Origin: Hymenobacter sublimis
GTDB lineage: Bacteria > Bacteroidota > Bacteroidia > Cytophagales > Hymenobacteraceae
DNA length: 64,000 bases
Direction of reading: 5' to 3'
Assembly (NCBI RefSeq): GCF_023101345.1
Contig: NZ_CP095848.1
Coordinates: 2,045,501-2,109,500 of the forward strand
Shown here: positions 1 through 64,000 of the stretch, piece by piece
Position numbering within the stretch: position 1 is the first letter of the stretch
Layout of the letters: every line of letters starts with the position of its first letter
Notes under the pieces: model-generated
The model's input: the letters and a program-made list of their open reading frames with translations, nothing else
Told to the model about the DNA's origin: nothing
Databases searched by the model: none
Program-made: the position numbers and the translations under genes

Positions 1-1
1 G

Positions 2-409
2 TACCCGGCTCACCTCTCCGGCGGGCAGCGCCAGCGCGCCGCCATTGCCCAGCAGTTGCTTTGCTCCGACCACCTCATCCTGCTCGACGAGCCCTTCTCC
101 GGCCTCGACGTGGCCATGATGGACGAGGTCAAGAAAATCATCCTCGAAGTAACCACCATGGATGAGTTGAACACCGTCGTCATCGTCTCCCACGACATCC
201 AGACCACCACCGCCCTCTGCGACCGGCTCTGGCTGCTGGGCTACGAACGAGACACCAGCGGCCAGCTGCTACCTGGCGCCACCATCAGCCCCCAGCACCA
301 ATACAACCTCGCCGAAATGGGCCTGGCCTGGCACGAAAACGTGGAAGCCGAACCAGAGTTTAACCGCTTCGTGGAGCACCTAAAGGATGAGATTCGGGGG
401 AGTGCGTGA
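2..409 (+). CDS. ABC transporter ATP-binding protein, C-terminal part (5' end outside window)
   Basis: The reading frame is open from the first bases, so the start lies upstream of the window. The 135 visible residues hold the second half of an ABC ATPase: the signature LSGGQRQR at residues 5-12 of the fragment, Walker B LILLDEP at 25-31 followed by the D-loop SGLD, and the H-loop VSHD near 62-65. The Walker A half is missing. The protein would energise a membrane transporter from the cytoplasm. The layout after Walker B resembles nitrate/taurine-type (NitT/TauT) ATPases, but the substrate cannot be read from this part. The partner permease is not seen and should lie upstream. The family call is firm; the substrate is unknown. 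Confidence 0.9.
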   Translation, partial: YPAHLSGGQRQRAAIAQQLLCSDHLILLDEPFSGLDVAMMDEVKKIILEVTTMDELNTVVIVSHDIQTTTALCDRLWLLGYERDTSGQLLPGATISPQHQYNLAEMGLAWHENVEAEPEFNRFVEHLKDEIRGSA

Positions 410-431
410 GGATAAAATTGAACGGCTGTAA

Positions 432-541
432 AGACGCGACACTTCGCGTCTCCTCGTTGAACAACCATTCCAGAACGGATACCTTGCTTTTAACAACTCT
501 CTAACTTATTGTTCAACGAGGAGACGCGAAGTGTCGCGTCT
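432..541. repeat. Left pair of inverted REP-like palindromes
   Basis: Two 20-base palindromes, each with 8-base arms AGACGCGA and TCGCGTCT around a 4-base loop, lie at 432-451 (loop CACT) and 522-541 (loop AGTG). They are reverse complements of each other, so the pair is itself an inverted repeat, and the flanks cctcgttgaaca/tgttcaacgagg are also inverted. The same palindrome occurs twice more on the other side of the transposase gene at 571-1134. This is the arrangement of REP/BIME elements mobilised by REP-associated tyrosine transposases. Confidence 0.85.
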
Positions 542-570
542 CTACATCGTGCTAAAAATTAGAATACAGT

Positions 571-1134
571 ATGGCGGATCTTTATCAGGACAAATACCGA
601 ATCCCTTCTACCCGTTTGCCAGGCTATGACTACGGACAAAGTGGGGCCCATTTCGTGACAATCTGCACTAAGGATCGGCAACCGTATTTCGGTAGTATTG
701 AAGCTCCCGGCGGTAATTGGGATGCTGCTTTTCTACGGCCGTCGGTGCTCGGAGAGAAGGTGCGGAAATGCTGGGCAGCTATTCCGCAGTTTGCGCCGTT
801 CGTGCACCTGGATGCGTTTATCTTGATGCCAGATCATATGCACGGCATACTACTGCTCGATAAGGATGAACCGGTAGGACCCGGCACGTCTCTGCAACCA
901 TCCGGCAATCGTTTTGGCCCACAGTCGCAAAACTTGGCGTCCGTCTTGCGCGGCTTTAAATCGGCGGTGACAACATATGCCCGGTATCACAATCTGGAAT
1001 TTCAATGGCAAACTCGCTTCCATGACCGGGTGATTCGCAGCAGCGTGGAGTTGGAGAAGATTCGAAACTACATTATCACCAACCCAGGCCGCTGGGAAAA
1101 AGAACTCGACAACGGCCAAGGCCTTTACCGCTGA
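571..1134 (+). CDS. REP-associated tyrosine transposase (IS200/Y1-like, RAYT)
   Basis: A 187-residue single-domain Y1 transposase. It has the N-terminal GAHFVTICTKDR strand typical of the family, the HUH metal-binding motif as H89-M-H91 in the segment LMPDHMHGI, the conserved FHDRVIR region near residue 150, and the presumed nucleophile Tyr167 in IRNYIITNP. Such enzymes nick and rejoin single-stranded DNA at short palindromes through a 5'-phosphotyrosine link. RAYTs are usually single-copy, domesticated genes flanked by the REP sequences they act on, and here two REP-like palindromes lie on each side. All recognisable catalytic residues are present, so the gene looks intact. There is no second transposon gene, accessory TnpB or terminal duplication. 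Confidence 0.9.
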   Translation: MADLYQDKYRIPSTRLPGYDYGQSGAHFVTICTKDRQPYFGSIEAPGGNWDAAFLRPSVLGEKVRKCWAAIPQFAPFVHLDAFILMPDHMHGILLLDKDEPVGPGTSLQPSGNRFGPQSQNLASVLRGFKSAVTTYARYHNLEFQWQTRFHDRVIRSSVELEKIRNYIITNPGRWEKELDNGQGLYR

Positions 1135-1143
1135 ACGATGTAG

Positions 1144-1236
1144 AGACGCGACACTTCGCGTCTCAGCGTCAGAACGACCAGGAACTGCGCAGTCTAAACA
1201 ACGTCAGCAACGATTGAGACGCGAAGTGTCGCGTCT
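1144..1236. repeat. Right pair of inverted REP-like palindromes
   Basis: Copies three and four of the 20-base palindrome lie at 1144-1163 (loop CACT) and 1217-1236 (loop AGTG), again in opposite orientation. The 14-base sequence TCTACATCGTGCTA follows both the second copy (540-553) and the fourth copy (1235-1248), so the repeat unit is longer than the palindrome. The fourth copy lies just before the next gene, which argues for the response regulator starting at 1283 rather than inside the repeat. Confidence 0.85.
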
Positions 1237-1282
1237 CTACATCGTGCTACTTTTGCCTAATTTTTCATTCTTAATTCCCTCC

Positions 1283-2641
1283 ATGCCTTCCGGAACACTC
1301 TTACTCATTGACGACGAAGCCCGCCTGCGCCAGCTCTTGGCGCGAGTGCTGGAGTTGGAAGGCTATTCCGTGCTGCAAGCTCCTGATGCCAGCCGCGGCC
1401 TGGAGCTGCTGCAGCAGCACGCCAACGAGGTGCTGGTGGTGGTGTCCGACGTGAAGCTGCCCGATGCCCACGGCGTGGACCTAATTCCGCGCCTCAAGGC
1501 CAAGGCGCCCGATATGGAGATTGTGCTGCTCACTGCTTTCGGTACCATTCCGGATGGGGTGCGGGCCATGAAGCAGGGCGCCTTCGACTATCTCACCAAG
1601 GGCGACTTTGAGCAGCAATTGGTGGTAGTAGTGGAGCGGGCCGCCGAAAAAGCCCGCCTGCGCCGCCGCGTGGCCGAGCTGGAGCGGCGCATGAGCCAGC
1701 GCTACAGCTTCGAGAGTATGATTGGCGCGGCCCCCGCCCTACGCCGCGCCCAGGACCTGGCCCGCCAAGTAGCTCCCACCGACAGCACCGTGCTGTTGGA
1801 AGGGCCTACCGGCGCGGGAAAGGAACTGTTTGCCCAGGCCATCCACGAGGCCAGTGAGCGGAAACACAAGTCGTTCGTGGCCGTGAACTGCTCGGCTTTC
1901 CCCAAGGATTTACTGGAATCGGAGCTGTTTGGCTACAAGAAAGGCGCGTTTACGGGGGCCTTGGCCGATAAGAAGGGTCTGCTGGAAGAAGCCCACGGCG
2001 GCACCTTGTTTCTAGATGAAATTGGGGAGCTGGAGCTGAACGTACAGGCCAAGTTTCTGCGGGTGCTCGAAACACGCCAGTTTACCAAGCTCGGCGACAC
2101 CAAGCCTACCAGCGTGAACGTGCGCATCGTGGCCGCCACCAACCGCAACCTCAAGCAGGAAGCCACCGCCGGCCATTTCCGCCCCGACCTCTACTACCGC
2201 CTCTCCGTGTTCACCATCAACGTGCCCAGCCTGCAGGAGCGCGCCGCCGATGTGCCCGCCCTGGCCGAGTACTTCCTACAGTACTTCGCGGCCCAGCTGC
2301 GCAAGCGTCTACCCGGTCTGGAGCCCGAGTGCGTGGACCTACTGAGTCGCTACGAGTGGCCGGGCAACGTGCGCGAGCTAAAGAATGTGCTAGAGCGCGC
2401 CGCCATCCTGGCCCCCGCCGACCAGCCCCTTGCCGCTGGCTACCTCCCCGACGAGTTCCAGGTGCTGCCTGCCCCCTTCAGCCCCGACGCCGACCCTACC
2501 GACCAAAGCCTGCGCGCGGTGGAAGCCCGCCACATCCGGCAAGTGCTCCACCAGTGCCAGGGCAACAAAACCGAAGCCGCCCGCCGCCTCGCCATCGGCC
2601 TCACGACCCTCTACCGCAAGGTGCAGGAGTATGGGCTGTGA
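1283..2641 (+). CDS. Sigma-54-dependent response regulator (NtrC family)
   Basis: A 452-residue regulator with three domains in order. The receiver spans residues 1-120, with acidic pocket D10-D11, phosphoacceptor D56 and K106. The AAA+ sigma-54 activation domain spans about 143-385, with Walker A GPTGAGKE at 174-181, the sigma-54 contact loop GAFTGA at 221-226 and Walker B TLFLDE at 241-246. A Fis-type helix-turn-helix closes the protein, ending in NKTEAARRLAIGLTTLYRK. When phosphorylated it would remodel RNA polymerase-sigma54 at distant promoters. The start at ATG 1283 is preferred because an upstream in-frame extension to 1214 runs into the REP palindrome. The sensor kinase at 2867 is the likely partner. 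Its target genes are not apparent in the window. Confidence 0.93.
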   Translation: MPSGTLLLIDDEARLRQLLARVLELEGYSVLQAPDASRGLELLQQHANEVLVVVSDVKLPDAHGVDLIPRLKAKAPDMEIVLLTAFGTIPDGVRAMKQGAFDYLTKGDFEQQLVVVVERAAEKARLRRRVAELERRMSQRYSFESMIGAAPALRRAQDLARQVAPTDSTVLLEGPTGAGKELFAQAIHEASERKHKSFVAVNCSAFPKDLLESELFGYKKGAFTGALADKKGLLEEAHGGTLFLDEIGELELNVQAKFLRVLETRQFTKLGDTKPTSVNVRIVAATNRNLKQEATAGHFRPDLYYRLSVFTINVPSLQERAADVPALAEYFLQYFAAQLRKRLPGLEPECVDLLSRYEWPGNVRELKNVLERAAILAPADQPLAAGYLPDEFQVLPAPFSPDADPTDQSLRAVEARHIRQVLHQCQGNKTEAARRLAIGLTTLYRKVQEYGL

Positions 2642-2866
2642 GCTTTTTAGGGTGTGAGGGTAGGCGGGTAAGGGTTTAGGAGGGAATTGGCGTCCGGAGC
2701 CCGCGCCTCAACAACTTGCATCCGAACGACTCTGCGCATCCCTCTGCGAACCTCTGCGATAACCAAAGCCCCAACGCCCCCGGCGCGGTAAGGTCCTTCG
2801 CAAGCTCAGGATGACAGTGCCATTTTACCTCCCCAACTCCTACCCGCCTACCCTCCTACCCTCACC
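2642..2866. other. Spacer between regulator and kinase with short inverted repeat
   Basis: No gene is seen. GGGTAGGCGGGTA at 2658-2670 is repeated as its reverse complement TACCCGCCTACCC at 2841-2853, just after the regulator stop and just before the kinase start. Between them is CCTTCGCAAGCTCAGGATGACAG, a fragment that looks like the intergenic repeat families elsewhere in the window (compare 63782-63877 and the terminator at 26133-26177). Whether the two genes are co-transcribed across this spacer cannot be told. Confidence 0.5.
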
Positions 2867-4657
2867 ATGTCCCTGAAACTGAAAATTCGCCTCAGCATTC
2901 TGGTAATGCTGACTTTACTGCTGGGCTTGGGCGGGTACACCATCCTCACTATTCAGCAGTTGAACGTGGGGACGCGCAGCATCCAGCGGGCCAACTTCCG
3001 GTCGGTGGAGTACGGGGAGCAGATGCTGCGGGCCCTGGAGCAGTTACAGGATCAGCCCGCGGCAACGGCGCCGCTTGCCCAGCTCCGCTGGGCCCTCACC
3101 CGCGAGGCGGCCAACATTACCGAAGCTGGCGAGCTGGAGCTGGTAGACACCCTCACCCAGCAGGTAGCCGAGTATCAGCGCCTCGTGGATGACCGGGCAC
3201 CTACCCCCCAGCAGCTCGCCAAACTCCGCCAACTCCGGGCCGAAACCCACCGCATGATGCAGCTGAATGCGGCTTCCTTCAACGCCCAGACCGCCCGAAC
3301 CGCCCTAGCTGCCGGCCGCGCCCGCCATACTGTGCTCCTACTCCTGTTGCTGAGTACGGCCGTGGGGCTGGGCCTAATTGTACGGCTGCCGCGGGTGGTG
3401 CTGCGGCCCCTACGCCGTCTGCGGGCCGATGTGGAAGACGTGGCCAGCCCCGGCCCGGCCACCCGCGTTTCCATTGCCAAAAACGACGAGGTAGGTGCCG
3501 TGGCCCTGGCCCTAAACCGCGCCTTTGGCTACATGCAGGACCAGCGCAGCGTGACGCGGGCGGCCCTGGCCACCGAGCGCAGCCGCCTAGAAAGCCTAAT
3601 CGAGCACCTTGATGAAGGCCTGCTCCTGCTCGACCCCGAGCGCTGCGTGCTGCTGGCCAACCCCGTAGCCCGGGAACTACTGGGCCGCACGGCCGCCGAC
3701 CTGGTAGGCCAACGGGCCGAGGAGCTGAGTCGGGAATCGACGCTGTTACACGATTTATTCCGGCCGCTGCTAGAACAGGAATCCGTCCGGGCCGGTGAAA
3801 CGCCCGCCCCTGTAATGCTCACGATTCACGGCCCCGATGGCGACCCGACCTATTACCAGCTCACGCTCAACCATATCGTGAGCCGCAACCGTGAAACGGA
3901 GCGCACTGAGTTTGTGGGGCATATCTTGTCCCTACGTAATGTGTCGGACTTCAAGAAGCTGGATGAGGTAAAATCGAGCTACCTCGCCACTATTTCGCAC
4001 GAGCTGAAAACGCCACTCGCCAGCATCAAGCTTAGCCTGATGCTACTCCAGGACGAACGCACGGAACCCGAAGAGCGCCAGCGCATTGCCGACGGTATCC
4101 GCGACGAAACGCAACGCCTACTGGGCATGGTGGGCCAACTGCTGGCCGTGTCGCGGCTAGATGCTGGTGCTGGCATTCAACTTGACCTTCAACCGATTAC
4201 CCTGGCCGAGGTGGTCGCCTACGCCACCGACACGGTGCAGCCCCAACTCGACGACAAGGAGTTGCAGTTACAAGTTGAGCTGCCCGCCGACTTGCCCGCT
4301 GCCCGCGCCGACGTAGAAAAAACAACTTGGGTTCTTATCAATCTGCTGGCTAACGGCATCCGGTACTCCCCGCGCGGCGCGGCCCTTACGGTGCGGGCGT
4401 ACCACCACCAGGAACAGCTCGAAATCAGCGTGCAGGATTGCGGACCGGGCATTCCGGCGCAGTACCATGAGCGTATTTTTCAACGATTTGCCCAGATACC
4501 TAACACCACGGGTCATAAGGGCAGCTCAGGCCTGGGCCTCAGTATCTCGCGGGAATTTATTGCCGCCCAGGGCGGACGGCTCTGGGTGGAAAGTCAGCCG
4601 GGGCAAGGCAGCCAATTCCGATTTACCCTACCCCTGGCAACACCGGAGAAAGTATAG
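2867..4657 (+). CDS. Sensor histidine kinase with HAMP and PAS domains
   Basis: A 596-residue membrane kinase. There is a transmembrane helix near residues 9-30, a helical periplasmic domain to about 150, a second helix near 155-175, a HAMP domain to about 230 and a PAS domain around 240-370 (opening with SLIEHLDEGLLLLD). The dimerisation/phosphoacceptor domain has His378 in ATISHELKTPLAS. The ATPase domain follows, with N box NLLANGIRYSP near 493-503, G1 box DCGPGIP and G2 box GLGLSIS. It should autophosphorylate and pass phosphate to the NtrC-type regulator encoded just upstream at 1283-2641. The organisation resembles KinB-type kinases. The signal sensed by the helical periplasmic domain is unknown. 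Confidence 0.92.
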   Translation: MSLKLKIRLSILVMLTLLLGLGGYTILTIQQLNVGTRSIQRANFRSVEYGEQMLRALEQLQDQPAATAPLAQLRWALTREAANITEAGELELVDTLTQQVAEYQRLVDDRAPTPQQLAKLRQLRAETHRMMQLNAASFNAQTARTALAAGRARHTVLLLLLLSTAVGLGLIVRLPRVVLRPLRRLRADVEDVASPGPATRVSIAKNDEVGAVALALNRAFGYMQDQRSVTRAALATERSRLESLIEHLDEGLLLLDPERCVLLANPVARELLGRTAADLVGQRAEELSRESTLLHDLFRPLLEQESVRAGETPAPVMLTIHGPDGDPTYYQLTLNHIVSRNRETERTEFVGHILSLRNVSDFKKLDEVKSSYLATISHELKTPLASIKLSLMLLQDERTEPEERQRIADGIRDETQRLLGMVGQLLAVSRLDAGAGIQLDLQPITLAEVVAYATDTVQPQLDDKELQLQVELPADLPAARADVEKTTWVLINLLANGIRYSPRGAALTVRAYHHQEQLEISVQDCGPGIPAQYHERIFQRFAQIPNTTGHKGSSGLGLSISREFIAAQGGRLWVESQPGQGSQFRFTLPLATPEKV

Positions 4658-4922
4658 ACAGATTTTGGCAGTCTGGCTATGTCACAAATAGCTTGTTTTT
4701 AGCTGAGTTAGATTAGCCTCTTCGTTCATTAACCTCTTATGTGTCTGCACAGGGCCAATATCACCCCAGAAAAGACCTGCATAAGCGTTGTCACAAGATG
4801 CTAAATTCAGGCCTTGGCAGACACGCAAGAGTACACCACCTTTGAGCATCCCTCCGGCGGCTGGCTGTCCTTGCTCCAGTTGTCACTAGTATCCCCGTCC
4901 CCTTTCCACAACCAGCTACTCG

Positions 4923-4955
4923 AAGGCCAGAGCTTCCCGCTCTGGCCTTTGTGTT
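4923..4955 (+). terminator. Strong hairpin, probable intrinsic terminator
   Basis: An 11-bp perfect stem (AAGGCCAGAGC at 4923-4933, GCTCTGGCCTT at 4939-4949) with loop TTCCC, followed by TGTGTTTT. It could end the kinase transcript, although the stop codon is 265 bases upstream, or end a separate small RNA. Confidence 0.6.
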
Positions 4956-5076
4956 TTCCCTTTATCTGGATGCTGAGTTTACGGTATGAAAGCTTTGGCC
5001 TGCTCACCCGCGTGTGTGCTGGGTAGCCGCTGCCCTTACTAGGAATTGAGCAAACTGAACGCGGCGGATTGTGCCG

Positions 5077-5084
5077 TATCTTTG
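5077..5084 (+). promoter_or_regulatory. Bacteroidota -7 promoter element for the Fur-family gene
   Basis: TATCTTTG matches the Bacteroidota primary-sigma -7 consensus TAnnTTTG. Its last base lies only 8 bases before the ATG at 5092, so the transcript would have almost no leader. A matching -33 TTTG box at the usual distance is not evident. Confidence 0.6.
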
Positions 5085-5091
5085 CAGTATC

Positions 5092-5523
5092 ATGAAAGCT
5101 CCTGCCGACTCTTTTGCGTCCTTGTTGACCCAACATGGCCTGCGCCAAACGCCGGTTCGGCGGGGCGTACTGCGCCTGTTGGTTTCGTCGCCTTTTGCCC
5201 TGACCAGCCACGAGCTGGAAAGTGCCCTCGGCGACGACACGGACCGCATCACGCTTTACCGCACCCTCAAAACGTTCGAAGAAAAGGGGCTAATTCACCG
5301 TGTTATTGATAATACGGACGTTATCCGGTACGCGGCCTGCTCCGACCACTGCAGTGAGCATTCCCACTCCGATGACCACGTGCACTTCAAATGCACCCAG
5401 TGCCAGCACACCTACTGCCTCGACCACATTACCATTCCGCCGGTGCTGCTCCCCGCTGGCTTTCGGGTTGAGTCGCGCGACTACCTGCTGGCGGGCGTGT
5501 GCCAGCAGTGCCAGCCCCGCTAG
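5092..5523 (+). CDS. Fur-family metal-dependent transcriptional regulator
   Basis: A 144-residue Fur-family repressor. Residues about 1-75 form the winged helix (HGLRQTPVRRGVLRLL, then DRITLYRTLKTFEEKGLI as the recognition region). The C-terminal dimerisation half carries the metal-binding signature HVHFKCTQCQHTYCLD and a terminal CQQC, giving the two CxxC pairs of the structural zinc site. A His-rich stretch HCSEHSHSDDH precedes it. The family represses uptake or storage genes for iron or zinc, or responds to peroxide; which applies here cannot be decided, and the His/Cys richness is compatible with a Zur-like role. The start at ATG 5092 is chosen because the promoter box overlaps the upstream GTG at 5071. 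No neighbouring metal transporter is present. Confidence 0.9.
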   Translation: MKAPADSFASLLTQHGLRQTPVRRGVLRLLVSSPFALTSHELESALGDDTDRITLYRTLKTFEEKGLIHRVIDNTDVIRYAACSDHCSEHSHSDDHVHFKCTQCQHTYCLDHITIPPVLLPAGFRVESRDYLLAGVCQQCQPR

Positions 5524-5539
5524 CTACGCCACCGCTAAA

Positions 5540-5575
5540 CAGCAGGCCCGCCGGAATAGTCTGGCGGGCCTGCTG
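5540..5575. terminator. Bidirectional terminator between convergent genes
   Basis: A 13-bp perfect stem, CAGCAGGCCCGCC at 5540-5552 and GGCGGGCCTGCTG at 5563-5575, sits between the Fur-family gene and the convergent EamA gene. The T tract is short, so termination efficiency is uncertain. Confidence 0.7.
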
Positions 5576-5596
5576 CTGTTTGGCGGTAGTGTACCC

Positions 5597-6025
5597 TTAG
5601 TGGCCGCGGGCTAGCAGCGCAATGCCTATTACAATGCTGGCTAATCCCAGTGCCTGCGACCAGGAGAGGGCTTCACGCAGCACTACCAGGCCTAGCACCG
5701 CTGTCAGCAACACCGAGCCGCCCACAATTACGGGTGTACCCACGGACGAAGGCACCCCGCGGCTGAAGACTACAAACGTCAGGATTTCGGCCAGCCCTAC
5801 CCCTAGCCCGGCCAGTACCGCCAGCCCCGCGCCCGTGGTCGTTACCTGCAGAGGCTGGCCTTTCAGGTGTAGCCATACCAGCCACAGTCCACCCAGGCTG
5901 GCCGCTACCAGCTGCAGAATAACGGCGCCCGCCGCAGCCGATACGTGGTCAGCGGCCAGCTTGATGAAGAAGTTGTAGCAGGCTAGACACAGAGCCGTCA
6001 GCAGGGCCAGAACAAGCCAGGGCAT
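5597..6025 (-). CDS. EamA/DMT-type small membrane transporter
   Basis: A 142-residue hydrophobic protein with about five transmembrane helices, matching a single EamA (drug/metabolite transporter) repeat. The family signature is seen in LSWSQALGLASIVIGIALL at the C-terminus and in FVVFSRGVPSSVGTPV. Many DMT exporters have two EamA repeats in about 300 residues; one-repeat members act as dimers. The substrate is unknown. The start lies 2 bases after the stop of the DUF4259 gene at 6028-6423, so the two are almost certainly one operon. Confidence 0.85.
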   Translation of the reverse strand: MPWLVLALLTALCLACYNFFIKLAADHVSAAAGAVILQLVAASLGGLWLVWLHLKGQPLQVTTTGAGLAVLAGLGVGLAEILTFVVFSRGVPSSVGTPVIVGGSVLLTAVLGLVVLREALSWSQALGLASIVIGIALLARGH

Positions 6026-6027
6026 GC

Positions 6028-6423
6028 CTACTGCACGGTTAGCCGGGCCAGCAAATCCTGCTGTAGTTGCTGCCAGTTGGCCGCATCGCCCGATGCGGCC
6101 CAGCGGGCCTGTAGCGCGGAGCTTTTGAGTACCGCTTCCACGGCTTCCTGAGCCAGTTCGGCCAGTTCCTCGTCGGCGTCCATGCCATTCACGGCCAAGG
6201 TCAGGCCCGGCAGGAAGTCGGCGCCGGGGTGGCCGTGAATAGCCGCTACAATTTCGGCGGCGGCTAGGGCCTGGCTGGCTTCCTCCTCGTCCAGTTCTTC
6301 TTCCGCTTCGGCGGCCGTGGCCAGCACCTCGTAGAGTAGGGCTTCGTTGGGGTTGCTGCGGAATTCCTCGGCCAGGTCAGCCGCGGCATCGTTATCAAAA
6401 TTGTGGTAGTCCCAAGTGGCCAT
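6028..6423 (-). CDS. DUF4259 family acidic cytoplasmic protein
   Basis: A 131-residue acidic, Ala/Glu-rich helical protein opening MATWDYHNFDNDAAADL, which is the characteristic N-terminus of DUF4259 (usually MGAWGxxxFDNDxAxDW). The start at the ATG at 6423 is chosen over an in-frame start at 6453 because the family motif begins there. The function of the family is unknown; there is no signal peptide or membrane segment. It is the first gene of a two-gene unit with the EamA transporter that follows after 2 bases. Confidence 0.75.
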   Translation of the reverse strand: MATWDYHNFDNDAAADLAEEFRSNPNEALLYEVLATAAEAEEELDEEEASQALAAAEIVAAIHGHPGADFLPGLTLAVNGMDADEELAELAQEAVEAVLKSSALQARWAASGDAANWQQLQQDLLARLTVQ

Positions 6424-6484
6424 GTCTATTATATAAGAGTTCTGACAGTACAATGACTGCCAATCTATTTACTTACGGCAAGTG

Positions 6485-6782
6485 CTAGCGGCGGGGTGCC
6501 TCATGCGTGCCCAGGTAGTGCGTTTTCATCTGCCGGAAGGTATACTGGCACGTAGTTACATTCAGGGCAGGAAACTCGCGAGTAGTAATTGGCGCCACAG
6601 CTCCTTAGGGCTCATCGACAACCTGAATGCCCCAGAATAAGCCTGGTCCGGAGCAATATTCCGGAGCAATATAGAGAGTGAGGCTAGAACCGGAGTAGCC
6701 CGGAAAGTAGACTGACGTACGAGTCTAATGCACCTATCAACTACGCCAGCACCAACAAAACGGCCGTTGCTATTAGCTGCAT
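6485..6782 (-). pseudogene. Possible decayed small gene downstream of gpsA
   Basis: Reading the minus strand, an ATG begins one base after the gpsA stop and encodes a signal-peptide-like MQLIATAVLLVLA before a stop. A second frame is then open almost throughout, with protein-like text such as RATPVLASLYIAPEYCSGPG and FPALNVTTCQYTFRQMK, broken by one TAA and ending at 6485. A perfect 13-bp tandem duplication (6647-6659, 6660-6672) lies inside. Frame change plus internal stop suggests a disabled small exported protein. In high-GC DNA such frames also arise by chance, so this is tentative. Otherwise the 360-base gap shows nothing. Confidence 0.35.
6647..6672. repeat. 13-bp perfect tandem duplication
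   Basis: TCCGGAGCAATAT occurs twice in direct succession (6647-6659 and 6660-6672). A 13-base duplication shifts any reading frame by one, which fits the view that the surrounding small reading frame is no longer functional. Confidence 0.9.
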
Positions 6783-6783
6783 C

Positions 6784-7773
6784 TTACTTAAACTTCTCTT
6801 TGAGCAGCTCCACTTCAATGGCGGGCGAAATTTTCTCGTAGAGCACATGATACGCGGCTGCGGTGATGGGCATATTCACCTGGAGCTTGCGGTTCATTTC
6901 GTAGATGCTTTTCACGGCGTAGTAGCCTTCCGCCACCATGTTCATTTCCATCTGGGCCGATTTGACGGAGTAGCCCCGGCCCACCATGTTGCCAAAGGTG
7001 CGGTTGCGCGAAAACTGCGAGTAGGCCGTTACCAGCAGGTCGCCGAGGTAGGCGGAGGCCGACAGGTCGCGGGGCTGGGGGTTCAGCGCGTGCACAAACC
7101 GGCGGATTTCCTGCACCGCGTTGCTGACCAGCACGGCCTGGAAATTGTCGCCGTAGCCCAGGCCGTGGGCAATGCCACAGGTCAGGGCAATGATGTTTTT
7201 CATCACGGCGCAGTACTCAATGCCGTCGAGGTCCTGGGCGGGGTTGGCCTTCACGTAGCGGTTGCGCAGCAGGCGGCTGAAGTCCTCGCCCAGTTCGGCA
7301 TCCGGCGAGCCGATGGTCAGGTAGCTTTGCTTTTCCAGGGCCACCTCCTCGGCGTGGCAGGGGCCGGCCACTACCCCCAGGCGGGTGTGGGGTAGCCGAA
7401 AACGCTCGGCCACGTAGTCGGTTACCAGCACGTTTTTGCCCGGAATCATACCCTTAATGGCGGAGATGATGCGCTTATTTTTCAGCGCATCCCGGTCGAG
7501 CTTATCCAGGGTGCTTTGCACGAAGGCGGCGGGCACGGCCAGCACCAGCCAATCGGCTTCGCGCACGGCCGCTTCTAGGTCGTTGGTGGGAAATACCCGA
7601 TCCAGATCATGCGCCACGGAGGAGAGGTAGCGGGGGTTGTGGCGGGTGCGCAGCAGGTGCTGCACGTCTTCCTTGCTGCGCATCCACCAGTGGACGCGGC
7701 TGCCATTTTCAGCGAGAATTTTGGTCAGCGCGGTGGCCCAAGAGCCGCCGCCAAGCATGGCTATTTTTTCCAA
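6784..7773 (-). CDS. gpsA: NAD(P)H-dependent glycerol-3-phosphate dehydrogenase
   Basis: A 329-residue enzyme that reduces dihydroxyacetone phosphate to sn-glycerol 3-phosphate, the backbone for phospholipids. The N-terminal Rossmann fold shows the glycine motif GGGSWATAL at residues 8-16; the middle has the conserved KGM and GPCHAEEVA segments; the C-terminal helical domain contains the catalytic lysine region AVMKNIIALTCGIAHGLGYG. The length is normal for the family. It is a soluble cytoplasmic enzyme. The next gene upstream on the same strand, the HlyD-type adaptor, is separated by a terminator and a palindrome, so gpsA likely has its own promoter. Confidence 0.96.
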   Translation of the reverse strand: MEKIAMLGGGSWATALTKILAENGSRVHWWMRSKEDVQHLLRTRHNPRYLSSVAHDLDRVFPTNDLEAAVREADWLVLAVPAAFVQSTLDKLDRDALKNKRIISAIKGMIPGKNVLVTDYVAERFRLPHTRLGVVAGPCHAEEVALEKQSYLTIGSPDAELGEDFSRLLRNRYVKANPAQDLDGIEYCAVMKNIIALTCGIAHGLGYGDNFQAVLVSNAVQEIRRFVHALNPQPRDLSASAYLGDLLVTAYSQFSRNRTFGNMVGRGYSVKSAQMEMNMVAEGYYAVKSIYEMNRKLQVNMPITAAAYHVLYEKISPAIEVELLKEKFK

Positions 7774-7804
7774 GGGTGGGAAAGTGGTGAGGTGGTGGGG
7801 CAGT

Positions 7805-7908
7805 GGTGAACGGGTGAGCTGGTGAACGAGTGCATTATTTGTTTTCTCTGCGCTAAACCGCGCCTGGCAAACGGCAAACGCACCCGTTCACCAGCTCACC
7901 CGTTCACC
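7805..7908. repeat. 24-bp perfect inverted repeat upstream of gpsA
   Basis: A 24-base sequence at 7805-7828, beginning GGTGAACGGGTGAGC, recurs as its exact reverse complement at 7885-7908 with a 56-base spacer. It fills the promoter side of gpsA. The repetitive wording (gtgag, gtggtg, ggtgaac) resembles a repeat family rather than an operator. No coding frame is supported here. Confidence 0.8.
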
Positions 7909-7935
7909 GATACGTCAATCTTAGCCAAAAAAACT

Positions 7936-7972
7936 GAGAGGACCCCGCCGGGGGTAGCGGCGAAGTCCTCTC
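7936..7972 (-). terminator. Intrinsic terminator of the adaptor/TolC unit
   Basis: On the minus strand, the stem GAGAGGAC/GTCCTCTC (7936-7943, 7965-7972) has a GC-rich inner part and is followed by a T run, seen on the plus strand as the A run at about 7926-7933. It lies just after the stop of the HlyD-type gene. Confidence 0.75.
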
Positions 7973-8020
7973 TGGAGGCGTTACGGGCTCAAGCTGAACG
8001 CTTAACCGGTTCGGCGTTAT

Positions 8021-9439
8021 TTATTCCTCTTCGTCGGCTGGTTCTTCTTTTAAGGCCGCTTTATCCAAGGACTTGGCATCCTTGATAACCACGGCGGCCC
8101 CATCCTTCAGAGTTTTGGAAACGGCCCGGAAAGGCCCACTTACGACTTGGTCGCCGGCTTGAATACCGCTCACGATTTCCATGTTCTGAAAGTCGCTGAT
8201 GCCGGTTTTGACGGGCGTCATTACCACTTTGCCGTTCCGAATCAGGAACACTACCTCCTGCACTTCTGGCTTGGCGCCTGCGGCCGGCGCCGGGGTTGCG
8301 CCCCCACCCGAACCACCTCGACCTACGCGCACAACCGGGGTTCCCCCCTTCTTGGGCCCCTCCGCCTGGGTGCTGTCCGAGCGGGTAGTCACGGCGGCCA
8401 GCGGCACGCTCAGCACGTTGGCTTTGCGGTTGGTAATAATGTCGACGGAGGCCGTCATGCCGGGCCGGAACGGGACGATGGTCCGGCCCTTCACCGTACG
8501 CTGCAGTTGGCGGTACGACTCCGGCAGCAACCGGATGCGCACTTCAAACTCCGTAACGGCCTCGGCCGTGAGGGCGTCCTTGGCCGTGTTGGCAATGGCC
8601 GTCACCAGCCCGCGGAATTTCTGATCTTGGTTGGCGTAGCTGTCTACTTCCACGTCCACGGAGTCGCCCAGGTCCACGTTGATGATGTCGTTTTCGTTCA
8701 CGCTTACCCGCACCTCCATGTTATTGAGGTTGGCGATGCGCATGATTTCGGTGCCCGCCATCTGGGTAGTACCTACTACCCGCTCGCCCTTCTTCACGTT
8801 GAGCTTGCTGATGGTCCCGCTCACGGGAGCGTAAATGGTGGTTTTATTCAGGTTTTTGCGGGCTTCCTCCAGGCTGGCCTGGGCGCTGCGTACGTTGCTC
8901 TGGGCCGCCCGGATGCTCTGGCGGGCCGAGTTGATTTCCTCCTGCGACGCCTCGTAGGCGGCCTTGCTGGCCTCATAATCGGCCTGGGAAATCACCTTTT
9001 GCTTGTACAGGGAAGCGTTGCGGCGAAATGTCAGCTCCGTTTGGCGGGCGCTGGCCATCAGCTGCTGCAGCCGAGCTTGGGTCTGGCCCACGTTGGCGCG
9101 CTGGCTACCCACCACGGCGTTTTGCTGGTTTACCATGGCCTCGTAGTTATCCGGACGGATGCGCAGCAGCAGCTGACCTTTCTTTACGGAGTCGCCTTCG
9201 GCCACGTAGAGTTCGGTGATTTCCCCGGATACGTCGGGCGAAATCTTCACCTCAGTTTCGGGCTGTACCTTGCCCGAGGCACTTACCTTCTCCACAATGG
9301 TAGCCGGCGCCGCCTTGGCCGCCAGCACCTCCGTACCAGCAGGCTTGCCAATCAGGCCCTGCTTTTTTGCTACCAGCAAGCCCACCACCAGCACGGCCAG
9401 CACGGCGAGTAGGATGAACAGGGTGCGGTTTTTTTTCAT
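8021..9439 (-). CDS. HlyD/MacA-type periplasmic adaptor subunit of an efflux pump
   Basis: A 472-residue membrane-fusion protein. A single N-terminal membrane anchor (TLFILLAVLAVLVVGLLV, about residues 6-23) is followed by a barrel-sandwich half (KVSASGKVQPETEVKISPDVS), a long coiled-coil hairpin around 110-210 rich in Gln/Ala/Glu, the second sandwich half (YAPVSGTISKLNVKKGERV) and beta-barrel domains. It should link an inner-membrane pump to an outer-membrane channel. The TolC-type gene lies 96 bases upstream on the same strand, so the two form a unit. An ABC (MacB) or RND permease gene would be expected but none adjoins. The C-terminal region carries a Gly/Pro-rich insert around residues 365-390. 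Confidence 0.92.
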   Translation of the reverse strand: MKKNRTLFILLAVLAVLVVGLLVAKKQGLIGKPAGTEVLAAKAAPATIVEKVSASGKVQPETEVKISPDVSGEITELYVAEGDSVKKGQLLLRIRPDNYEAMVNQQNAVVGSQRANVGQTQARLQQLMASARQTELTFRRNASLYKQKVISQADYEASKAAYEASQEEINSARQSIRAAQSNVRSAQASLEEARKNLNKTTIYAPVSGTISKLNVKKGERVVGTTQMAGTEIMRIANLNNMEVRVSVNENDIINVDLGDSVDVEVDSYANQDQKFRGLVTAIANTAKDALTAEAVTEFEVRIRLLPESYRQLQRTVKGRTIVPFRPGMTASVDIITNRKANVLSVPLAAVTTRSDSTQAEGPKKGGTPVVRVGRGGSGGGATPAPAAGAKPEVQEVVFLIRNGKVVMTPVKTGISDFQNMEIVSGIQAGDQVVSGPFRAVSKTLKDGAAVVIKDAKSLDKAALKEEPADEEE

Positions 9440-9535
9440 GTTAAGGACGTAGGGTCGTAGGAACTAGGAGTCAGTGGTTGGTTGAAAGCTCGGCTGTTGC
9501 GAGCGGCGGGCGGGAAGCAGCCCACCACGGCGCGG

Positions 9536-11044
9536 CTACAGGCTAATGGGGCGGCCCTGATAGAAGTCGAGCACCTTCCGGCGGAAGATAAACTCGTACT
9601 TGGCCTGAATCATCGTGGACTCGGCGGCCGTCAGGTTGTTTTTGGCGATGTTAAACTCGGTGCCGTTGAGCAGGCCGTTGTTAAAGCGAATTTCGGCGTT
9701 GCGGTAGGCGGTGGTCAGCGCCTCCACCTGGCGGCGGGCAGAGAGGTAACGACGCTGGGCCGCAATGGCATCGGCGTAGGACTGCTGAATGCTCTGGCGC
9801 AGCTGCAGGCGCGTTTGCTCGGCGCGCAGCTCCTGCTGCTGAATATTGATTTGGGCCCGCTGCACGCCCGTACGAGTTTGCAGTCCGTTCAGAATGGGGA
9901 TTTGCAGCGAGAACTGCAGGCTCTTACCCAGGTTGTCCTTCAGCTGACTGGTAAAGCCCGAGGGCAACAGCTCCGGAATGGCCTGCTTGGGCTGGAGCAG
10001 AAAGTACTGCGACGGCACCGGCTGCCCGCCCACGCCCGGCTGGAATACCGGCACGGCTACGGCCTCCGTAGAGTCGCCGTTAAACACCCGCGCCAGCCGC
10101 GAAGAAGAGAAACCAGTGAAAATTCCGGCCCCGAAGGCCAGGCGGGGGTAGTAGGCGCCGCGGGCAATGTCGAGGCTGCGTTGGGCGGAGCGCACGCGCA
10201 AGTCGGCGGCCTTAATTTCGGGTAGCAGGCTCTGGGCCGTCTGGTAGGTGCCGTCCGGGTCGGCGCTGAGCAGGGGCTCATCGTCGGGGTCGGCCAGGGG
10301 CGGCACTTCAATCTGGAAGCCCGTCGGCGAGGGTAGGTTCAGCAGCTGCGTCAGCGAGAGACGGGCCAGGTCGCGCTGGTTTTGGGCCGTAATAACGTTC
10401 AGCTCGTCGGAGGCTAGTTGGGCCTGAATATCAAGCAGATTGCTTTCCGGAATGGCGCCGGCTTTAAGCAGCTTCTGGGTGCGCTCCACCTGGGCCTGAG
10501 TGCTGCTCACGCGCACCTCATTGGTGCGCACCAGCTCCTCGGCCAGCACCAACTGCAGAAATGCCGAGGCCACGTTCAGGGCCAGGTCATTGCGCGACTT
10601 GTCAATATCGAGCAGGCTAGCCTCAGCGTCCAGGGCATTGCGCTTCACGGTGTTGCGCAGCTGAAAGCCCGCAAATAGCGTTACCTGGGTGTTGGCCGAG
10701 AAGTTGTTGGAGCGAATCGTTTGGCTGACGAAGTCGTTGGTCAGCGGGTCAAGGCTGGTGCCGTAGTTCCAGGCCTGGGTACCGGAAAGGTTGGCCGTGG
10801 GTAGCAAAGCCGCCTGGCTCTGGCGCAGGGTAGCGTTCTGCAGCGTAGAGGTAAGCTGCTGCTGGCGCACCGTAAGGTTGTTTTGCAGGGCGTAGTCGAT
10901 GGACCGTTGCAGGGTCCAGGGGCCGGTAGGCACGGCGGGCGAAAGCGTGCCGGCCGGGGGTTGGGTCGGCGGCGTCTGGGCCAGTACCGGGCTCGTCAGC
11001 ATACCCGCCGACATACTCATCAACAGCCAGTAAAAACGCTTCAT
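9536..11044 (-). CDS. TolC-family outer membrane efflux channel
   Basis: A 502-residue outer membrane factor with a signal peptide (MKRFYWLLMSMSAGMLTSPVLAQ) and two repeats of long alpha-helical hairpins typical of OEP domains, for example LTVRQQQLTSTLQNATLRQSQ near the start and the second repeat beginning near ALTTAYRNAEIRFNNGLLNG. It would form a trimeric channel contacting the periplasmic adaptor encoded next (8021-9439). The start is taken at 11044, where a clean signal peptide begins; an in-frame extension to 11161 adds a non-signal sequence of unusual composition. No transport substrate can be inferred. Confidence 0.92.
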   Translation of the reverse strand: MKRFYWLLMSMSAGMLTSPVLAQTPPTQPPAGTLSPAVPTGPWTLQRSIDYALQNNLTVRQQQLTSTLQNATLRQSQAALLPTANLSGTQAWNYGTSLDPLTNDFVSQTIRSNNFSANTQVTLFAGFQLRNTVKRNALDAEASLLDIDKSRNDLALNVASAFLQLVLAEELVRTNEVRVSSTQAQVERTQKLLKAGAIPESNLLDIQAQLASDELNVITAQNQRDLARLSLTQLLNLPSPTGFQIEVPPLADPDDEPLLSADPDGTYQTAQSLLPEIKAADLRVRSAQRSLDIARGAYYPRLAFGAGIFTGFSSSRLARVFNGDSTEAVAVPVFQPGVGGQPVPSQYFLLQPKQAIPELLPSGFTSQLKDNLGKSLQFSLQIPILNGLQTRTGVQRAQINIQQQELRAEQTRLQLRQSIQQSYADAIAAQRRYLSARRQVEALTTAYRNAEIRFNNGLLNGTEFNIAKNNLTAAESTMIQAKYEFIFRRKVLDFYQGRPISL

Positions 11045-11199
11045 AAAATCAGGAGTGTAGAGCTGATGGCCGGCTGATCGGCACCGAAGCCGGCCGCCCC
11101 AGTGGCCGGGGCCACTAAAGGTATTGATCTGCCCGCAGCAGTGCGCGGGGAAATCAACCAACCGGGCACCATAGGCGGTTAACCGGGCAGTTTGGGCCG

Positions 11200-11880
11200 T
11201 TAGTCGATGGTGGGAATATACGTGACACGGTGCACCCAGCGCAATTGCCGCAGGTAGTCTAGGGTAATGGGGCGCAGGCCGGAGTCTACTTCAATGAACT
11301 GCCGGGCCGCGTCGTTTTTGCCCTTACGCGAGACGAACATGGTGGCAATATTGCACTCATCGTGGGCAATGACGGAGGCAATAAAAGCAATGGAGCCCGG
11401 CACGTCGTCGGCATCAATGATGAGCGTGTGCAGAGAGGCCGAGAAGTCGGCCGGGAAGCCATCTACCTCCACAATGCGGATAACGCCCCCGCCCCGGCTC
11501 TGACCAATAACCTCGACGGCGTGGCCCGTGCGCTCATCGCGCAGCTGCAGCCGAATGGTGTTGGGGTGCATGGTGGAGGCATTGCCTACACCCTGAAAGG
11601 TGTACTGGAGCCCCGCTTCCTTGGCGTGGTCGAAAGCCTCCCGGATGCGCACGTCATCGGTGGGCATGCCCAGCAGGCCGGCCACAATGGCGCGGTCGGA
11701 GCCGTGGCCCTCGTAGGTGCGGGCAAAGGAGTTATAGAACGTAATGGTGGCGTGGGTGGGGCTGCTGCCTAGGATGCGGATGGCCGCCCGCGCTATGCGC
11801 ACTACCCCGGCCGTGTGCGAGGAACTGGGCCCAATCATCACGGGCCCAATCATATCGAAAATACTGGATTTCTCTGCCAT
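11200..11880 (-). CDS. sdaAB: L-serine dehydratase, iron-sulfur-dependent, beta subunit
   Basis: A 226-residue protein matching the beta subunit of two-subunit L-serine ammonia-lyases, which convert L-serine to pyruvate and ammonia. The serine-dehydratase beta signature GPSSSHTAG is at residues 17-25, and FYNSFARTYEGHGSDRA follows. The C-terminal part (about 150-226) looks like an ACT domain (LIIDADDVPGSIAFIASVIA). The alpha subunit, which carries the [4Fe-4S] cluster ligands, is not next to it and is not in the window, so it must be encoded elsewhere. The gene is upstream of, and co-directional with, the TolC-type gene but 155 bases away. Confidence 0.9.
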   Translation of the reverse strand: MAEKSSIFDMIGPVMIGPSSSHTAGVVRIARAAIRILGSSPTHATITFYNSFARTYEGHGSDRAIVAGLLGMPTDDVRIREAFDHAKEAGLQYTFQGVGNASTMHPNTIRLQLRDERTGHAVEVIGQSRGGGVIRIVEVDGFPADFSASLHTLIIDADDVPGSIAFIASVIAHDECNIATMFVSRKGKNDAARQFIEVDSGLRPITLDYLRQLRWVHRVTYIPTID

Positions 11881-12049
11881 TGCGTAAAGGTAGAAGATGA
11901 AGGGAATAGTAAGTGGGCGAGTTGCGTCATGGGGGGCGGTATCAAAACTATCCGACCTCTCTTCTGTGACACACTCTCAAGTAGGACAAGACCTTGGTGT
12001 ATGGTAGCATCAAAGGCCTGTCACGTTTCAAGGGGTAGCACTGCGTGAA

Positions 12050-12075
12050 GGACGGATGGACGCGCTCCGCTCGCC
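12050..12075 (+). repeat. Dispersed repeat element, copy A
   Basis: GGACGGATGGACGCGCTCCG and the bases after it closely match the reverse complement of 22492-22517; most positions are identical over 26 bases. Just before it, GGTAGCACTGCG (12034-12045) also begins a partly matching stretch at 19744-19770. These appear to be members of one intergenic repeat family. The rest of the 286-base gap 11881-12166 shows only the promoter of the following gene. Confidence 0.6.
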
Positions 12076-12116
12076 AGGACGCGGCTTACTACTTCACTCA
12101 CCTCAGCGCCTTTTCC

Positions 12117-12124
12117 CATCTTTG
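12117..12124 (+). promoter_or_regulatory. -7-like promoter element for the dioxygenase gene
   Basis: CATCTTTG deviates from TAnnTTTG by the first base only and is followed by CAG, as in other promoters of this window. It lies 43 bases before the ATG at 12167. Confidence 0.45.
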
Positions 12125-12166
12125 CAGCGTAGCCCCCACTACTACCCCTTCCTTCCGCCCTTGCTC

Positions 12167-13144
12167 ATGACCTCTCCGGAATCAGAATTTTCGCCGGCCG
12201 TGCTGGCCCAGCTACGCCGCCTGCAGGCGCGCTACGCCGCCGACGACCAGGATCTGGCCGCCTACCTCGAAGGCCTCTACTATACCCGCTACCTCGGTTA
12301 CTGGGACTATATCCAGCTGGATGCCCTGTTGAGTTTGCAGCGCCCACTTACCAACATTCCCGACGAGCGGATTTTCATCATCTACCACCAGATTACGGAG
12401 CTGTACTTTCAGCTCTGCCTCTGCGAATATGAGCAGCTAGGCGACCTGCAGCAGCCCACCGTAGAGGAAATCGTGCTGCGCGTGGGCCGCATCAACCGCT
12501 ACTTCGAAAACCTGATCGACTCGTTTGATGTGATGGTCGATGGCATGGACAAGCAGCAGTTCCTGGAGTTCCGGATGGCCCTGATGCCGGCCTCGGGCTT
12601 TCAGAGCGTGCAGTACCGCATGATTGAGCTGGCCAGCACTTCCCTCAGCAACCTGGTACCGGAGGAGCGCCGCCGCCTACTGGGCTCCGCCGCGGCCCAC
12701 GACGAACTGATGGGCTGCATCTACTGGAAGTCGGGGGCTACGGTGGTAGAAACCGGAGCCAAGGCGCTTACGCTCATTGAGTTCGAGAAAAAGTACGCCG
12801 ACAAGCTGCTGGAACATTCCCGCCACTTTGAGGGCCGCAACGTGTGGGCCGTGGTGCAGCGCCTCCCCCCCGGCCCCACCGGCCAGCAGCACCAGCGCCT
12901 GCTGCGCCAGCTCAAGCAGTTGGATGTGTGCGTAAACGTGAACTGGCCCCTGATGCACTACAAATCGGCGGTGCGCTACCTGGAGCGCCGCCCCGAGGCC
13001 ATTGCTGCTACCGGCGGCACCAACTGGAAGCAGTATCTGCCGCCCAAGTTTCAGCGCCGCATCTTCTACCCCCAGCTCTGGACCGAGCAAGAGCTAGCCG
13101 ACTGGGGCAAAGGCTGGGTGGAAAGTGTGCTAGGCAGCGAGTAA
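12167..13144 (+). CDS. Tryptophan 2,3-dioxygenase family protein
   Basis: A 325-residue all-helical protein. Recognisable family segments are YLGYWDYIQLDALLSLQRPL near the start, the active-site helix FIIYHQITELYFQLCLCE, and near the C-terminus MHYKSAVRYLERRPEA followed by ATGGTNWKQYLPP, matching the haem-side helix and the (T)GGTxxxxYL motif. Tryptophan 2,3-dioxygenases open the indole ring to give N-formylkynurenine using haem. The protein is more divergent than a canonical TDO, and kynurenine-pathway genes are not next to it, so the exact substrate is not certain. The start at ATG 12167 is taken because the promoter-like box and repeat lie within the longer frame from 12056. Confidence 0.8.
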   Translation: MTSPESEFSPAVLAQLRRLQARYAADDQDLAAYLEGLYYTRYLGYWDYIQLDALLSLQRPLTNIPDERIFIIYHQITELYFQLCLCEYEQLGDLQQPTVEEIVLRVGRINRYFENLIDSFDVMVDGMDKQQFLEFRMALMPASGFQSVQYRMIELASTSLSNLVPEERRRLLGSAAAHDELMGCIYWKSGATVVETGAKALTLIEFEKKYADKLLEHSRHFEGRNVWAVVQRLPPGPTGQQHQRLLRQLKQLDVCVNVNWPLMHYKSAVRYLERRPEAIAATGGTNWKQYLPPKFQRRIFYPQLWTEQELADWGKGWVESVLGSE

Positions 13145-13227
13145 CGAAAACCGCTACTCAGTTTTTTCTTATAGGAGGACTATTCGGCTAAGTTTTCCGC
13201 AGATTTCAATCAGGTAGCAATACCCCC

Positions 13228-13267
13228 AAAAAAAAGAGGCGTCACAACGTGTGGCGCCTCTTTTTTT
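13228..13267. terminator. Bidirectional terminator
   Basis: AAAAAAAAGAGGCG at 13228-13241 pairs with CGCCTCTTTTTTT at 13255-13267, giving a GC core flanked by A and T runs. It serves both the dioxygenase gene and the convergent DUF2911 gene. Confidence 0.9.
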
Positions 13268-13289
13268 GGGTGTTGCCGTCGTCAGGCGC

Positions 13290-13820
13290 TTACTTCACCG
13301 TGAAGCTGGCCTGGGCGTTTTCCCACGCCAGAGTTACTACTCCGGCGTTGCTGGAGGAAATGGTGAACTGCTCAACTGGGGCGGCCGTTTTGGTGGGCGT
13401 TATCTTCACCCGCAGCGCATCCTGGGCGGCATCATACTTAAAGGCGCCCCACTGGTTGGCGGTTTTATTGAAGATGATAGTCCACTCCTGCTCCCCAGGG
13501 ATGGTGAACAAGGCGTATTTGCCGGCGGGCAAGGTTTGGCCGTTAATGGTTACGGCTTGCTTGGCTTCGAAGGTGGTGGCCTCGTTGGCGCCCGTGCGCC
13601 AGACCTGCCCGTAGGGCACCAATTGCCCCCCAAAGGCTTTGCGTCCCTTCAGCGAGGGGCGGCTGTAATCGATGGTAAAGGTGGGGCCGGTAACGGTAGC
13701 CGGCGGGCTCGGGCGCTTGGATTTGTCCTCGGCGGGCTTTTGGGCAAAGGCGGGAGCCGCGAGTAGCAGCAGACACAGCCAGCTCAGGGCTAGCAGCAAA
13801 CGAGCATGCAGGTTTTTCAT
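13290..13820 (-). CDS. DUF2911 family secreted protein
   Basis: A 176-residue exported protein with a signal peptide (about residues 1-27, ending AAPAFAQ) and one DUF2911 domain: RPSPPATVTGPTFTIDYSRP, then GRKAFGG, PYGQVWRTGANEATTF, LPAGKYALFTIPGEQEWTIIFN. DUF2911 proteins are common in Bacteroidota and have no established function. The start at the ATG at 13820 gives a clean signal peptide. The gene at 13940-14491 is a close paralogue in tandem, sharing nearly every motif, so a local duplication is likely. Confidence 0.88.
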   Translation of the reverse strand: MKNLHARLLLALSWLCLLLLAAPAFAQKPAEDKSKRPSPPATVTGPTFTIDYSRPSLKGRKAFGGQLVPYGQVWRTGANEATTFEAKQAVTINGQTLPAGKYALFTIPGEQEWTIIFNKTANQWGAFKYDAAQDALRVKITPTKTAAPVEQFTISSSNAGVVTLAWENAQASFTVK

Positions 13821-13939
13821 GGACAGGAAATAAAAGTGGCAGAGATACAAGAACAATCAGCCGGCTAAAATAGCAGCAGCCAGCAATTTATTATTAATAT
13901 CCTCTTTGAAAATCAAGTACTTACCAAACCCAATTTCAC

Positions 13940-14491
13940 TTACTGCCCGCCACGCACAGTGAAGCGCACCTGCGTGCTTTCCCAGGCCAAGGTTACCTGA
14001 CCGGCCTTGTCGGCCGTAATGAGGAATTGCTCCACGGACTGGGCTGCGGGCTCGGGCCGGGCCTTCACCCGGAGCACGTCCTGGGCGGCGGCGTACTCAT
14101 AGGCCCCCCACTGCGTAGCATCCTGATTGAAGATGATGGTCCACTCCTTTTCGCCGGGAATGGTGAACAGGGCATACTTGCCCGCTGGCAGGGGTTGGCC
14201 CTGCACCAATACCGGTTGGTTTACGCTAAATGTAGTAGCCTCATTGGCACCCGTGCGCCAAACCTGCCCGTAGGGAACCAGTCCGCCAAACACTTTGCGC
14301 TCCTTGGCGGAGGGGCGGCTGTAGCGAATTACAAACGTGGCCGTACCGGCAGTGGCCGTTACAGTGGCCGGAGGGCTAGGCCGCCGGGGTTTTTCTTCCG
14401 GATTTTTTTTGGGGGAACAAGCCGCAGCTCCTACCAGCAGTAGCAGCGTCAGCCGGGAATACAACCGCACGGGCGGATAAGCGTGGGACAT
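13940..14491 (-). CDS. DUF2911 family lipoprotein (tandem paralogue)
   Basis: A 183-residue protein sharing the DUF2911 core of the downstream gene: RPSPPATVTA, IRYSRPSAKERKVFGG, PYGQVWRTGANEATTF, GKYALFTIPGEKEWTIIFN. Its N-terminus differs: LTLLLLVGAAAC is a lipobox with the lipidated cysteine at residue 25, so it would be membrane-anchored, whereas the neighbour is released or periplasmic. The pair is 119 bases apart on the same strand. Function unknown; sub-functionalisation by location is an inference. Confidence 0.88.
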   Translation of the reverse strand: MSHAYPPVRLYSRLTLLLLVGAAACSPKKNPEEKPRRPSPPATVTATAGTATFVIRYSRPSAKERKVFGGLVPYGQVWRTGANEATTFSVNQPVLVQGQPLPAGKYALFTIPGEKEWTIIFNQDATQWGAYEYAAAQDVLRVKARPEPAAQSVEQFLITADKAGQVTLAWESTQVRFTVRGGQ

Positions 14492-14733
14492 GGAAAAGCG
14501 GAACAGAGTAGGGAAAACCAGCGCTGGCCCCTGCAGTGGAACAGGGAAAGGCCAGGCCGGGCGGTACAGAGCAATAATTATACCTCAACTTGTACTACCG
14601 GGTTACTCGGGTGTGCCAAATGGCTAGCACCGGGCCGGAGCGGGCCGCCCGCCGTGGGTTGGAAGGGTATTTTGCCAGCTCACGCCCCAGACAGACGGCG
14701 GGGAGCTGACCCGTAGGCTCTGGGGCTGGTAAG

Positions 14734-16044
14734 TTATTCCTCCCGCATGCGGGAGGTAGCGCGGGTGTCGGGCATGCGCAGGTATACTACCAGCGAAAAG
14801 GCGGCGCAGCCGGTCACGTACCAGTAAAACCAGTTTTCCACGCCGTGGTCTTTGGCCAGCAAGGCCACGTATTCGGCCGAACCACCGAAGATGGCCACGG
14901 TCAGGGCGTAGGGCAGCCCCACACCCAGGGCCCGAATTTCGGTGGGAAACAGCTCAGCTTTCACCACCGCGTTAATGGAAGTGTAGCCGCTCACGATGAC
15001 CAGCGCCACGAGCAGCAGCCCAAAGGCCGCGCCGGGCCCGTTGGCGCGGCCTAGGGCCGTAAGCAGCGGCACAGTTAGCAGCGTGGCTCCTACCCCAAAA
15101 AACAACAGTACCGGCCGCCGCCCCACCCGGTCGGAGATGGCGCCCAGCAGGGGCTGCAGCAGCATGGCTACCCCCAGGGCCCCGAAGGAAACCAGCGTGG
15201 CCTGGCCCTTGGTAAAGCCGGTAGTATTCACCAGAAACTTCTGCACATAGGTGGTAAAGGTGTAGAAAACCACCGTTCCGCCCAGGGTTAGGCCCACTAC
15301 GGTCAGAATTTCGCGGGGGTGCTGAAGTAATACCCGCAGCTGGCTGGGCCGCTGGGGCTGGCCGGTAGCCGGGGCGGTTTGCCGGGTGAAAGCATCGGTT
15401 TCTTCCATGCTGCGGCGCAGGTACAGGGCCACCAGGGCGGCTATGGCCCCCAGGGCAAACGGCACCCGCCAGCCCCAGGCGTACATTTCCGCCGTGGTAA
15501 GCCACTGCTGCAACCCTAGCTGTACCAGCAAGGCCAGCAGTTGCCCGGCAATCAGGGTTACGTACTGAAAACTGGAGAAAAAGCCCCGGTTGCGCTGGTC
15601 GGCCATTTCGCTTAGGTAGGTAGCCGAGGTACCGTATTCCCCGCCCACGCTCAGGCCTTGCAGCAGCCGCGCTACCACCAGCAGCACGGGCGCAGCTACC
15701 CCAATCTGGCTATAGGAGGGCGTAAGAGCAATCAGCAACGAGCCGCCGCACATGAGCAGCACCGAGGCCAGCAGGGCGGCTTTGCGGCCGGCGCGGTCAG
15801 CATACACCCCCATCAGCCAGCCCCCGAGCGGGCGCATCAGAAACCCCACCGCGAAAATGGCCGCCGAGTTAAGCAGCTGGGCCGTCAGGTTGCCTTTGGG
15901 GAAAAAGGCCGGGGCGAAATACAGAGCAAACGCGGAGTACACGTACCAATCGTACCACTCCACCAAGTTGCCCACCGAGCCGCTGAAAATGGAGCGGATG
16001 CGGGAAGCCATGGTGCGCGGAGCAGCGGGCGGAAGCTGAGGCAT
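14734..16044 (-). CDS. MFS transporter, metabolite:H+ symporter (MHS) type
   Basis: A 436-residue inner-membrane permease with 12 predicted helices. Family marks are the opening GNLVEWYDWYVYSAFALYFAPAFFP cut here into GNLVEWYDWYVY and the helix after it, the loop-2 motif GVYADRAGRKAALLAS, and RLLQGLSVGGEYG in helix 4, all typical of the MHS branch (alpha-ketoglutarate, citrate, proline/betaine symporters such as KgtP). The substrate is probably an organic acid or zwitterion but is not determined. A start at the ATG at 16044 leaves a short leader; ATG 16011 is also possible. The gene is divergent from the cobalamin riboswitch. An 18-bp palindrome at 14739-14756 covers its last codons. Confidence 0.9.
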   Translation of the reverse strand: MPQLPPAAPRTMASRIRSIFSGSVGNLVEWYDWYVYSAFALYFAPAFFPKGNLTAQLLNSAAIFAVGFLMRPLGGWLMGVYADRAGRKAALLASVLLMCGGSLLIALTPSYSQIGVAAPVLLVVARLLQGLSVGGEYGTSATYLSEMADQRNRGFFSSFQYVTLIAGQLLALLVQLGLQQWLTTAEMYAWGWRVPFALGAIAALVALYLRRSMEETDAFTRQTAPATGQPQRPSQLRVLLQHPREILTVVGLTLGGTVVFYTFTTYVQKFLVNTTGFTKGQATLVSFGALGVAMLLQPLLGAISDRVGRRPVLLFFGVGATLLTVPLLTALGRANGPGAAFGLLLVALVIVSGYTSINAVVKAELFPTEIRALGVGLPYALTVAIFGGSAEYVALLAKDHGVENWFYWYVTGCAAFSLVVYLRMPDTRATSRMREE

Positions 16045-16111
16045 AGAAGCGGGGCAGAAAACCAGGAAGGCGCGCAAAATAGCGGAAGTGCCCGGAAGCC
16101 GGCGGTTCTGC

Positions 16112-16119
16112 TACCTTTG
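16112..16119 (+). promoter_or_regulatory. -7 promoter element upstream of the cobalamin riboswitch
   Basis: TACCTTTG matches TAnnTTTG exactly and lies about 40 bases before the riboswitch aptamer, in the orientation needed to transcribe it. Confidence 0.65.
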
Positions 16120-16154
16120 GCGCTTCGTTCTTTGGCGGTATTTTCCAGTCAGAC

Positions 16155-16350
16155 GAGCGGCAGGTTGCCCGTTCCCGGTGGGGGTAGGCATGAAAGGGGA
16201 ACCGGGTGCAACTCCCGGACAGACGCGCTACTGTAAGTGCCCGCCGCCACGCCCGGCGACAGATGCTTCCCTCGTAACCCATTGCCCACGCCTACGCGGC
16301 GGGTGAGAAGGGCGGGAAGCATGGCACAAGTCAGGAGACCTGCCCGCCGC
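16155..16350 (+). ncRNA. Cobalamin (B12) riboswitch
   Basis: The conserved cobalamin aptamer is present. GGCAGGT at 16159-16165 pairs with ACCTGCC at 16338-16344 to form P1. The core has AAAGGGGAACCGGGTGCAA, then CTCCCGGACAGACGCGCTAC and TGTAAG, and the 3' B12 box AGTCAGGAGACCTGCC at 16329-16344. Aptamers of this class bind adenosyl- or methylcobalamin and shut off downstream expression. The next gene on this strand is an acyl-CoA thioesterase whose ATG is about 200 bases further, with no cobalamin transport or synthesis gene in the window. No clear terminator was seen in the 200-base platform, so control could act on translation. Confidence 0.93.
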
Positions 16351-16545
16351 TTTTGTTGATAAGGCTCCTTCGCGACTTGAGGACCCTTGTCGGGTGCTGC
16401 GGCGTGGGGTGAGTGGGCAGAAGGCGTGGGCTTTCTACCTGGGCGCGGGACGTAGTAATCCGATGAAGGCAGTAAGGTGAAACAAGGGCCAGGAAAAGCG
16501 GCCAGAACGCTGCTACACCCGTTTTTCCACCTACCCTTGCTTGCC
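16351..16545 (+). other. Leader between riboswitch and thioesterase gene
   Basis: About 195 bases follow the B12 box before the next start codon. No strong terminator hairpin plus T tract was found. One frame stays open for some 40 codons and ends at 16498 (reading RVLRRGVSGQKAWAFYLGAG), which may be chance or the remnant of an earlier downstream gene. This stretch would contain any expression platform. Confidence 0.4.
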
Positions 16546-16953
16546 ATGCTACCGCTCGAAGAAAAAATCAGTCGCGCCGAAACGCGCATTTTCAAGGCTG
16601 TATTTCCCAACACCACCAACCACTACGACACCTTGTTCGGAGGCACTACCCTGCACCTCATGGACGAAGTAGCCTTTATTACGGCCACCCGGTTCAGTCG
16701 CCTCAAAATGGTGACCGTGTCGTCTGACAAAGTCGACTTTACCCACCCCATTCCCGGCGGCACGCTGGTGGAGCTGATCGGGCGCGTGGAGCACGTGGGC
16801 AACACCAGCCTGAAGGTGCGCGTGGAGCTGTTCGTGGAGCAGATGTACTCCGAGGAGCGCCACCGGGCCGTGTCGGGGCTGTTCACGTTTGTGGCCATCG
16901 ATGAGCATAAACGACCCGTACGTATTCTGGGGCCCGCTGCTGCTGTCGTATAG
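16546..16953 (+). CDS. Acyl-CoA thioesterase (hotdog fold)
   Basis: A 135-residue single hotdog-domain thioesterase of the YciA/BACH type, hydrolysing acyl-CoA to free acid and CoA in the cytoplasm. The diagnostic N-terminal run is KAVFPNTTNHYDTLFGG at about residues 17-33, followed by LHLMDEVAFITATRFSR (catalytic Asp in the helix) and VSSDKVDFTHPIPGG. A further paralogue lies at 34627-35148. The ATG at 16546 fits the family N-terminus; GTG 16477 would add a leader with no family similarity. It is the first gene after the cobalamin riboswitch, an unusual combination. Confidence 0.92.
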   Translation: MLPLEEKISRAETRIFKAVFPNTTNHYDTLFGGTTLHLMDEVAFITATRFSRLKMVTVSSDKVDFTHPIPGGTLVELIGRVEHVGNTSLKVRVELFVEQMYSEERHRAVSGLFTFVAIDEHKRPVRILGPAAAVV

Positions 16954-17090
16954 ATGAATAGCTATTTTCAGAGCTTTAACAAACTAACTATATGACGGTT
17001 ACACTCTATGGCTGGATTTTTCCCAGAGCCGTCCGAACCTTTCTGCGCGCTTTTAAGGTTTAACAGGCCTCTCCTCCCTATCACGTTGAT

Positions 17091-17411
17091 ATGGCACCCG
17101 ACCCCCACTACACTCCTGAAATGAATTCTCGCCTGGAACAGTCGTTTCGGGAAGCGGACCTGGCCCGCGAAGAACTAACTGACTCTATGGCAAACTCTGT
17201 GGCCGCGAACTGCGACCTACTCCACCACGGCCTGGTAAGCGCCAAAGGATTGGAAGTCACGACGGAAATGTACCGTCACCTGCTTGGCCAGTTGCTGCGC
17301 CACCCCTCCGGCGAAGTCCGCACCCAGGCCTTGACGCTGTTCAACGAGGCCATGGAAAAATTCTGGCCCCGCCTGCAGAATACTACCCCGCCCCCCGGCG
17401 GCGGGCACTAG
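17091..17411 (+). CDS. Small helical hypothetical protein
   Basis: A 106-residue protein with no family I recognise. It is predicted to be mostly helical and charged (LEQSFREADLAREELTDSM, then LTLFNEAMEKFWPRLQ), without a signal peptide or membrane segment, ending in a Pro/Gly tail. A second possible start is ATG 17121. It sits alone between the thioesterase and a strong terminator that begins 20 bases after its stop, which supports it being a real transcribed gene. Confidence 0.5.
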   Translation: MAPDPHYTPEMNSRLEQSFREADLAREELTDSMANSVAANCDLLHHGLVSAKGLEVTTEMYRHLLGQLLRHPSGEVRTQALTLFNEAMEKFWPRLQNTTPPPGGGH

Positions 17412-17430
17412 GCGCACCCCGCCCCCCCGA

Positions 17431-17488
17431 ACAGCCTCAGGCCTTGCGGAACCTAAAATGGATTCCGCAAGGCCTGAGGCTGTTTTTA
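17431..17488 (+). terminator. Strong intrinsic terminator
   Basis: A 21-bp perfect stem: ACAGCCTCAGGCCTTGCGGAA at 17431-17451 (given here as ACAGCCTCAGG and its continuation) pairs with 17463-17483, followed by TTTTT. It closes the small gene at 17091-17411, and a new promoter starts immediately after it. Confidence 0.9.
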
Positions 17489-17494
17489 GCTGCG

Positions 17495-17502
17495 TATCTT
17501 TG
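17495..17502 (+). promoter_or_regulatory. -7 promoter element of the COG2509 gene
   Basis: TATCTTTG, followed by CG, is an exact TAnnTTTG match directly downstream of the terminator and 53 bases before the ATG at 17556. Confidence 0.65.
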
Positions 17503-17555
17503 CGCTCCGTTACCCCTGTTACCGGTTCAAAGGCTAACTCCCTTTCACCCTTTTT

Positions 17556-19130
17556 ATGACTGAGAAACAAGAAATTGAGCTACTGCTCCCGCCGGAGGTA
17601 GCCTACGACGAGCTGGCCCGCTACCGCGCCCTCCTCGATGCCGCAGGCCTGGTACCCGGCCAAGCCGATTTTGTGCATCTGCGCAAGCGCTCCATTGATG
17701 CGCGCGGCCGCCAGCCCCTGGTGCGCCTACGCGCCGACATCTACCAAACGCCCCCGCCCACGGACCTGTTCGGCCCCTGGTTTCAGTACCCGGACGTAAG
17801 CCGGGCCCGCCGCTCCGTCATCATCGTGGGGGCCGGGCCAGCCGGGCTATTTGCCGCTTTGCGGGCCATTGAGCTGGGTATCCGGCCGATTGTGGTGGAG
17901 CGGGGCAAAGATGTGCGCACCCGCCGCCGCGACCTGGCTGCCCTGAACAAGGAGCACGTAGTCAACCCTGATTCCAACTACTGCTTTGGCGAAGGCGGGG
18001 CCGGCACCTACTCCGATGGCAAGCTCTATACCCGCTCCACCAAGCGCGGCGACATCCAGCGCATCCTACGCCTGCTGGTGCAGCACGGCGCTACCCCCGA
18101 TATTCTGGTGGATGCCCACCCCCACATTGGCACCAACAAGCTGCCCTACGTGGTGGCGGCCCTGCGCGAGAGTGTGCGTCAGGCCGGCGGGGAGGTTCAC
18201 TTTGATACGCGGGTCGATGACCTCATCCTGGAAAATAACCGCCTGCGCGGGGTAGTAACGGCTACCGGCCAAGCCCTGGAAGCCGACGCAGTAATTCTGG
18301 CCACCGGCCACTCGGCCCGCGACATCTACGAGCTGCTGCACCGCCGGGGCGTGCTGATCGAAGCCAAGCCCTTTGCCCTGGGCGTGCGCGTGGAGCACCC
18401 CCAGGCCCTCATCGACCAGGCTCAGTACCGCCGCCAAGACCGGGGTGTGCTGCCCGCCGCCTCCTACGCGCTGGTGCACCAAACCCAGTGGAAAAACCAG
18501 CAGCGGGGCGTATTCTCGTTTTGTATGTGCCCCGGCGGCTTTATTGTGCCGGCCGCTACCTCGCCCGGCGAGGTGGTAGTAAACGGCATGAGCCCCAGCC
18601 GCCGCGACTCGCGCTTTGCCAACTCGGGCATTGTGGCGGCCGTGGAATTGGAGGATATGGACGTGCGCCAGCACGGGGCCCTGGCCGGCTTGCGGTTTCA
18701 GCAGGAAATTGAGCAACGCGCCTGCCGCCTAGCCGGCAACACCCAACTGGCCCCCGCCCAGCGCCTCGGCGACTTCCTGAAAAGCAAGGTGTCGCCGGAG
18801 CTGCTGGAAACCAGCTACCAGCCTGGCCTCGTGTCGGTGCCCATGGATCAGGTGGTGGGGCCAGCTTTGGCCGAACGCCTGCGCCAGGGTTTTCAGAACT
18901 TCGGCCGCAAGATTCCGGGCTACGCTACCAACCTGGCCCAGATTGTGGGGGTGGAAAGCCGCACCTCCTCGCCCGTGCGCATTCCCCGCGACCGAGACAC
19001 GCTGGAACACCCCGAGGTGCGCGGCCTCTTCCCCTGCGGGGAAGGCGCGGGCTACGCCGGCGGCATCGTGTCGGCAGCCATGGATGGGGAACGGTGCGCG
19101 GAAGCAGCGTTTGCGGCCGTTAGCCGTTAG
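17556..19130 (+). CDS. FAD-dependent dehydrogenase of the COG2509 family
   Basis: A 524-residue flavoprotein. The first 90 residues form a small N-terminal domain, followed by the FAD-binding Rossmann motif IIVGAGPAGLFAALRA near residues 88-103 and the family segment YCFGEGGAGTYSDGKLYTRS. A C-terminal FAD-contact stretch RTSSPVRIPRD and the closing GEGAGYAGGIVSAAMDG match COG2509 proteins. The family is widespread, is predicted to be an oxidoreductase and has no settled substrate. It is cytoplasmic, monocistronic, with its own promoter after a terminator. Its last codons and stop (GCC GTT AGC CGT TAG) are formed by the first units of the CCGTTAG tandem repeat that continues downstream. Confidence 0.9.
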   Translation: MTEKQEIELLLPPEVAYDELARYRALLDAAGLVPGQADFVHLRKRSIDARGRQPLVRLRADIYQTPPPTDLFGPWFQYPDVSRARRSVIIVGAGPAGLFAALRAIELGIRPIVVERGKDVRTRRRDLAALNKEHVVNPDSNYCFGEGGAGTYSDGKLYTRSTKRGDIQRILRLLVQHGATPDILVDAHPHIGTNKLPYVVAALRESVRQAGGEVHFDTRVDDLILENNRLRGVVTATGQALEADAVILATGHSARDIYELLHRRGVLIEAKPFALGVRVEHPQALIDQAQYRRQDRGVLPAASYALVHQTQWKNQQRGVFSFCMCPGGFIVPAATSPGEVVVNGMSPSRRDSRFANSGIVAAVELEDMDVRQHGALAGLRFQQEIEQRACRLAGNTQLAPAQRLGDFLKSKVSPELLETSYQPGLVSVPMDQVVGPALAERLRQGFQNFGRKIPGYATNLAQIVGVESRTSSPVRIPRDRDTLEHPEVRGLFPCGEGAGYAGGIVSAAMDGERCAEAAFAAVSR

Positions 19131-19177
19131 CCGTTAGCCGTTAGCCGTTAGCCGTTAGCCGTTAGCCGTTAGCCGTT
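19117..19177 (+). repeat. Heptanucleotide tandem repeat (CCGTTAG)8
   Basis: Eight exact CCGTTAG units span 19117-19172, followed by a partial CCGTT. The array overlaps the end of the COG2509 gene and supplies its stop codon. Because each 21 bases of the array contains TAG in every frame, changes in unit number cannot extend the protein by more than a few residues. It could vary in copy number between strains. Confidence 0.95.
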
Positions 19178-19278
19178 GCCGACGGCAGCTTACGCACAAG
19201 GTTTTGCGTACACGCTTTTATTGTATTGTTTTCACTTCACACGCTAGCTAACAGCTACTAGCTGATGGCGTACTGCTT

Positions 19279-19638
19279 ATGAAAAAGACCCTCGTTCTTG
19301 GGGCTACGGATAACCCCTCCCGCTACGCTTATCGCGCCGTTCACCAACTTAAAAACCATGGGCACGAGGTAGTACCCGTGGGGATTCGTAAGGGCCAGGT
19401 AGCCGGCCTTAACATCCAGACTGACCGCCCCGCTGCTACCGACGTGGACACGGTGACGCTTTACGTAGGCCCGCAAAACCAGCCCGGCTGGTACGACTAT
19501 ATCCTGGACCTCAACCCCAAACGCATCATTTTCAACCCCGGCACTGAAAACCCGGAGCTGGAAGAGCTGGCCCAGCAGCGCGGTATTCGCACGGAAGAAG
19601 CCTGCACTTTGGTGATGCTGAGCGTAGGCAATTATTAG
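19279..19638 (+). CDS. CoA-binding domain protein
   Basis: A 119-residue single-domain protein with a Rossmann-like CoA-binding fold (YccU type). The opening KKTLVLGATDNPSRYAYRAV is the dinucleotide-like loop, followed by GHEVVPVGIRKGQVAG, and the C-terminal FNPGTENPELEELAQQRGI matches the family pattern PG....E....A...GI. Stand-alone members are conserved in bacteria, and their physiological role is not settled. Cytoplasmic. The gene is monocistronic, with the heptamer repeat upstream and a terminator downstream. Confidence 0.85.
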   Translation: MKKTLVLGATDNPSRYAYRAVHQLKNHGHEVVPVGIRKGQVAGLNIQTDRPAATDVDTVTLYVGPQNQPGWYDYILDLNPKRIIFNPGTENPELEELAQQRGIRTEEACTLVMLSVGNY

Positions 19639-19693
19639 GCGCATTATGGATGGCATAATGGCCATTTAGTCTCCTTCTTTATACCCTACATCC

Positions 19694-19738
19694 ACGAGCC
19701 CTTACTTCCAGCCCGGAGGTAGGGGCTTGTTCTGTTTT
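19694..19738 (+). terminator. Intrinsic terminator after the CoA-binding gene
   Basis: ACGAGCCCTTACTTCC (19694-19709) pairs with GGAGGTAGGGGCTTGT (19715-19730) through Watson-Crick and G-U pairs, followed by TCTGTTTT. Downstream, 19744-19770 holds a partial copy of the dispersed repeat seen at 12034-12060. The remainder of the gap to 19908 shows nothing else. Confidence 0.7.
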
Positions 19739-19908
19739 AGGTCGGTAGCACTGCGGGAAAGACGGTTGAGGGTGTTATAGCTTCTCGCTAAGAATCCTCT
19801 CCATCTTACCCCATAAAAAATTCTTGCTTACCCAGGCAACCCCTACCTTCCGGCTTCCATCTAGCCCCTCAAACGCCTCGCTCTGATCTGAACTTTACGC
19901 CTCCTTCC

Positions 19909-20496
19909 GTGACTGACGCCGACCTCATTGCCGCCTGCCGCCAAGGTAGCAGTCGGGCCCAAAAGCAGCTCTATGAGCGGTTTTCGGGACTGATGCTGGG
20001 CGTGTGCCTGCGCTACCTACGGCGGCGCGAAGATGCCGAGGAGGCCCTGATTGTGGGGTTTACCAAGGTGTTCCGGGCCCTGGATCAGTACCGGCACGAG
20101 GGTTCGTTTGAAGGCTGGATTCGGCGCATCGTCGTGAATGAGGCCCTCGGGATGTTGCGGCGCAAAGAGCCCCTGCACCTAGCTATCGACGACCTGACCT
20201 ACGACACGCCGACTACCCCCGCCGAAGCGGAAAGTCGCCTCAACGCCGACGATATGCTGGCCCTGCTAGCCGAGCTGCCCGCCGGCTACCGCACGGTTTT
20301 CAACTTGTACGCCCTGGAGGGCTACACCCACCCCGAAATCGGCGAGCTGCTCGGTATTTCGGAGGGCACCAGTAAATCGCAGCTCAGTAAGGCCCGGGCC
20401 ATGCTCCAGCGCCGCCTCGCGGTAGCCAACGCGCAAGCCCAACCGGCCGCCTCCACCTCCTCACCGAAAGAATTGTATGCAGTCGGAAGATATTGA
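19909..20496 (+). CDS. ECF-type RNA polymerase sigma factor
   Basis: A 195-residue sigma-70 family protein with region 2 (YERFSGLMLGVCLRYLRRREDAEE and FTKVFRALDQYRHEGSFEGWIRRI in the usual order, about residues 25-85) and region 4 with its helix-turn-helix (LPAGYRTVFNLYALEGYTH, then IGELLGISEGTSKSQLSKAR). There is no region 1 or 3, so it is extracytoplasmic-function type. It starts with GTG. The next gene overlaps its last 20 bases and encodes a single-pass membrane protein, the usual place for an anti-sigma factor; a beta-barrel protein gene follows. The target regulon is unknown. Confidence 0.92.
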   Translation: MTDADLIAACRQGSSRAQKQLYERFSGLMLGVCLRYLRRREDAEEALIVGFTKVFRALDQYRHEGSFEGWIRRIVVNEALGMLRRKEPLHLAIDDLTYDTPTTPAEAESRLNADDMLALLAELPAGYRTVFNLYALEGYTHPEIGELLGISEGTSKSQLSKARAMLQRRLAVANAQAQPAASTSSPKELYAVGRY

Positions 20497-21283
20497 TAAG
20501 CTGTTTCGCGACCGGCTTGCGGATCACGCTCCTACCCCACCCGCTTTTGTCTGGGCCGAAATTGAGGCCGAGATGCAGCCCCGCCGCAAGCGCCCCGTGT
20601 TGTGGCTGGCCGCCGCGGCCGTGGCCCTGCTCACCCTGCTGGGCGGGGCCTGGTGGGTACTGACGGGCGGCAATCCCAGTCGCCCCGGCACCCCGCAGAT
20701 GGCTGCTGCCACGCCCCGTCCGGCGGCACCTGCTACCTCTAAACAAGCAGAGAATAATTCTTCCTCTCAGGCAACCGCTCCCCTGGTTTTCCCATCTAGC
20801 CCCTCAGAAGCCCAGGCCAATAAGCCAGCCGTTGTAGTGGCCACTGCAACTCCCTCCCAGCAAGCCCGGTCTCGGGGTGTACAACCAGACCCCGCTGCTG
20901 CGAGCCGCCGGCCCGCCCGGCCCCGCGCTTCTACCCCGGCCGCAGCGCGCCAGCTAGCCCTGGCTAACGCTCCGGCTCCCACCCCGAGCCGCCCGACGCT
21001 CCCTGAGCCAACGCCCGACCCGGAGCTGGACCGGCCTACTACCTTACCCGCGGCCACAGTGGCCCTTACCGGCCCCATTGAAGTAGAAGTGCGGCCCGCG
21101 GCACCTGCTTCAGCCGTTGCCGCTACGCCCACCCATCGCCCCCGCCTGACTTCCCTGCTCCGGCAGGCCCGCAATGCCGTGAAGGGCGAGCGGGTCAGCC
21201 TAACCGATGCTGGGCTGCCTGAAACGGTGACGGTGCAAGCCCGGGTAGCCGGCCACACGCTTACCAAGACCATCCAACTCTAA
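20477..21283 (+). CDS. Single-pass membrane protein, probable anti-sigma factor
   Basis: A 268-residue protein that starts inside the 3' end of the sigma factor gene (20-base overlap), implying coupled translation. The N-terminal 35 residues (IDKLFRDRLADHAPTPPAFVW, then EIEAEMQ) look like the short cytoplasmic sigma-binding region of Bacteroidota anti-sigma proteins. One transmembrane helix lies at about 40-62, followed by a long Pro/Ala/Thr-rich periplasmic linker (70-215) and a short C-terminal domain. No zinc-binding HxxxCxxC motif is present. The role rests on position and layout, not on a recognised domain. Confidence 0.7.
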   Translation: MQSEDIDKLFRDRLADHAPTPPAFVWAEIEAEMQPRRKRPVLWLAAAAVALLTLLGGAWWVLTGGNPSRPGTPQMAAATPRPAAPATSKQAENNSSSQATAPLVFPSSPSEAQANKPAVVVATATPSQQARSRGVQPDPAAASRRPARPRASTPAAARQLALANAPAPTPSRPTLPEPTPDPELDRPTTLPAATVALTGPIEVEVRPAAPASAVAATPTHRPRLTSLLRQARNAVKGERVSLTDAGLPETVTVQARVAGHTLTKTIQL

Positions 21284-21309
21284 CTCTCCCGCTTTTCGCG
21301 CCTTTTCTT

Positions 21310-22464
21310 ATGAAACGCTTTTTTGCTCTCCTCGCCTTCTTGCTGCTGACGCTGACTACGGCCAGCACCGCCCGGGCCGCAGGCCACCCCAGCAACGACG
21401 ACACCATCCTCGTTAAGCTGCCCAACCAAGCCACCATGACGCTCTACGTCAAGGACAAGGCCCAGCTCCGGCAAATGCGCCAGTACAAGCTCGACTCCCT
21501 GATTGTACTACTTGACGCTTACATCACCCAGGCCGAAGCGGCGGGCAAAAACTCCAAATCGGAGCAGGTAACCCTGGAGTTTTACCCGGCCAAGGAGCAG
21601 CCCGGCAAGCAGGTACCCGAACAAATCCGGATTACGGTACGCAACCAAGGGCCCGGCAGCAAAACCAAATCCGCGGACCACGTGGACGTTACCCTGGGCC
21701 GCGTGTTTGGCGTGACAGTGGACGAAAGCACGGATGGCGGCAATGACCACGTGTCGGTGCGGGTAGGCACTTCGCCTACCTCCGATTCCATCCGCAATGC
21801 CCAGCGCAAGGCCCGGCAGGAGGAGCGGCACAACCGCGCCGTACACAGCAACTTCAACATTGACCTGGGTCTGAACACGCTGGTAAACCGCGAAACCCCA
21901 GTAGGCGGCCAGGATTTCGACCTGCGCCCCATTGGCTCGCGCTACCTTAGCCTGAATTGGCACTACGACATCCGCGTGGGTAAGAAAGGCTCGCCCCTGC
22001 ACCTGCTCACCGGTCCGGAGCTGGCTTTTAACAACTACATGCTCGACAAGAACTTGCAGTTTATAGAGTCCGGCAACCGCACGGTTGTGGCCCTAGATGC
22101 CACCAACCCCGACCGGGAACTGCAGAAAAGCAAGCTGGCCGTTTCCACCATCAATCTGCCGCTGATGGCCGTGCTGGACTTTAAGAACAAAAAGGGCCGC
22201 GACGCCTTCCGCATTGGGGCCGGCGGGTTCGTGGGCTACCGCCTGGGTTCCCATACCAAAATCAAGTACGAAGACAATGGCAACACCAAAAAGGACAAGG
22301 ACCGCGGCTCCTACAACCTAGCCGACTTCCAATATGGCTTGCAAGGCACCATCGGCATCCGCGGCCTCGACCTCTTCGCCAAGTACAACCTCAACGAAAC
22401 GTTCAAGAATAACCGCGGCCCCCAAGCCCAAACCCTCAGCTTCGGCGTATCGCTGCTGCAATAG
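21310..22464 (+). CDS. Outer membrane beta-barrel (porin-like) protein
   Basis: A 384-residue exported protein with a signal peptide (about residues 1-23, ending ARAAG). The first 170 residues are a hydrophilic periplasmic region; from about 175 the sequence alternates in beta strands (FNIDLGLNTLVN, YLSLNWHYDIRVGKKGSPLHL, FRIGAGGFVGYRLGSHTKIKY) and ends in TLSFGVSLLQ, typical of a C-terminal barrel strand. It follows the sigma/anti-sigma pair after 26 bases, so it is probably in the same operon and may be a target or sensor partner. No specific family name is assigned. Confidence 0.75.
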   Translation: MKRFFALLAFLLLTLTTASTARAAGHPSNDDTILVKLPNQATMTLYVKDKAQLRQMRQYKLDSLIVLLDAYITQAEAAGKNSKSEQVTLEFYPAKEQPGKQVPEQIRITVRNQGPGSKTKSADHVDVTLGRVFGVTVDESTDGGNDHVSVRVGTSPTSDSIRNAQRKARQEERHNRAVHSNFNIDLGLNTLVNRETPVGGQDFDLRPIGSRYLSLNWHYDIRVGKKGSPLHLLTGPELAFNNYMLDKNLQFIESGNRTVVALDATNPDRELQKSKLAVSTINLPLMAVLDFKNKKGRDAFRIGAGGFVGYRLGSHTKIKYEDNGNTKKDKDRGSYNLADFQYGLQGTIGIRGLDLFAKYNLNETFKNNRGPQAQTLSFGVSLLQ

Positions 22465-22483
22465 TGAGGTGATGAATAAGTGA

Positions 22484-22643
22484 GGTGTCATGGTGAGCGA
22501 AGCGCAGCCATCCGTCCTCTTCTCAGTGAATAGCCTAGAAATGTAATAAGCCCTTGACGCTACCATACGTCAAGGGCTTATTACATTTCTAGGGGAAGCA
22601 TTTTGGTCAGGAAGGATAGCTTCGGTACCCTCGCCATGACACC
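22484..22643. repeat. Long palindromic element (MITE-like)
   Basis: A 160-base imperfect palindrome. The core is a perfect 26-bp inverted repeat (22534-22559 and 22568-22593, beginning CCTAGAAATG) around an 8-base loop. The outer arms GGTGTCATGG at 22484 and CCATGACACC ending at 22643 also pair. The arm 22492-22517 matches, in reverse orientation, the repeat at 12050-12075. It separates convergent genes and may work as a terminator, but size and repetition suggest a miniature mobile or REP-type element. Confidence 0.75.
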
Positions 22644-22646
22644 ACT

Positions 22647-23402
22647 TCACTCACCCACCGTATGCCGGTAGAAATTATCCAGCAGGATGGCGGCGGACAC
22701 GGCTACGTTGAGGCTTTCGGCTTGGCCGCGGCCGGGGATGTGCAGGCGCTGGGTCAGGCAGGCTTCTACGGGGGACGTGAGGCCGTGACTTTCGCTACCC
22801 ATGACCAGCACGCCGGTGGGCTGCAAGGTCAGGCGGTGCACGTTGTCGCCGTGCAGGTCGGCGCCGTAAACGGGCAGCTCGGAGGGTAGGCTGCTGAGCC
22901 AAGCAGGCAGCTCGCGCTGCCAGACGGGTACGCGGGTAAACGAGCCCATGGTGGCCGACACGGTTTTAGGTGCCCAGGGGTCGGCGCAGGTTTCGGAGCA
23001 GATGACCCCGGCCAGCCCGTACCAGTCGGCCAGCCGGATGAGGGTGCCCACGTTGCCCGGGTCGCGCACTTCGTCCAGGGCCAGAAAAAGCTGTCCGGCA
23101 GTGGGTTGCAGGGGCTTTTCCTGGGGTAGCTGGGCCACGGCCAGGGCCGTGTTGTTGGTGCTGAGTGTGCCCAAGCGGGTGAGCTCCTCCTCCGACACTA
23201 CATCGACGGGTAGGCCCGCCGGAATATCTGGCCGGATTTTCTCAGCGAATTCAGACGTAACCACGAGCCGTTCCGTTAGAATCCCGGAACTTAGCAGCTC
23301 CCGTACGCTTTTGCCCCCTTCCACCAGGAAGGCGCCGTGCCGGAGTCGGTACTTCTTCAGGTGCAGCGCGTGCACGTATTTCGCTACTGCTTTTGAAATC
23401 AT
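22647..23402 (-). CDS. TrmH/SpoU-family RNA 2'-O-methyltransferase
   Basis: A 251-residue RNA methyltransferase of the SPOUT superfamily. The N-terminal substrate-binding domain (about 1-95) carries KKYRLRHGAFLVEGGKSV, and the catalytic knot shows the three SpoU motifs: LDEVRDPGNVGTLIRLADWY near 108-127, LVMGSESHGL near 198-207 and IPGRGQAESLNVAVSAAI near 219-236. It uses S-adenosylmethionine to methylate a ribose in rRNA or tRNA; the target base is not determined. Its ATG overlaps the proposed start of the divergent gene at 23393. Confidence 0.92.
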   Translation of the reverse strand: MISKAVAKYVHALHLKKYRLRHGAFLVEGGKSVRELLSSGILTERLVVTSEFAEKIRPDIPAGLPVDVVSEEELTRLGTLSTNNTALAVAQLPQEKPLQPTAGQLFLALDEVRDPGNVGTLIRLADWYGLAGVICSETCADPWAPKTVSATMGSFTRVPVWQRELPAWLSSLPSELPVYGADLHGDNVHRLTLQPTGVLVMGSESHGLTSPVEACLTQRLHIPGRGQAESLNVAVSAAILLDNFYRHTVGE

Positions 23403-26080
23403 ATTCGCAGATTAACGGTAGGCCCTCCAGGTGGGGGCTCTGGTCAGGAAAAAACTTCACTCGTCTGGCGCTGAGCAGCTTGCTGGTAGCGGGCGGGGTG
23501 AGCGGCTGCTCGCCCCTGCGCCTGCTTAAGCCCGGCCAGCGCCTGCTGAGCCGCGTGAAGGTGGAAGGCACGGAAAAGGCCGATGCCGAGCGCTTGCAAA
23601 CTTTGGTGCAGCAGAAGCCCAACAGTACGTTTCCGCTGCCAAAGGTAGCCATCTACCAGCTAGGCCGCTCGTTTTATAACGCCGAGCGCATCCAGCGCAA
23701 GCTCCAGGAAGACCGCACCCACTACGACCAGCTGATCAAGGCCGCCGGCACCGACTCGGCGGAAGTAGGCAAGCTGCTCACCAAGCGCGAGCGGCACACC
23801 CGCCGCCATCAGCTGGCCCTGGACAAGGGCAACGCCGTGATGCGCCTGGGCGAGCCCCCGGTTATCTACGATTCGTCGCTGACGGCTACTTCCGTAGACC
23901 AGCTCGGGATTTTTCTGAAGTCCAAGGGCTTCTTCCGCAGCTCGGTTTCGGCCACGGATACCGTGCCGACCCGGATGTTCTCGCCCCTGCGCATTTTTAC
24001 TCTCCGCTCCCCCTTCCACGCTGACTCCCAGCGCGTGACGGTGACTTACCGCATTCAGGAGGGGCCGGTGTTTCGTTACTCCCAACTCGATTACGACATT
24101 GCCGACACGACCATTTCCCGGCGCGTGCTGCTGAGTCAGCCCCAGAGCCTGCTGCGGGTGGGTGACCAGTACGATGAGGAGCAAATCGGGGCTGAGCGCA
24201 GCCGGTTGGAAAACCTGCTCAAAAACCAGGGCTTCTACGATTTCCGCTCCCAGTATATTACCCTGGAAGCCGATACCAGCTTTGCCCCCACCACCGTGCG
24301 CCTGCGCACAATGGTAGCCAAACCTACCCGTGGGGAGCAGCACCGCCTGTACACGGTGCGGCGGGTAAACTTTATAGCCGATGCTGGCCTGGTGCGCTTC
24401 GGCCAGCAGCGCGATACCATCATTCGCGACTCGGTGTACTACCTGGCCTACCAGCACAAGTTCAGCACCAAGGCCCTGGACCTGAAACTGGCCGTGCGCC
24501 CCGGCGACGCCTACAGCCTGAGCAACACACAGCTGACCCAGCGCCAGCTCTCGGGCCTGGATATGTTCCGCTTCAGCACCGTAACCTACCGCCGGGTGCG
24601 CGGTCCGGAGGCCCCAGCCGACTCGGCCCGGGGCCTGCTCGATGCCACCGTCAATGCCTCGCCGGCCAAGAAATTTCAGGAAACCTCCGAGTTCGGGGCT
24701 ACCTCCGTGGCCGAGCGGATTGGGCCATTTGGCAACGTGCGCCTCAAGGTGCGCAACGTGTTCGGCGGGGCCGAAATTCTGGAGTTTGGCCTGCGGGCGG
24801 GCTTCGAAGGCCAGTATAGCCTAACCGGCCCAATTGAGGACGTAACCGACCGGCAGAGCGTGCTCACTACCCAGCTGGGAGCCAACGTGAACCTGGTGCT
24901 GCCGCAGTTTCTGGTGCCGTGGCGGGCCAACCGCTTCCTCAGCCAGTACAACCCGCGCACCCGTTTCAACGCCACCTACACGTACGTATACCGCCCGGAA
25001 TACACCCGCACCAACGCCGAGGGCACCTTTGACTACATCTGGCAGCGCTCCGCGTTTCACCAGTTTGTGCTGACGCCGGTGGACGTGAGCATCATCCGCA
25101 CCGCTGATGTGAACGAGCAGTTTGCGACCATTCTGCAGAACCTGCTGATTCAGCAGGGCTCCCCGTTGTACCGCAGCTTCGATAACCTGTTTATTCCCAG
25201 CTTCAACGCTACCTCCATTTATAATTCCAACGATTTCAACCAAACTCGCGACGGATATTACCTACGCCTGTTCGGGGAGCTAGGCGGCCTCACGCGCAGC
25301 CTCTACCAAAAGGAGCCGCTGATTAATAACCAGGATAACCCCAAGGCCAACCGGCTGAAAACCTACGACTTCGCCAAGTTCACGGCTGATTACCGCCGCT
25401 ATTATAAGCTGGGCCCCAACTCCTACTTTGTGTACCGGCTGGCGGCGGGCGCCGCTACGGCCCTCACCTCCACCCGCATCGTAACTAGAGACGAAACTGG
25501 GGCGACGGTAGGCGATGAAACCGCCTACCTGATTCCCTACGACAAGTACCTGTTTGCGGGCGGTAGCTCCAGCGTGCGGGCCTGGAAACCCCGCCGCTTG
25601 GGTCCGGGCTCCGCTACGCAATACAAATACGATCCTGCACAGCCAGATTCGCTTCTGAAAGTAAACGGGCGGCCCGTACGAGACTATAATCTAGAGCAAC
25701 CGGGCGAACTGCTGCTGGAGGGCAACGTAGAGTTTCGCTTTCCTCTTTACAGCTTTATTAAAGGGGCGGTATTTACGGACTTTGGCAACGTTTGGACCCT
25801 GCGCAGCCAGCCTATTAACCCGAACCAGACGCCGGCACAACAAGAAGAGCAGCGTAAACGTCAGCAGCAATCCACTTTTCGTTTCAACAACTTCTACCGG
25901 CAGTTTGCGGTGGGTTCTGGCATCGGCTTCCGCTTTGATTTCACCTTCCTGATCCTACGTCTGGACGTGGCTACGAAAGTGTACGACCCGACCGCGCCCG
26001 GCAGCAAGTGGGCCATCCGCAAGTTCAGCTTGGCGGAGGATCAAACCGCCTTTAACCTTGGCATCGGCTACCCCTTCTAA
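23393..26080 (+). CDS. TamA/BamA-like (OMP85) outer membrane lipoprotein
   Basis: An 895-residue outer membrane assembly factor. The N-terminus has a lipobox (LLVAGGVSGC, cysteine near residue 39), then POTRA-like domains (KVEGTEKADAERLQTLVQQKP and later RVTVTYRIQEGPVFRYSQ), and from about 450 to the end an OMP85 beta-barrel with the conserved VRAWKPRRLGPGS loop motif and C-terminal FNLGIGYPF. Bacteroidota TamL proteins have this design and help insert barrel proteins. The start appears to be TTG at 23393, because no in-frame ATG or GTG precedes the signal; it overlaps the divergent methyltransferase by 10 bases. No TamB gene follows. Confidence 0.88.
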   Translation: MKSYSQINGRPSRWGLWSGKNFTRLALSSLLVAGGVSGCSPLRLLKPGQRLLSRVKVEGTEKADAERLQTLVQQKPNSTFPLPKVAIYQLGRSFYNAERIQRKLQEDRTHYDQLIKAAGTDSAEVGKLLTKRERHTRRHQLALDKGNAVMRLGEPPVIYDSSLTATSVDQLGIFLKSKGFFRSSVSATDTVPTRMFSPLRIFTLRSPFHADSQRVTVTYRIQEGPVFRYSQLDYDIADTTISRRVLLSQPQSLLRVGDQYDEEQIGAERSRLENLLKNQGFYDFRSQYITLEADTSFAPTTVRLRTMVAKPTRGEQHRLYTVRRVNFIADAGLVRFGQQRDTIIRDSVYYLAYQHKFSTKALDLKLAVRPGDAYSLSNTQLTQRQLSGLDMFRFSTVTYRRVRGPEAPADSARGLLDATVNASPAKKFQETSEFGATSVAERIGPFGNVRLKVRNVFGGAEILEFGLRAGFEGQYSLTGPIEDVTDRQSVLTTQLGANVNLVLPQFLVPWRANRFLSQYNPRTRFNATYTYVYRPEYTRTNAEGTFDYIWQRSAFHQFVLTPVDVSIIRTADVNEQFATILQNLLIQQGSPLYRSFDNLFIPSFNATSIYNSNDFNQTRDGYYLRLFGELGGLTRSLYQKEPLINNQDNPKANRLKTYDFAKFTADYRRYYKLGPNSYFVYRLAAGAATALTSTRIVTRDETGATVGDETAYLIPYDKYLFAGGSSSVRAWKPRRLGPGSATQYKYDPAQPDSLLKVNGRPVRDYNLEQPGELLLEGNVEFRFPLYSFIKGAVFTDFGNVWTLRSQPINPNQTPAQQEEQRKRQQQSTFRFNNFYRQFAVGSGIGFRFDFTFLILRLDVATKVYDPTAPGSKWAIRKFSLAEDQTAFNLGIGYPF

Positions 26081-26132
26081 TGGTGAATGGATAAAGGAGT
26101 GACTAAGTGAGTTAAAAACTGAGCACCCACAT

Positions 26133-26177
26133 AAAAAGCCCGTCATCCTGCGCGTTGCGCAGGATGACGGGCTTTTT
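26133..26177. terminator. Bidirectional terminator
   Basis: AAAAAGCCCGTCATCCTG (26133-26150) with its mate ending GGGCTTTTT at 26177 forms a stem of about 20 bp with loop GTT. It lies between the convergent OMP85 and E1 dehydrogenase genes. Confidence 0.9.
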
Positions 26178-26200
26178 AATTTACTAGTTTACCATTTTAC

Positions 26201-28327
26201 CTAATACCCTAGCAGCTCAGCTAGCGTGGCGGCTACTTTGTCGGGGTTGGGCAGCATTTGCTTTTCCAGCTCCACGTTGAGGGCAATGGCGGGCAGGTTG
26301 GCGGCACCGAGGGTGAACACGGGAGCATCGAGCTGCTGGAAGCAATGGCGCTGAATGCGGCCGGCCAGGCTCTCGGCAAAGGAGTTCAGCAAGGGCTCCT
26401 CGGTGAGCATCAGGGCTTTGCCGTGGCGGCGCACGGCGGCCTGCACGGCCTCCCAATCCAGAGGGTTGAGGGTGCGCAGGTCCAGGATTTCAACTTGGCC
26501 CGGGAACTGCTTGCTGGCCGTTTTGGCCCAGTGCACGCCCATGCCGTAGGTAATGACCACGCAGGTTTCGCCCTGGCGCAGCTTGGTGGCGTCTGCTTCC
26601 TGGGCCACGGCGGCTTTGCCCAGGGGAATAACGTAGCCCGCTTCGGGCTCCACGGTTTTGGCGTCTTCGGTGCCAGGAACTTTGCTCCAGTACAGGCCTT
26701 TGTGCTCCAGCAGCACCACGGGGTTGGGGTCGAGGAAGGCGGCGCGCAACAGGCCCTTCATATCGGCGGCGTTGCTGGGGTATACCACCTTAATGCCCCG
26801 GATGGTGAGCAGGGTGCTTTCTACGGAGCCCGAGTGGTAGGGCCCCCCCCCACCGTAGGCGCCCACCGGCACCCGAATCAGGCTCTGCACCGGAAACTTG
26901 CCGTTGGAGAGGTAGCAGGATTTGCTTAATTCCTCCACCAGCTGGTTGAGGCCGGGCCAGATGTAGTCGGCAAACTGAATTTCGACAATGGCTTTAGCCC
27001 CCACGGCGCTCATGCCGGCGGTGCTACCCACTATGTAGGCCTCCTGAATGGGCGTGTTGAACACGCGGGCGTCGCCGTACTTTTTGGCTAGCAGGGCCGC
27101 CTCCCGGAACACGCCGCCCAGCTCGCCGCCCACGTCCTGACCATAGAACAAGGCCTCCGGAAATTCGCGCAGAATGTCATCTACCGCGTGCAGGGCCGCA
27201 TCCACCATCAGGGCTTTGTCGGCGCCGGCGGGACTGCGCTGCCCGGTTTCCTTTGTCACGGCCGGCGGAGCAAACTCGTGGTCGGCGAAGGTAGCCGGGT
27301 CGGGATTGGGTGCGGCCAAGGCCCGTTCGTAGTCGGCCTGCACGGTAGCGCGGGCTTCGGCCCCCAGCTCCTGCAAGTCGGCTTCCTCAAAACCCAGTTC
27401 CAGGAGTTGTTGATGAAAGCGGGGCAGCGGGTCCTGGAGGGTATGCTGGGCGAGGTTGTCGCCGCGGTACCACTCCCGACGCACGCCGCTGGTGTGGTGG
27501 CCCAGTAGCGGGCACTTGGCGTGCACCAGCACCGGCCCGCGCCGCTGGCGCACGTAGTCAGTGGCCTGCTGCATACCGGCGTAGCTAGCCAGAAAATCGG
27601 CCCCATCGAACTGCAAGCGGTGCAGCCCTTTAAAGCCGGCGGCAAATTCATAGGCATCCATGGCGCGCATTTCCCGGCTAGTGGCCGAAATGCCCCAGTC
27701 GTTGTCTTGCACCAGATAGATAATGGGTAACTGGTGCAGCACGGCCATTTGCAGGGCCTCGGCTACCTCGCCCTCCGTCATGGCCCCGTCGCCGATGGAA
27801 CATAGCACCACGGGCGGCATAGCGGGGGTAGCCACGGCCGAGCCCGAGCCCACTGGCGGCAGCCCCTGCCCTTCCAAGTACTTGATGCCGTGCGCCATAC
27901 CGGTAGCCGGAATGGCCTGCATGCCGGTGGCGGAGCTTTGGTGCGGGATGGTGGCCACGCCCGCCCGGCGCAGGGAGGGGTGACTATAGTAGGTGCGGCC
28001 GCCCGAGAAAGGGTCGTCGCGCTTGGCCATGAGCTGGAGCATCAGCTCGTAAGGCTCCAGGCCCAGGCCCAGCAGCAAGGCGTCGTCGCGGTAGTAGGGC
28101 GCGGCGTAGTCGTGGGGCGTGAGGTGGAAGGCGGCGGCCAGCTGAATGGCCTCGTGGCCGCGGGCCGTGGCGTGCACGTAGCGGGCCGTAACGGCCTTGT
28201 TTTCTTCGTAGAGGCGGGCCAGCTCATCGGCCGTGCGCATCAGGCGGTAGGCCCGGCGCAGGGTGTTGCGGCCCGGGCGGGCAGTCGTGAAATCGGATTC
28301 CAGGGTCGGGGCGGGTTGCGAGAACAT
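26201..28327 (-). CDS. 2-oxoacid dehydrogenase E1, fused alpha and beta subunits (branched-chain type)
   Basis: A 708-residue fusion of both E1 subunits. Residues 30-340 are the alpha part, with the thiamine diphosphate motif GDGAMTEG at 179-186 and its closing NDWGIS, and the phosphorylation-loop type segment GHHTSGVRREWYRGD. Residues about 375-708 are the transketolase-like beta part (FYGQDVGGELGGVFREA, RVPVGAYGGGGPYHSGSVE, then DLRTLNPLDWEAV). It decarboxylates a 2-oxoacid, probably a branched-chain one, and passes the acyl group to a lipoyl E2. E2 and E3 are not in the window. The ATG at 28327 begins the family similarity; the longer frame runs into the divergent promoter region. Confidence 0.93.
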   Translation of the reverse strand: MFSQPAPTLESDFTTARPGRNTLRRAYRLMRTADELARLYEENKAVTARYVHATARGHEAIQLAAAFHLTPHDYAAPYYRDDALLLGLGLEPYELMLQLMAKRDDPFSGGRTYYSHPSLRRAGVATIPHQSSATGMQAIPATGMAHGIKYLEGQGLPPVGSGSAVATPAMPPVVLCSIGDGAMTEGEVAEALQMAVLHQLPIIYLVQDNDWGISATSREMRAMDAYEFAAGFKGLHRLQFDGADFLASYAGMQQATDYVRQRRGPVLVHAKCPLLGHHTSGVRREWYRGDNLAQHTLQDPLPRFHQQLLELGFEEADLQELGAEARATVQADYERALAAPNPDPATFADHEFAPPAVTKETGQRSPAGADKALMVDAALHAVDDILREFPEALFYGQDVGGELGGVFREAALLAKKYGDARVFNTPIQEAYIVGSTAGMSAVGAKAIVEIQFADYIWPGLNQLVEELSKSCYLSNGKFPVQSLIRVPVGAYGGGGPYHSGSVESTLLTIRGIKVVYPSNAADMKGLLRAAFLDPNPVVLLEHKGLYWSKVPGTEDAKTVEPEAGYVIPLGKAAVAQEADATKLRQGETCVVITYGMGVHWAKTASKQFPGQVEILDLRTLNPLDWEAVQAAVRRHGKALMLTEEPLLNSFAESLAGRIQRHCFQQLDAPVFTLGAANLPAIALNVELEKQMLPNPDKVAATLAELLGY

Positions 28328-28433
28328 GGATGGGGGTGGGTTTACCGGCGAAATTACGCAATGAATAAGTGGCAGGAAGAATTCCCGGCGGGGTTTCACC
28401 ACGTGGGCGCAGGCATTTTCCCTCTTGGCCTTC

Positions 28434-28441
28434 TACCTTCG
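28434..28441 (+). promoter_or_regulatory. -7-like element immediately before the GNAT gene
   Basis: TACCTTCG differs from TAnnTTTG at one position and ends 4 bases before the ATG at 28446. If used, the mRNA would be leaderless or nearly so. Confidence 0.45.
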
Positions 28442-28445
28442 CGGC

Positions 28446-28976
28446 ATGCTTGCTTCTCTTACCCTCTCGGCCGCTACGGAAACCGATCTGCCCGACCTGC
28501 TCCTGCTGGTGAACCGCGCCTACCGCGGCGATGCCTCCCACCAGGGCTGGACCACGGAGGCCCACTTGCTGGATGGGCAGCGCACCGACGCCGAGGATGT
28601 GCGGGAGCTGCTGCAGGCGCCGGGCGCTACCTTTCTGCTGGCCCGCAGCCCCGAAGGCCAGTTGCTGGGCAGCGTATACCTAAAGGCCCAAATGCCCGAC
28701 CTCTACCTGGGTATGCTCTCCGTGGAGCCGGCCCAGCAAGCCCGCGGCCTGGGCAAGTTTCTGCTGGCTGCCGCTGAAAACCACGCCCGGCAGCTGGGCT
28801 GCACCAGTATCCTGATTTCGGTGATTTCCGTGCGCGACGAGCTGCTGGCCTGGTACGAGCGCCACGGCTTCCAGCGCACCGGCGAAACCGCGGCTTTCCC
28901 CACCGATACCCGCTTCGGCATTCCGCGGCAGGAACTGGAGCTGCTCTTGCTGCGCAAGCCTCTAGGCGCAGAGTAA
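28446..28976 (+). CDS. GNAT-family N-acetyltransferase
   Basis: A 176-residue GNAT enzyme transferring an acetyl group from acetyl-CoA to an amine. The core shows LYLGMLSVEPAQQARGLGKF, which includes the acetyl-CoA binding motif (Q/R)xxGxG/A as QARGLG, then LLAAAENHARQLGC and the C-terminal WYERHGFQRTGE. The substrate is unknown. It starts at ATG 28446 directly after the promoter-like box; an upstream in-frame start at 28425 would precede that box. Divergent from the E1 gene. Confidence 0.88.
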   Translation: MLASLTLSAATETDLPDLLLLVNRAYRGDASHQGWTTEAHLLDGQRTDAEDVRELLQAPGATFLLARSPEGQLLGSVYLKAQMPDLYLGMLSVEPAQQARGLGKFLLAAAENHARQLGCTSILISVISVRDELLAWYERHGFQRTGETAAFPTDTRFGIPRQELELLLLRKPLGAE

Positions 28977-29028
28977 GGGCCGTTTTGCTGCACTATTACA
29001 CGTTGTTCTATCAACTGTGTTCCCTTTG

Positions 29029-29475
29029 ATGCATGTGAGAAATAATCATGTAGAAGTAAGCTTGGAGATTCGTGACTTCGATGATATTTCACTTGAAGAA
29101 CTTAGCGCTATTTTGGGTATGCAACCGAGCAAGTTTTATCGAAAAGGAGAAAAAACAGGTTCGAGCGCTATCAAGTCTCCTATAAATCGATGGCTAGTCC
29201 ACGCCTACACGGACCAAAAATCATTGCCTGACTTTGAAGAACAGATGGATACGTTACTAGCAATAGTAACAGCCCGGCAAGAAGCTTTCATTGCACTCTG
29301 CCACCGATATACCTGTGAAATTAAATGTGCAGTGAATATTTATTTCCGCAATGGAGAAAGTATTCCCAGCGTCCATTTGGAAAGTCGCCACCGCGACCTG
29401 CTGCATTTGCTGCGGGCTGAATTCGATGTAGACATATATTGCTTTTCGAAGCATCCGCCTAGGCTGAGAGGATAG
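29029..29475 (+). CDS. DUF4279-like hypothetical protein, AT-richer than surroundings
   Basis: A 148-residue cytoplasmic protein resembling DUF4279, as judged from the N-terminal VSLEIRDFDDISLEELSAILGMQPS followed by a short variable loop and a C-terminal domain with LESRHRDLLHLLRAEFDVDIY (each cited in part). Function unknown. The ATG at 29029 is preferred to GTG 29017. Codon use is visibly more AT-rich than the neighbours (many AAA, GAT, ATT, TTT codons), which suggests recent acquisition. Such proteins often sit in mobile or toxin-immunity contexts, but no partner is seen here. Confidence 0.6.
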   Translation: MHVRNNHVEVSLEIRDFDDISLEELSAILGMQPSKFYRKGEKTGSSAIKSPINRWLVHAYTDQKSLPDFEEQMDTLLAIVTARQEAFIALCHRYTCEIKCAVNIYFRNGESIPSVHLESRHRDLLHLLRAEFDVDIYCFSKHPPRLRG

Positions 29476-29538
29476 CTTGTCTTCTTTCATTCCCAGTATC
29501 CTTCTAAAACGCGAGCTTTCCAAACGCGGCATAACTCC

Positions 29539-29546
29539 TACCTTTG
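29539..29546 (+). promoter_or_regulatory. -7 promoter element of hemF
   Basis: TACCTTTG, followed by CGG, is an exact TAnnTTTG match, 50-80 bases upstream of the candidate hemF starts. Confidence 0.6.
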
Positions 29547-29622
29547 CGGCCTAAAAATTGCAACGGTCCTACCTCCTATTTTAGGTTGGTTGGCCGTAAT
29601 GGTCCGCGCCAGTTTCCTAAGC

Positions 29623-30579
29623 ATGCACAGTTCCCCATTAGCCTTTCCTACCCCCACGTCCCAGCCGCGCTTCCGCGACACGGTGGAGCAGTGGATGCGT
29701 CAGTTTCAGGACTGGCTTTGCCAGCAACTCGAAGCCGCCGATGGCCTGGGCCGGTTCCGGGAAGATGCCTGGCAGCATCACAGCGGCGGGGGCGGCCGCT
29801 CCCGGGTGCTCACCGGGGGCCACATCATTGAGAAAGGCGGGGTGAATTTCTCGGCCGTGGAGGGCACCATGACCGAGCAGGCCGCTCGCGTGCTGCTCAT
29901 GCCCGACCCCAGCTACTTTGCCACCGGCGTTTCAGTAGTGCAGCACCCGCGCAGCCCCCAAGTGCCTATTTCCCACATGAACGTGCGCTACTTCGAGTCG
30001 GCCACTGGCGAAGCCTGGTTTGGCGGTGGACTGGATTTGACCCCGATTTACGTGGATGAGGAGCAGGCCCGCTGGTTTCACCAGCAAATTGCCGCAGTCT
30101 GTGCCCAGCACCACCCCACCTATTACCCCCGCTTCAAGCAGTGGGCCGATGAATACTTCTTTATCCCGCATCGCCAGGAAACCCGCGGTATCGGAGGCAT
30201 CTTCTTCGACCGGCTTATTGTGGGTAAAGAAGCGGAGGCCGAGGCCCTGTTTGCCTTCGTGCGGGCTGTGGGCGAAGTGTATGGTCGCACCTACGTGGAG
30301 CTGCTGCGCCGCAACGCGGCACTACCCTTCACCGAGCAGCAGAAGCAGTGGCAGCTGGTGCGCCGGGGCCGCTACGCCGAGTTTAACCTGGCCATTGACC
30401 GGGGCACGCGCTTTGGGCTAGAAACCGGGGGCCGCACCGAAAGCATCCTGATGAGCTTGCCGCCCCAATGTGAGTGGCACTACAACCTCCAACCCGAGCC
30501 CGGCTCGCCCGAGGCCGCTACCCAACAGTGGCTGCGCCAAGGCGTTGACTGGCTACCTCAGCCGCCCCCTGCCGCTTGA
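29623..30579 (+). CDS. hemF: Oxygen-dependent coproporphyrinogen III oxidase
   Basis: A 318-residue enzyme that oxidatively decarboxylates coproporphyrinogen III to protoporphyrinogen IX in haem synthesis, using molecular oxygen. Highly conserved segments are GGHIIEKGGVNFSAVEG, VSVVQHPRSPQVPISHMN, then FGGGLDLTPIYV and the substrate/metal region YYPRFKQWADEYFFIPHR and ETRGIGGIFFD, and near the end GRYAEFNLAIDRGTRFGL. ATG 29623 gives an N-terminus like the family; ATG 29599 or TTG 29590 would only add a few residues. The gene overlaps the next one, a PAP2 phosphatase, by 4 bases. An oxygen-dependent enzyme indicates aerobic metabolism. Confidence 0.95.
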   Translation: MHSSPLAFPTPTSQPRFRDTVEQWMRQFQDWLCQQLEAADGLGRFREDAWQHHSGGGGRSRVLTGGHIIEKGGVNFSAVEGTMTEQAARVLLMPDPSYFATGVSVVQHPRSPQVPISHMNVRYFESATGEAWFGGGLDLTPIYVDEEQARWFHQQIAAVCAQHHPTYYPRFKQWADEYFFIPHRQETRGIGGIFFDRLIVGKEAEAEALFAFVRAVGEVYGRTYVELLRRNAALPFTEQQKQWQLVRRGRYAEFNLAIDRGTRFGLETGGRTESILMSLPPQCEWHYNLQPEPGSPEAATQQWLRQGVDWLPQPPPAA

Positions 30580-31175
30580 TCGAACGCCTGCAAGCCCTGG
30601 ACCGTTGGCTGCTACTAGGCGCCAACTCCCACCACACGCCCAAGCTGGATGCGTGGATGATTTTCTTCTCGGAGCGACTAGTGTGGTTTCCGGCCTACTT
30701 CGTGCTGCTAGTGGTGCTGAGCTACCTCTACCAGCGCCGCGCCCTGTTGCTACTGCCCCTGTTGGGTTTGAGTGTGGCCCTGGCCGACCTAATTTCCAGC
30801 CGCCTGTTCAAGCCCTATTTTGCCCGCCTGCGGCCCTGCCACGACTCGGCTCTTTCGGCCACGCTGAACCTGGTGAACGGCTGCGGAGGACAGTTTGGCT
30901 TCCTTTCTTCGCACGCGGCCAACGCTTTTGCCCTGGCCGTTTTTCTGGGCCTGTTGCTGCCTACTCGCTACCGGGCCGTTAAGGTGATGCTGGTGCTTTG
31001 GGCCGCCATCGTGAGCTACAGCCGCATGTACCTGGGTGCCCACTACCCCTCCGATGTCGCCGCGGGGGCTCTGCTGGGCTCCCTTACAGCCTGGGCCTGC
31101 GCCCGTGCCTACCAGCACCTGGCTCCGCGCTGGTGGCCAGCGGCCCACCCCGCCGACCGGGTGCGGGTACACTAA
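30576..31175 (+). CDS. PAP2-type membrane phosphatase
   Basis: A 199-residue integral membrane phosphatase with about six helices and the three acid-phosphatase motifs: KPYFARLRP near residues 79-87, SSHAANAF near 112-119 (SSHA in place of the usual PSGH) and SRMYLGAHYPSDV near 149-161. The family dephosphorylates lipid phosphates such as undecaprenyl diphosphate or phosphatidic acid at the membrane. Translation begins at TTG 30576, overlapping the hemF stop as TTGA, so it is translationally coupled to hemF; a functional link with haem synthesis is not implied. Confidence 0.88.
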   Translation: MIERLQALDRWLLLGANSHHTPKLDAWMIFFSERLVWFPAYFVLLVVLSYLYQRRALLLLPLLGLSVALADLISSRLFKPYFARLRPCHDSALSATLNLVNGCGGQFGFLSSHAANAFALAVFLGLLLPTRYRAVKVMLVLWAAIVSYSRMYLGAHYPSDVAAGALLGSLTAWACARAYQHLAPRWWPAAHPADRVRVH

Positions 31176-31181
31176 TTCAGC

Positions 31182-31219
31182 ACAAAGGCGTCTGTACCGG
31201 CTGGTACAGACGCCTTTGT
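31182..31219. terminator. Bidirectional terminator
   Basis: ACAAAGGCGTCTGTACC (31182-31198) and GGTACAGACGCCTTTGT (31203-31219) form a 17-bp perfect stem with a 4-base loop between convergent genes. Confidence 0.85.
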
Positions 31220-31232
31220 ATTATTACCTCAA

Positions 31233-31439
31233 CTACTTTTTGCCAGCAGGCTTGCGGTTGCCCGTGTGGCCGTCGCCTTGGTCGCCCTGGCCGGGCTTAC
31301 TGGTTACTTTGGAGTTGTGCCGATCGTCCTGGGACAGGGAGCGGTTCAAATCAACGGTGCTGGTGAACTCGCCTTTCTCGTTACGGCGCACGTAGCGCTT
31401 GTCGCCCGGGGTGGGCTCGATTAATTCGCGTTTCGACAT
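31233..31439 (-). CDS. Small charged hypothetical protein
   Basis: A 68-residue hydrophilic protein, rich in Lys, Arg, Asp and Gly, with no signal or membrane segment (opening SKRELIEPTPGDKRYVRRNE, closing GNRKPAGKK). No family name comes to mind, though short proteins with an opening like this are common in Hymenobacter-type genomes. It lies between a terminator and the riboflavin synthase gene, 54 bases downstream of it on the same strand. Confidence 0.6.
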   Translation of the reverse strand: MSKRELIEPTPGDKRYVRRNEKGEFTSTVDLNRSLSQDDRHNSKVTSKPGQGDQGDGHTGNRKPAGKK

Positions 31440-31493
31440 GGTTTTCAGCGGATAGTACCTTTTCAGGTACGTAGCCTACGGCCCGCGGTTCTC

Positions 31494-32084
31494 TTATTTG
31501 CCCAGCAATTTGGCCACGTACTTGCCCACAATATCAAACTCCAGGTTTACCCGATGACCGGGGCGCAGGTCCTGGAAGGTGGTGTGCTCGTAGGTGTAGG
31601 GAATGATGGCCACGCTAAAGCCATCGTCGGTGCTGTTAAAGCAGGTTAGGCTGGTACCGTTGATGCAAATGGAGCCCTTCTCGACGGTTACGCGGCCCGG
31701 ACCTGGCTCATGCCGGAACCGGAACAGCCAGGAGCCATTTTGGTCTTCTACCCTTTCGCACTCGGCCGTAAGGTCCACGTGGCCCTGCACAATGTGGCCG
31801 TCGAAGCGACCATTGGCCGAGAGGCAGCGCTCCAGGTTGACGCGCTTGCCGGGCGCCCACTGGCTGAGGTTGGTTTTCTGCAGGGTTTCATCGATGGCCG
31901 TTACCACGTGGGTGCCCGCCATGCCGTCCACGGCTACCACCGTCAGGCAGACGCCGTCGTGGGCCACGCTCTGGTCGATTTTCAGCTCGCCAGCAAAGCC
32001 CGAGGCCACGGTGAAATGAATATTAGTGCCTTCGCGCCGCACGGCCTGGATGGTGCCCAGGGTTTCGATGATGCCGGTGAACAT
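31494..32084 (-). CDS. ribE: Riboflavin synthase, alpha chain
   Basis: A 196-residue enzyme that dismutates two 6,7-dimethyl-8-ribityllumazine molecules into riboflavin. It opens with the invariant MFTGIIETLGTI, and has two homologous lumazine-binding barrels: the first (about 1-95) with DGVCLTVV and the second with GHVDLTAECE, KGSICINGTSLT. The C-terminal helix for trimer formation closes the protein. Length and both motifs are normal. No FMN riboswitch or other rib gene adjoins. An inverted repeat (about 32105-32184) separates it from the upstream sugar transferase. Confidence 0.96.
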   Translation of the reverse strand: MFTGIIETLGTIQAVRREGTNIHFTVASGFAGELKIDQSVAHDGVCLTVVAVDGMAGTHVVTAIDETLQKTNLSQWAPGKRVNLERCLSANGRFDGHIVQGHVDLTAECERVEDQNGSWLFRFRHEPGPGRVTVEKGSICINGTSLTCFNSTDDGFSVAIIPYTYEHTTFQDLRPGHRVNLEFDIVGKYVAKLLGK

Positions 32085-32104
32085 ATGACTGGAATGAAGA
32101 ATTA

Positions 32105-32184
32105 AGAATGAGGAATGAAGAATCAGCGGAATGATGGAGCATCAACAACCTTTAGCCTAATTCTTCATTCCTCATTCCTCATTA
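32105..32184. repeat. Inverted repeat of AT-rich wording between ribE and the sugar transferase
   Basis: GAATGAGGAATGAAGAAT around 32106-32123 is matched in reverse by ATTCTTCATTCCTCATTC from 32159 onward, with TTCCTCATTCCTCATT repeats. The wording aatgaggaatgaagaat looks like a repeat family. A weak terminator role for the transferase gene is possible. Confidence 0.55.
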
Positions 32185-32195
32185 TTATTTATTAC

Positions 32196-33611
32196 TTATT
32201 TCCCTCGTCCTTCAATGATGATTTTGAGGGTGTAGAGCAGGACGCGGAAATCCATGGCTAGGCTCATGTTCTCGATGTAGAGAATGTCAAATTTCAGCCG
32301 CTCTACCATTTGCGCTACCGTTTCGGCGTAGCCATATTTTACCTGGCCCAAGCTGGTAAGGCCGGGCCGTACCCGGTGCAAATGGCGGTAGTGGGGCGCT
32401 ACCTGCATAATCTGGTCAATGAAAAACTGCCGCTCCGGACGAGGCCCCACAATGCTCATGTCGCCCCGGATAACGTTCCAAAACTGAGGCAGCTCATCTA
32501 CCCGCATCTTGCGCATAAAGCGTCCCCAGGGCGTGATGCGCGGGTCGTGGTCGGAGCTCAGGGCCGGGCCGGCTTTCTCAGCATCCACGTACATGGAGCG
32601 GAATTTATAGATGCGAAACGGCTGCCCGTGCCGACCTATACGCTCCTGGGAGTAAAATACCGGCCCCGGCGAGGACAGCTTCACCATCACGGCCGTGAAG
32701 GCGTAACCCGGCCAGGCCAGCAGCAGAAACAACACCGACATTACCACATCGAGCAGGCGCTTGACCACGCGCTGCCAGGGCGGCAGCAAGTCCTGTTTGA
32801 TTTCGATGAGCGGGGTGCCGAACACGTGGCTGACTTTCACTGAGCCCAGCAGCATCTGGTAGAGGTCGGGCAGGATGCTGATGCGGGTGGGCAGGCCCTC
32901 CAGCAAGGTCAGAATCTCCTCAATCACGCGGTGCTCCGAGGGCTCAATGGCAATAATAACCTGCTCTACCTGCAGAGTCCGGACCAGAGCGGGCAGACGG
33001 CGGTACGAGTTATAGGCCGTGAGCTCCGCGGCCAGTGTGGGGTCTACTACCTCACCCAGGGGCGTGAAGCCGACCAGCCGCAGGCCCAGGTGCCGGCCCG
33101 TGCGCTGCAGCTCATGAAACGTGTCGCGGGCCAGGGCGCCCGAACCCACCAGCAGGGTGTTAAACGTAATAACGCCCCCGCGCACCAAGCGCTGCACGCT
33201 GCTGATGGCCCACAGGCGCAGCACGGCCGTCAGGGTAAAGTGCAGCAGGAAGTAGGCCGAAATAGTTTTGTAGTAGCTGCGGTAGTTCTGCACGCCCTGG
33301 TCGTCGAGCAGCAGCACGAAGAAAATCAGGATGGCTCCCAGCACCGACACCTGCCCCAGCCGGATCAGCTCGGCCAGGCGGGACTTGCGAAAAATATCGT
33401 TGTACTCCCCCATCAGCGCGTACAGCCCGGTCCAGAAAGCAGCTATCATCAGGGCCGAGCCCGCCAGGAAAGGCGCATCGGCGGCGAAGCGGTAGTCGAC
33501 GCTGATTTCCTGAAGCAGGTACTTGCGCAGCAGGAAAAAGCACATCCACGCCAGCAGGGCGGCCCCAAAGTCGGCGGCTATCAGCTTCAGTTTTTGGAGA
33601 GTACGAATCAA
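32196..33611 (-). CDS. Undecaprenyl-phosphate sugar phosphotransferase (WbaP-type)
   Basis: A 471-residue inner-membrane enzyme starting polysaccharide synthesis by transferring a sugar phosphate from a nucleotide sugar to undecaprenyl phosphate. The N-terminal half has four membrane helices and a CoA-binding-like cytoplasmic domain (about 145-265, VITFNTLLVGSGALARDTFHE). The C-terminal half, from about 275, is the catalytic bacterial sugar transferase domain with KRLLDVVMSVLFLLLAWPGY, SPGPVFYSQERIGRHGQPF, the catalytic-type KMRVDELPQFWNVIRGDMS and VGPRPER. Translation appears to start at TTG 33611. No glycosyltransferase cluster surrounds it. Confidence 0.92.
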   Translation of the reverse strand: MIRTLQKLKLIAADFGAALLAWMCFFLLRKYLLQEISVDYRFAADAPFLAGSALMIAAFWTGLYALMGEYNDIFRKSRLAELIRLGQVSVLGAILIFFVLLLDDQGVQNYRSYYKTISAYFLLHFTLTAVLRLWAISSVQRLVRGGVITFNTLLVGSGALARDTFHELQRTGRHLGLRLVGFTPLGEVVDPTLAAELTAYNSYRRLPALVRTLQVEQVIIAIEPSEHRVIEEILTLLEGLPTRISILPDLYQMLLGSVKVSHVFGTPLIEIKQDLLPPWQRVVKRLLDVVMSVLFLLLAWPGYAFTAVMVKLSSPGPVFYSQERIGRHGQPFRIYKFRSMYVDAEKAGPALSSDHDPRITPWGRFMRKMRVDELPQFWNVIRGDMSIVGPRPERQFFIDQIMQVAPHYRHLHRVRPGLTSLGQVKYGYAETVAQMVERLKFDILYIENMSLAMDFRVLLYTLKIIIEGRGK

Positions 33612-33829
33612 GAGTACGGAAACTAACCGGGCGAACCGGCAAACGGGGTAATTTTATGGGTCTAAAGCCGTAATTTCGCGTTCCACTACCACGCAGCCAG
33701 CCCGGGCTGCCCAGTTTTCCGGAGGCGCGCAAAGGTAGGAATTACCCGCAATCTGCGCGGGTAGCCCGGCAACTCCACCCCCACCAGTATCTCCTGCTCC
33801 CGCCTTCCGGTTCGTTTTGTTCTGTTCCT

Positions 33830-34483
33830 ATGCCCGCTGATACCTACCGTCACCGTGGAATGCGCCGCGCTCTGGTGGAGGAACTGCGCCGCAAAGGTAT
33901 CCGCGACGAGCAGGTGCTGCTGGCCCTGGGCACGGTGCCGCGCCACTTGTTTTTCGAAACGGCCTTCGAGCCCCACGCCTACCAGGACAAGGCCTTTCCC
34001 ATTGGCGAGGGCCAGACGATTTCCCAGCCCTACACGGTAGCCTACCAGACGGAGCTGCTGCAGGTGCGGCCCGGCGAGCGGGTGCTGGAAATCGGGACGG
34101 GCTCGGGCTACCAGTGCTGCGTGCTGCTGGAGCTGACTCCGCACGTGTTCAGCATTGAGTACAACCAGGTGCTGTTTGAGCGCACGGCCCGTCGCCTGGC
34201 TGCTTTGCACCGGCCGGCCCACCTGTTCTGCGGCGACGGTTCCCTGGGCTTGCCTCAGCACGCCCCCTTCGATAAAATTTTGGTGACGGCCGGCTCGCCT
34301 ACCTTGCCGCGCCCCCTGCTGCGGCAGCTGCGTGTGGGCGGGGCCCTGGTCATTCCCGTCGGCGACGAGCAAACCCAGCGCATGATGCGTGTGGTGCGCG
34401 AAAGTGAGGAAGAGTTTTCCCGGCAGGTACTGGAGGAGTTCCGATTTGTGCCTTTGCTGGGGCAGGCTGGGTGGGGCAAGTAA
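33830..34483 (+). CDS. pcm: Protein-L-isoaspartate O-methyltransferase
   Basis: A 217-residue S-adenosylmethionine-dependent enzyme that methylates L-isoaspartyl residues to start repair of aged proteins. The family segments are present: VPRHLFFETAFEPHAYQD, GQTISQPYTVAYQTELLQV, and the SAM loop VLEIGTGSGYQ near residues 85-95, then GDGSLGLPQHAPFDKILVTA and the C-terminal GGALVIPVGDE. Length and motifs are typical. The gene is monocistronic and divergent from the sugar transferase. Confidence 0.95.
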   Translation: MPADTYRHRGMRRALVEELRRKGIRDEQVLLALGTVPRHLFFETAFEPHAYQDKAFPIGEGQTISQPYTVAYQTELLQVRPGERVLEIGTGSGYQCCVLLELTPHVFSIEYNQVLFERTARRLAALHRPAHLFCGDGSLGLPQHAPFDKILVTAGSPTLPRPLLRQLRVGGALVIPVGDEQTQRMMRVVRESEEEFSRQVLEEFRFVPLLGQAGWGK

Positions 34484-34589
34484 GCGCCTACAAGCAGGCC
34501 GGAGGTTATGCGGCTCCTCTTCCCGTGTGCTACCCCTTACCGAAGCAGGAAAGCTGCCCCTCCGAGGTGCCGGCATTAAGCAGGGCGTG

Positions 34590-34597
34590 TATCTTTG
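34590..34597 (+). promoter_or_regulatory. -7 promoter element of the second thioesterase gene
   Basis: TATCTTTG followed by CGG is an exact TAnnTTTG match, 30 bases before the ATG at 34627. Confidence 0.65.
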
Positions 34598-34626
34598 CGG
34601 CAGTTTATTTCTGAAGTTTCTTCTGC

Positions 34627-35148
34627 ATGCTGCGCAAACAAAAGCCCGTCAAAGACTCGTTCGTTCGGATGACCGAACTTGTGCTTCCTAACGATACCAA
34701 CACGCTTCACAACCTGATGGGGGGCCGCATGATGCACCTGATGGACGTTGCCGCCGCTATTTCGGCCCAGCGTCACTCTAACCGCATCGTCGTAACGGCT
34801 TCTGTCGACAACGTTTCCTTCCGGGAAAGTATCAAGCTGGGCAACGTGGTAACCCTGGAGGCCCAGGTGACCCGTTCCTTCAGCTCCAGCATGGAAGTGC
34901 ACATTAACGTGTGGGCTGAGGACATTCCCAGCGGCACCAAAATTAAGTCCAACGAAGCCTTTTTCACTTTTGTGGCAGTAGACCAGTCGGGCCGGCCGAT
35001 TGATGTGCCGGAGGCAGTAGCCGAAACAAGCGAGGAAATTGCGCTCTACGATGGGGCCCTGCGCCGCCGTCAGCTCCGGCTGGTACTCGGAGGGCGCATG
35101 AGCCCACACGAGGCGACGGAGTTGAAAGCCCTTTTTGACCTGCAGTAA
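34627..35148 (+). CDS. Acyl-CoA thioesterase (hotdog fold), second paralogue
   Basis: A 173-residue YciA/BACH-type acyl-CoA hydrolase. It has VLPNDTNTLHNLMGGRMMHL near residues 19-38 and MDVAAAISAQRHSNR (catalytic Asp in MD), then VDNVSFRESIKLGN and SNEAFFTFVAVD. The N-terminal RKQKPVKDSFVRMTELV is a family extension; the C-terminal 30 residues are extra compared with the shorter protein at 16546-16953. Unlike that gene it has a simple promoter and no riboswitch, so the two paralogues are controlled differently. Confidence 0.92.
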   Translation: MLRKQKPVKDSFVRMTELVLPNDTNTLHNLMGGRMMHLMDVAAAISAQRHSNRIVVTASVDNVSFRESIKLGNVVTLEAQVTRSFSSSMEVHINVWAEDIPSGTKIKSNEAFFTFVAVDQSGRPIDVPEAVAETSEEIALYDGALRRRQLRLVLGGRMSPHEATELKALFDLQ

Positions 35149-35226
35149 ACCTGCCACTCAGGCCGCGCACCAGAATCTTAGCCCTGAGCAGGCCTCCCGT
35201 TGCCCGCCTTCCTTTTTCGTCTGCCG

Positions 35227-36162
35227 ATGGACACTGCCTCTACCCTCGCCTTCTTCCAGAACTTCTACACGGATGCTCCGCTCTACGTGGTAACGGAGCC
35301 TGGCCCCAGCGCAGCACTACCCCCGGCGGCCAGTACCGTTGGCTCCACTGCGGGTACTAGCGCCGCTGCTTCAGGTGCTGCTACTGCTGCTACTACTACT
35401 GATGTGCCCGTGCTGGCTCCCGCAGCAGTAGCAGCACCAGCAGTGCTAGCAGCCGTAACGGCCGCTCCGGTAGCGGCGCCCGTACTCGGACCAACTAGCC
35501 CAGCCAAGCTACCATCCTTGGCAACGCTTACTGCGCCGGTGCCCACCAGCAGGGCTGCTACCCCGGCTAACCCGACAGTACCACCTACGCCGATTATGCC
35601 CCCACTACCACCCACGCCAGCTCCGGCGCCGGTAGCGACTCCCAAGCCTGCCGCCGCCGAGGCTGGCCGCCAGCCAACTACCTTGACCCTGGCGCAACTG
35701 CCGGCCGCAACGGCTGCCCCCGCTGGCCGCGTGCAACCCACGCCTACCCAGTCGCCGGTGGCGCACATTCCGTTTTCTACCCTGGGCAGCAACGCCAACG
35801 GCTTGGTGGTACTGGTGCGCCTCTCCCCGGAAGAATTCCGCAAGGTGCCGCGTAACGTGTTTCTGAACAACCTGCTCAAAGCGCTGCGCCTGATTGTGGA
35901 GGACGTGGTGCTGGTGAACGTGGAGCACCCTAGCTACCCAGTGGCCTTGTGCAGCTTGCGCCAGCACCTAGCGGCCAAGCAGTTTCTGGCTTTTGGCAAA
36001 AACCTGCTCGACGTAGCCGTGTACACTACCCAACCCTACGAGCCCGTGCTGCTGTTTGGCGACACGGCTTTTCTAGGCGCCAGTGAAATCAGCATGCTGG
36101 AATACGATGCCGGCCGCAAAAAACAGCTCTGGCAGGCCGTGCAACGCATGTTTATGGCGTAG
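35227..36162 (+). CDS. Linker-rich protein with a DNA polymerase III psi (HolD)-like C-terminus
   Basis: A 311-residue protein in three parts: a short conserved N-terminus (STLAFFQNFYTDAPLYVV), an Ala/Pro/Thr/Val-rich low-complexity linker (about 25-190) and a compact C-terminal domain of about 125 residues. The latter shows FLNNLLKALRLIVEDVVLVN, FLAFG, then a C-terminal LLFGDTAFLGASEI and KKQLWQAVQRMF. This order (xxLLKAL..., ..FG, ..L....KxxLW) resembles my memory of E. coli HolD, which binds the polymerase clamp loader. No similarity search was made, so the identity is a hypothesis; a cytoplasmic hypothetical protein is the safe call. Confidence 0.65.
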   Translation: MDTASTLAFFQNFYTDAPLYVVTEPGPSAALPPAASTVGSTAGTSAAASGAATAATTTDVPVLAPAAVAAPAVLAAVTAAPVAAPVLGPTSPAKLPSLATLTAPVPTSRAATPANPTVPPTPIMPPLPPTPAPAPVATPKPAAAEAGRQPTTLTLAQLPAATAAPAGRVQPTPTQSPVAHIPFSTLGSNANGLVVLVRLSPEEFRKVPRNVFLNNLLKALRLIVEDVVLVNVEHPSYPVALCSLRQHLAAKQFLAFGKNLLDVAVYTTQPYEPVLLFGDTAFLGASEISMLEYDAGRKKQLWQAVQRMFMA

Positions 36163-36204
36163 TTAGGGTCTTAAAATGTATGTTCTGGCTGATGCCTGGT
36201 TACA

Positions 36205-36237
36205 AAAAAGCCTCGCCAATACATGGCGAGGCTTTTT
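36205..36237. terminator. Bidirectional terminator
   Basis: AAAAAGCCTCGCCA (36205-36218) pairs with TGGCGAGGCTTTTT (36224-36237) with loop ATACA-like spacer, between the psi-like gene and the convergent TlpA gene. Confidence 0.85.
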
Positions 36238-36256
36238 AATGTATGCATCCAAGACC

Positions 36257-37405
36257 CTATTTCAGCACCGAAGCTAGGGTAGCGTCCAGGGCATCACCGC
36301 GGAGGTTTTTGGCGATGATGCGGCCCTGCGGGTCGAGCAGGTAGGACTGCGGAATGGACTTGATGCCGTAGGTCTGGCCGGCGGCGCTTTCCCAACCTTT
36401 CAAATCCGACACGTGCGTCCAGGTCAGCTTGTCATTCTGAATGGCCTTGAGCCACTTGCCCCGATCCTGGTCGAAGGACACGCTGTAAATTTCGAAGCCC
36501 TTGCCTTTGAATTTGTTGTAAGCCCTTACCACATTCGGGTTTTCCTGGCGGCAGGGGCCGCACCAGGAAGCCCAGAAGTCGATCAGCACGTACTTGCCGC
36601 GCAAGCTGCTCAGGGTTACGGCGTTGCCATCGGGGCTGGGTAGGCTGATTTCGGGCGCCTGCACGCCCACGGCCGTCGTGCGCAGGGGCTCCAGCCGGGC
36701 TACCAGGGCCTTGGTGTAGCGGGAGTCGGGCCGGTTTTTCTTGAGCACGTTGGCTACTGAATCGGCCAAGGCGAAATTATCGTCGGGGTTAAGGACGCTG
36801 GTTACCACGAAGGCTGACACTACCGAATTCGGGTTGCGGCGCACCAAACGGCCTAAATCGGCCGAGCCCTGCGTTTGCAAGGTCATGGCGCGCTGCTGCA
36901 ATACCGCCAGCGAGTCGGTGCGACCCTGCTGGGCAGCTTGGGTGTAGCGCTGTTCCAGGCGTTGCATCTGCTGGCGCGAGGCCTGCATGCTGCGGCTAAT
37001 CTGCTGGAGCATTTCCGAGTCGGGGGAGCCTTTCACCGTGTAGCTTTGGCCCAATTGCTGGGCGTCGCCGGTCAGCGTTACTGGCCGGCCGTTTTCCAGG
37101 GCGAGCAAAGCTTGGTTCTGCTCATTGAGCTTGACTTGGTAAATACCCGCCTCGGTCAGGGACCCGGTAAAGCGAAACTGACCTTTCTCGTCCACCGTAG
37201 CCGTATCCCGCGACACAAACTGCGTTTCGCCTAACTCCGCCAAGTACACTTTCGTGCCCGCCGGGGCGTTTTGCAGCTGGCCGCTAAGTTGGTAGCCGCT
37301 GGCATCGGGGCTGGTGGCGCTGGCCGTGGGCGGTGTGTTTTTATTGCAGGCGTTGGTCATGCCTAGCAGGGCACCCAGGTAAAGCAGGCTTTTCATCTTG
37401 GACAT
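36257..37405 (-). CDS. TlpA-type thioredoxin lipoprotein with DUF4369-like N-terminus
   Basis: A 382-residue membrane-anchored thiol-disulfide oxidoreductase. MKSLLYLGALLGMTNAC is a lipoprotein signal with the lipid cysteine near residue 20. A beta-rich N-terminal domain (YQLSGQLQNAPAGTKVYLAEL, similar to DUF4369) is followed by a helical coiled region (about 135-200) and a thioredoxin fold with the redox motif WCGPC in LIDFWASWCGPCRQENPN and cis-Pro SIPQSYLLDP. It probably keeps periplasmic or surface thiols reduced, or assists cytochrome maturation. The ATG at 37405 is taken; ATG 37396 is equally possible. The next gene on the strand is a shorter paralogue. Confidence 0.9.
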   Translation of the reverse strand: MSKMKSLLYLGALLGMTNACNKNTPPTASATSPDASGYQLSGQLQNAPAGTKVYLAELGETQFVSRDTATVDEKGQFRFTGSLTEAGIYQVKLNEQNQALLALENGRPVTLTGDAQQLGQSYTVKGSPDSEMLQQISRSMQASRQQMQRLEQRYTQAAQQGRTDSLAVLQQRAMTLQTQGSADLGRLVRRNPNSVVSAFVVTSVLNPDDNFALADSVANVLKKNRPDSRYTKALVARLEPLRTTAVGVQAPEISLPSPDGNAVTLSSLRGKYVLIDFWASWCGPCRQENPNVVRAYNKFKGKGFEIYSVSFDQDRGKWLKAIQNDKLTWTHVSDLKGWESAAGQTYGIKSIPQSYLLDPQGRIIAKNLRGDALDATLASVLK

Positions 37406-37565
37406 CTTTCGGGAAACAGACCGGTGGTAGCACCGTGTGGCAATGGACGTAGAAACGGGCCGCAAGTTGCCGATTTTGCCCGGAATTGCGGCCGTGCTTG
37501 CCCGCCTTCCTACACGCACGGGTGCCGCTTTGGTTCCGGGCTCCGGCCAGACTTGCGGCCCTAGC

Positions 37566-38075
37566 TTAATCCAGGGGCAAGTACTGGGCTATTTTCTGCC
37601 CTAGGGCCCGCCCCCGCAGGTTGCGCGCCAGCACCCGGCCCTCAGGGTCAAGCAGTACCGAGTACGGAATGGAGCGCACCCCGTAGGCCCGGGCCGCCAC
37701 GCTTTGCCAGCCCCGCAAATCCGAGACGTGGTGCCAGGTTAAGGCGTCGGCGGCAATGGCTTGGTGCCACCGCGCCTGGTTCACGTCCAGCGATACGCTG
37801 TATATTTCCAGGCCGCGACCATGAAACTGGGCGTAGATTTTGCGCAGGTTGGGACTTTCCTGGCGACAGGGGCCGCACCAGGAGGCCCAGAAGTCAACCA
37901 GCACATACTTGCCGCGCAGGCTGCTCAGGGCCAGTTTGCTGCCATCAGGGCGGGGTAGGTTGATGTCCGGGGCAACGGCCGTAGTCGGGGCACTCGTAAT
38001 GGAGGTAGCCGGCCGCTGACAACCGGCCAGCAATAGCAGCGTGGTCAGTCCACTTATGGCGTAACGCAACAGCAT
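37566..38075 (-). CDS. TlpA-type thioredoxin lipoprotein, short paralogue
   Basis: A 169-residue lipoprotein (LTTLLLLAGC lipobox, cysteine near residue 19) carrying only the thioredoxin domain, with VLVDFWASWCGPCRQESPN and RSIPYSVLLDPEGR. It aligns along its whole length with the C-terminal half of the protein at 36257-37405 (LSSLRGKYVL, HVSDLRGWQSVA versus HVSDLKGWESAA), so one probably arose from the other by duplication. It is upstream of the longer gene by 160 bases on the same strand and likely acts in the same envelope thiol pathway. Confidence 0.9.
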   Translation of the reverse strand: MLLRYAISGLTTLLLLAGCQRPATSITSAPTTAVAPDINLPRPDGSKLALSSLRGKYVLVDFWASWCGPCRQESPNLRKIYAQFHGRGLEIYSVSLDVNQARWHQAIAADALTWHHVSDLRGWQSVAARAYGVRSIPYSVLLDPEGRVLARNLRGRALGQKIAQYLPLD

Positions 38076-38125
38076 AGGAAAGCTATCAGAAGGCAGGTGA
38101 TTTGTCGGACCGGACTGCGTTGAAA

Positions 38126-38160
38126 CAAAAAACCACCGGCTGCCGGGCCAGTGGTTTTTG
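38126..38160 (-). terminator. Intrinsic terminator of gatB
   Basis: CAAAAAACCAC (38126-38136) pairs with GTGGTTTTTG (38150-38160); on the minus strand it is a hairpin followed by a T run, located just after the gatB stop. Confidence 0.7.
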
Positions 38161-38175
38161 TCTTGGTAATGTCGT

Positions 38176-39633
38176 TTACGCCTCTAGCTTCTGGCGCAGC
38201 AGCTGGTTGGCTAGCTTGGGGTCCGCTTTGCCGCCGGTCAGCTTCATTAGCTCGCCCATGAACATGCCAGTCAACGACTTTTTGCCGGCCCGGTACTCGG
38301 CAACCTTGGCCGGATTGGCGTCCAGCACCTGCTGAATCATGGTTTCCAGGGCTCCGGCGTCGGACTGCTGGAGCAGGCCCTGGGCTTCCGCGGCGGCGGC
38401 GGCGGTTTGCGCGGGGTTCTCAAGCAGGTAGGGAAACAGCTGCTTGCTGGCCACTGAGTGCCCAACCTTGTTTTCATCGATGAGCCCGATGATGTCGGCC
38501 AGGTGCTGGGGCGTGAGCGGAAACTGAGCCAGGGTAAGCGCCCGCTCGTTGAGGTAGGCTTTCACCGGACCAGTTACCCAGTTGGCGGCGGCCTTGGCGT
38601 TGCTGGTCAGGCGGGTTAGCTCGTCGAAGTACAGGGCTACCTCCTTCTCGGCGGTCAGTACGTTGGCATCGTAATCGGAAAGGCCCAGCTCGCCGGTAAA
38701 GCGGGCGTACAGCTGCTGGGGCAGGGCTGGCAGGGCCGCCTGCACGCGGTGCAGCCACTCATCATCGATAATTACCGGGGGCAGATCGGGCTCCGGGAAG
38801 TACCGGTAGTCGTTCATGGTTTCCTTGCTGCGCTGCCCGTTGGTAGTGCCCGAAGCGGCATCGAAACCGCGGGTTTCGCTGTCGATTTCCTCGCCGGTTT
38901 CCACCAAGGCAATCTGCCGCTCAATTTCGTACTCAATGGCCCGCTGCACGTTGCGGAAGGAGTTCATGTTCTTCACCTCCACCTTGGTCCCGAACTGGTC
39001 GGCCCCGCGCAGCATCACCGAAATGTTGGCGTCGCACCGCAGGGAGCCTTCCTCCATGTTGCCGTCGCAGATGTCCAGGTACTGCACCAGCTTCTTGATT
39101 TCCGAGAGGTAGGCGTAGGCTTCCTCGGCGGTCCGAATGTCGGGCTCCGACACGATTTCAATCAGGGGTACGCCGGCGCGGTTCAAATCCACCAGGGTTT
39201 CTACCTCCCCGGCCAAGTGCATGGATTTACCCGCGTCCTCCTCCATATGGATGCGGGTAATGCCGATTTTCTTGGTTGAACCGTCGGAAAGGCGGATTTC
39301 TACGTGGCCGCCGGTGCAAATCGGGGTTTTGTCCTGGGTAATCTGGTAGCCCTTGGGTAGGTCGGGGTAGAAGTAGTTTTTGCGGGCAAACAGGTTGTCG
39401 CGCCGGATGTGGCAGTTGGTGGCCAACCCCATTTTCATGGCGTACTCCACGGCCGTGTAATTCACGCGCGGCAGCGTGCCGGGGTGGCCTAGAGTAATGA
39501 CACTCAAGTTGTTATTGGGCAGGGCGCCGTACTCGTTTTCGTCGGAGGAGTACATTTTGCTGCGGGTGAGCAGCTGGGCGTGTACTTCCAAACCAATGAC
39601 GGGCTGGTATTTGGCTTTGATGCTTTCGTCCAT
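38176..39633 (-). CDS. gatB: Aspartyl/glutamyl-tRNA amidotransferase subunit B
   Basis: A 485-residue subunit of GatCAB, which converts misacylated Glu-tRNA(Gln) (and Asp-tRNA(Asn)) to the amide form. The N-terminal kinase-like domain shows YQPVIGLEVHAQLLTRSKMY, LGHPGTLPRVN, KNYFYPDLPKGYQITQ and GSLRCDANIS. A helical GatB/YqeY C-terminal domain follows from about 330. Length and motifs are normal. The gatA and gatC genes are not neighbours. A spacer with a long palindrome separates it from the upstream gene. Confidence 0.97.
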   Translation of the reverse strand: MDESIKAKYQPVIGLEVHAQLLTRSKMYSSDENEYGALPNNNLSVITLGHPGTLPRVNYTAVEYAMKMGLATNCHIRRDNLFARKNYFYPDLPKGYQITQDKTPICTGGHVEIRLSDGSTKKIGITRIHMEEDAGKSMHLAGEVETLVDLNRAGVPLIEIVSEPDIRTAEEAYAYLSEIKKLVQYLDICDGNMEEGSLRCDANISVMLRGADQFGTKVEVKNMNSFRNVQRAIEYEIERQIALVETGEEIDSETRGFDAASGTTNGQRSKETMNDYRYFPEPDLPPVIIDDEWLHRVQAALPALPQQLYARFTGELGLSDYDANVLTAEKEVALYFDELTRLTSNAKAAANWVTGPVKAYLNERALTLAQFPLTPQHLADIIGLIDENKVGHSVASKQLFPYLLENPAQTAAAAAEAQGLLQQSDAGALETMIQQVLDANPAKVAEYRAGKKSLTGMFMGELMKLTGGKADPKLANQLLRQKLEA

Positions 39634-39725
39634 AGAACCGCTAATTCGCGCTGATTAGGCTGATTGCGCTTGTTTTTTTTTTGCAAAGTAAGCACTATTC
39701 CGGCGGAGCCATGAAGTTGTCATTC

Positions 39726-39790
39726 GGCGCGGGAGCAAGGAATCTAAGTTAGCCTCTGATGAGTAACTTAGATTTCTTGCTCCTGCGCGC
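39726..39790 (-). terminator. Long hairpin, probable terminator of the 39825 gene
   Basis: GGAGCAAGGAATCTAAGTTA (39732-39751) and TAACTTAGATTTCTTGCTCC (39764-39783) pair with one mismatch, and GC-rich flanks add outer pairing. It sits after the stop of the gene read on the minus strand. Confidence 0.6.
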
Positions 39791-39824
39791 AATGATACGT
39801 TTACCAAGAGCGCCAAGTCACAAA

Positions 39825-40793
39825 CTAATCGTTAAATACCGGGATGTAGGTAGCCTGGAAGGCGTTGCCGGCTTGGTTGTAAGCAGCCGCCAGCTTCTGG
39901 TTTTGCGTGTTATACAGGTTGATGTGGGCGTTCATCTGGTCGGCCTCGGCCTTGGTCAGTTGGTTTTTGCGCTCCATCAGCGGTTTCATCTGGGCGGCCT
40001 GGGTGGCGGCAAACGAACCATAGAACTTCACTAGGTTGCGGGCCGCGTCGCGGTAGCGGGCGTCTTTGCCGCGGAAGGGGGTAATGGTCGCCAGTTCCGT
40101 AGTAGCCGTTTTCGAATCTTCCATTAGCTGCAGGCGCGCCACCTCGAAAGCGCCCGGATCTTGGGCACTCAGGGCATCCGTGAGGCGGGCCGTGGCCTTT
40201 TCAATTCGAAACTGAGCTAAATACACTTTATGCTGGTAGCTGTTCACCTCCGACACCTGCCGCATATACTCGGCCAGGCGCTTGCCCTCCGGATCTTCCG
40301 ACAGAGTCATGCCGTGGCGCCGGGCAAAGCGGTGCTGGGCCGCATCCACCGAGTCGTTGACTACCTGCAGCTTGGCTTCGGCAATTTCCTGCAGCCGGAA
40401 GTACTGCTCCATATTCTCCACGGTGGCCGTGCGGGTAGCAGCCAGCATATCTACGGCCTTGTAGTCTTCGGAGTAGATTTTGAGCAGGGCCAGAATGGCA
40501 TCCGTGGTTTGGTCCTTGAAGCCTTTGTCGTCCTGAAAAGCGGGCAGGCGGCCAATCTTATTCAACGACAGTTCCGTCTGCTTAATTAGGTCCTGGCGCT
40601 TGGCGTCCACCTTTTTCTCATTGTCGGAGTGGGCTGATTTGCTGATGTAGCGCAAGTTTTTCTTGAGCATGGCCCGCTGCTCGCTCACAATAAAGTTGTT
40701 GTAGGCGCCCGGGTCCGTAAAGGTCTGGGCGCGCGTGAGGGTAGGCAGGCCAACGAGCAGACCGGCCGTAAGTAAGAGGGTAGAAAAGCGCAT
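39825..40793 (-). CDS. Secreted helical protein, possibly of the LIC11966-type surface protein family
   Basis: A 322-residue protein with a signal peptide (MRFSTLLLTAGLLVGLPTLTRAQ in outline, cleavage near residue 22) and an otherwise almost fully helical sequence rich in Lys, Glu, Gln and Ala (e.g. YNNFIVSEQRAMLKKNLRYI, AAAYNQAGNAFQATYIP at the end). No catalytic motif is seen. The pattern, starting with Y.NFIV..Q, reminds me of bacterial LIC11966-type surface proteins, but this is weak. It is followed on the strand by a probable terminator and gatB, and stands alone. Confidence 0.65.
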   Translation of the reverse strand: MRFSTLLLTAGLLVGLPTLTRAQTFTDPGAYNNFIVSEQRAMLKKNLRYISKSAHSDNEKKVDAKRQDLIKQTELSLNKIGRLPAFQDDKGFKDQTTDAILALLKIYSEDYKAVDMLAATRTATVENMEQYFRLQEIAEAKLQVVNDSVDAAQHRFARRHGMTLSEDPEGKRLAEYMRQVSEVNSYQHKVYLAQFRIEKATARLTDALSAQDPGAFEVARLQLMEDSKTATTELATITPFRGKDARYRDAARNLVKFYGSFAATQAAQMKPLMERKNQLTKAEADQMNAHINLYNTQNQKLAAAYNQAGNAFQATYIPVFND

Positions 40794-40816
40794 AGAGAAT
40801 GGGTAAGGTGAGTTTA

Positions 40817-41560
40817 TTAATTTATGTTGAACGTGACGGGAACAGCACAGCGAACCGGTACGGGCAGGCCGGCTTTGCGGCCGGGCCCAAAGCGGGGCAA
40901 GCCCTTTACTACCCGAATGCTTTCCGCGCTTAAACTAGGAAATATCGAGTCCTTGACGTGTACATTACGCACTTGCCCGGTTTCGTCAATCACGAAGTAT
41001 ACCAGCACTTTTCCCTGCTTACGCCCGGACAGGGCATCAGCAGGATAGTGGAGGCGCTCCGCTATGTAGCGCAATATTCCTTCCTGCCCACCCGGGTACT
41101 GCGGCAGCGTGATTTCCACCTCCTGACATGTCCGGGAGGTACTAGCGACCGGCACGCACTCGGTGCTTCTGAGGGCGCCGGCAACGTACAGATGCCGGTG
41201 GCGGAGCTGCCCCGCTTCATTGTAATAGAGTTGGGGGCCGTGCAGGTGCTTTCCTCGCTTTTCTTCCTGCCACTGCAAGCGGCCGTTAGCCTGCCACTGG
41301 GTTGTGCGCACAAGAGTATCACCCTGCGATTGACGACTGGTTTGGACGACCTGGCGTAAGTCGCCGCCGGCGACGGTAAAGACACTATCGGTCCAGTGCA
41401 CGGGGGCCGTTGCGTACCGATCCACGATGTAGGCCACGTCGTTATTGACGAAGATTTCTTGGAACGCGTAGTCGAGGTAGAAGGTCTTGGTAGGCTGCTG
41501 AGCGGCCACCGTTCCGGATAGTGTCAGTAGTGCCAGCGCAGAAAGGCACTTCATCCACAT
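40817..41560 (-). CDS. TonB C-terminal domain protein, secreted
   Basis: A 247-residue protein with a signal peptide (MKCLSALALLTLSGTVAAQ, from the second Met) and a C-terminal TonB-like domain at about 155-247: PQYPGGQEGILRYIAERLHYP and GKVLVYFVIDETGQVRNVHV, then the KGLPRFGPGRKAGLPVPV end typical of the family. The middle has MORN/YwqK-like repeats (QWQANGRLQWQEEKRGKHLHG). TonB C-terminal domains bind outer membrane receptors, but without a transmembrane anchor or ExbB/ExbD beside it the energy-coupling role is not assured. The start is placed at 41560, giving a signal peptide. It follows a paralogue on the same strand. Confidence 0.8.
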   Translation of the reverse strand: MWMKCLSALALLTLSGTVAAQQPTKTFYLDYAFQEIFVNNDVAYIVDRYATAPVHWTDSVFTVAGGDLRQVVQTSRQSQGDTLVRTTQWQANGRLQWQEEKRGKHLHGPQLYYNEAGQLRHRHLYVAGALRSTECVPVASTSRTCQEVEITLPQYPGGQEGILRYIAERLHYPADALSGRKQGKVLVYFVIDETGQVRNVHVKDSIFPSLSAESIRVVKGLPRFGPGRKAGLPVPVRCAVPVTFNIN

Positions 41561-41628
41561 CGAGCCTAACTGGTTGCCTACCGGGTAATCCCCTCGGGAA
41601 TCTCTGAACTTATAAAATGCTATTTTCA

Positions 41629-42399
41629 CTATAATCCCCCTTGGCGAATGGCAAACGTGACGGGCAGCGTAAACCAGACATCAGCCAGTTCGCCGTCTAG
41701 GCGGCCTGGCGTCCAGCCGTGCAGGCTATTGACCACGCGCAAAGCTTCTGCGTCGAGGTCAGGGTGGAGACTTTTCCGCACATGGGCCTGTTGCACACGC
41801 CCTTGCGTATCGACTTTAAACTCCACCTGCACTTTGCCTGCTACCCCTTGCCGAATAAGTGGCCGGGGGTAGTTCGTGCGATGCTGAACAGTAGTCAACA
41901 AAGCCATAAGTCCGCCAGGGTACTCTGGAAACACCAGCAACTCAGGAGCGGGCAGAGCGGCTCTATCGGGCGTCAAACTACTGGCGGTTAGCTGCTTGCC
42001 CGACGTATACGTACTGCGTCGCTTTAAGGTCCCAGTCGGGTAATACGTAGTAAGCTCTCCGTTCAGCTCGTCGGCAGAATAGTGTTCATTAAGCTGCACC
42101 TGCCCATTTTCATACCAGCGGGTATGCTGGCCGTTCATGATACCTTTCTTCAGGTTGGCGTACACGAACTGCTCGTATAGCTGGCCCGAGGGAAAATACT
42201 TTTTCACCACGGCGCCTGGTCCGGTTTCTGCACGCACGGTATCGGCGCGGAACTGTACGCCCGGGCCAAAGCCCAACGTACTCAGAAAGGGCTGCTGATG
42301 ATAGAAGTCGTTGAGGGTCTGGCCGGGCTGCTGGGCTTGAGCGGCGGTAGCAAGGGTTAACGCCAGTACGGTTGAGAGGCTGAAGCTAGAAAGACGCAT
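41629..42399 (-). CDS. TonB C-terminal domain protein with YwqK-like repeats
   Basis: A 256-residue exported protein (signal peptide ending AATAAQAQ, about residue 22). The middle has repeats of the form YFPSGQLYEQF, RWYENGQVQLNEHY, TYYPTGTLKRRSTY, typical of YwqK-type antitoxin-like/MORN repeats. The C-terminal TonB domain (from about 160) has FPEYPGGLMALLTTVQHR and GKVQVEFKVDTQGRVQQAHV. It is a relative of the next gene; the two share layout but differ in sequence, so the duplication is old. Function unknown; probably at the outer membrane or periplasm. Confidence 0.8.
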   Translation of the reverse strand: MRLSSFSLSTVLALTLATAAQAQQPGQTLNDFYHQQPFLSTLGFGPGVQFRADTVRAETGPGAVVKKYFPSGQLYEQFVYANLKKGIMNGQHTRWYENGQVQLNEHYSADELNGELTTYYPTGTLKRRSTYTSGKQLTASSLTPDRAALPAPELLVFPEYPGGLMALLTTVQHRTNYPRPLIRQGVAGKVQVEFKVDTQGRVQQAHVRKSLHPDLDAEALRVVNSLHGWTPGRLDGELADVWFTLPVTFAIRQGGL

Positions 42400-42449
42400 G
42401 CGGCAGAGGTATATAACAGAATACCTGTACTTATCAGATTATAATAAAA

Positions 42450-42527
42450 GCAGGAAAGCCGTTTTTAGTCGGATATTCTGTCTGAACAATATCAGCCCGA
42501 ATATCCGACTAAAAACGGCTTTCCTGC
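42450..42527 (-). terminator. 29-bp perfect inverted repeat after alaS
   Basis: The 29 bases at 42450-42478 (beginning GCAGGAAAGCCG) recur as exact reverse complement at 42499-42527 with a 20-base loop. The stem includes TTTTTAGTC, so it has no simple T tract outside. It ends the alaS transcript on the minus strand and lies upstream of the next gene. Confidence 0.7.
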
Positions 42528-42541
42528 AACCATCTGCTAGC

Positions 42542-45226
42542 TTACCCCAGCGCCTTGGTTACCAGCTCCTCGGCTTTACCAATAGCCGCCGCTAAGCCGG
42601 CCACGTTCTTGCCGCCGGCCGTGGCGAAAAAGGGCTGACCGCCACCCCCACCCTGGATTTCTTTGGCTAGCTCCCGCACCAGTGTGCTGGCGTTGAGCTT
42701 ACCGCCTTTGGCCAGCTCATCGTCGAGCATGACAGCTAGCTGGGGCTTGCCTTCTATTTCAGCGCCGAGCACGGCCACCAGGTTCGGCACCGACTGGCGC
42801 AGGTTGAAAGCCAGCGTCTTGAGGCCATCGGCGGAGGTAGCCTGCACCTGAGCGGCCAGGAAGCTGACGCCGTTGAGCGGTTTCACCTGGCCCACCAGCT
42901 GGTCTTTCTGCTGGTTGATGCTCTGCTGGGCAAACTGCTCGATTTGCTTGCGCAAGCCGGCAATTTCCTCGGTTTGCTTTTCGATGCTGGGGATGAGGTG
43001 CTGGGGGTTGCCCAGGGCCTCGCGCACCTGCGCCAGCAAGTCGAGCTGCTGGTTCACGAAGGCTTCGGCAGCCTCGGCTGTTACGGCCTCAATGCGGCGC
43101 ACGCCAGCGCCCACGGCGCTTTCCGAGGTGATTTTGAAGAAGCCGATGTCACCGGTGGTGCGCACGTGGGTACCGCCGCAGAGCTCCACCGAGAAGTCCC
43201 GGTCGAAGGTGATGACGCGCACAAATTCCCCGTACTTTTCGCCGAACAAAGCGGTAGCGCCCAGGCTCTTGGCCTCGTCGATGGGCACGTTGCGACGCTC
43301 ATCCAGCGGAATCTGCTGACGAATGCGGGCGTTGACCAGGGTTTCTACCTGGCGCAGCTGGTCGTCAGTTACCTTGGTGAAGTGCGAGAAGTCGAAGCGC
43401 AACAGCTTCTCGTTTACCAGGGAGCCTTTCTGGGCCACGTGCGCGCCCACTACTTCGCGCAACGCGGCTTGCAGCAAGTGGGTAGCCGTGTGGTTGCGCT
43501 GAATCTGGGCGCGGCGGGCATGGTCGTAGCGGGCGGTGAACTCGGCGTCCAGGTCCTGGGGCAGGTCCAGCACGGTGTGCACGATGAGGTCGTTTTCCTT
43601 TTTCGTGTCCAGCACGCGCACCTTGCTCAGGGCCGACTCGAGGTAGCCGGTGTCACCAATCTGCCCACCCGACTCGGCGTAGAACGGGGTCTGATCCAGC
43701 ACCACTTGGTACTCGGTTTTGCCTTTGCGGTCGGTGCGGCGGTAGCGCAGAATGCGGGCCGGGGCCTGCTCCTGGTCGTAGCCCACGAAAGCCGGCTGCT
43801 CTTCGGATTCCGTCACGATGGTCCAGTCGCTCTGCTCGGCCTCCTGGGCGTTGCGGGAGCGGTTTTTCTGGGCCTCCAGCTCTTTTTTGAAGCCTTCCTC
43901 ATCTACCGTCAGACCCTTTTCGCGGGCAATGAGGGCGGTTAGATCCAGGGGGAAACCGAAGGTATCGGACAGCTCGAAGGCGGTTTTGCCATCAATGCGG
44001 TTGCCGCCGGCCCGGAAGCCCTCCTCCAGGGTTTCGAGGCGACGCAGGCCGTTTTCCAAGGTTTTGAGGAAGGCAATTTCTTCTTCCTCGATTACGCGCT
44101 GCACAAACTGCTGCTGCTGCTTAAGCTCGGGGAAGATGCCCGCCATCTGCTCGGCCAGCACGGGCACCAGCTTGTAGAGGAAGGGCTGCTTCTGGTTTAG
44201 CGACGAGAAGGCGTAACGGACAGCCCGGCGCAGGATGCGGCGGATTACGTAGCCGGCCTTCACGTTGGAGGGCAGCTGACCGTCGGCAATGGTGAAGCTG
44301 ATGGTGCGGATGTGGTCGGCAATAACGCGGATGGCAATGTCCGTTTTCTCGTTTTCCGTGGCCGGCTGGTCGTTCACGGTGGCCGGGGCGGTGCCGTGGT
44401 ACTGCAGGCCTACCTCCTGGGCAATGAACTGAATCAGAGGCTGAAACACGTCGGTGTCGTAGTTCGACTTCACGCCCGACACGGCCATCATTAGGCGCTC
44501 GAAGCCCATGCCGGTATCCACGTGCTGGGCGGGCAGCTTCACCAGGCTTTTGTCGGCCAGGCGCTGAAATTCCATGAACACGTTGTTCCACACCTCCACT
44601 ACCTGCGGATGGTCGGCGTTAACCAGCTCACGGCCCGATTTGGCGGCCACCTCGGCCTCGTCGCGCAGGTCGATGTGGATTTCGGTGCAGGGGCCGCAGG
44701 GGCCCGTGTCGCCCATCTCCCAGAAGTTGTCCTTCTTATTGCCGGGCAAAATCCGGTCGTCGGTGGTGTACTGGCGCCACAGCTCCTGGGTCTCGGTGTC
44801 AGCGCCCAGGCCGTCGCCCTGGTCACCCTCGAAATACGTCACGTAAAGGCGGTCTTTGGGCAGCTTGTATACCTGCGTGAGCAGCTCCCAGGCCCAGGCA
44901 ATGGCGTCTTTCTTGAAGTAGTCCCCGAACGACCAGTTGCCCAGCATCTCGAACATGGTGTGGTGGTAGGTGTCGTAGCCTACCTCTTCCAGGTCGTTGT
45001 GCTTGCCCGACACGCGCAGGCACTTTTGGGTGTCGGCAATGCGCTTAAAGGGCGCGGGCTTGTTGCCCAGGAAGTAATCCTTGAACGGGGCCATGCCCGA
45101 GTTGATGAACAGCAGCGTGGGGTCGTCCTTCACCACAATGGGCGCCGAGGGCACGATGTGGTGGCCTTTGGAAGCAAAGAAATCCAGAAACTGCTGGCGG
45201 ACGTGGCTGGCGGTGGGGAGTGACAT
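42542..45226 (-). CDS. alaS: Alanyl-tRNA synthetase
   Basis: An 894-residue class II synthetase with all domains of bacterial AlaRS. The catalytic domain has FLDFFASKGHHIVPSAPIV and TMFEMLGNWSFGDYFK; the editing domain carries the zinc motif HTATHLL near residue 572 and CGGTHVRTTGDIGFFKI; the C-terminal DHHA1 domain ends GGKNVAGLAAAIGKAEELV. It loads alanine on tRNA(Ala) and clears mischarged Ser/Gly. The ATG at 45226 (MSLPTASHVRQQFLDFF) is the conserved start; a longer frame to 45337 is unlikely. Divergent from the MerR-type gene. Confidence 0.97.
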   Translation of the reverse strand: MSLPTASHVRQQFLDFFASKGHHIVPSAPIVVKDDPTLLFINSGMAPFKDYFLGNKPAPFKRIADTQKCLRVSGKHNDLEEVGYDTYHHTMFEMLGNWSFGDYFKKDAIAWAWELLTQVYKLPKDRLYVTYFEGDQGDGLGADTETQELWRQYTTDDRILPGNKKDNFWEMGDTGPCGPCTEIHIDLRDEAEVAAKSGRELVNADHPQVVEVWNNVFMEFQRLADKSLVKLPAQHVDTGMGFERLMMAVSGVKSNYDTDVFQPLIQFIAQEVGLQYHGTAPATVNDQPATENEKTDIAIRVIADHIRTISFTIADGQLPSNVKAGYVIRRILRRAVRYAFSSLNQKQPFLYKLVPVLAEQMAGIFPELKQQQQFVQRVIEEEEIAFLKTLENGLRRLETLEEGFRAGGNRIDGKTAFELSDTFGFPLDLTALIAREKGLTVDEEGFKKELEAQKNRSRNAQEAEQSDWTIVTESEEQPAFVGYDQEQAPARILRYRRTDRKGKTEYQVVLDQTPFYAESGGQIGDTGYLESALSKVRVLDTKKENDLIVHTVLDLPQDLDAEFTARYDHARRAQIQRNHTATHLLQAALREVVGAHVAQKGSLVNEKLLRFDFSHFTKVTDDQLRQVETLVNARIRQQIPLDERRNVPIDEAKSLGATALFGEKYGEFVRVITFDRDFSVELCGGTHVRTTGDIGFFKITSESAVGAGVRRIEAVTAEAAEAFVNQQLDLLAQVREALGNPQHLIPSIEKQTEEIAGLRKQIEQFAQQSINQQKDQLVGQVKPLNGVSFLAAQVQATSADGLKTLAFNLRQSVPNLVAVLGAEIEGKPQLAVMLDDELAKGGKLNASTLVRELAKEIQGGGGGQPFFATAGGKNVAGLAAAIGKAEELVTKALG

Positions 45227-45450
45227 AAGGCAGATAGTACGCCAACGGCGCGTTGGCACTCGTAAGGTTCGTTGAAATTGGCAGCGGCCGGTATTTTGGC
45301 TACTTTTCGGCTTCGAATGACAAGCCGGAGCGGGCAAAGTTAGCCCTCTTTACAGAAGTGAGAAACCCGAAATGAAAGCTGAGCTTTCCAGCACCGTTTT
45401 TCCGCTCCTTTTCTCACCCTCCTCGTCCTCACCGCTGAGTTCCCCTTCCC

Positions 45451-45813
45451 ATGCCATACAAAGAGCGCGACATCGAAAAGCAGTACTTCACCATCGGGGA
45501 AGTAGCGGCCCAGTTCAACGTAGCCCCCTCGCTGATTCGTTTCTGGGAAACCGAGTTTGAGGAGTTGCGCCCGCGCAAAAGCAAGAAGGGCAACCGCCTC
45601 TACACACCCCAGGACATCGATATTTTCCGCACCATTTATCACCTGGTCAAGGAGCGCGGCTACACCATTCCCGGCGCCCGCGACATGCTCAAGCAGAAGG
45701 GTCCCCAGCTCAAGGAAAAAATCGACGTGATTCAGAGCCTGGAGAAAATCCGCAAGTTCATGGTGACGATGAAAAAGGAGCTAGACGCCATTGGCAAGGC
45801 GCAGCAGGGGTAG
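45451..45813 (+). CDS. MerR-family transcriptional regulator
   Basis: A 120-residue small MerR-type regulator. The N-terminal winged helix-turn-helix is YFTIGEVAAQFNVAPSLIRFWETEFEEL in outline (near residues 12-38), followed by RPRKSKKGNRLYTPQDIDIF, the wing and second helix. A short coiled coil (LKEKIDVIQSLEKIRKFMVT) serves dimerisation; there is no effector domain with Cys, so no metal-sensing is indicated. The start overlaps no other gene; alaS is divergent. Confidence 0.9.
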   Translation: MPYKERDIEKQYFTIGEVAAQFNVAPSLIRFWETEFEELRPRKSKKGNRLYTPQDIDIFRTIYHLVKERGYTIPGARDMLKQKGPQLKEKIDVIQSLEKIRKFMVTMKKELDAIGKAQQG

Positions 45814-45859
45814 GATTAGGATAGGTATTGGAATAGACGCGAAATTAAATCAGAGTAAA

Positions 45860-46216
45860 ATGTATTATACCTTACTTGATATATCTTTAATATTGTTGAA
45901 ATATATCATTATGCTGTCATTATTAATTTATAATAGAAATAGAATAAGAGGCATCATAAATTTTGTTTCATTCTTTAGAAAAAAGGAGTTGACAGAATCT
46001 GAAGCCAACTTACTAGTACAGGAATATAACTCACTGCTAGGTTTCGTTAAATGGTTTCCAGACAAGCATAAATATGCAGTAATGTATACACATACTGATT
46101 TTTATGATTTTTACCGCAGTTCAAGATCGAGAATCAGATTTCTAATTTATTCGTTTATAGCAGTGATACTATTGTCATTTTTTGTTGATTTCCTAAAATT
46201 CATGGCTTACATATAA
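45860..46216 (+). CDS. AT-rich two-helix membrane protein, probably foreign
   Basis: A 118-residue protein with a hydrophobic helix at each end (LLDISLILLKYIIMLSLLIY near the start and FLIYSFIAVILLSFFVDFL near the end) and a charged middle with DKHKYAVMYTHTDFYDFYRS. No family recognised. Codons are strikingly AT-rich (ATA, AAA, TTA, AAT) against a GC-rich background, and the surrounding 45.8-46.3 kb shares this, so a short horizontally acquired island between the MerR gene and dprA is likely. The ATG at 45860 is taken; an earlier frame from 45791 overlaps the MerR gene. Confidence 0.65.
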   Translation: MYYTLLDISLILLKYIIMLSLLIYNRNRIRGIINFVSFFRKKELTESEANLLVQEYNSLLGFVKWFPDKHKYAVMYTHTDFYDFYRSSRSRIRFLIYSFIAVILLSFFVDFLKFMAYI

Positions 46217-46328
46217 GCCATTCAGGACAATATTATCAGCTTCAGGCACACCTTCTCTGACTTTCAATTCATTATTCTTATTCTTGGTAGTAGGCGTCGA
46301 CCGTATTTACTAAGTACTACTTTTTACT

Positions 46329-47468
46329 ATGTCTATTACTACCCTCGACGATACCCTCCTCCACGAAGTCGCCCTCACGCTTTTTCCCAACGTCGGGCCG
46401 CAGCTGACGCGGCAGCTGATGAGTTACGGGGGCTCGGCCCGGAACGTGCTGCACCTGCCGCCGGGCAAGCTGCGCAAGATTCCGGGGGTAGGCCCGGCCA
46501 CCGTGGCCATCCTGACCGGGGCCGGGCGCACGGCCGCCCTAAACCAGGCCGAAGCTACCCTGCGCAAAGCCGAGAAAGAAGGAGTACAGCTGCTGTTCTA
46601 CACCAGCAAGCAATTCCCGAGCCGCCTAAAGCACCTACCCGACGCACCTACCCTGCTCTACTACCAGGGTACCGCGGACCTCAATCAACCCAAAACCGTG
46701 GCCATAGTGGGCACCCGCAAGGCCACCGACTACGGCCGGGAGCAGACGGAGCGGCTGGTTAAGGGCCTCGTTTCGCACAGGCCCCTGGTGGTAAGCGGAC
46801 TGGCGTATGGCATCGACATTGCAGCTCACCGCGCGGCCCTGCAGGAAGGCTTGGAAACGGTAGGCGTGATGGCGACGGGCCTGGATAAGCTCTACCCGCC
46901 GGCTCACCGCAAAACGGCCGAGAAAATGCTTACCCAGGGCGGGCTACTCACGGAGTTTCCCTTCGGCACCCCACCCGACAAGTATAACTTCCCCGCGAGA
47001 AACCGAATCATTGCCGGCCTCGCTGATGGCACTGTAGTAGTGGAGGCTGCCCGCAAAGGCGGCGCCCTGATAACCGCCGAGCTAGCCCAGAGCTACGACC
47101 GAGACGTGCTGGCCGTACCGGGCCCCCTAGGCTCAGCCGCCTCCGAAGGTTGCCACGAGCTGATTAAAGCCAACAAAGCCGCGCTTTATTCCGAGCCGGA
47201 GGACCTGGAGCAACTGCTCAACTGGGATGCGGCCTTGCACCTGCAGGGCAAGTTTAAAGGCCCCGCTACCTACGACGCTGACGATTTTACCCCCGCCGAG
47301 TTCGGGGTGCTGACCGTGCTACAAGCGGCGCCTAATGGCGAAGAACACCTCGATACTCTGGCCTGGAAAGCGCAATTTCCGGTGCACCAGGTGGCCTCTT
47401 TACTGCTGGGGCTGGAGTTCAGAAGCGTCGTAAAAGCTCTACCTGGCAAGCGCTTTGCCCTTCTGTAA
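46329..47468 (+). CDS. dprA: DNA processing protein DprA
   Basis: A 379-residue DprA/Smf protein, which loads RecA onto incoming single-stranded DNA in natural transformation. The N-terminal helix-hairpin-helix region has KLRKIPGVGPATVAIL near residues 47-62. The Rossmann-like DNA-binding domain shows VAIVGTRKATDYG, VSGLAYGIDIAAHRAAL, and FPARNRIIAGLADGTVVVEA and RKGGALITAELA. A C-terminal winged-helix domain (about 320-379, DTLAWKAQFPVHQVASLLLGLEF) completes it. The gene is complete, so competence is possible. It overlaps no neighbour and is followed after 41 bases by an aminotransferase gene. Confidence 0.95.
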   Translation: MSITTLDDTLLHEVALTLFPNVGPQLTRQLMSYGGSARNVLHLPPGKLRKIPGVGPATVAILTGAGRTAALNQAEATLRKAEKEGVQLLFYTSKQFPSRLKHLPDAPTLLYYQGTADLNQPKTVAIVGTRKATDYGREQTERLVKGLVSHRPLVVSGLAYGIDIAAHRAALQEGLETVGVMATGLDKLYPPAHRKTAEKMLTQGGLLTEFPFGTPPDKYNFPARNRIIAGLADGTVVVEAARKGGALITAELAQSYDRDVLAVPGPLGSAASEGCHELIKANKAALYSEPEDLEQLLNWDAALHLQGKFKGPATYDADDFTPAEFGVLTVLQAAPNGEEHLDTLAWKAQFPVHQVASLLLGLEFRSVVKALPGKRFALL

Positions 47469-47509
47469 CAGTCAGCAACTAAGCCCTACCCCTTACTTCT
47501 GCCTCTTAC

Positions 47510-48331
47510 ATGCTGCTGTATAATGGTCAGCTCGTTACGGAATCCGATGTGGCACTGTCGCTACCCAATCGGGGGCTGTACTATAATGACGGTTTTTTTG
47601 AGACGATGGTACGGGACCAGGCGGGCATCCGTTACCTGCCTCACCATCTAGCGCGTATGCAGCGGGCCGCGCAAGCACTGGGCCTCGCGCTACCACCCGA
47701 ATTGCAGCCTGACCACCTCGCCGTGACCCTCGGGCAGTTGGTGGCAGCCAACGCCGAGCATGCAACGGCCGGGCCGCAGCGTATCCGGCTGCAGGTATGG
47801 CGGGCCGGGGCAGGACTCTATACCCCTACCACCACCGCCTGCCAGTGGCTGGCTACTACCCAGGATTTCGCCCCGCAGGATGCGCCCGTAGACCAAGCCG
47901 GTTTTTCCGCCCGCATTTTCTCCTCGTACTCCCCTTTTTCCTTCTGCAAGGGGCCCAACGCCCTAACCTACGTGCAAGCCGCCCGCGAGCGGGACCAGCG
48001 GGGCTTGGGCGAGTTAGTGTTACGTTCCGCCGATGGCTACGTGGCCGAAACCGTAGCGGCGGGTATTGGTTGGATCAAAGAAGGCACGGTCTATACGCCC
48101 ACCGAAGCTACGGGCGCCGTGGCCGGTACTCGCCTGGCTTACTTGCGCACCGTGGCGCACCGCTTGGGAGTTGTGTGGCAGACCGGCCGCTTTCTGCCCG
48201 CCGAGGTGCTGGCGGCGGAGGCAGTGTTTACAGCTAACGTGGCCGGAATCCGGCTGATTCGGCGGTTGGAGACAGTGTCGTTTGGGGCGGCGGAGCATCC
48301 GTTGCTTCAGCGCTTACGCGCAGCAGAGTAG
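47510..48331 (+). CDS. Class IV aminotransferase (PabC/IlvE/DAAT family)
   Basis: A 273-residue pyridoxal-phosphate enzyme of fold type IV. It opens LLYNGQLVTESDVALSLPNRG with GLYYNDGFFETM; the PLP lysine is in FCKGPNALTYVQAARERDQRG, near residue 147, and later YVAETVAAGIGWIKEGTVYTP matches the conserved E...N...(F)...l.TP region. Family members make 4-amino-4-deoxychorismate lyase, branched-chain or D-amino acid transaminases. The substrate is not resolved; a PabC-type role in folate synthesis is likely given that the protein is short. Co-directional with dprA. Confidence 0.85.
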   Translation: MLLYNGQLVTESDVALSLPNRGLYYNDGFFETMVRDQAGIRYLPHHLARMQRAAQALGLALPPELQPDHLAVTLGQLVAANAEHATAGPQRIRLQVWRAGAGLYTPTTTACQWLATTQDFAPQDAPVDQAGFSARIFSSYSPFSFCKGPNALTYVQAARERDQRGLGELVLRSADGYVAETVAAGIGWIKEGTVYTPTEATGAVAGTRLAYLRTVAHRLGVVWQTGRFLPAEVLAAEAVFTANVAGIRLIRRLETVSFGAAEHPLLQRLRAAE

Positions 48332-48341
48332 CCAGAAGCTC

Positions 48342-48560
48342 CTACCCCCGGCTGCCAGGCAGTTGGCAGCGCATCTGCAGCCAGCTTTCTTCGTACTCCA
48401 GTAAGTCGGCTTCCGTAATATCATTTTGAGCCAGTACCTCGGCCCGGTCGCGGTGGCCGGCATCCAGGGAGTACAAGGCTATCCAGGCCCGCTGACGGCG
48501 GGTTAACGTAGTGGCACACGTAGGTATAGCAGCAGGATAGAGTAAACTAGTGGTAGTCAT
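48342..48560 (-). CDS. Small protein, tandem paralogue 1
   Basis: A 72-residue protein with a conserved core LTRRQRAWIALYSLDAG, then ...HRDRAEVLAQNDITEADLLEYEESWLQM, strongly shared with the neighbour at 48651-48863. The pattern looks helical, with a charged C-terminal half, and has no signal or membrane segment. I recognise no family. The convergent aminotransferase ends 10 bases away. The paralogy within a 520-base block is the main evidence that it is a real gene. Confidence 0.65.
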   Translation of the reverse strand: MTTTSLLYPAAIPTCATTLTRRQRAWIALYSLDAGHRDRAEVLAQNDITEADLLEYEESWLQMRCQLPGSRG

Positions 48561-48650
48561 AGTTCAGCCTACGACGCCGCCCTACAAGTTGGATTTTATC
48601 GGGGCGTTATAAATTTACTACCGCTTGTCTGTCAACCGACTATGTTCTGG

Positions 48651-48863
48651 CTAGAGCAACTGCCGCAGGGTCGCCCGTCGCCGCAGGCGCAGCCAACTAT
48701 CGACGAACTCCGCCAAATCGGCTTCCGTGACGCTGTTCTGTTGGAGAACCGCGGTCCGGTCATGGCGGCCAGCTTCCAGGGAGTATAAAGCTATCCACGC
48801 CCGCTGCTGACGGGTTAGGGTTGAAGTGGCTGGTAGGATAAGCGGGGTAGAAGTTGAGGTCAT
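48651..48863 (-). CDS. Small protein, tandem paralogue 2
   Basis: A 70-residue protein aligned with the downstream gene over its core: LTRQQRAWIALYSLEAG, RHDRTAVLQQNSVTEADLAEF, VDSWLRL. Substitutions are mostly conservative, so the two are products of duplication and are under coding constraint. No family recognised; the short N-terminal Ser/Thr-rich tail differs. Upstream, 430 bases without a gene precede it. Confidence 0.65.
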   Translation of the reverse strand: MTSTSTPLILPATSTLTRQQRAWIALYSLEAGRHDRTAVLQQNSVTEADLAEFVDSWLRLRRRATLRQLL

Positions 48864-49290
48864 GCCGCAACATACGGTAAGGCTTATGTAGCTGGATTTT
48901 TTTAGTTCCTTTTTGGCTTATTTTTATCAAGATATTTCACATTCTCCGTTATAGCTTACTCATAATCAATTATATCCAATTATTATTATCTGCAATCTAA
49001 GGCGCATTACTTGATTATTAAGCTTACCTCTAGTGGTGCTGGGCAGGTGTGCGGCTACCATGCATAGCACGTATTGCATATCATGCGCTGCAGCCTATTT
49101 TCCTTGTTGGTACAGTTCCCACACGCCAGCAGAGCGAGGCCTCATACGCAGCCAGCCCCGTAGCACTAGGTAAGGCGACAGGACATATAAGAACAGGTGT
49201 TTCAATATCGTTCCGATCAATCGGAACAGACTACCCCCTATTAATCCGGCGCAGATGTCGGCCAAAAAATTGTCTATTGTGCGGGCAACC
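48864..49290. other. 427-base AT-rich intergenic region
   Basis: No gene is supported. The first 150 bases are AT-rich with several ATTATTA and TTATTTTTATC runs. Near the thyA stop lies the palindrome GTTCCGATCAATCGGAAC at 49210-49227 (8-base arms around CA), which could be an operator or a weak terminator. No conserved RNA fold was recognised. The region separates convergent... in fact both flanking genes (48651 and thyA) are on the minus strand, so it serves as promoter of the small gene pair and downstream of thyA. Confidence 0.4.
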
Positions 49291-50085
49291 TTATACCGCT
49301 ACCGGGGCCTTGATGGCGGGCCAGGGGTTGTAGTTTTCCAGCTGGAAGTCCTCAAACTGGAAGCCGAAGATGTCCTGCACGGCGGGGTTCAGGTGCATTT
49401 GAGGCAGGGGGCGCGGTTCGCGGGTTAACTGCAGGCGGGCCTGCTCCAAGTGGTTGCTGTAGAGGTGGGTGTCGCCGCCGGTCCAGATGAACTCGCCGGG
49501 CTCCAGGCCTACTACCTGCGCCATCATGAGGGTAAGCAGGGCGTAGGAAGCAATGTTGAAGGGCACGCCCAGAAACACATCGGCGGAGCGCTGGTAGAGC
49601 TGGCAGCTGAGCCGGTTATCAGCCACGTAGAACTGCACCAGGGCGTGGCAGGGCTGCAGCTTCATCTGGGGCAAATCGGCCACGTTCCAGGCGGATAGCA
49701 CGATGCGACGCGAGTCGGGCGTTTGGCGCAGCTGGCGCACAATGTCGCTGATCTGGTCGATGGTTTGGCCGTCGGGGCCAGTCCAGGCGCGCCACTGCTT
49801 GCCGTATACGGGGCCTAGCTCCCCGTTCTCATCGGCCCACTCATCCCAAATACTGACGCCGTGCTCCTTGAGGTAGGCAATGTTCGTGTCGCCGCGCAGA
49901 AACCAGAGCAGCTCGTAGATGATGCTTTTCAGATGCACTTTTTTGGTAGTGACCAGCGGAAAGCCTTCCTGCAAATTAAAGCGCATCTGGTAGCCAAACA
50001 CAGAGAGCGTACCGGTGCCAGTGCGGTCGGTTTTGCGGGTGCCGTGGTCGAGGATGTGTTGGAGCAGGGTGTGGTACTGGCGCAT
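49291..50085 (-). CDS. thyA: Thymidylate synthase
   Basis: A 264-residue folate-dependent enzyme that makes dTMP from dUMP, the same length as E. coli ThyA. Hallmarks: [25 protein letters not shown] at the start in outline, the catalytic cysteine in [12 protein letters not shown] (about residue 146), [19 protein letters not shown] and the closing [15 protein letters not shown]. Start ATG 50085 matches the usual MRQYHTLL; an extension to 50151 is not needed. No folate gene or other dTMP-pathway gene adjoins. Confidence 0.97.
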
Positions 50086-50178
50086 AGGTAGAAAAGCGAG
50101 GCAACGTGACTCGTCAAAAGTACAGAAACCCGCCTTGCACCCTGCATCCACCGGACGAATTTCGGTGGCCGCGGGCGG

Positions 50179-50547
50179 CTAGCGAGCCGTAATACTGGTT
50201 AGCTCCAAGTAGAAATACTGTTGCCCGCCAAACTGCGGGTTGGCCGGCCCCGTGTAGGCGCGGTACTGGCCGCTGAACGTTACCAGCTGGCCTACCTGCC
50301 GCAACTCAGCCGGCAAGGCACACACGATGCCATCATATACTGAGTCAATAGAGCCCGGCACAAAGTAGCTCACTACGTACGCCTGAAGTACCGTGTCAAA
50401 CACAACACGCCCCTTCCATTTATCGGCCCGCATCAGCACATCAGACTTTGCTTTACAAGCGGCCTGGGCCGTTTCGTCCTCCTTTTTGCAGCTGCCTCCA
50501 CCCAGGCATATTGTTCCGGCAAGTAGGTAAGGTAGGATCTGTTTCAT
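50179..50547 (-). CDS. Hypothetical lipoprotein
   Basis: A 122-residue protein with a lipoprotein signal (LLAGTICLGGGSC, cysteine near residue 20). After a charged stretch with KKEDETAQAACKAKSD, the remainder is beta-rich (VVFDTVLQAYVVSYFVPGSI, LVTFSGQYRAYTG, YFYLELTSITAR). No family recognised. It may be a small periplasmic binding or adhesin-like protein; this is a guess. It lies 93 bases upstream of thyA on the same strand. Confidence 0.6.
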   Translation of the reverse strand: MKQILPYLLAGTICLGGGSCKKEDETAQAACKAKSDVLMRADKWKGRVVFDTVLQAYVVSYFVPGSIDSVYDGIVCALPAELRQVGQLVTFSGQYRAYTGPANPQFGGQQYFYLELTSITAR

Positions 50548-50629
50548 GTGGTCTAAGTGGCTGAGGTGTACTCACTGTAGAAGATGTACCCGCTGAAAAG
50601 GTTGCATCAGGTGGGGCCGCCCTCTTACC

Positions 50630-51799
50630 TCACTTCGTTAGGCTACCCATGAGTTGGACCAATAATGCCTGCAAAGCAGTTAGGCCATCGGAACCATAGA
50701 GAAAACCGTGGCCGCCCGTGGGGCGCGACGCAAAATGCCACTGCGGCGCTTGCGCGCTGTGCTGTTGATAAATAGCCGCTACCTCTTGATAGGGTGAGAC
50801 ATCATCATCTTCGGCATTTAGAGAATACAGCGGCGGACCGCTAGCCAGCGTTTGGAAGCGTAGAGGCCCTAGGCTGCTCACGGGCATGGCTGATAAGGCG
50901 TAAAAACCAGCAAAGCCCCGGGGCTGCTGGCAAGCGTACCAGAAGGCCGCTGTTCCACCGTTCGACATTCCGCCCAGATAGATACGCCGGGCATTCACGT
51001 GGTAGCGCGCCTGCACCTCAGCCACCATTTGGCGCACCGCCGCCAGCGCCACCTTGTGCTCCAACCATCCAAACGACTTACGTCCATACGGGTAGAGCAC
51101 GAGGGCCCGCTGTTCCTCGGCCGCCCGGAAGATTGGTTCCTGAGCTACTCCTGGGTCATTGATGCGAAACTGCGTGGCACTGGCTACGCCGCCGTGCAAG
51201 TAAACCAACAGAGGCGCCGGCGTGGTGGGGTCGTAACTCTGCGGCACGTATACCAGGTAGGGGGCCCGTACGGTGTCAGCCGACACCGTGTAGCGGGCAA
51301 AACCGGGGACGGCGGACCCGTACTGCTTCCGGCGGGCGGGGGATGGCAGGGCGTTTTGTTGGGTACTTGTTAGCCACTGCTGAGCCGCCTGTTGAGCTGC
51401 TTTTTCACGCCGTTGGGCATGGGCCTGCATCTGCGCCAGAAAATAGCGCCATTGCGGCGTATCATACAGGCTGCGCAAGCCAGCCTCCTGGGCAATATTA
51501 CGGACGTCTTGAGCGGTAACGGGCAGTTCGGCAAAACGAGGAATTCGAAGCAGCCACTGCAAAGCTTGGGTGCGGTAAGCCGGGCAGTTGGCCGCCGCTA
51601 TGGTGCCGGCAAATACATCAAACGGACCAGCCTTCGTACTATCAGCGAAGGCAGCCTGAAATTCCTGCACGGCCCCGCAGTAGTCTTGCTGGCCCATTTT
51701 GGCAGATGCCCGCTGCAGCTGCTGGTCGTAGTTCTGGGCCTGACCTTTAGCGGCCCAAAGTCCGCAGCATAGGCCTACTAGGATGCTTATTCGACGCAT
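50630..51799 (-). CDS. Secreted alpha/beta hydrolase (prolyl oligopeptidase/PHB depolymerase type)
   Basis: A 389-residue exported hydrolase. The N-terminal signal peptide ends near residue 21 (CGLWAAKGQAQ), followed by about 130 residues of helical repeats, resembling TPR (ASAKMGQQDYCGAVQEFQAAF). The hydrolase domain from about 155 shows VYLHGGVASATQF, the nucleophile elbow GGMSNGGTAAF (Ser in GMSNGG), an acid in NAEDDDVSPY and catalytic His in TGGHGFLYG. Substrate unknown; such enzymes hydrolyse ester or peptide bonds in the periplasm or outside the cell. ATG 51799 starts the signal peptide. Confidence 0.85.
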   Translation of the reverse strand: MRRISILVGLCCGLWAAKGQAQNYDQQLQRASAKMGQQDYCGAVQEFQAAFADSTKAGPFDVFAGTIAAANCPAYRTQALQWLLRIPRFAELPVTAQDVRNIAQEAGLRSLYDTPQWRYFLAQMQAHAQRREKAAQQAAQQWLTSTQQNALPSPARRKQYGSAVPGFARYTVSADTVRAPYLVYVPQSYDPTTPAPLLVYLHGGVASATQFRINDPGVAQEPIFRAAEEQRALVLYPYGRKSFGWLEHKVALAAVRQMVAEVQARYHVNARRIYLGGMSNGGTAAFWYACQQPRGFAGFYALSAMPVSSLGPLRFQTLASGPPLYSLNAEDDDVSPYQEVAAIYQQHSAQAPQWHFASRPTGGHGFLYGSDGLTALQALLVQLMGSLTK

Positions 51800-51832
51800 A
51801 GAGAGATAGTAGTAGCATAAATAGAGGGCCAC

Positions 51833-51862
51833 AAAAAAGCCACTTGAATAAAGTGGCTTTTT
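51833..51862 (-). terminator. Intrinsic terminator
   Basis: AAAAAAGCCACTT (51833-51845) and AAGTGGCTTTTT (51851-51862) form a hairpin with T runs, downstream of the small secreted-protein gene on the minus strand. Confidence 0.85.
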
Positions 51863-51880
51863 GGCGGAGGAGCTTACTTC

Positions 51881-52084
51881 TTACAGCGACTTCACGGCTG
51901 GTGCGGCAGCCGGAGCGGGCGTTACCGAAGCAGTTTTGGCGCCTTTCTTCATGCAGCAGGATGAGCCGGCGGCGGTGGCTTTGGCGCAGGTTTCTTTCTT
52001 GCCTTTCTTACCGTCTTTGCCCTCATGAGCGGAAGCGGTACCAACGAAAGCAAACAGGGCCAGGGCGAGCAGGGCGTTTTTCAT
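51881..52084 (-). CDS. Small secreted Lys/Cys-containing protein
   Basis: A 67-residue protein with a signal peptide (ALLALALFAFVGTASAHEG, cleavage near residue 20). The mature part is short and highly charged (GKDGKKGKKETCAKATAAGS, then CCMKKGAKTA), with three Cys and many Lys. It could bind metal or serve as a small periplasmic factor, but this is inference. The ATG at 52084 gives the signal peptide; the longer frame is non-coding. It is bracketed by a terminator, so it is a separate transcription unit. Confidence 0.75.
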   Translation of the reverse strand: MKNALLALALFAFVGTASAHEGKDGKKGKKETCAKATAAGSSCCMKKGAKTASVTPAPAAAPAVKSL

Positions 52085-52346
52085 GTCAGGGGAAGATGAT
52101 GAGTGGAGAAACAAAAGCGGGAAAATAGCGGTTGGCTTCACACGTCTGCCAGACGGGCTACGGCCGCTTCTAAAGTACACAAAATAAGTACATACAGCAG
52201 CTCAAATCAACACCTTTCCCGCAGCTGGCCTTAGTTTCGGGTTGCCTTACCGGAACTACCCCGCGTAGCTACTTTACCTTTCGCCGCCCATACGGCGCAG
52301 TGGCGGAGCCCGGCCCCGGCCGGTTTTCACTGTTGCGCTACCCCTT

Positions 52347-54647
52347 ATGCCGCTTCGCAAACTCGCTCATCTTACCCTGCTGGCCCTCGGACTGCTTACG
52401 GCGTTGGCCGTGTTTTTCGCGGCTCAGCTGCGCTTCAATTATAATTTCAACGACTTCTACCCCGCCGGCGACCCGGACCTGGACTACTACCTGCAGTACT
52501 CCGACCGCTTCGGCAACGACAACGACTACGTGCTGCTGGGCCTGGAAGCACCGGCCGGCCAGACCGTATTCGAGCCCCGTTTTCTGGTGAAAGTCGATTC
52601 CTTGACGCGCTTTATTCAGGGCCGCCGCCACGTCACGCAGGTGTCCTCGCCCACCAACGCCGTGAACCCGGTGGTGGAAGGACTGGGCGTGTTCAACGTG
52701 CCCTACCTCCACCCCCAGGACCCCAGTCGCCGCGCCCAGGACTCCGTGCTGGTGTACCGCACGCCGGGCCTAGTGGGCAACCTGATTTCCCGGGATGCCC
52801 GGGCCGCTACCATTCTCTTCCAAACTTCACCCAACCTGAGCAAGCCCCCCGGCGACTCCCTGCTGGCGGCTGTGCGTGCGGAGCTGCAGCGCCAGGGCTT
52901 CGCGGAAAACGAGTACCACCTGGCCGGCAAAATGGTGGCGCAGTCGGTGTTCGTGGACCGGCTGCAGGTGGAGCTGATGGTGTTTATGAGCCTCTCGGTG
53001 GTGCTCGTGACGGGGCTCTTGTGGCTCACATTTCGGACCTGGTGGGGCGTGGTGCTGCCCCTGGTGGTGGTGCTGGGCGCCATTGTGTGGGGCCTGGGGC
53101 TGATGTCGGCCTGCGGAATAAGCATTGACCTGATGACGGCCCTGCTGCCGGTGATGCTGTTTGTGGTGGGCATGTCCGATACTATTCACATCATCACGCG
53201 CTACGTCACGGAATTGGGCTACGGGGCCAGCAAGAAGGATTCCTTACGCATTGCCCTGAAGGAATCGGGCTTCGGCTCAGGACTCTCGGCCCTGACGACC
53301 AGCATCGGCTTCTTTACCCTGATGACCAGCACCATCCGGCCGATTTATAACTTCGGGCTGTTTACGGGCATTGCCGTGCTGCTCACCTTTGCCCTGAGCT
53401 TTACTTTGCTCCCGGCCATGCTGGTGCTCCTGGGCAAGCCCCAACTGCGGGTGCCCCGCCAAGACGGCCACAGCTGGGACGGAGTGCTGGGCCGCCTGTT
53501 CCGGGTGGTGCTGGCCCGGCGGCATTGGGTGGTGGCTATTAGTGGACTGGTGCTGGTTTTGTCGGTGGCCTCGGCCTCGCGCATCCGTATCAATTCCGCC
53601 CTGCTCGACGACCTATCGAAAAACGACCCGGTGAAGCTGGATTTCAAGTTTTTCGAGCGGCAGTTTGCCGGCGTGCGGCCCTTTGAGCTGGACTTGAAGC
53701 CTGCCCCGGGTCGCACGATCTACGACCTGGACGTGCTGCGCCAGACCGAAAAGATTGAGGGCTACCTGCAAACAACCTACGGGCTGAACTTCGTGGCCTC
53801 GCCGGTTACCATCATCAAATCGGTGCGCAAGGCCTTGAACGGTGGGCTGCTGGAAGAATACCGCCTCCCCGATTCCGAGGCTGAACTGCAGCGCCTGACG
53901 CGCAAGGTGAAGCTGTTTCGCAAGAAGCCGGAGTTCCGGGCCCTGGCCCTGCCCGATGGTTCCGAGGGCCGCCTGACCGGCCGCATGCCCGACGTGGGCA
54001 GCATCCGGGCCGACGCGCTGAATGCCGATTTGCGCCGCTACCTCCGCGCTTCCGTGGACAGCACCGTGCTGCAGACGCGCCTGACCGGCTCGGCCAACCT
54101 CATCGACAAAAACAACTCTACCCTCACCCTGAACATGATTACGGGCATGAGCATTGACATTGTGATGGTCACGCTCATTGTCCTGCTCCTGTTTCGCTCC
54201 CTGCGCATGACCCTGGTGGTGCTGGTGCCCAACCTGGTACCTATTCTGATTGTGGCGGGCGTAATGGGCGCGGCCGGCGTGAGCATGAAGGTGAGCACCA
54301 GCATCATCTTCACCATTGCTTTCGGTATTGCCGTCGATGATACCATCCACTTTATCAGCAAGCTTAAGCTGGTGCTGCTGGAGGAGGCCAGCTTGTTTAA
54401 GGCCGTGCGCAAAACCTACCTGATGGCTGGCAAAGCCGTTATCGTCACCTCCCTGATTCTGGTGGGCGGCTTCTCGACGCTAATCTTTTCCTCCTTCGAC
54501 GGTACGTTTTACGTGGGCCTGCTCATTGGCTTGACCCTGCTGTTTGGGGTAGTAGCCGAGCTGACCTTGCTGCCCATCCTGATTCTGGCTTTCTACCGGC
54601 ACCGGCCCAAAGAAATCCGTCAGCCGGTGCCGGCGCTGGGTGGCTGA
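52347..54647 (+). CDS. MMPL/RND-superfamily transporter
   Basis: A 766-residue inner-membrane RND-type permease with twelve helices in two halves. Each half has one long periplasmic loop after TM1 and a block of six helices (e.g. VELMVFMSLSVVLVTGLLWL, VVLPLVVVLGAIVWGLGLMSA). Residues in the middle of helix 4, GISIDLMTALLPVMLFVVGMSD in outline, match the MMPL pattern with the proton-relay Asp; the second half repeats it as FTIAFGIAVDDTIHFISKL. Family members export lipids, hopanoids or drugs. No adaptor gene adjoins, as is common in the MMPL/HpnN branch. The substrate is unknown. Confidence 0.88.
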   Translation: MPLRKLAHLTLLALGLLTALAVFFAAQLRFNYNFNDFYPAGDPDLDYYLQYSDRFGNDNDYVLLGLEAPAGQTVFEPRFLVKVDSLTRFIQGRRHVTQVSSPTNAVNPVVEGLGVFNVPYLHPQDPSRRAQDSVLVYRTPGLVGNLISRDARAATILFQTSPNLSKPPGDSLLAAVRAELQRQGFAENEYHLAGKMVAQSVFVDRLQVELMVFMSLSVVLVTGLLWLTFRTWWGVVLPLVVVLGAIVWGLGLMSACGISIDLMTALLPVMLFVVGMSDTIHIITRYVTELGYGASKKDSLRIALKESGFGSGLSALTTSIGFFTLMTSTIRPIYNFGLFTGIAVLLTFALSFTLLPAMLVLLGKPQLRVPRQDGHSWDGVLGRLFRVVLARRHWVVAISGLVLVLSVASASRIRINSALLDDLSKNDPVKLDFKFFERQFAGVRPFELDLKPAPGRTIYDLDVLRQTEKIEGYLQTTYGLNFVASPVTIIKSVRKALNGGLLEEYRLPDSEAELQRLTRKVKLFRKKPEFRALALPDGSEGRLTGRMPDVGSIRADALNADLRRYLRASVDSTVLQTRLTGSANLIDKNNSTLTLNMITGMSIDIVMVTLIVLLLFRSLRMTLVVLVPNLVPILIVAGVMGAAGVSMKVSTSIIFTIAFGIAVDDTIHFISKLKLVLLEEASLFKAVRKTYLMAGKAVIVTSLILVGGFSTLIFSSFDGTFYVGLLIGLTLLFGVVAELTLLPILILAFYRHRPKEIRQPVPALGG

Positions 54648-54774
54648 AGCCCTTAAAAGCCGCTGCTAGCACCGGGCGTTACCGCTGGGCAGTTCAGCTG
54701 GCCCACTCGTGCTAGCCGAGGCAAAAAGCGCTTTGGGGCAAACTACGGGGCCACCTTCCCCGTTACTTTGCCCT

Positions 54775-55362
54775 ATGATGAAACGCCTCCTCCCCTTGTT
54801 GTGTGCCTTTTCCTGCGCTGGCGCCCTGGCCCAAACGCCCCCAGCTACTTCCGCCCCGGCCAACGACCCGCTGCCCCGCCTCATTCAGGAGCGCGAAACA
54901 CTGGTGCGCCAGTACGAGGAGGCTAACGCCCAGCGCAACAGCCTGTTCGGCAACAAGCGCAGCAAAAAGGACCTGGAGGAGGTGGCCGAGGCCCTGAAAG
55001 GCATTATCCGCAAAGACACGGAAATTGTGCGGGCCGTGCAGGCCGCGACCCTGCGTCGTACTGCCGCCGTAGTGGCTGAAAACCAGCAGGCCCGCCAGCA
55101 GATTACCGTGGCCCAAACAGACCAGAGCAGCACCCGCCAGCGCTTTTACGACCTGGAAAACCAGATTCAGAACCTACAGCTTCGCGACAAACAGCGCGAA
55201 AAAAAGCTCCTAGACCTGCAAGCCACCGCCGACGACGCTACCCAGGCCCGCACCACCCGCGAACTGCTGGCCGCCGGGCTGGCCGTGCTCTGCGCCGGCT
55301 TGCTTTGGTATGTACTGCGGCTGCGCAGCCGCCTAGCTACCCCGGTGCGCCGGCGCAAGTAA
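54775..55362 (+). CDS. Exported coiled-coil protein with a C-terminal membrane helix
   Basis: A 195-residue protein with a signal peptide (LLPLLCAFSCAGALAQ, residues 3-20), a long coiled coil from about 40 to 155 (VRQYEEANAQRNSLFGNKRS, LENQIQNLQLRDKQREKKLL) and a C-terminal transmembrane helix (LLAAGLAVLCAGLLWYVL) followed by basic residues. Such proteins often act as a periplasmic scaffold tethered to a membrane. No family recognised. TTACTTTG ends 4 bases before the ATG, so the mRNA may be leaderless. It follows the MMPL gene in the same direction. Confidence 0.75.
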   Translation: MMKRLLPLLCAFSCAGALAQTPPATSAPANDPLPRLIQERETLVRQYEEANAQRNSLFGNKRSKKDLEEVAEALKGIIRKDTEIVRAVQAATLRRTAAVVAENQQARQQITVAQTDQSSTRQRFYDLENQIQNLQLRDKQREKKLLDLQATADDATQARTTRELLAAGLAVLCAGLLWYVLRLRSRLATPVRRRK

Positions 55363-55762
55363 GGTGGAGTGGCAGGGCCATCCCGCTAGTCGACCTGCCA
55401 AACCAAGGCTGCCCACCAGCAAAACCTTTCCGTTACGGCGGGGTCTACCCTTAAAGAACCAGACGGCTGCGCGTGAAATGCTTCGTCTCCGGCTCTGCCG
55501 GACGGGCTTTTAGCCCTAACTCCGCGGCAAAACGGCGGTTATTCAATCAACTTAAAGTGACAGGATACTTTTTCGCTTCTCTGCTAAGGAAAACCACCGT
55601 TTCGTTGTGACTTGCTAGTGCTAGGGAAACGTGGCCTTCCAGTAGGGCTCCTGGAAAAAATTTCCCGGCTTATGGCTCTACAGTAGCTATAGCTCAGGGC
55701 TTTTTTCTTTGCAGAAACCTGCGCTTTTTCGATTCCGTTGTGCCCCTTCCTGCTGTAACTGC
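55363..55762. other. 400-base intergenic region, no gene recognised
   Basis: No coding frame with family features on either strand. The sequence TTTTTCTTTGCAG at 55699-55711 resembles a weak -7 promoter (TTnnTTTG) for the following gene. Short hairpins such as CCGGCTCTGCCGG are present, but no strong terminator or RNA fold was found. Confidence 0.4.
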
Positions 55763-56113
55763 ATGCTTATTTCCGCGGCCTACTATCTATCCTACGTGGA
55801 GGCGGTGGAGCTATACCACCAGCTGCAAGCAGTGGAGGTTCAGGCCCTGGTTAAAACCTGCGGGCCGCCTACCTTTCCTTTTGGTGACGGGATGTACTAC
55901 CAGCTGCTGATTGAAGAGGTTGACGCGGAGAGGGCCCAGGAGGCAGTGGAGGCGTTTGAGTTGCAGCGCACTACCACCACGGGCCCTCGGTGCCCCATGT
56001 GCGGCACGCGCAACCCGCTTCCCGTTCCGGGCCTGCCGTGGTGGAAACGCCTTTTCTACGCCGGCACTACCTTGCACAAATGCCCCCACTGCGGCGCGGA
56101 ATTTCCCCTCTGA
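55763..56113 (+). CDS. DUF2007-like protein with a C-terminal zinc ribbon
   Basis: A 116-residue protein. Residues 1-70 look like DUF2007: LSYVEAVELYHQLQAVEVQA, then YYQLLIEEVDAERAQEAVEAF. A zinc-ribbon follows with CPMCGTRNPLPVPG (first CxxC) and KCPHCGAEFPL (second CxxC) separated by the hydrophobic PWWKRLFYAGTT. Such proteins are thought to be signalling or nucleic-acid-related, with no defined role. The ATG at 55763 is used; the upstream frame has Cys-rich text with no family match. Its end lies 58 bases before the SWIM gene. Confidence 0.7.
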   Translation: MLISAAYYLSYVEAVELYHQLQAVEVQALVKTCGPPTFPFGDGMYYQLLIEEVDAERAQEAVEAFELQRTTTTGPRCPMCGTRNPLPVPGLPWWKRLFYAGTTLHKCPHCGAEFPL

Positions 56114-56171
56114 CCTGCTACTTTGCCACGGTATCCTGCCCGCTACCCCGCCGGCCTAACCCTGCGAAGAA

Positions 56172-57635
56172 TTGACCTCCTGGACCGAAGCACAGGCCCG
56201 CGCCCTCATCACCGACCCCGGCACCCTCAAGCGGGGCCAGGAGCTAGCCGCCCCCGCCAAGTGGAGCAACCTGGGCCAGACCGACACCGCCGCCTGGGGC
56301 GAGTGCAAGGGCAGCGGCAGCACGCCCTACCAAACCGGCATCGACCTACAAGAGCCTGCTTTTAAGTGCTCGTGCCCCAGCCGGGTGTTTCCTTGCAAGC
56401 ACGGCGCGGGCCTGCTGCTACTGCTGGCCCGCCAGCCTCAACTGCTGAGCAGCCCTACCCCGCCGCCCTGGCTACAGGAATGGCTAGCCAAGCGTCAGCA
56501 AACGGCCGGCAAACAACCAGCCCAGCGCACCATCCAGCAGGACGCCCACCTCTCTGGCTTACCGGCACCGGTTGAAAACAACGATTCTGGGGCGGCTTCC
56601 GAGGCGGAACTGGCCCGGCAGAAACGGGAAGCCCAGCGCCTAGTCCGCATGCAGCGCGGGGCCGAGGAGTTGGAAACCTGGCTGCTGGACCTGATTCGGG
56701 CGGGGTTGGCGGCGACGGAAAGCCAGCCCCCGAGCTTCTGGGAAAACCAGGCCGCCCGCCTCGTCGATAACCAACTGCCGGGGCTAGCCGCTAATATTCG
56801 GGAGCTGGCGGCCCTGCGCCACCAAGGCACCGACTGGCCTGAGCGCATGCTGGCCCGCCTCGGCGAGTTGTATTTGCTGGTGCGCACGGTGCCGCGGCTG
56901 GAGCAGCTGCCTGCTGCTACCCGCCAGGAAATACTGCAGCAGTTGGGCGTTTCCGTCAAGAAAGAAGAGGTAGTGGCCACCCAACCGGGGGTAGCAGACA
57001 CGTGGTGGGCACTCAGCCAAACCACCACGGAAGAAGACCGCCTGACGGTGCGCCGCAGCTGGCTGCAAGGGCAGGAAACAGGTCGTTTTGCGCTGGTCGT
57101 GGAGTTTTCCTTCGGGGGCCAGGCCTTCGCTACGCCCCTGATGCCGGCCGGGTGCTACACCGGTAGCCTTTCGTTTTACCCGGGGCTGTTGCCGCTCCGA
57201 GCCGTGCCGGGCGAGCTAGCCTTTACCGGTACTTACTCGCTGGCCCCGCTGGGTAGCACGGGCCCCGCCCAACTGCTCAACGACTACGCTACGGCTCTGG
57301 CCCAGCAGCCCTGGCTGCGGGAGCTGCCGGTGCTGCTCGCCGGGGGCGTGCCGCATCAGACGGCTAGCGGAGACTGGGTGCTGCATTTCCCAACTCATGG
57401 CTACGTAACCGCCGACACCTCTACTACCTTACCCGGTAACCCTGCTACCCCAATCGAGCATCAGCCGGACCGTGAGGTGGCGCTTCCGCTGCGCTGCGAC
57501 GAGCTGACCGGCTGGGAGTTGCGGGCCCTCAGCGGCGGGTACCCGCTCACGGTGTTCGGCGAGTGGACCGGCGCGGCACTACGCCCGCTTACCTGCTGGC
57601 CGGCACCTTCGCCCGTTTCCAATCCCGCCTGCTAA
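56172..57635 (+). CDS. SWIM zinc finger protein (YehQ-like)
   Basis: A 487-residue protein with a SWIM zinc-binding motif near the N-terminus: Cys66-x-Cys68 and Cys75-x-His77 in the segment FKCSCPSRVFPCKHGAG. Start appears to be TTG 56172, preceded by GAAGAA. The remainder is helical with a beta-rich C-terminal part. SWIM modules bind DNA or protein; SWIM proteins of this length are a constant part of the MoxR/VWA gene cluster, to which E. coli yehQ belongs. Here it leads a block with DUF5691, MoxR and DUF5682 genes. Its stop overlaps the next ATG by one base (TAATG), so translation is coupled. Confidence 0.82.
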   Translation: MTSWTEAQARALITDPGTLKRGQELAAPAKWSNLGQTDTAAWGECKGSGSTPYQTGIDLQEPAFKCSCPSRVFPCKHGAGLLLLLARQPQLLSSPTPPPWLQEWLAKRQQTAGKQPAQRTIQQDAHLSGLPAPVENNDSGAASEAELARQKREAQRLVRMQRGAEELETWLLDLIRAGLAATESQPPSFWENQAARLVDNQLPGLAANIRELAALRHQGTDWPERMLARLGELYLLVRTVPRLEQLPAATRQEILQQLGVSVKKEEVVATQPGVADTWWALSQTTTEEDRLTVRRSWLQGQETGRFALVVEFSFGGQAFATPLMPAGCYTGSLSFYPGLLPLRAVPGELAFTGTYSLAPLGSTGPAQLLNDYATALAQQPWLRELPVLLAGGVPHQTASGDWVLHFPTHGYVTADTSTTLPGNPATPIEHQPDREVALPLRCDELTGWELRALSGGYPLTVFGEWTGAALRPLTCWPAPSPVSNPAC

Positions 57636-59230
57636 TGTCAGAGACGCCAACCACTACCCCCGCGCCCGCGCTACAACCGGCCACCGACTGGCAGCGAATT
57701 CTGCGCGTGGCCCTGCTCGGTAGCCGCCAGGCACCTGATGCGCTGCCGGATGCGGGCCTCAAGCTCCCAGAGTCAAACACTCACCCTGATTACCGCGAAA
57801 AGCAGGTTTTGCTAACCGCCGGTACTTTATCCTTGATCCGCAAAGCCGGCTTCCGGCCCGCGCCCGTACCGGCCTTCGCTTCTGACGTTCCCGTAGTCGC
57901 CCCGCCGGATACGGCGCCGCCCTTGGGCCCGGCTGGCGCCCAGCTGCTTGCGCAACTACTGGAAGGCACGCACGCCGCCCTGCTGCGCGGTTTCCTGGAA
58001 GACCTGCCCCGCCACGGCCGCCGGGTGCCCCACCAATTGCTGGTGTCGCTGCTGGAGTACGCCCGCCCACGGCCCGACTTGCACGCGGCAACGGCCGCTG
58101 TGCTGGGCCAACGGGGCGTGTGGCTGGCCGCTCAGAACCCAGCTTGGCAGCCTATTGTAGCGGGTAGTCGGGCGGTTGAGGAAGCGGTGTGGGAAACTGG
58201 TACGATCCGGGAGCGGGTGAATTTCCTTACCCACCTTCGCGGCGCCAGCCCGGCTCAGGCCCGCGAATTGCTGGCCGCCACCCTACCCCAGGAGCCGGCT
58301 AAAAACCAAACGGCGCTGCTGGAAGCCCTCGGCACGGGGCTTAGCCCAGCGGACGAAGCCCTGCTGGAACAGTACCTAACGTCGAAAAGCAAGGAAGTCC
58401 GGCAGGCCGCCCGGTTGCTCCTGGCCCGCGTGCCGGGTAGCCAGTTGGTGGAGCGGCTGTGGCAGCGCGTCGAGCCCCTGTTGCAGCTCAAGCGGGGCCT
58501 GCTCAGCAAGAAGCTACTGCTGGAACTGCCCGCCCAAGCCTGGGATAAAACCTGGCTGACCGATGGCGTTGAGCAGCGCGACACCCGGTTTTCCGGCGAC
58601 AAGGCGGCCCTGCTCGGCCAGATGGTGGCTCTACTTCCGCCCCACCGGTGGTCAGGGCACTGGAATATCGCACCAACCAAGCTCCTCGACTTGGCCGCGG
58701 GTACTGAATGGGCGGCTCTATTGCTCAGCGCCTGGGCCGAAGCCGCTATTCTTCATCACGATGCAGGCTGGGCCGTTGCCCTGTTGGAATGGTTTTTTGA
58801 GCAGCCCCGCAAGCTGGCAACCACCCTACCCGCCGCTGGGTTGGTTAAGCTTCTCTCAGCAACTCAGCTAACGGATTTGGTGCTGCCCCTGCTCAATGCT
58901 ACCCCTCATCTTACCCCGGATGTTCGCTGGCTGCCCCTGTTACTGCTGGTGCCCGCGCCCTGGCCCGAGCGCCTGACGCGCCGAGTGGTAGAACTGCTGC
59001 GTGACGCCCTAAGCCGGCCAGAACAACTCCACCGGATTCACTACGCCGCTAGCCAGCTGCTGGAGCACATGGCCCAGGTGGTGCCTGCCGCGCAGCACGA
59101 CCTCTGCGCCCAGCCCCTGCAGCCCCTGCTGCAAAACGTGCCCTACCTCCACAACAGCCTCGCCCGCCTGCTCAACGCCCTGCACTTTCGCCAGCAGTTA
59201 GAAGCCGCCCTGAACGAGCCGCCCGGTTAA
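57635..59230 (+). CDS. DUF5691 family protein
   Basis: A 531-residue cytoplasmic protein, Leu/Ala-rich and helical, with repeats such as QLLAQLLEGTHAALLRGFLE and EQYLTSKSKEVRQAARLLLAR reminiscent of HEAT-like repeats. The N-terminus WQRILRVALLGSRQAPDALP fits DUF5691. The ATG at 57635 overlaps the stop of the SWIM gene. DUF5691 proteins occur next to SWIM and MoxR genes, suggesting a scaffold in the complex. Function is otherwise unknown. Confidence 0.78.
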   Translation: MSETPTTTPAPALQPATDWQRILRVALLGSRQAPDALPDAGLKLPESNTHPDYREKQVLLTAGTLSLIRKAGFRPAPVPAFASDVPVVAPPDTAPPLGPAGAQLLAQLLEGTHAALLRGFLEDLPRHGRRVPHQLLVSLLEYARPRPDLHAATAAVLGQRGVWLAAQNPAWQPIVAGSRAVEEAVWETGTIRERVNFLTHLRGASPAQARELLAATLPQEPAKNQTALLEALGTGLSPADEALLEQYLTSKSKEVRQAARLLLARVPGSQLVERLWQRVEPLLQLKRGLLSKKLLLELPAQAWDKTWLTDGVEQRDTRFSGDKAALLGQMVALLPPHRWSGHWNIAPTKLLDLAAGTEWAALLLSAWAEAAILHHDAGWAVALLEWFFEQPRKLATTLPAAGLVKLLSATQLTDLVLPLLNATPHLTPDVRWLPLLLLVPAPWPERLTRRVVELLRDALSRPEQLHRIHYAASQLLEHMAQVVPAAQHDLCAQPLQPLLQNVPYLHNSLARLLNALHFRQQLEAALNEPPG

Positions 59231-59287
59231 GAGCGCATCACTTCTGCCGAATTCCCTACCCCTTCTTCCTTCGCTAACCCCTCGATT

Positions 59288-60388
59288 ATGGCCCTGAACA
59301 ACCCCGCCGCCGACATCCTGCGCCCCCACGCCGAGGTGCAATACGCCGAAGAACTCGCTGCTCTGATCGACATCGACGACCGGCCCAAGCCGCCGAACTG
59401 GAAACTCTCGCCCTGGGCTGTGGTGACCTACCTGCTGGGCGGCACCCTGGACAACGGATTCGAAATCGAGCCCAAATACATTGGACAGCGGCGGCTGATG
59501 GAAATTGCCGTAGCCACCCTAGCCACCGACCGCGCCCTGCTGCTGCTCGGCGTGCCCGGCACGGCCAAAAGTTGGGTGTCGGAGCACCTGACGGCGGCCA
59601 TTAGTGGGCACTCCAACCTGCTGATTCAGGGCACGGCGGGCACTTCAGAGGACGCCATTCGCTACTCCTGGAACTACGCCCGTCTCATTGCCGAAGGGCC
59701 TTCCACGGCGGCGCTGGTACCTTCGCCCCTGCTCAAAGGCATGCAGGAAGGGGCTCTGGTGCGTGTGGAGGAGCTTACCCGCATTCCCTCCGACGTGCAG
59801 GACACGCTCATCACGGTGCTTTCCGAAAAGGTGCTGCCCGTGCCCGAGCTGGCCACCGAGGTGCAGGCCACCCGCGGCTTCAACGTTATTGCCACCGCCA
59901 ACGACCGGGACAAGGGCGTGAACGAGCTGAGTAGCGCCCTGCGCCGCCGCTTCAACACCGTAGTGTTGCCCCTACCCACTTCCGTAGCGGAGGAAGTACA
60001 GATTGTGCACTCGCGGGTGGAGAAAACCGGCCGGGCCCTGCAACTACCGCCCACGACCACGGCCCTGGAGCAAATCAGCCGCCTCGTGACCATCTTCCGG
60101 GAGCTGCGCTCGGGCGTGACGGAGAACGGCAAAACCAAGCTCAAAAGCCCCAGCGGCACCCTTAGCACCGGCGAGGCTATTTCCGTGCTTAACAGCGGCC
60201 TGGCCCTGGCCGCCTACTTCGGCGACGGTACCCTGCAAGCCGCCGACCTAGCCGCCGGCCTCACTGGCGCCGTCATCAAAGACCCCGTTCAGGACCGCGT
60301 AGTGTGGCTAGAGTACCTGGAAACCGTTGTAAAGGAGCGCGACGGCTGGAAGGATTTGTATAGGGCTTGCCGGGAGGTAGTGGAGTAG
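59288..60388 (+). CDS. MoxR-type AAA+ ATPase (YehL-like)
   Basis: A 366-residue AAA+ ATPase of the MoxR branch. Walker A is GVPGTAKS at residues 88-95; Walker B is ALVRVEEL at 156-163, with Glu-Glu instead of Asp-Glu, as in the YehL subgroup; sensor 1 is IATAND at 201-206 and the Arg-finger type ALRRRF at 217-222. The C-terminal 130 residues form the lid. MoxR ATPases remodel proteins together with VWA partners, usually to insert metal or to activate a complex. This is the energy-using member of the 56-64 kb block, 57 bases after DUF5691. Confidence 0.92.
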   Translation: MALNNPAADILRPHAEVQYAEELAALIDIDDRPKPPNWKLSPWAVVTYLLGGTLDNGFEIEPKYIGQRRLMEIAVATLATDRALLLLGVPGTAKSWVSEHLTAAISGHSNLLIQGTAGTSEDAIRYSWNYARLIAEGPSTAALVPSPLLKGMQEGALVRVEELTRIPSDVQDTLITVLSEKVLPVPELATEVQATRGFNVIATANDRDKGVNELSSALRRRFNTVVLPLPTSVAEEVQIVHSRVEKTGRALQLPPTTTALEQISRLVTIFRELRSGVTENGKTKLKSPSGTLSTGEAISVLNSGLALAAYFGDGTLQAADLAAGLTGAVIKDPVQDRVVWLEYLETVVKERDGWKDLYRACREVVE

Positions 60389-60399
60389 ATTATTGGTGT

Positions 60400-61452
60400 A
60401 TGAGACTACTTCTAACGCTAAGTCTGCTCATTCTGAACCTGAGTACCGTGGGACAGACTAGCAGAAAAAAGCCAAAGCAGCCTACAACAACACTCTATGG
60501 CGGTTATAAAGACGTAGTTGCACTGGACAGTACCTTATGGGCCGTAGACGCAAGTGGGCACTTAGCGTCCTTTACTTCTGCGGGAGAAGAACGCCCTTTG
60601 AGCACCACTCTAAAAGTCCCTATCACCAGTATTCATGCTACCGGTAAAGATGAGTTGCTAGTTGTTTGCGGCCAGGACATCTATCTTCTCAATTCCAAAA
60701 CCCAGGCCTGCACGTATGAAGCGAAACTGCCGCCTAAAACTGTTTTTCTCGCCCGCGACAACCGGAAGCAGGTTTGGGCAGCCACGGAAACCGGTTTGCT
60801 GAATGTGGCCACCAATCAGTCTTTCGTGCCTGACTCTACCCTGAATCATTATTACAAATGGCGCCCCCAACCATCAGCCGCGTTACTTGACTCTTATAAT
60901 ATTCTATGGATTGGCTTTGACATGGGAGAATGGGGCGGCAACCTCCAGGTATTTGATACGAATTTGCAGCGTTTCGTTCCGGTTGGTTTTGCTGATACGC
61001 TGGCCCGTTTATGCCCCGTGAATTCTTTCTGTGAAGCAGAAACCCAAATGTATCTATCTGGCGCAGTGACACATGGTTCAAATTCCAGTTGCATAACCCG
61101 TTTTGACAAACTTCAAGCGAAACGTGTTTTCAACAGCAGCTGGCGTGAGAATTATAGAACCATGGTATTTGGCGACCCAGGTGGGGAATACATCAGTACC
61201 ATTGCTTACAGCCTAACAGAAAACCGCCTGTATTATAATTCACAGAACGGCATTTACAGAGCGCCGATTAATATGGAGTTGCATCAGCAAGATGCCTGGC
61301 AGCTTGTGTGTGCACCCATGTCATCGTGGCCAACAGATCGTCGCCAACATGTGAGTAAAATGGTCTTCACCTCAGATAACAAGCTGGTACTACTGGTTGA
61401 GAATAATGCTTTGGGTATTTGGGACGGTCGGATTTTAACTCTTATACCCTAA
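60400..61452 (+). CDS. Secreted beta-propeller-like protein inserted in the MoxR block
   Basis: A 350-residue protein with a signal peptide (RLLLTLSLLILNLSTVGQ, cleavage near residue 19). Repeating segments resemble two-component-regulator propeller blades: KQVWAATETGLLNVATN near 135 and NILWIGFDMGEWGGNLQVFD near 180, plus WAVDASGHLASF earlier. It is less G/C-biased at third codon positions than the neighbours and is exported, whereas the other members of the block are cytoplasmic. It starts 11 bases after the MoxR stop and ends 2 bases before the DUF5682 start, so it is embedded in the operon. Its role is unknown; it may be a late insertion. Confidence 0.72.
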   Translation: MRLLLTLSLLILNLSTVGQTSRKKPKQPTTTLYGGYKDVVALDSTLWAVDASGHLASFTSAGEERPLSTTLKVPITSIHATGKDELLVVCGQDIYLLNSKTQACTYEAKLPPKTVFLARDNRKQVWAATETGLLNVATNQSFVPDSTLNHYYKWRPQPSAALLDSYNILWIGFDMGEWGGNLQVFDTNLQRFVPVGFADTLARLCPVNSFCEAETQMYLSGAVTHGSNSSCITRFDKLQAKRVFNSSWRENYRTMVFGDPGGEYISTIAYSLTENRLYYNSQNGIYRAPINMELHQQDAWQLVCAPMSSWPTDRRQHVSKMVFTSDNKLVLLVENNALGIWDGRILTLIP

Positions 61453-61454
61453 GT

Positions 61455-63752
61455 ATGCCCACCGAACTGCGCCTTTACGGCATCCGCCACCATGGGCCCG
61501 GCAGCACGGCCTCCCTGCTGAAGGCCCTGGACGAGTTCCGGCCTGATATGGTGTTGCTGGAGTGCCCAGCCGATGGGGAAAAGGCCCTGGCGCTGGCGGC
61601 TAACCCGGCGCTGAAGCCCCCAGTGGCCCTGCTGATGTATAACCCCAAGCAGCACCAGCAAGCCTCGTTTCTGCCCTTCGCTTACTTCTCGCCGGAGTGG
61701 CAGGCTGCCCTTTGGTGCCAGCAGCACGGCGCCCACCTGCGCTGCTTTGACCTACCGATGACCCTACGGTTTGCCCTGCCGGATACCGTGGAGCACGAAC
61801 TGGCCCCAGCAGCAGAAGCCCCAGCCGCTACCGAAGCCACAGCGGCAGAAGTAGTAGCACTCGCTACGAGCGGCGAGGCAACTGAAACGCTGGTTATCGA
61901 AGAAACCTCGCTCCGCTTCGACCCCATTGCCCACCTGGCCCGCCTCGATGGCTATACCGACGGGGAACGGTGGTGGGAAGCTCGCATTGAGCACTCGGCT
62001 GGCCACGCCGACACGTTCGGGGTAGTACTCCAGATGATGACGGCCCTGCGCGAGGAGCTGGCCCAACCCGAATCGGAAGAAACCCTGCTGCGCGAGGCCT
62101 ACATGCGCGAAACGCTACGCGCCACCCTCAAGCAGGGCTACCAGCGCGTGGCCGTGGTGTGCGGGGCCTGGCACGCCCCGGTGCTGCGCGCGGAGCAGTT
62201 GCCCGACTACGCCAAAGCCGACAAGGTTCGCCTCAAGGGGCTGAAGAAAGTGCCCACCGAGGCCACCTGGGTGCCCTGGACCTACGAGCGCCTGGCCCGG
62301 CAGTCGGGCTACGGGGCGGGGGTGTTGTCGCCGGCCTGGTACGAGCTGCTGTTCCAGGAGCCCCACGAGCGGGTAGTCACGCACTGGATGGTGCGGGCGG
62401 CACACTTGCTGCGGGCTCAGCAAATCGATGCGTCTTCGGCCCATGCCATTGAGGGCGTGCGGCTGGCGGAGGCCCTGGCGGCCGTGCGCGGCTTGGCCTT
62501 GCCCGGTATTGAGGAGCTGGAAGAAGCGGCCGTGAGCATCTTCGGGGGCGGCTATGCCGAGGCCCTGGAGCTGGTGCACCAGCAGCTAGTCATTGGCGAG
62601 AAGCTAGGCGAAGTGCCCGAGGAGCTGCCGGCCTCGCCCCTGCAGCAGGACCTGGGCTTGCAGCAAAAAGCGCTCCGCCTCAAGCACGAAGCCCTGTCGA
62701 AAACCCTGGCCCTGGACCTGCGCAAGGACCTCGACCTGGGCCGCAGCCACCTGCTGCACCGCCTGCAGTTGCTGGGCATCCGCTGGGGTAAGCCGCAACG
62801 CGTACAGGGCAAAAGCGGCACCTTCCACGAGGTATGGGAACTGCAATGGCGCCTCGAAATGGTGCTGGGCGTGCTGGAAGCCGGGCGCTGGGGAAACACC
62901 GTTCTGGCCGCCGCCAGCGGCGCCGCCCACCACCGCGCCCAGCAGGCCACCGACCTCGGCCAGGTGAGTCAGCTGCTAGAAGAAGCCCTGCGCGCCGACC
63001 TGGCCCCGGCGCTACCTACCCTGGTCTCCCGCCTCGAAACCATCAGCGCCGGCACCCGCGACGTGGCCCACCTGCTCACGGCCCTGCCCCCGCTGGTAAA
63101 TGTGCTGCGCTACGGCAATGTGCGGCGCACCGAAACCACCCAGGTAGCCCAAGTCGTCCATCATCTGGTGCCGCGCTTGTGCATCTCCCTGCCCCTAGCC
63201 TGCACCGGCCTCGACCGGGACGCGGCCAGTCAGCTTCTGGAGCGTATCGAGGCGGCCCACCAAGCTATTCGCCTGCTCCCCGACCCCGCCGAGCAAACCG
63301 ATTGGCAGGCGGCCCTGCACGCCATTGCCCGGCAACCGGCCAGTAGTGGCCTGCTGGCCGGTGCAGCTACCCGCCTGCTCTTCGATACCCAGCAGCTCAC
63401 CCCCAACGACACGGCCACCCTGCTTGGCCTGGCCCTGGCTCCCGCCCAACCCACCGACTACGCTACCGCCTGGATTGAAGGCTTCCTGCGGGGTAGCGGC
63501 CTGCTCCTGATTCATAATCGCACGCTGTTCGACCTGCTCGACGCGTGGCTTTCCGGCCTCGATGAAGCCGTTTTTCAGGGAACCGTACCTCTGCTGCGCC
63601 GCTCCTTCGCCGATTTCAGTCAGCCCGAACGCCAGCAGGTGCTGGCCTTGGCCGTAGGTGGCCCGGCCGTGCCAGCAGCCCAAGCTGCCGACATTGACCT
63701 GGAACGCGGACTGCGGGTGCTGCCGGTGCTGCGGGAGTTACTGGGGGTGTAG
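61455..63752 (+). CDS. DUF5682 family protein (YehM-like)
   Basis: A 765-residue cytoplasmic protein. It opens ELRLYGIRHHGPGSTASLL, the DUF5682 signature, followed by LLECPADGEKALALAANP, LMYNPKQHQQASFLPFAYFSPEW in outline, and RIEHSAGHADTFGVVLQMMTAL. The middle carries an Ala/Glu/Thr-rich insertion (about 115-150); the C-terminal half is helical with Leu-rich repeats. DUF5682 proteins, including E. coli YehM of about the same length, accompany MoxR and VWA genes. A direct catalytic role is suspected from the GIRHHGPGS motif, but none is established. It is the last gene of the block; a VWA gene does not follow on this strand. Confidence 0.88.
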   Translation: MPTELRLYGIRHHGPGSTASLLKALDEFRPDMVLLECPADGEKALALAANPALKPPVALLMYNPKQHQQASFLPFAYFSPEWQAALWCQQHGAHLRCFDLPMTLRFALPDTVEHELAPAAEAPAATEATAAEVVALATSGEATETLVIEETSLRFDPIAHLARLDGYTDGERWWEARIEHSAGHADTFGVVLQMMTALREELAQPESEETLLREAYMRETLRATLKQGYQRVAVVCGAWHAPVLRAEQLPDYAKADKVRLKGLKKVPTEATWVPWTYERLARQSGYGAGVLSPAWYELLFQEPHERVVTHWMVRAAHLLRAQQIDASSAHAIEGVRLAEALAAVRGLALPGIEELEEAAVSIFGGGYAEALELVHQQLVIGEKLGEVPEELPASPLQQDLGLQQKALRLKHEALSKTLALDLRKDLDLGRSHLLHRLQLLGIRWGKPQRVQGKSGTFHEVWELQWRLEMVLGVLEAGRWGNTVLAAASGAAHHRAQQATDLGQVSQLLEEALRADLAPALPTLVSRLETISAGTRDVAHLLTALPPLVNVLRYGNVRRTETTQVAQVVHHLVPRLCISLPLACTGLDRDAASQLLERIEAAHQAIRLLPDPAEQTDWQAALHAIARQPASSGLLAGAATRLLFDTQQLTPNDTATLLGLALAPAQPTDYATAWIEGFLRGSGLLLIHNRTLFDLLDAWLSGLDEAVFQGTVPLLRRSFADFSQPERQQVLALAVGGPAVPAAQAADIDLERGLRVLPVLRELLGV

Positions 63753-63781
63753 GGTACTCGGTAGGAACAACGCTCCCAGAT

Positions 63782-63877
63782 CGTCCTGCTGAGCTTGCCG
63801 AAGCATCTCTCCTCTGACTACCTCTTAATACCTATTCAACGAAGCGGGAGAGATGCTTCGGCAAGCTCAGCAGGACG
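63782..63877. repeat. 31-bp perfect inverted repeat after the MoxR block
   Basis: CGTCCTGCTGAGCTTGCCG and the rest of a 31-base sequence (63782-63812) recur as exact reverse complement at 63847-63877, with a 34-base spacer. The wording (ctgagcttgccgaagcatct) resembles a dispersed intergenic repeat; the CAAGCTCAGGATGA piece near 2800 is similar in style. It separates the DUF5682 gene from a convergent gene and may terminate both. Confidence 0.8.
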
Positions 63878-63907
63878 TTCCAGTGGTGTTTGCCTTGAGA
63901 AACGTTT

Positions 63908-64000
63908 CTAGAGCACCAGCTTTTCGGCCCGAAATACGTCATCGGCGGCCTGAAGCAGCTTGGCGCGGAGCTTGGGGTTATAGGTCGGGTGGGCGGCCAG
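63908..64000 (-). CDS. C-terminal end of an unidentified protein (continues outside window)
   Basis: Read on the minus strand, the window end holds an open frame of 30 codons to a TAG at 63908, giving LAAHPTYNPKLRAKLLQAAD followed by DVFRAEKLVL. The composition fits a real protein, and it converges on the DUF5682 gene across the inverted repeat. Too little is visible for a family call. Its presence shows the operon of the MoxR block does not continue on the plus strand. Confidence 0.5.
   Translation of the reverse strand: MAAHPTYNPKLRAKLLQAADDVFRAEKLVL

Follow-up and report, generated by a model that had tools for sequence, protein, structure and literature searches.

A probable YehL-type MoxR/VWA operon in Hymenobacter sublimis, opened at two places and holding variable cargo between MoxR and DUF5682

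The DNA analysed here (the window) is a stretch of 64,000 nucleotides of Hymenobacter sublimis, at positions 2,045,501 to 2,109,500 of contig NZ_CP095848.1. Towards its end the genes for a SWIM protein, a DUF5691 protein, a MoxR ATPase, a propeller and a DUF5682 protein were confirmed on the plus strand, so that the gene block described in a sequence-only reading of the same DNA is real, whereas its headline, that the block lacks a VWA partner, was wrong. A five-gene operon this recognisable cannot be due to chance. The features are listed below, the last of them lying beyond the window.

56172..57635, plus strand: SWIM zinc-finger protein with the CSCPSRVFPCKH motif, 487 aa from an assumed TTG (start codon uncertain); homologues of relatives are similarly placed
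57635..59230, plus strand: DUF5691 protein, 531 aa (Pfam PF18944, E 8.4e-122)
59288..60388, plus strand: YehL-type MoxR AAA+ ATPase, 366 aa (AAA_5, E 8.6e-36)
60389..61454, plus strand: variable cargo slot (slot 1), bounded by the stop codon of MoxR and the start codon of DUF5682; its GC content is 47%, that of the flanking genes 64-67%
60400..61452, plus strand: secreted beta-propeller protein, 350 aa, the slot 1 cargo, with an N-terminal signal sequence by inspection
61455..63752, plus strand: DUF5682 (YehM-like) protein, 765 aa (Pfam PF18934, E 7e-239)
63783..63876, no strand: long inverted repeat with identical 27-bp arms (z -9.5), between DUF5682 and the convergent aminopeptidase
63908..64000, minus strand: 3' end of an M1-type aminopeptidase, convergent, the first gene of the 49.7-kb stretch separating DUF5682 from VWA
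contig C1:2158906-2160015, plus strand: VWA (YehP-like) protein, 369 aa (PF05762, E 1.8e-48)

The C-x-C...C-x-H motif of the SWIM finger is intact, with a Pfam SWIM score below the cut-off. The reported one-base overlap of SWIM and DUF5691 was confirmed as TAATG at 57633-57637, where DUF5691 starts inside the SWIM stop codon. The overlap alone is insufficient for the fixed stoichiometry that had been deduced from it, but indirect support comes from the relatives, in which the two genes form a single fused ORF in 10 of 29 and overlap or abut in most of the others. The DUF5691 gene of one relative (G025) looks frameshifted. The MoxR protein has a Walker A motif (GVPGTAKS), sensor 1 and an Arg finger, and in its Walker B motif (LVRVEEL) Glu replaces Asp.

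The earlier reading related the genes to E. coli yehL, yehM, yehP and yehQ, which held for three of them, since MoxR is 42% identical to YehL (361 aligned positions, E 1e-81), VWA 35% to YehP (E 3e-75) and DUF5682 25% to YehM (E 4e-23), but no BLAST or HMM similarity of the SWIM protein to YehQ was detected beyond the finger motif. A search of yehI, L, M, P and Q for a homologue of DUF5691 detected none. The genome thus contains what defines a YehL-type system: a YehL-subfamily MoxR, a YehM/DUF5682 protein and a YehP-like VWA. SWIM-DUF5691-MoxR-DUF5682-VWA forms a compact operon in many phyla, the five genes lying close together in Chitinophaga, cyanobacteria, Chloroflexi, Proteobacteria, Acidobacteria and others, and within the family the gene order was constant wherever the genes were read. 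The operon is widespread, E. coli included. No published function for it was found in the literature searched, in which DUF5682, DUF5691 and bpMoxR are unnamed and YehL/M/P/Q appear together in genome-content papers only.

A genome-wide search found a single PF05762 VWA gene, which lies on the same strand 49.7 kb downstream of DUF5682 and has intact MIDAS residues. The convergent gene noted after DUF5682 is indeed there, being the M1-type aminopeptidase, and it is followed by pxp genes and a xylan-utilisation locus; chromosomal genes and this locus have separated VWA from DUF5682. Of 120 family genomes, 31 carry DUF5682 and exactly these 31 carry VWA, mostly near each other, and loss of VWA was ruled out. 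The distance between the two genes in relatives with both on one contig ranges from 41 bp to 11.9 kb, and contiguity, which is typical but not required and varies among relatives, is absent from Hymenobacter sublimis. The contents of this second junction (slot 2) are for the most part ordinary chromosomal genes. VWA has thus been displaced rather than lost, and an operon judged incomplete from a single stretch of DNA can mislead. The VWA gene of relative G004 looks frameshifted. The inverted repeat downstream of DUF5682 belongs to a dispersed Hymenobacter repeat and could possibly mark the end of the transcript. An Rfam scan of 55-64 kb gave no match, and a promoter scan with a sigma-70 pattern, which is not that of Bacteroidota, gave no excess over shuffled sequences.

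Throughout the family the insertions sit at both junctions flanking DUF5682, and the SWIM-DUF5691 and DUF5691-MoxR gaps are smaller than 0.6 kb. Slot 1, which runs exactly from the stop codon of MoxR to the ATG of DUF5682, was occupied in 28/28 Hymenobacter-clade genomes, and its GC content was lower than that of the flanks in every one of them (mean difference -16.4 points). In 6/7 pairs of related species (RpoB 97-100% identical) 0% of the slot 1 DNA could be aligned, including a pair in which MoxR, VWA and RpoB are 98%, 98% and 100% identical, respectively. The slot ORFs of at least 100 aa are mostly codirectional with the operon (64 plus versus 14 minus); the cargo frequently abuts the neighbouring genes, with a start within the MoxR stop codon (taATG) in several genomes. 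Allochromatium provides an independent case, its slot 1 being filled by a gene for a C5 DNA methyltransferase and an adjacent unassigned gene. Site-specific integration was considered and rejected, since next to the slot borders only the sequence coding for the ends of MoxR and DUF5682 is shared, and no tRNA is present in the downstream region read.

Among the cargo are genes for SUKH and further immunity-type proteins, Shedu, Mrr with ImmA, RusA with a restriction endonuclease, HEPN and PD-(D/E)XK genes, and also non-conflict genes for a metallo-beta-lactamase fold, a 2OG oxygenase, an oxidoreductase, membrane proteins and the propeller; for several genes that recur in the slot Pfam gave no match. 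Twelve of the 82 SUKH-1 hits in the 31 genomes fall within the 62 kb of slot 1 (0.03 expected by length, an enrichment of about 400-fold), counts of related genomes not being independent events. In four relatives slot 1 carries 2-3 SUKH-1 genes, giving the tandem variable immunity genes that mark polyimmunity loci; the Hymenobacter sublimis slot holds a single propeller. In the Hymenobacter clade slot 1 always holds GC-poor, rapidly replaced and evidently acquired genes, many of immunity or anti-phage type. PADLOC matched some cargo of relatives (SduA, and capP/RmrA models over an M78 domain) and had no model matching MoxR, DUF5682 or DUF5691. What suggests the role in conflict mentioned in the sequence-only reading is the cargo and not the core.

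The placement of the propeller gene inside the operon had been observed correctly, but the protein is one of many unrelated slot cargoes. Its predicted structure (pTM 0.79) is all-beta and its structure matches are beta-propellers, including the periplasmic sensor domains 4a2m/4a2l. Homologues occur in 6/120 family genomes, each time in the MoxR-DUF5682 slot, so that the gene is neither strain-specific nor a conserved subunit. Given that only 6/31 DUF5682 genomes have a homologue, the propeller was ruled out as a core subunit.

In approximately unbiased (AU) tests of groupings that were picked after the trees had been seen, the SWIM-type grouping was rejected for DUF5682 (p = 2.4e-5) and for MoxR (p = 0.0014), as was the DUF5682-type grouping for both SWIM (p = 0.0043) and rpoB (p = 5.5e-7). 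The corresponding test of VWA for exchange, from which the G004 gene was left out, was not significant (p = 0.15). For the window's lineage the trees point to an ancestry of the MoxR-DUF5682 segment other than that of SWIM and rpoB, which fits an exchange of cassettes through the flanking genes. Homologous recombination within these two conserved genes, MoxR and DUF5682, is the likely route of cassette exchange, and the cargo is likely to be expressed from the operon.

Among solved structures, MoxR matches midasin and NorQ, with NorQ among the closest; a sequence search of the VWA protein against the PDB gave no match. The DUF5682 model (mean pLDDT 84) has an N-terminal alpha/beta domain and a C-terminal helical-repeat part. 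The N-terminus aligned with EreC 6xcq (Z 7.2, rmsd 3.8 over 147 residues) and with 3b55 (Z 6.7), both below the safe Z of the tool. In a Foldseek search with the whole model the helical repeats outweighed the rest and nothing matched at E 0.001; the N-terminal domain may also resemble other solved folds. No significant match to the PDB was found by sequence. The motif GxxHH...E...GxxH resembles TraB, and HH-align was negative against a small set of 7 TraB proteins. NorQD drives metal insertion (PMC13036017, PMC9976466). By likeness to NorQ/NorD, a MoxR ATPase with a VWA partner, the MoxR of the window being akin to NorQ in sequence, a MoxR hexamer and the MIDAS-bearing VWA might form an ATP-driven remodelling chaperone, with DUF5682 as its client or output, SWIM-DUF5691 as one adaptor unit, and a hydrolase-like site formed in the N-terminal domain of DUF5682 by the invariant RHHGPGS, E36 and H240. 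We put forward this scheme of a chaperone acting on DUF5682 tentatively.

Taken together, the locus probably represents a complete YehL-type MoxR/VWA machine of SWIM, DUF5691, MoxR, DUF5682 and VWA, with the operon interrupted at two points. The odds are about even that the cargo chiefly finds in the operon a safe landing pad where conflict genes are expressed, and does not serve as a machine subunit. It is also conceivable, though rather doubtful, that the cargo is the working end of a conflict system in which MoxR, VWA and DUF5682 hold or activate the variable products of the slot, be they effectors or immunity proteins. In favour of this are the codirectional bias, abutting neighbours and taATG starts of the cargo, the recurrence of defence and immunity families, the common ancestry of MoxR and DUF5682 distinct from SWIM, and the precedent of MoxR-vWA systems with hypervariable effectors (Kaur et al., PMC7159879). 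Against this, the core is free of cargo in most phyla and in E. coli, so that its job does not need any; the cargoes have no common domain that could bind the machine, and complete stand-alone systems such as Shedu require no chaperone.

That both junctions are merely tolerant insertion sites, the cargo and the displaced VWA reflecting neutral rearrangement without functional meaning, would suit the ordinary genes of slot 2, here with the xylan-utilisation locus, and the dispersal of the operon in several Saprospiraceae and Cytophagales genomes. The invariable occupancy of slot 1, its codon precision, strongly reduced GC content and enrichment in immunity-type genes make this improbable, as does the fact that the SWIM-DUF5691 and DUF5691-MoxR junctions are unused. 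Least credible, and very improbable indeed, is the earlier idea of a VWA-less variant with the propeller as a dedicated extra subunit. DUF5682 has no adjoining VWA gene in the window, and all six family propeller homologues lie in slot 1, but an intact VWA gene exists downstream, all 31 relatives with DUF5682 have one, 25/31 DUF5682 genomes lack the propeller, and its distant homologues adjoin unrelated genes, mostly in a family without reported DUF5682.

The machine-plus-slot arrangement can be compared with several known systems. The E. coli yeh operon likewise contains homologous MoxR, DUF5682 and VWA genes together with a SWIM-finger gene, but in the order MoxR-DUF5682-VWA-SWIM, with VWA adjacent and without cargo at the MoxR-DUF5682 junction. 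Kaur et al. (2020; PMC7159879) described MoxR-vWA-centric ternary conflict systems, including a beta-propeller class, in a text from which YehL and SWIM are absent. The MoxR and VWA core, variable partner genes and conflict-type cargo are shared with these systems, but their third component is VMAP, iSTAND, FtsH or a propeller instead of DUF5682, and their propeller is fused to vWA. The locus therefore falls outside the beta-propeller class, the VWA protein of 369 aa having no propeller and the propeller being a separate, secreted cargo; the bpMoxR model PF20030 scored 24.6 bits on the window's MoxR, under its 27-bit cut-off. It is unlikely, though worth stating, that a DUF5682-centred MoxR-VWA conflict system controls exchangeable effectors and immunity proteins from a dedicated, codon-exact slot whose cassettes pass from species to species through recombination within MoxR and DUF5682; if true, this would be a further kind of MoxR-VWA conflict system in Hymenobacter. 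In any case slot 1 offers a first handle on the biology of the operon and a place to search for new defence genes through 'guilt by slot'. Polyimmunity loci (Zhang et al. 2012, PMC3482391) resemble the slot in that SUKH, Imm51 and further immunity-type genes form variable arrays, which differ between close relatives, but here the array is nested codon-to-codon in a conserved operon and joined by restriction-type genes. Similarly, defence hotspots flanked by core genes, such as the Pseudomonas core defence hotspots (PMC10250203), have constant flanks and swapped defence cargo; in the locus described here both flanking genes belong to a single operon.

The five genes named in the sequence-only reading were all found, in the order and on the strand that it gave, and with the inverted repeat that follows them they are:

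56172-57635, + strand, SWIM
57635-59230, + strand, DUF5691
59288-60388, + strand, MoxR
60400-61452, + strand, propeller
61455-63752, + strand, DUF5682
63783-63876, inverted repeat whose 27-bp arms are identical, between DUF5682 and a convergent aminopeptidase gene

The SWIM/DUF5691 junction is TAATG, as had been described, and the propeller gene begins 11 bases past the MoxR stop codon, while two bases separate its end from the DUF5682 ATG. Given that SWIM and DUF5691 are fused into one reading frame in 10/29 relatives, and overlap or lie a few bases apart in most of those without the fusion, the two probably act as a single unit. The Walker B Asp position is Glu in the family's YehL-type MoxR proteins (LVR[IVL]EEL), the window's included, and likewise in E. 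coli YehL (FEE). The inverted repeat forms a very stable hairpin (z -9.5) and, as near-copies at intergenic sites of several relatives show (directly after DUF5682 in two), is a member of a dispersed family of Hymenobacter palindromes.

The claim that the block lacks its VWA partner did not hold. A whole-genome search found a single CoxE-type VWA gene on the same strand (NZ_CP095848.1, 2158906-2160015, +), 49.7 kb beyond DUF5682, and the gene is displaced, not lost. Its protein matches E. coli YehP (35%, E 3e-75) and keeps the MIDAS residues (DQSGS, GGTD, ISDLYEGG). DUF5682 was present in 31 of 120 family genomes and the VWA protein was matched in exactly those 31; order and strand were constant in all 30 genomes in which a single contig carries the two genes, and the gap ranged from 41 bp to 49.7 kb, H. 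sublimis having the largest. By inspection, its intervening stretch holds aminopeptidase-, NRAMP-type transporter- and amidohydrolase-like genes and pxp genes, parts of which are also present in relatives. In H. sublimis a xylan-utilisation locus (GH115, GH67, GH43, SusC/D-type proteins, UxuA and a LacI-type regulator) lies in this stretch as well.

Among the best 80 DUF5682 loci from species genomes, most of those with enough flanking DNA to judge the layout carried SWIM-DUF5691-MoxR-DUF5682-VWA with little or no spacing (Bacteroidota, Cyanobacteriota, Chloroflexota, Acidobacteriota, Pseudomonadota, Planctomycetota and Verrucomicrobiota). As an operon of five genes the core is widespread, and large plasmids carry it too (Hymenobacter, Deinococcus and Rhizobium); DUF5682 lacks partners close by in several Saprospiraceae and in some Cytophagales. 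Apparent frameshifts in single genomes (VWA of genome G004, locus L105; DUF5691 of G025, L084) and in an H. radiodurans plasmid DUF5682 (L291, 14001-16293) are either sequencing errors or decay. A homologue of DUF5682, 28% identical over 94%, also occurs at 10659-12755 of MT835988.1. This 'Bacteriophage sp.' record of 14 kb, which carries no annotation and comes from human faecal samples, may be a mis-binned bacterial contig.

The MoxR-DUF5682 spacing (slot 1) was 0.7-6.9 kb in the 28 Hymenobacter-clade genomes, compared with 15-146 bp in the three other family genomes. Conservation ends at the MoxR stop codon and returns at the DUF5682 start codon, and no border sequence common to the Hymenobacter-clade slots was found. 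The GC content of the slot was below that of its flanks in 28/28 genomes (mean -16.4 points; 47% against 64 and 67% in H. sublimis). When slot DNA was compared in seven related pairs, six had no alignable slot DNA despite 97-100% RpoB, 97-99% MoxR and 91-98% VWA identity; in the seventh (G031/G036) it was partly common to both.

The contents of slot 1 and of slot 2, between DUF5682 and VWA, were typed by Pfam and PADLOC. The contents of slot 1 included SUKH-1/SMI1-KNR4 proteins, DUF6985, DUF1963, a 2OG-Fe(II) oxygenase, DUF6414, in three genomes a RusA-like protein paired with an AHJR REase-like one, a Shedu SduA, an Mrr-type nuclease together with an ImmA/IrrE-type peptidase and, below cut-off, HSDR_N/PD-(D/E)XK and HEPN Apea-like matches. 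SUKH-1 enrichment was large: slot 1, 62 kb in total, contained 12 of the 82 matches in the 31 genomes, where its length alone would predict 0.03, counts from which shared descent makes any probability too small. A small membrane protein (~200 aa) with no confident Pfam match recurs in slot 1 of five genomes (G020, G044, G047, G059, G078), has by inspection a plasmid relative (L290, 13383-13994) and is a candidate conflict gene. Imm51-like proteins, of which Pfam was run on one, occupied slot 2 in eight genomes; a YhcG-type nuclease and chromosomal genes of ordinary kinds were also present there. Several recurring families from either slot (ORFs of L072-L105) had no Pfam match; families without known domain include one of 338 aa (G021, G035, G114) and one of 109-139 aa (G011, G021, G088, G102), which starts inside the MoxR stop codon in three of its four genomes. 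Outside Hymenobacter slot 1 is seldom filled. In Allochromatium it holds a C5 cytosine methyltransferase and, after it, a gene without assignment, possibly its restriction partner; in G527 it holds a DUF4132 protein. E. coli YehI is of the DUF4132 family too and is encoded directly upstream of yehL (DUF4132 genes: L180, 4899-7943; L183, 2280-5912), so that DUF4132 may recur as a sixth partner.

The propeller does lie between MoxR and DUF5682, as had been read, and its predicted structure is nearly all-beta (pTM 0.79), with propellers, periplasmic sensor domains among them, as best matches. Its standing as a dedicated subunit was rejected: homologues occur in only 6/120 family genomes, all with the operon and all in slot 1, and remoter ones in other Cytophagales are secreted proteins adjoining unrelated genes, so the propeller is a captured gene.

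The SWIM, DUF5691 and rpoB trees grouped H. sublimis (G000) and G104, a near relative, with all or part of the set G114, G088, G047 and G098, and the MoxR and DUF5682 trees placed the two with G080, G078, G004, G035, G020, G040 and G025. In AU tests, whose p values are indicative as the groups were chosen with the trees already in view, the clade G000, G104, G114, G088, G047 was rejected for DUF5682 (p 2.4e-5) and MoxR (p 0.0014), and the MoxR/DUF5682-type grouping for SWIM (p 0.0043) and rpoB (p 5.5e-7), while for VWA the latter was not rejected (p 0.15). The simplest reading of these conflicting placements is that the MoxR-slot-DUF5682 segment of the H. sublimis lineage was replaced via recombination in the MoxR and DUF5682 genes.

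MoxR ATPases act jointly with VWA proteins as remodelling chaperones; NorQ/NorD supply nitric oxide reductase with its iron, and a finger of the VWA protein sits in the pore of the ATPase (PMC13036017, PMC9976466). Among solved structures, NorQ and midasin are some of the closest relatives of the window's MoxR. DUF5682 is the core's conserved partner without an assigned role, and in its model (mean pLDDT 84) an alpha/beta domain forms the N-terminus and a helical-repeat part the C-terminus. The N-terminal domain aligns over 147 residues with erythromycin esterase EreC (Z 7.2, rmsd 3.8) and also with a relative, 3b55 (Z 6.7), both Z scores being below the tool's safe range, and invariant residues include RHHGPGS, E36 and H240. 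On this basis we propose, with limited confidence, that MoxR/VWA would remodel or charge DUF5682, SWIM-DUF5691 serving as adaptor. The best, though uncertain, explanation of the slot contents is that they are conflict genes for which an expressed operon would be a landing pad; the main rival explanation is that the machine itself would use them directly.

The gene order differs from that of E. coli, yehL (MoxR), yehM (DUF5682), yehP (VWA) and yehQ (SWIM), in that SWIM-DUF5691 precedes MoxR whereas yehQ comes last. The gene set of the core is already known, as the YehL subfamily (PMC3893208), but no published function for it was found in the literature searched; nor did that literature bring together, in a single codon-exact slot within a YehL-type operon, the features already described separately as polyimmunity loci (PMC3482391), MoxR-vWA conflict systems (PMC7159879) and defence hotspots (PMC10250203).
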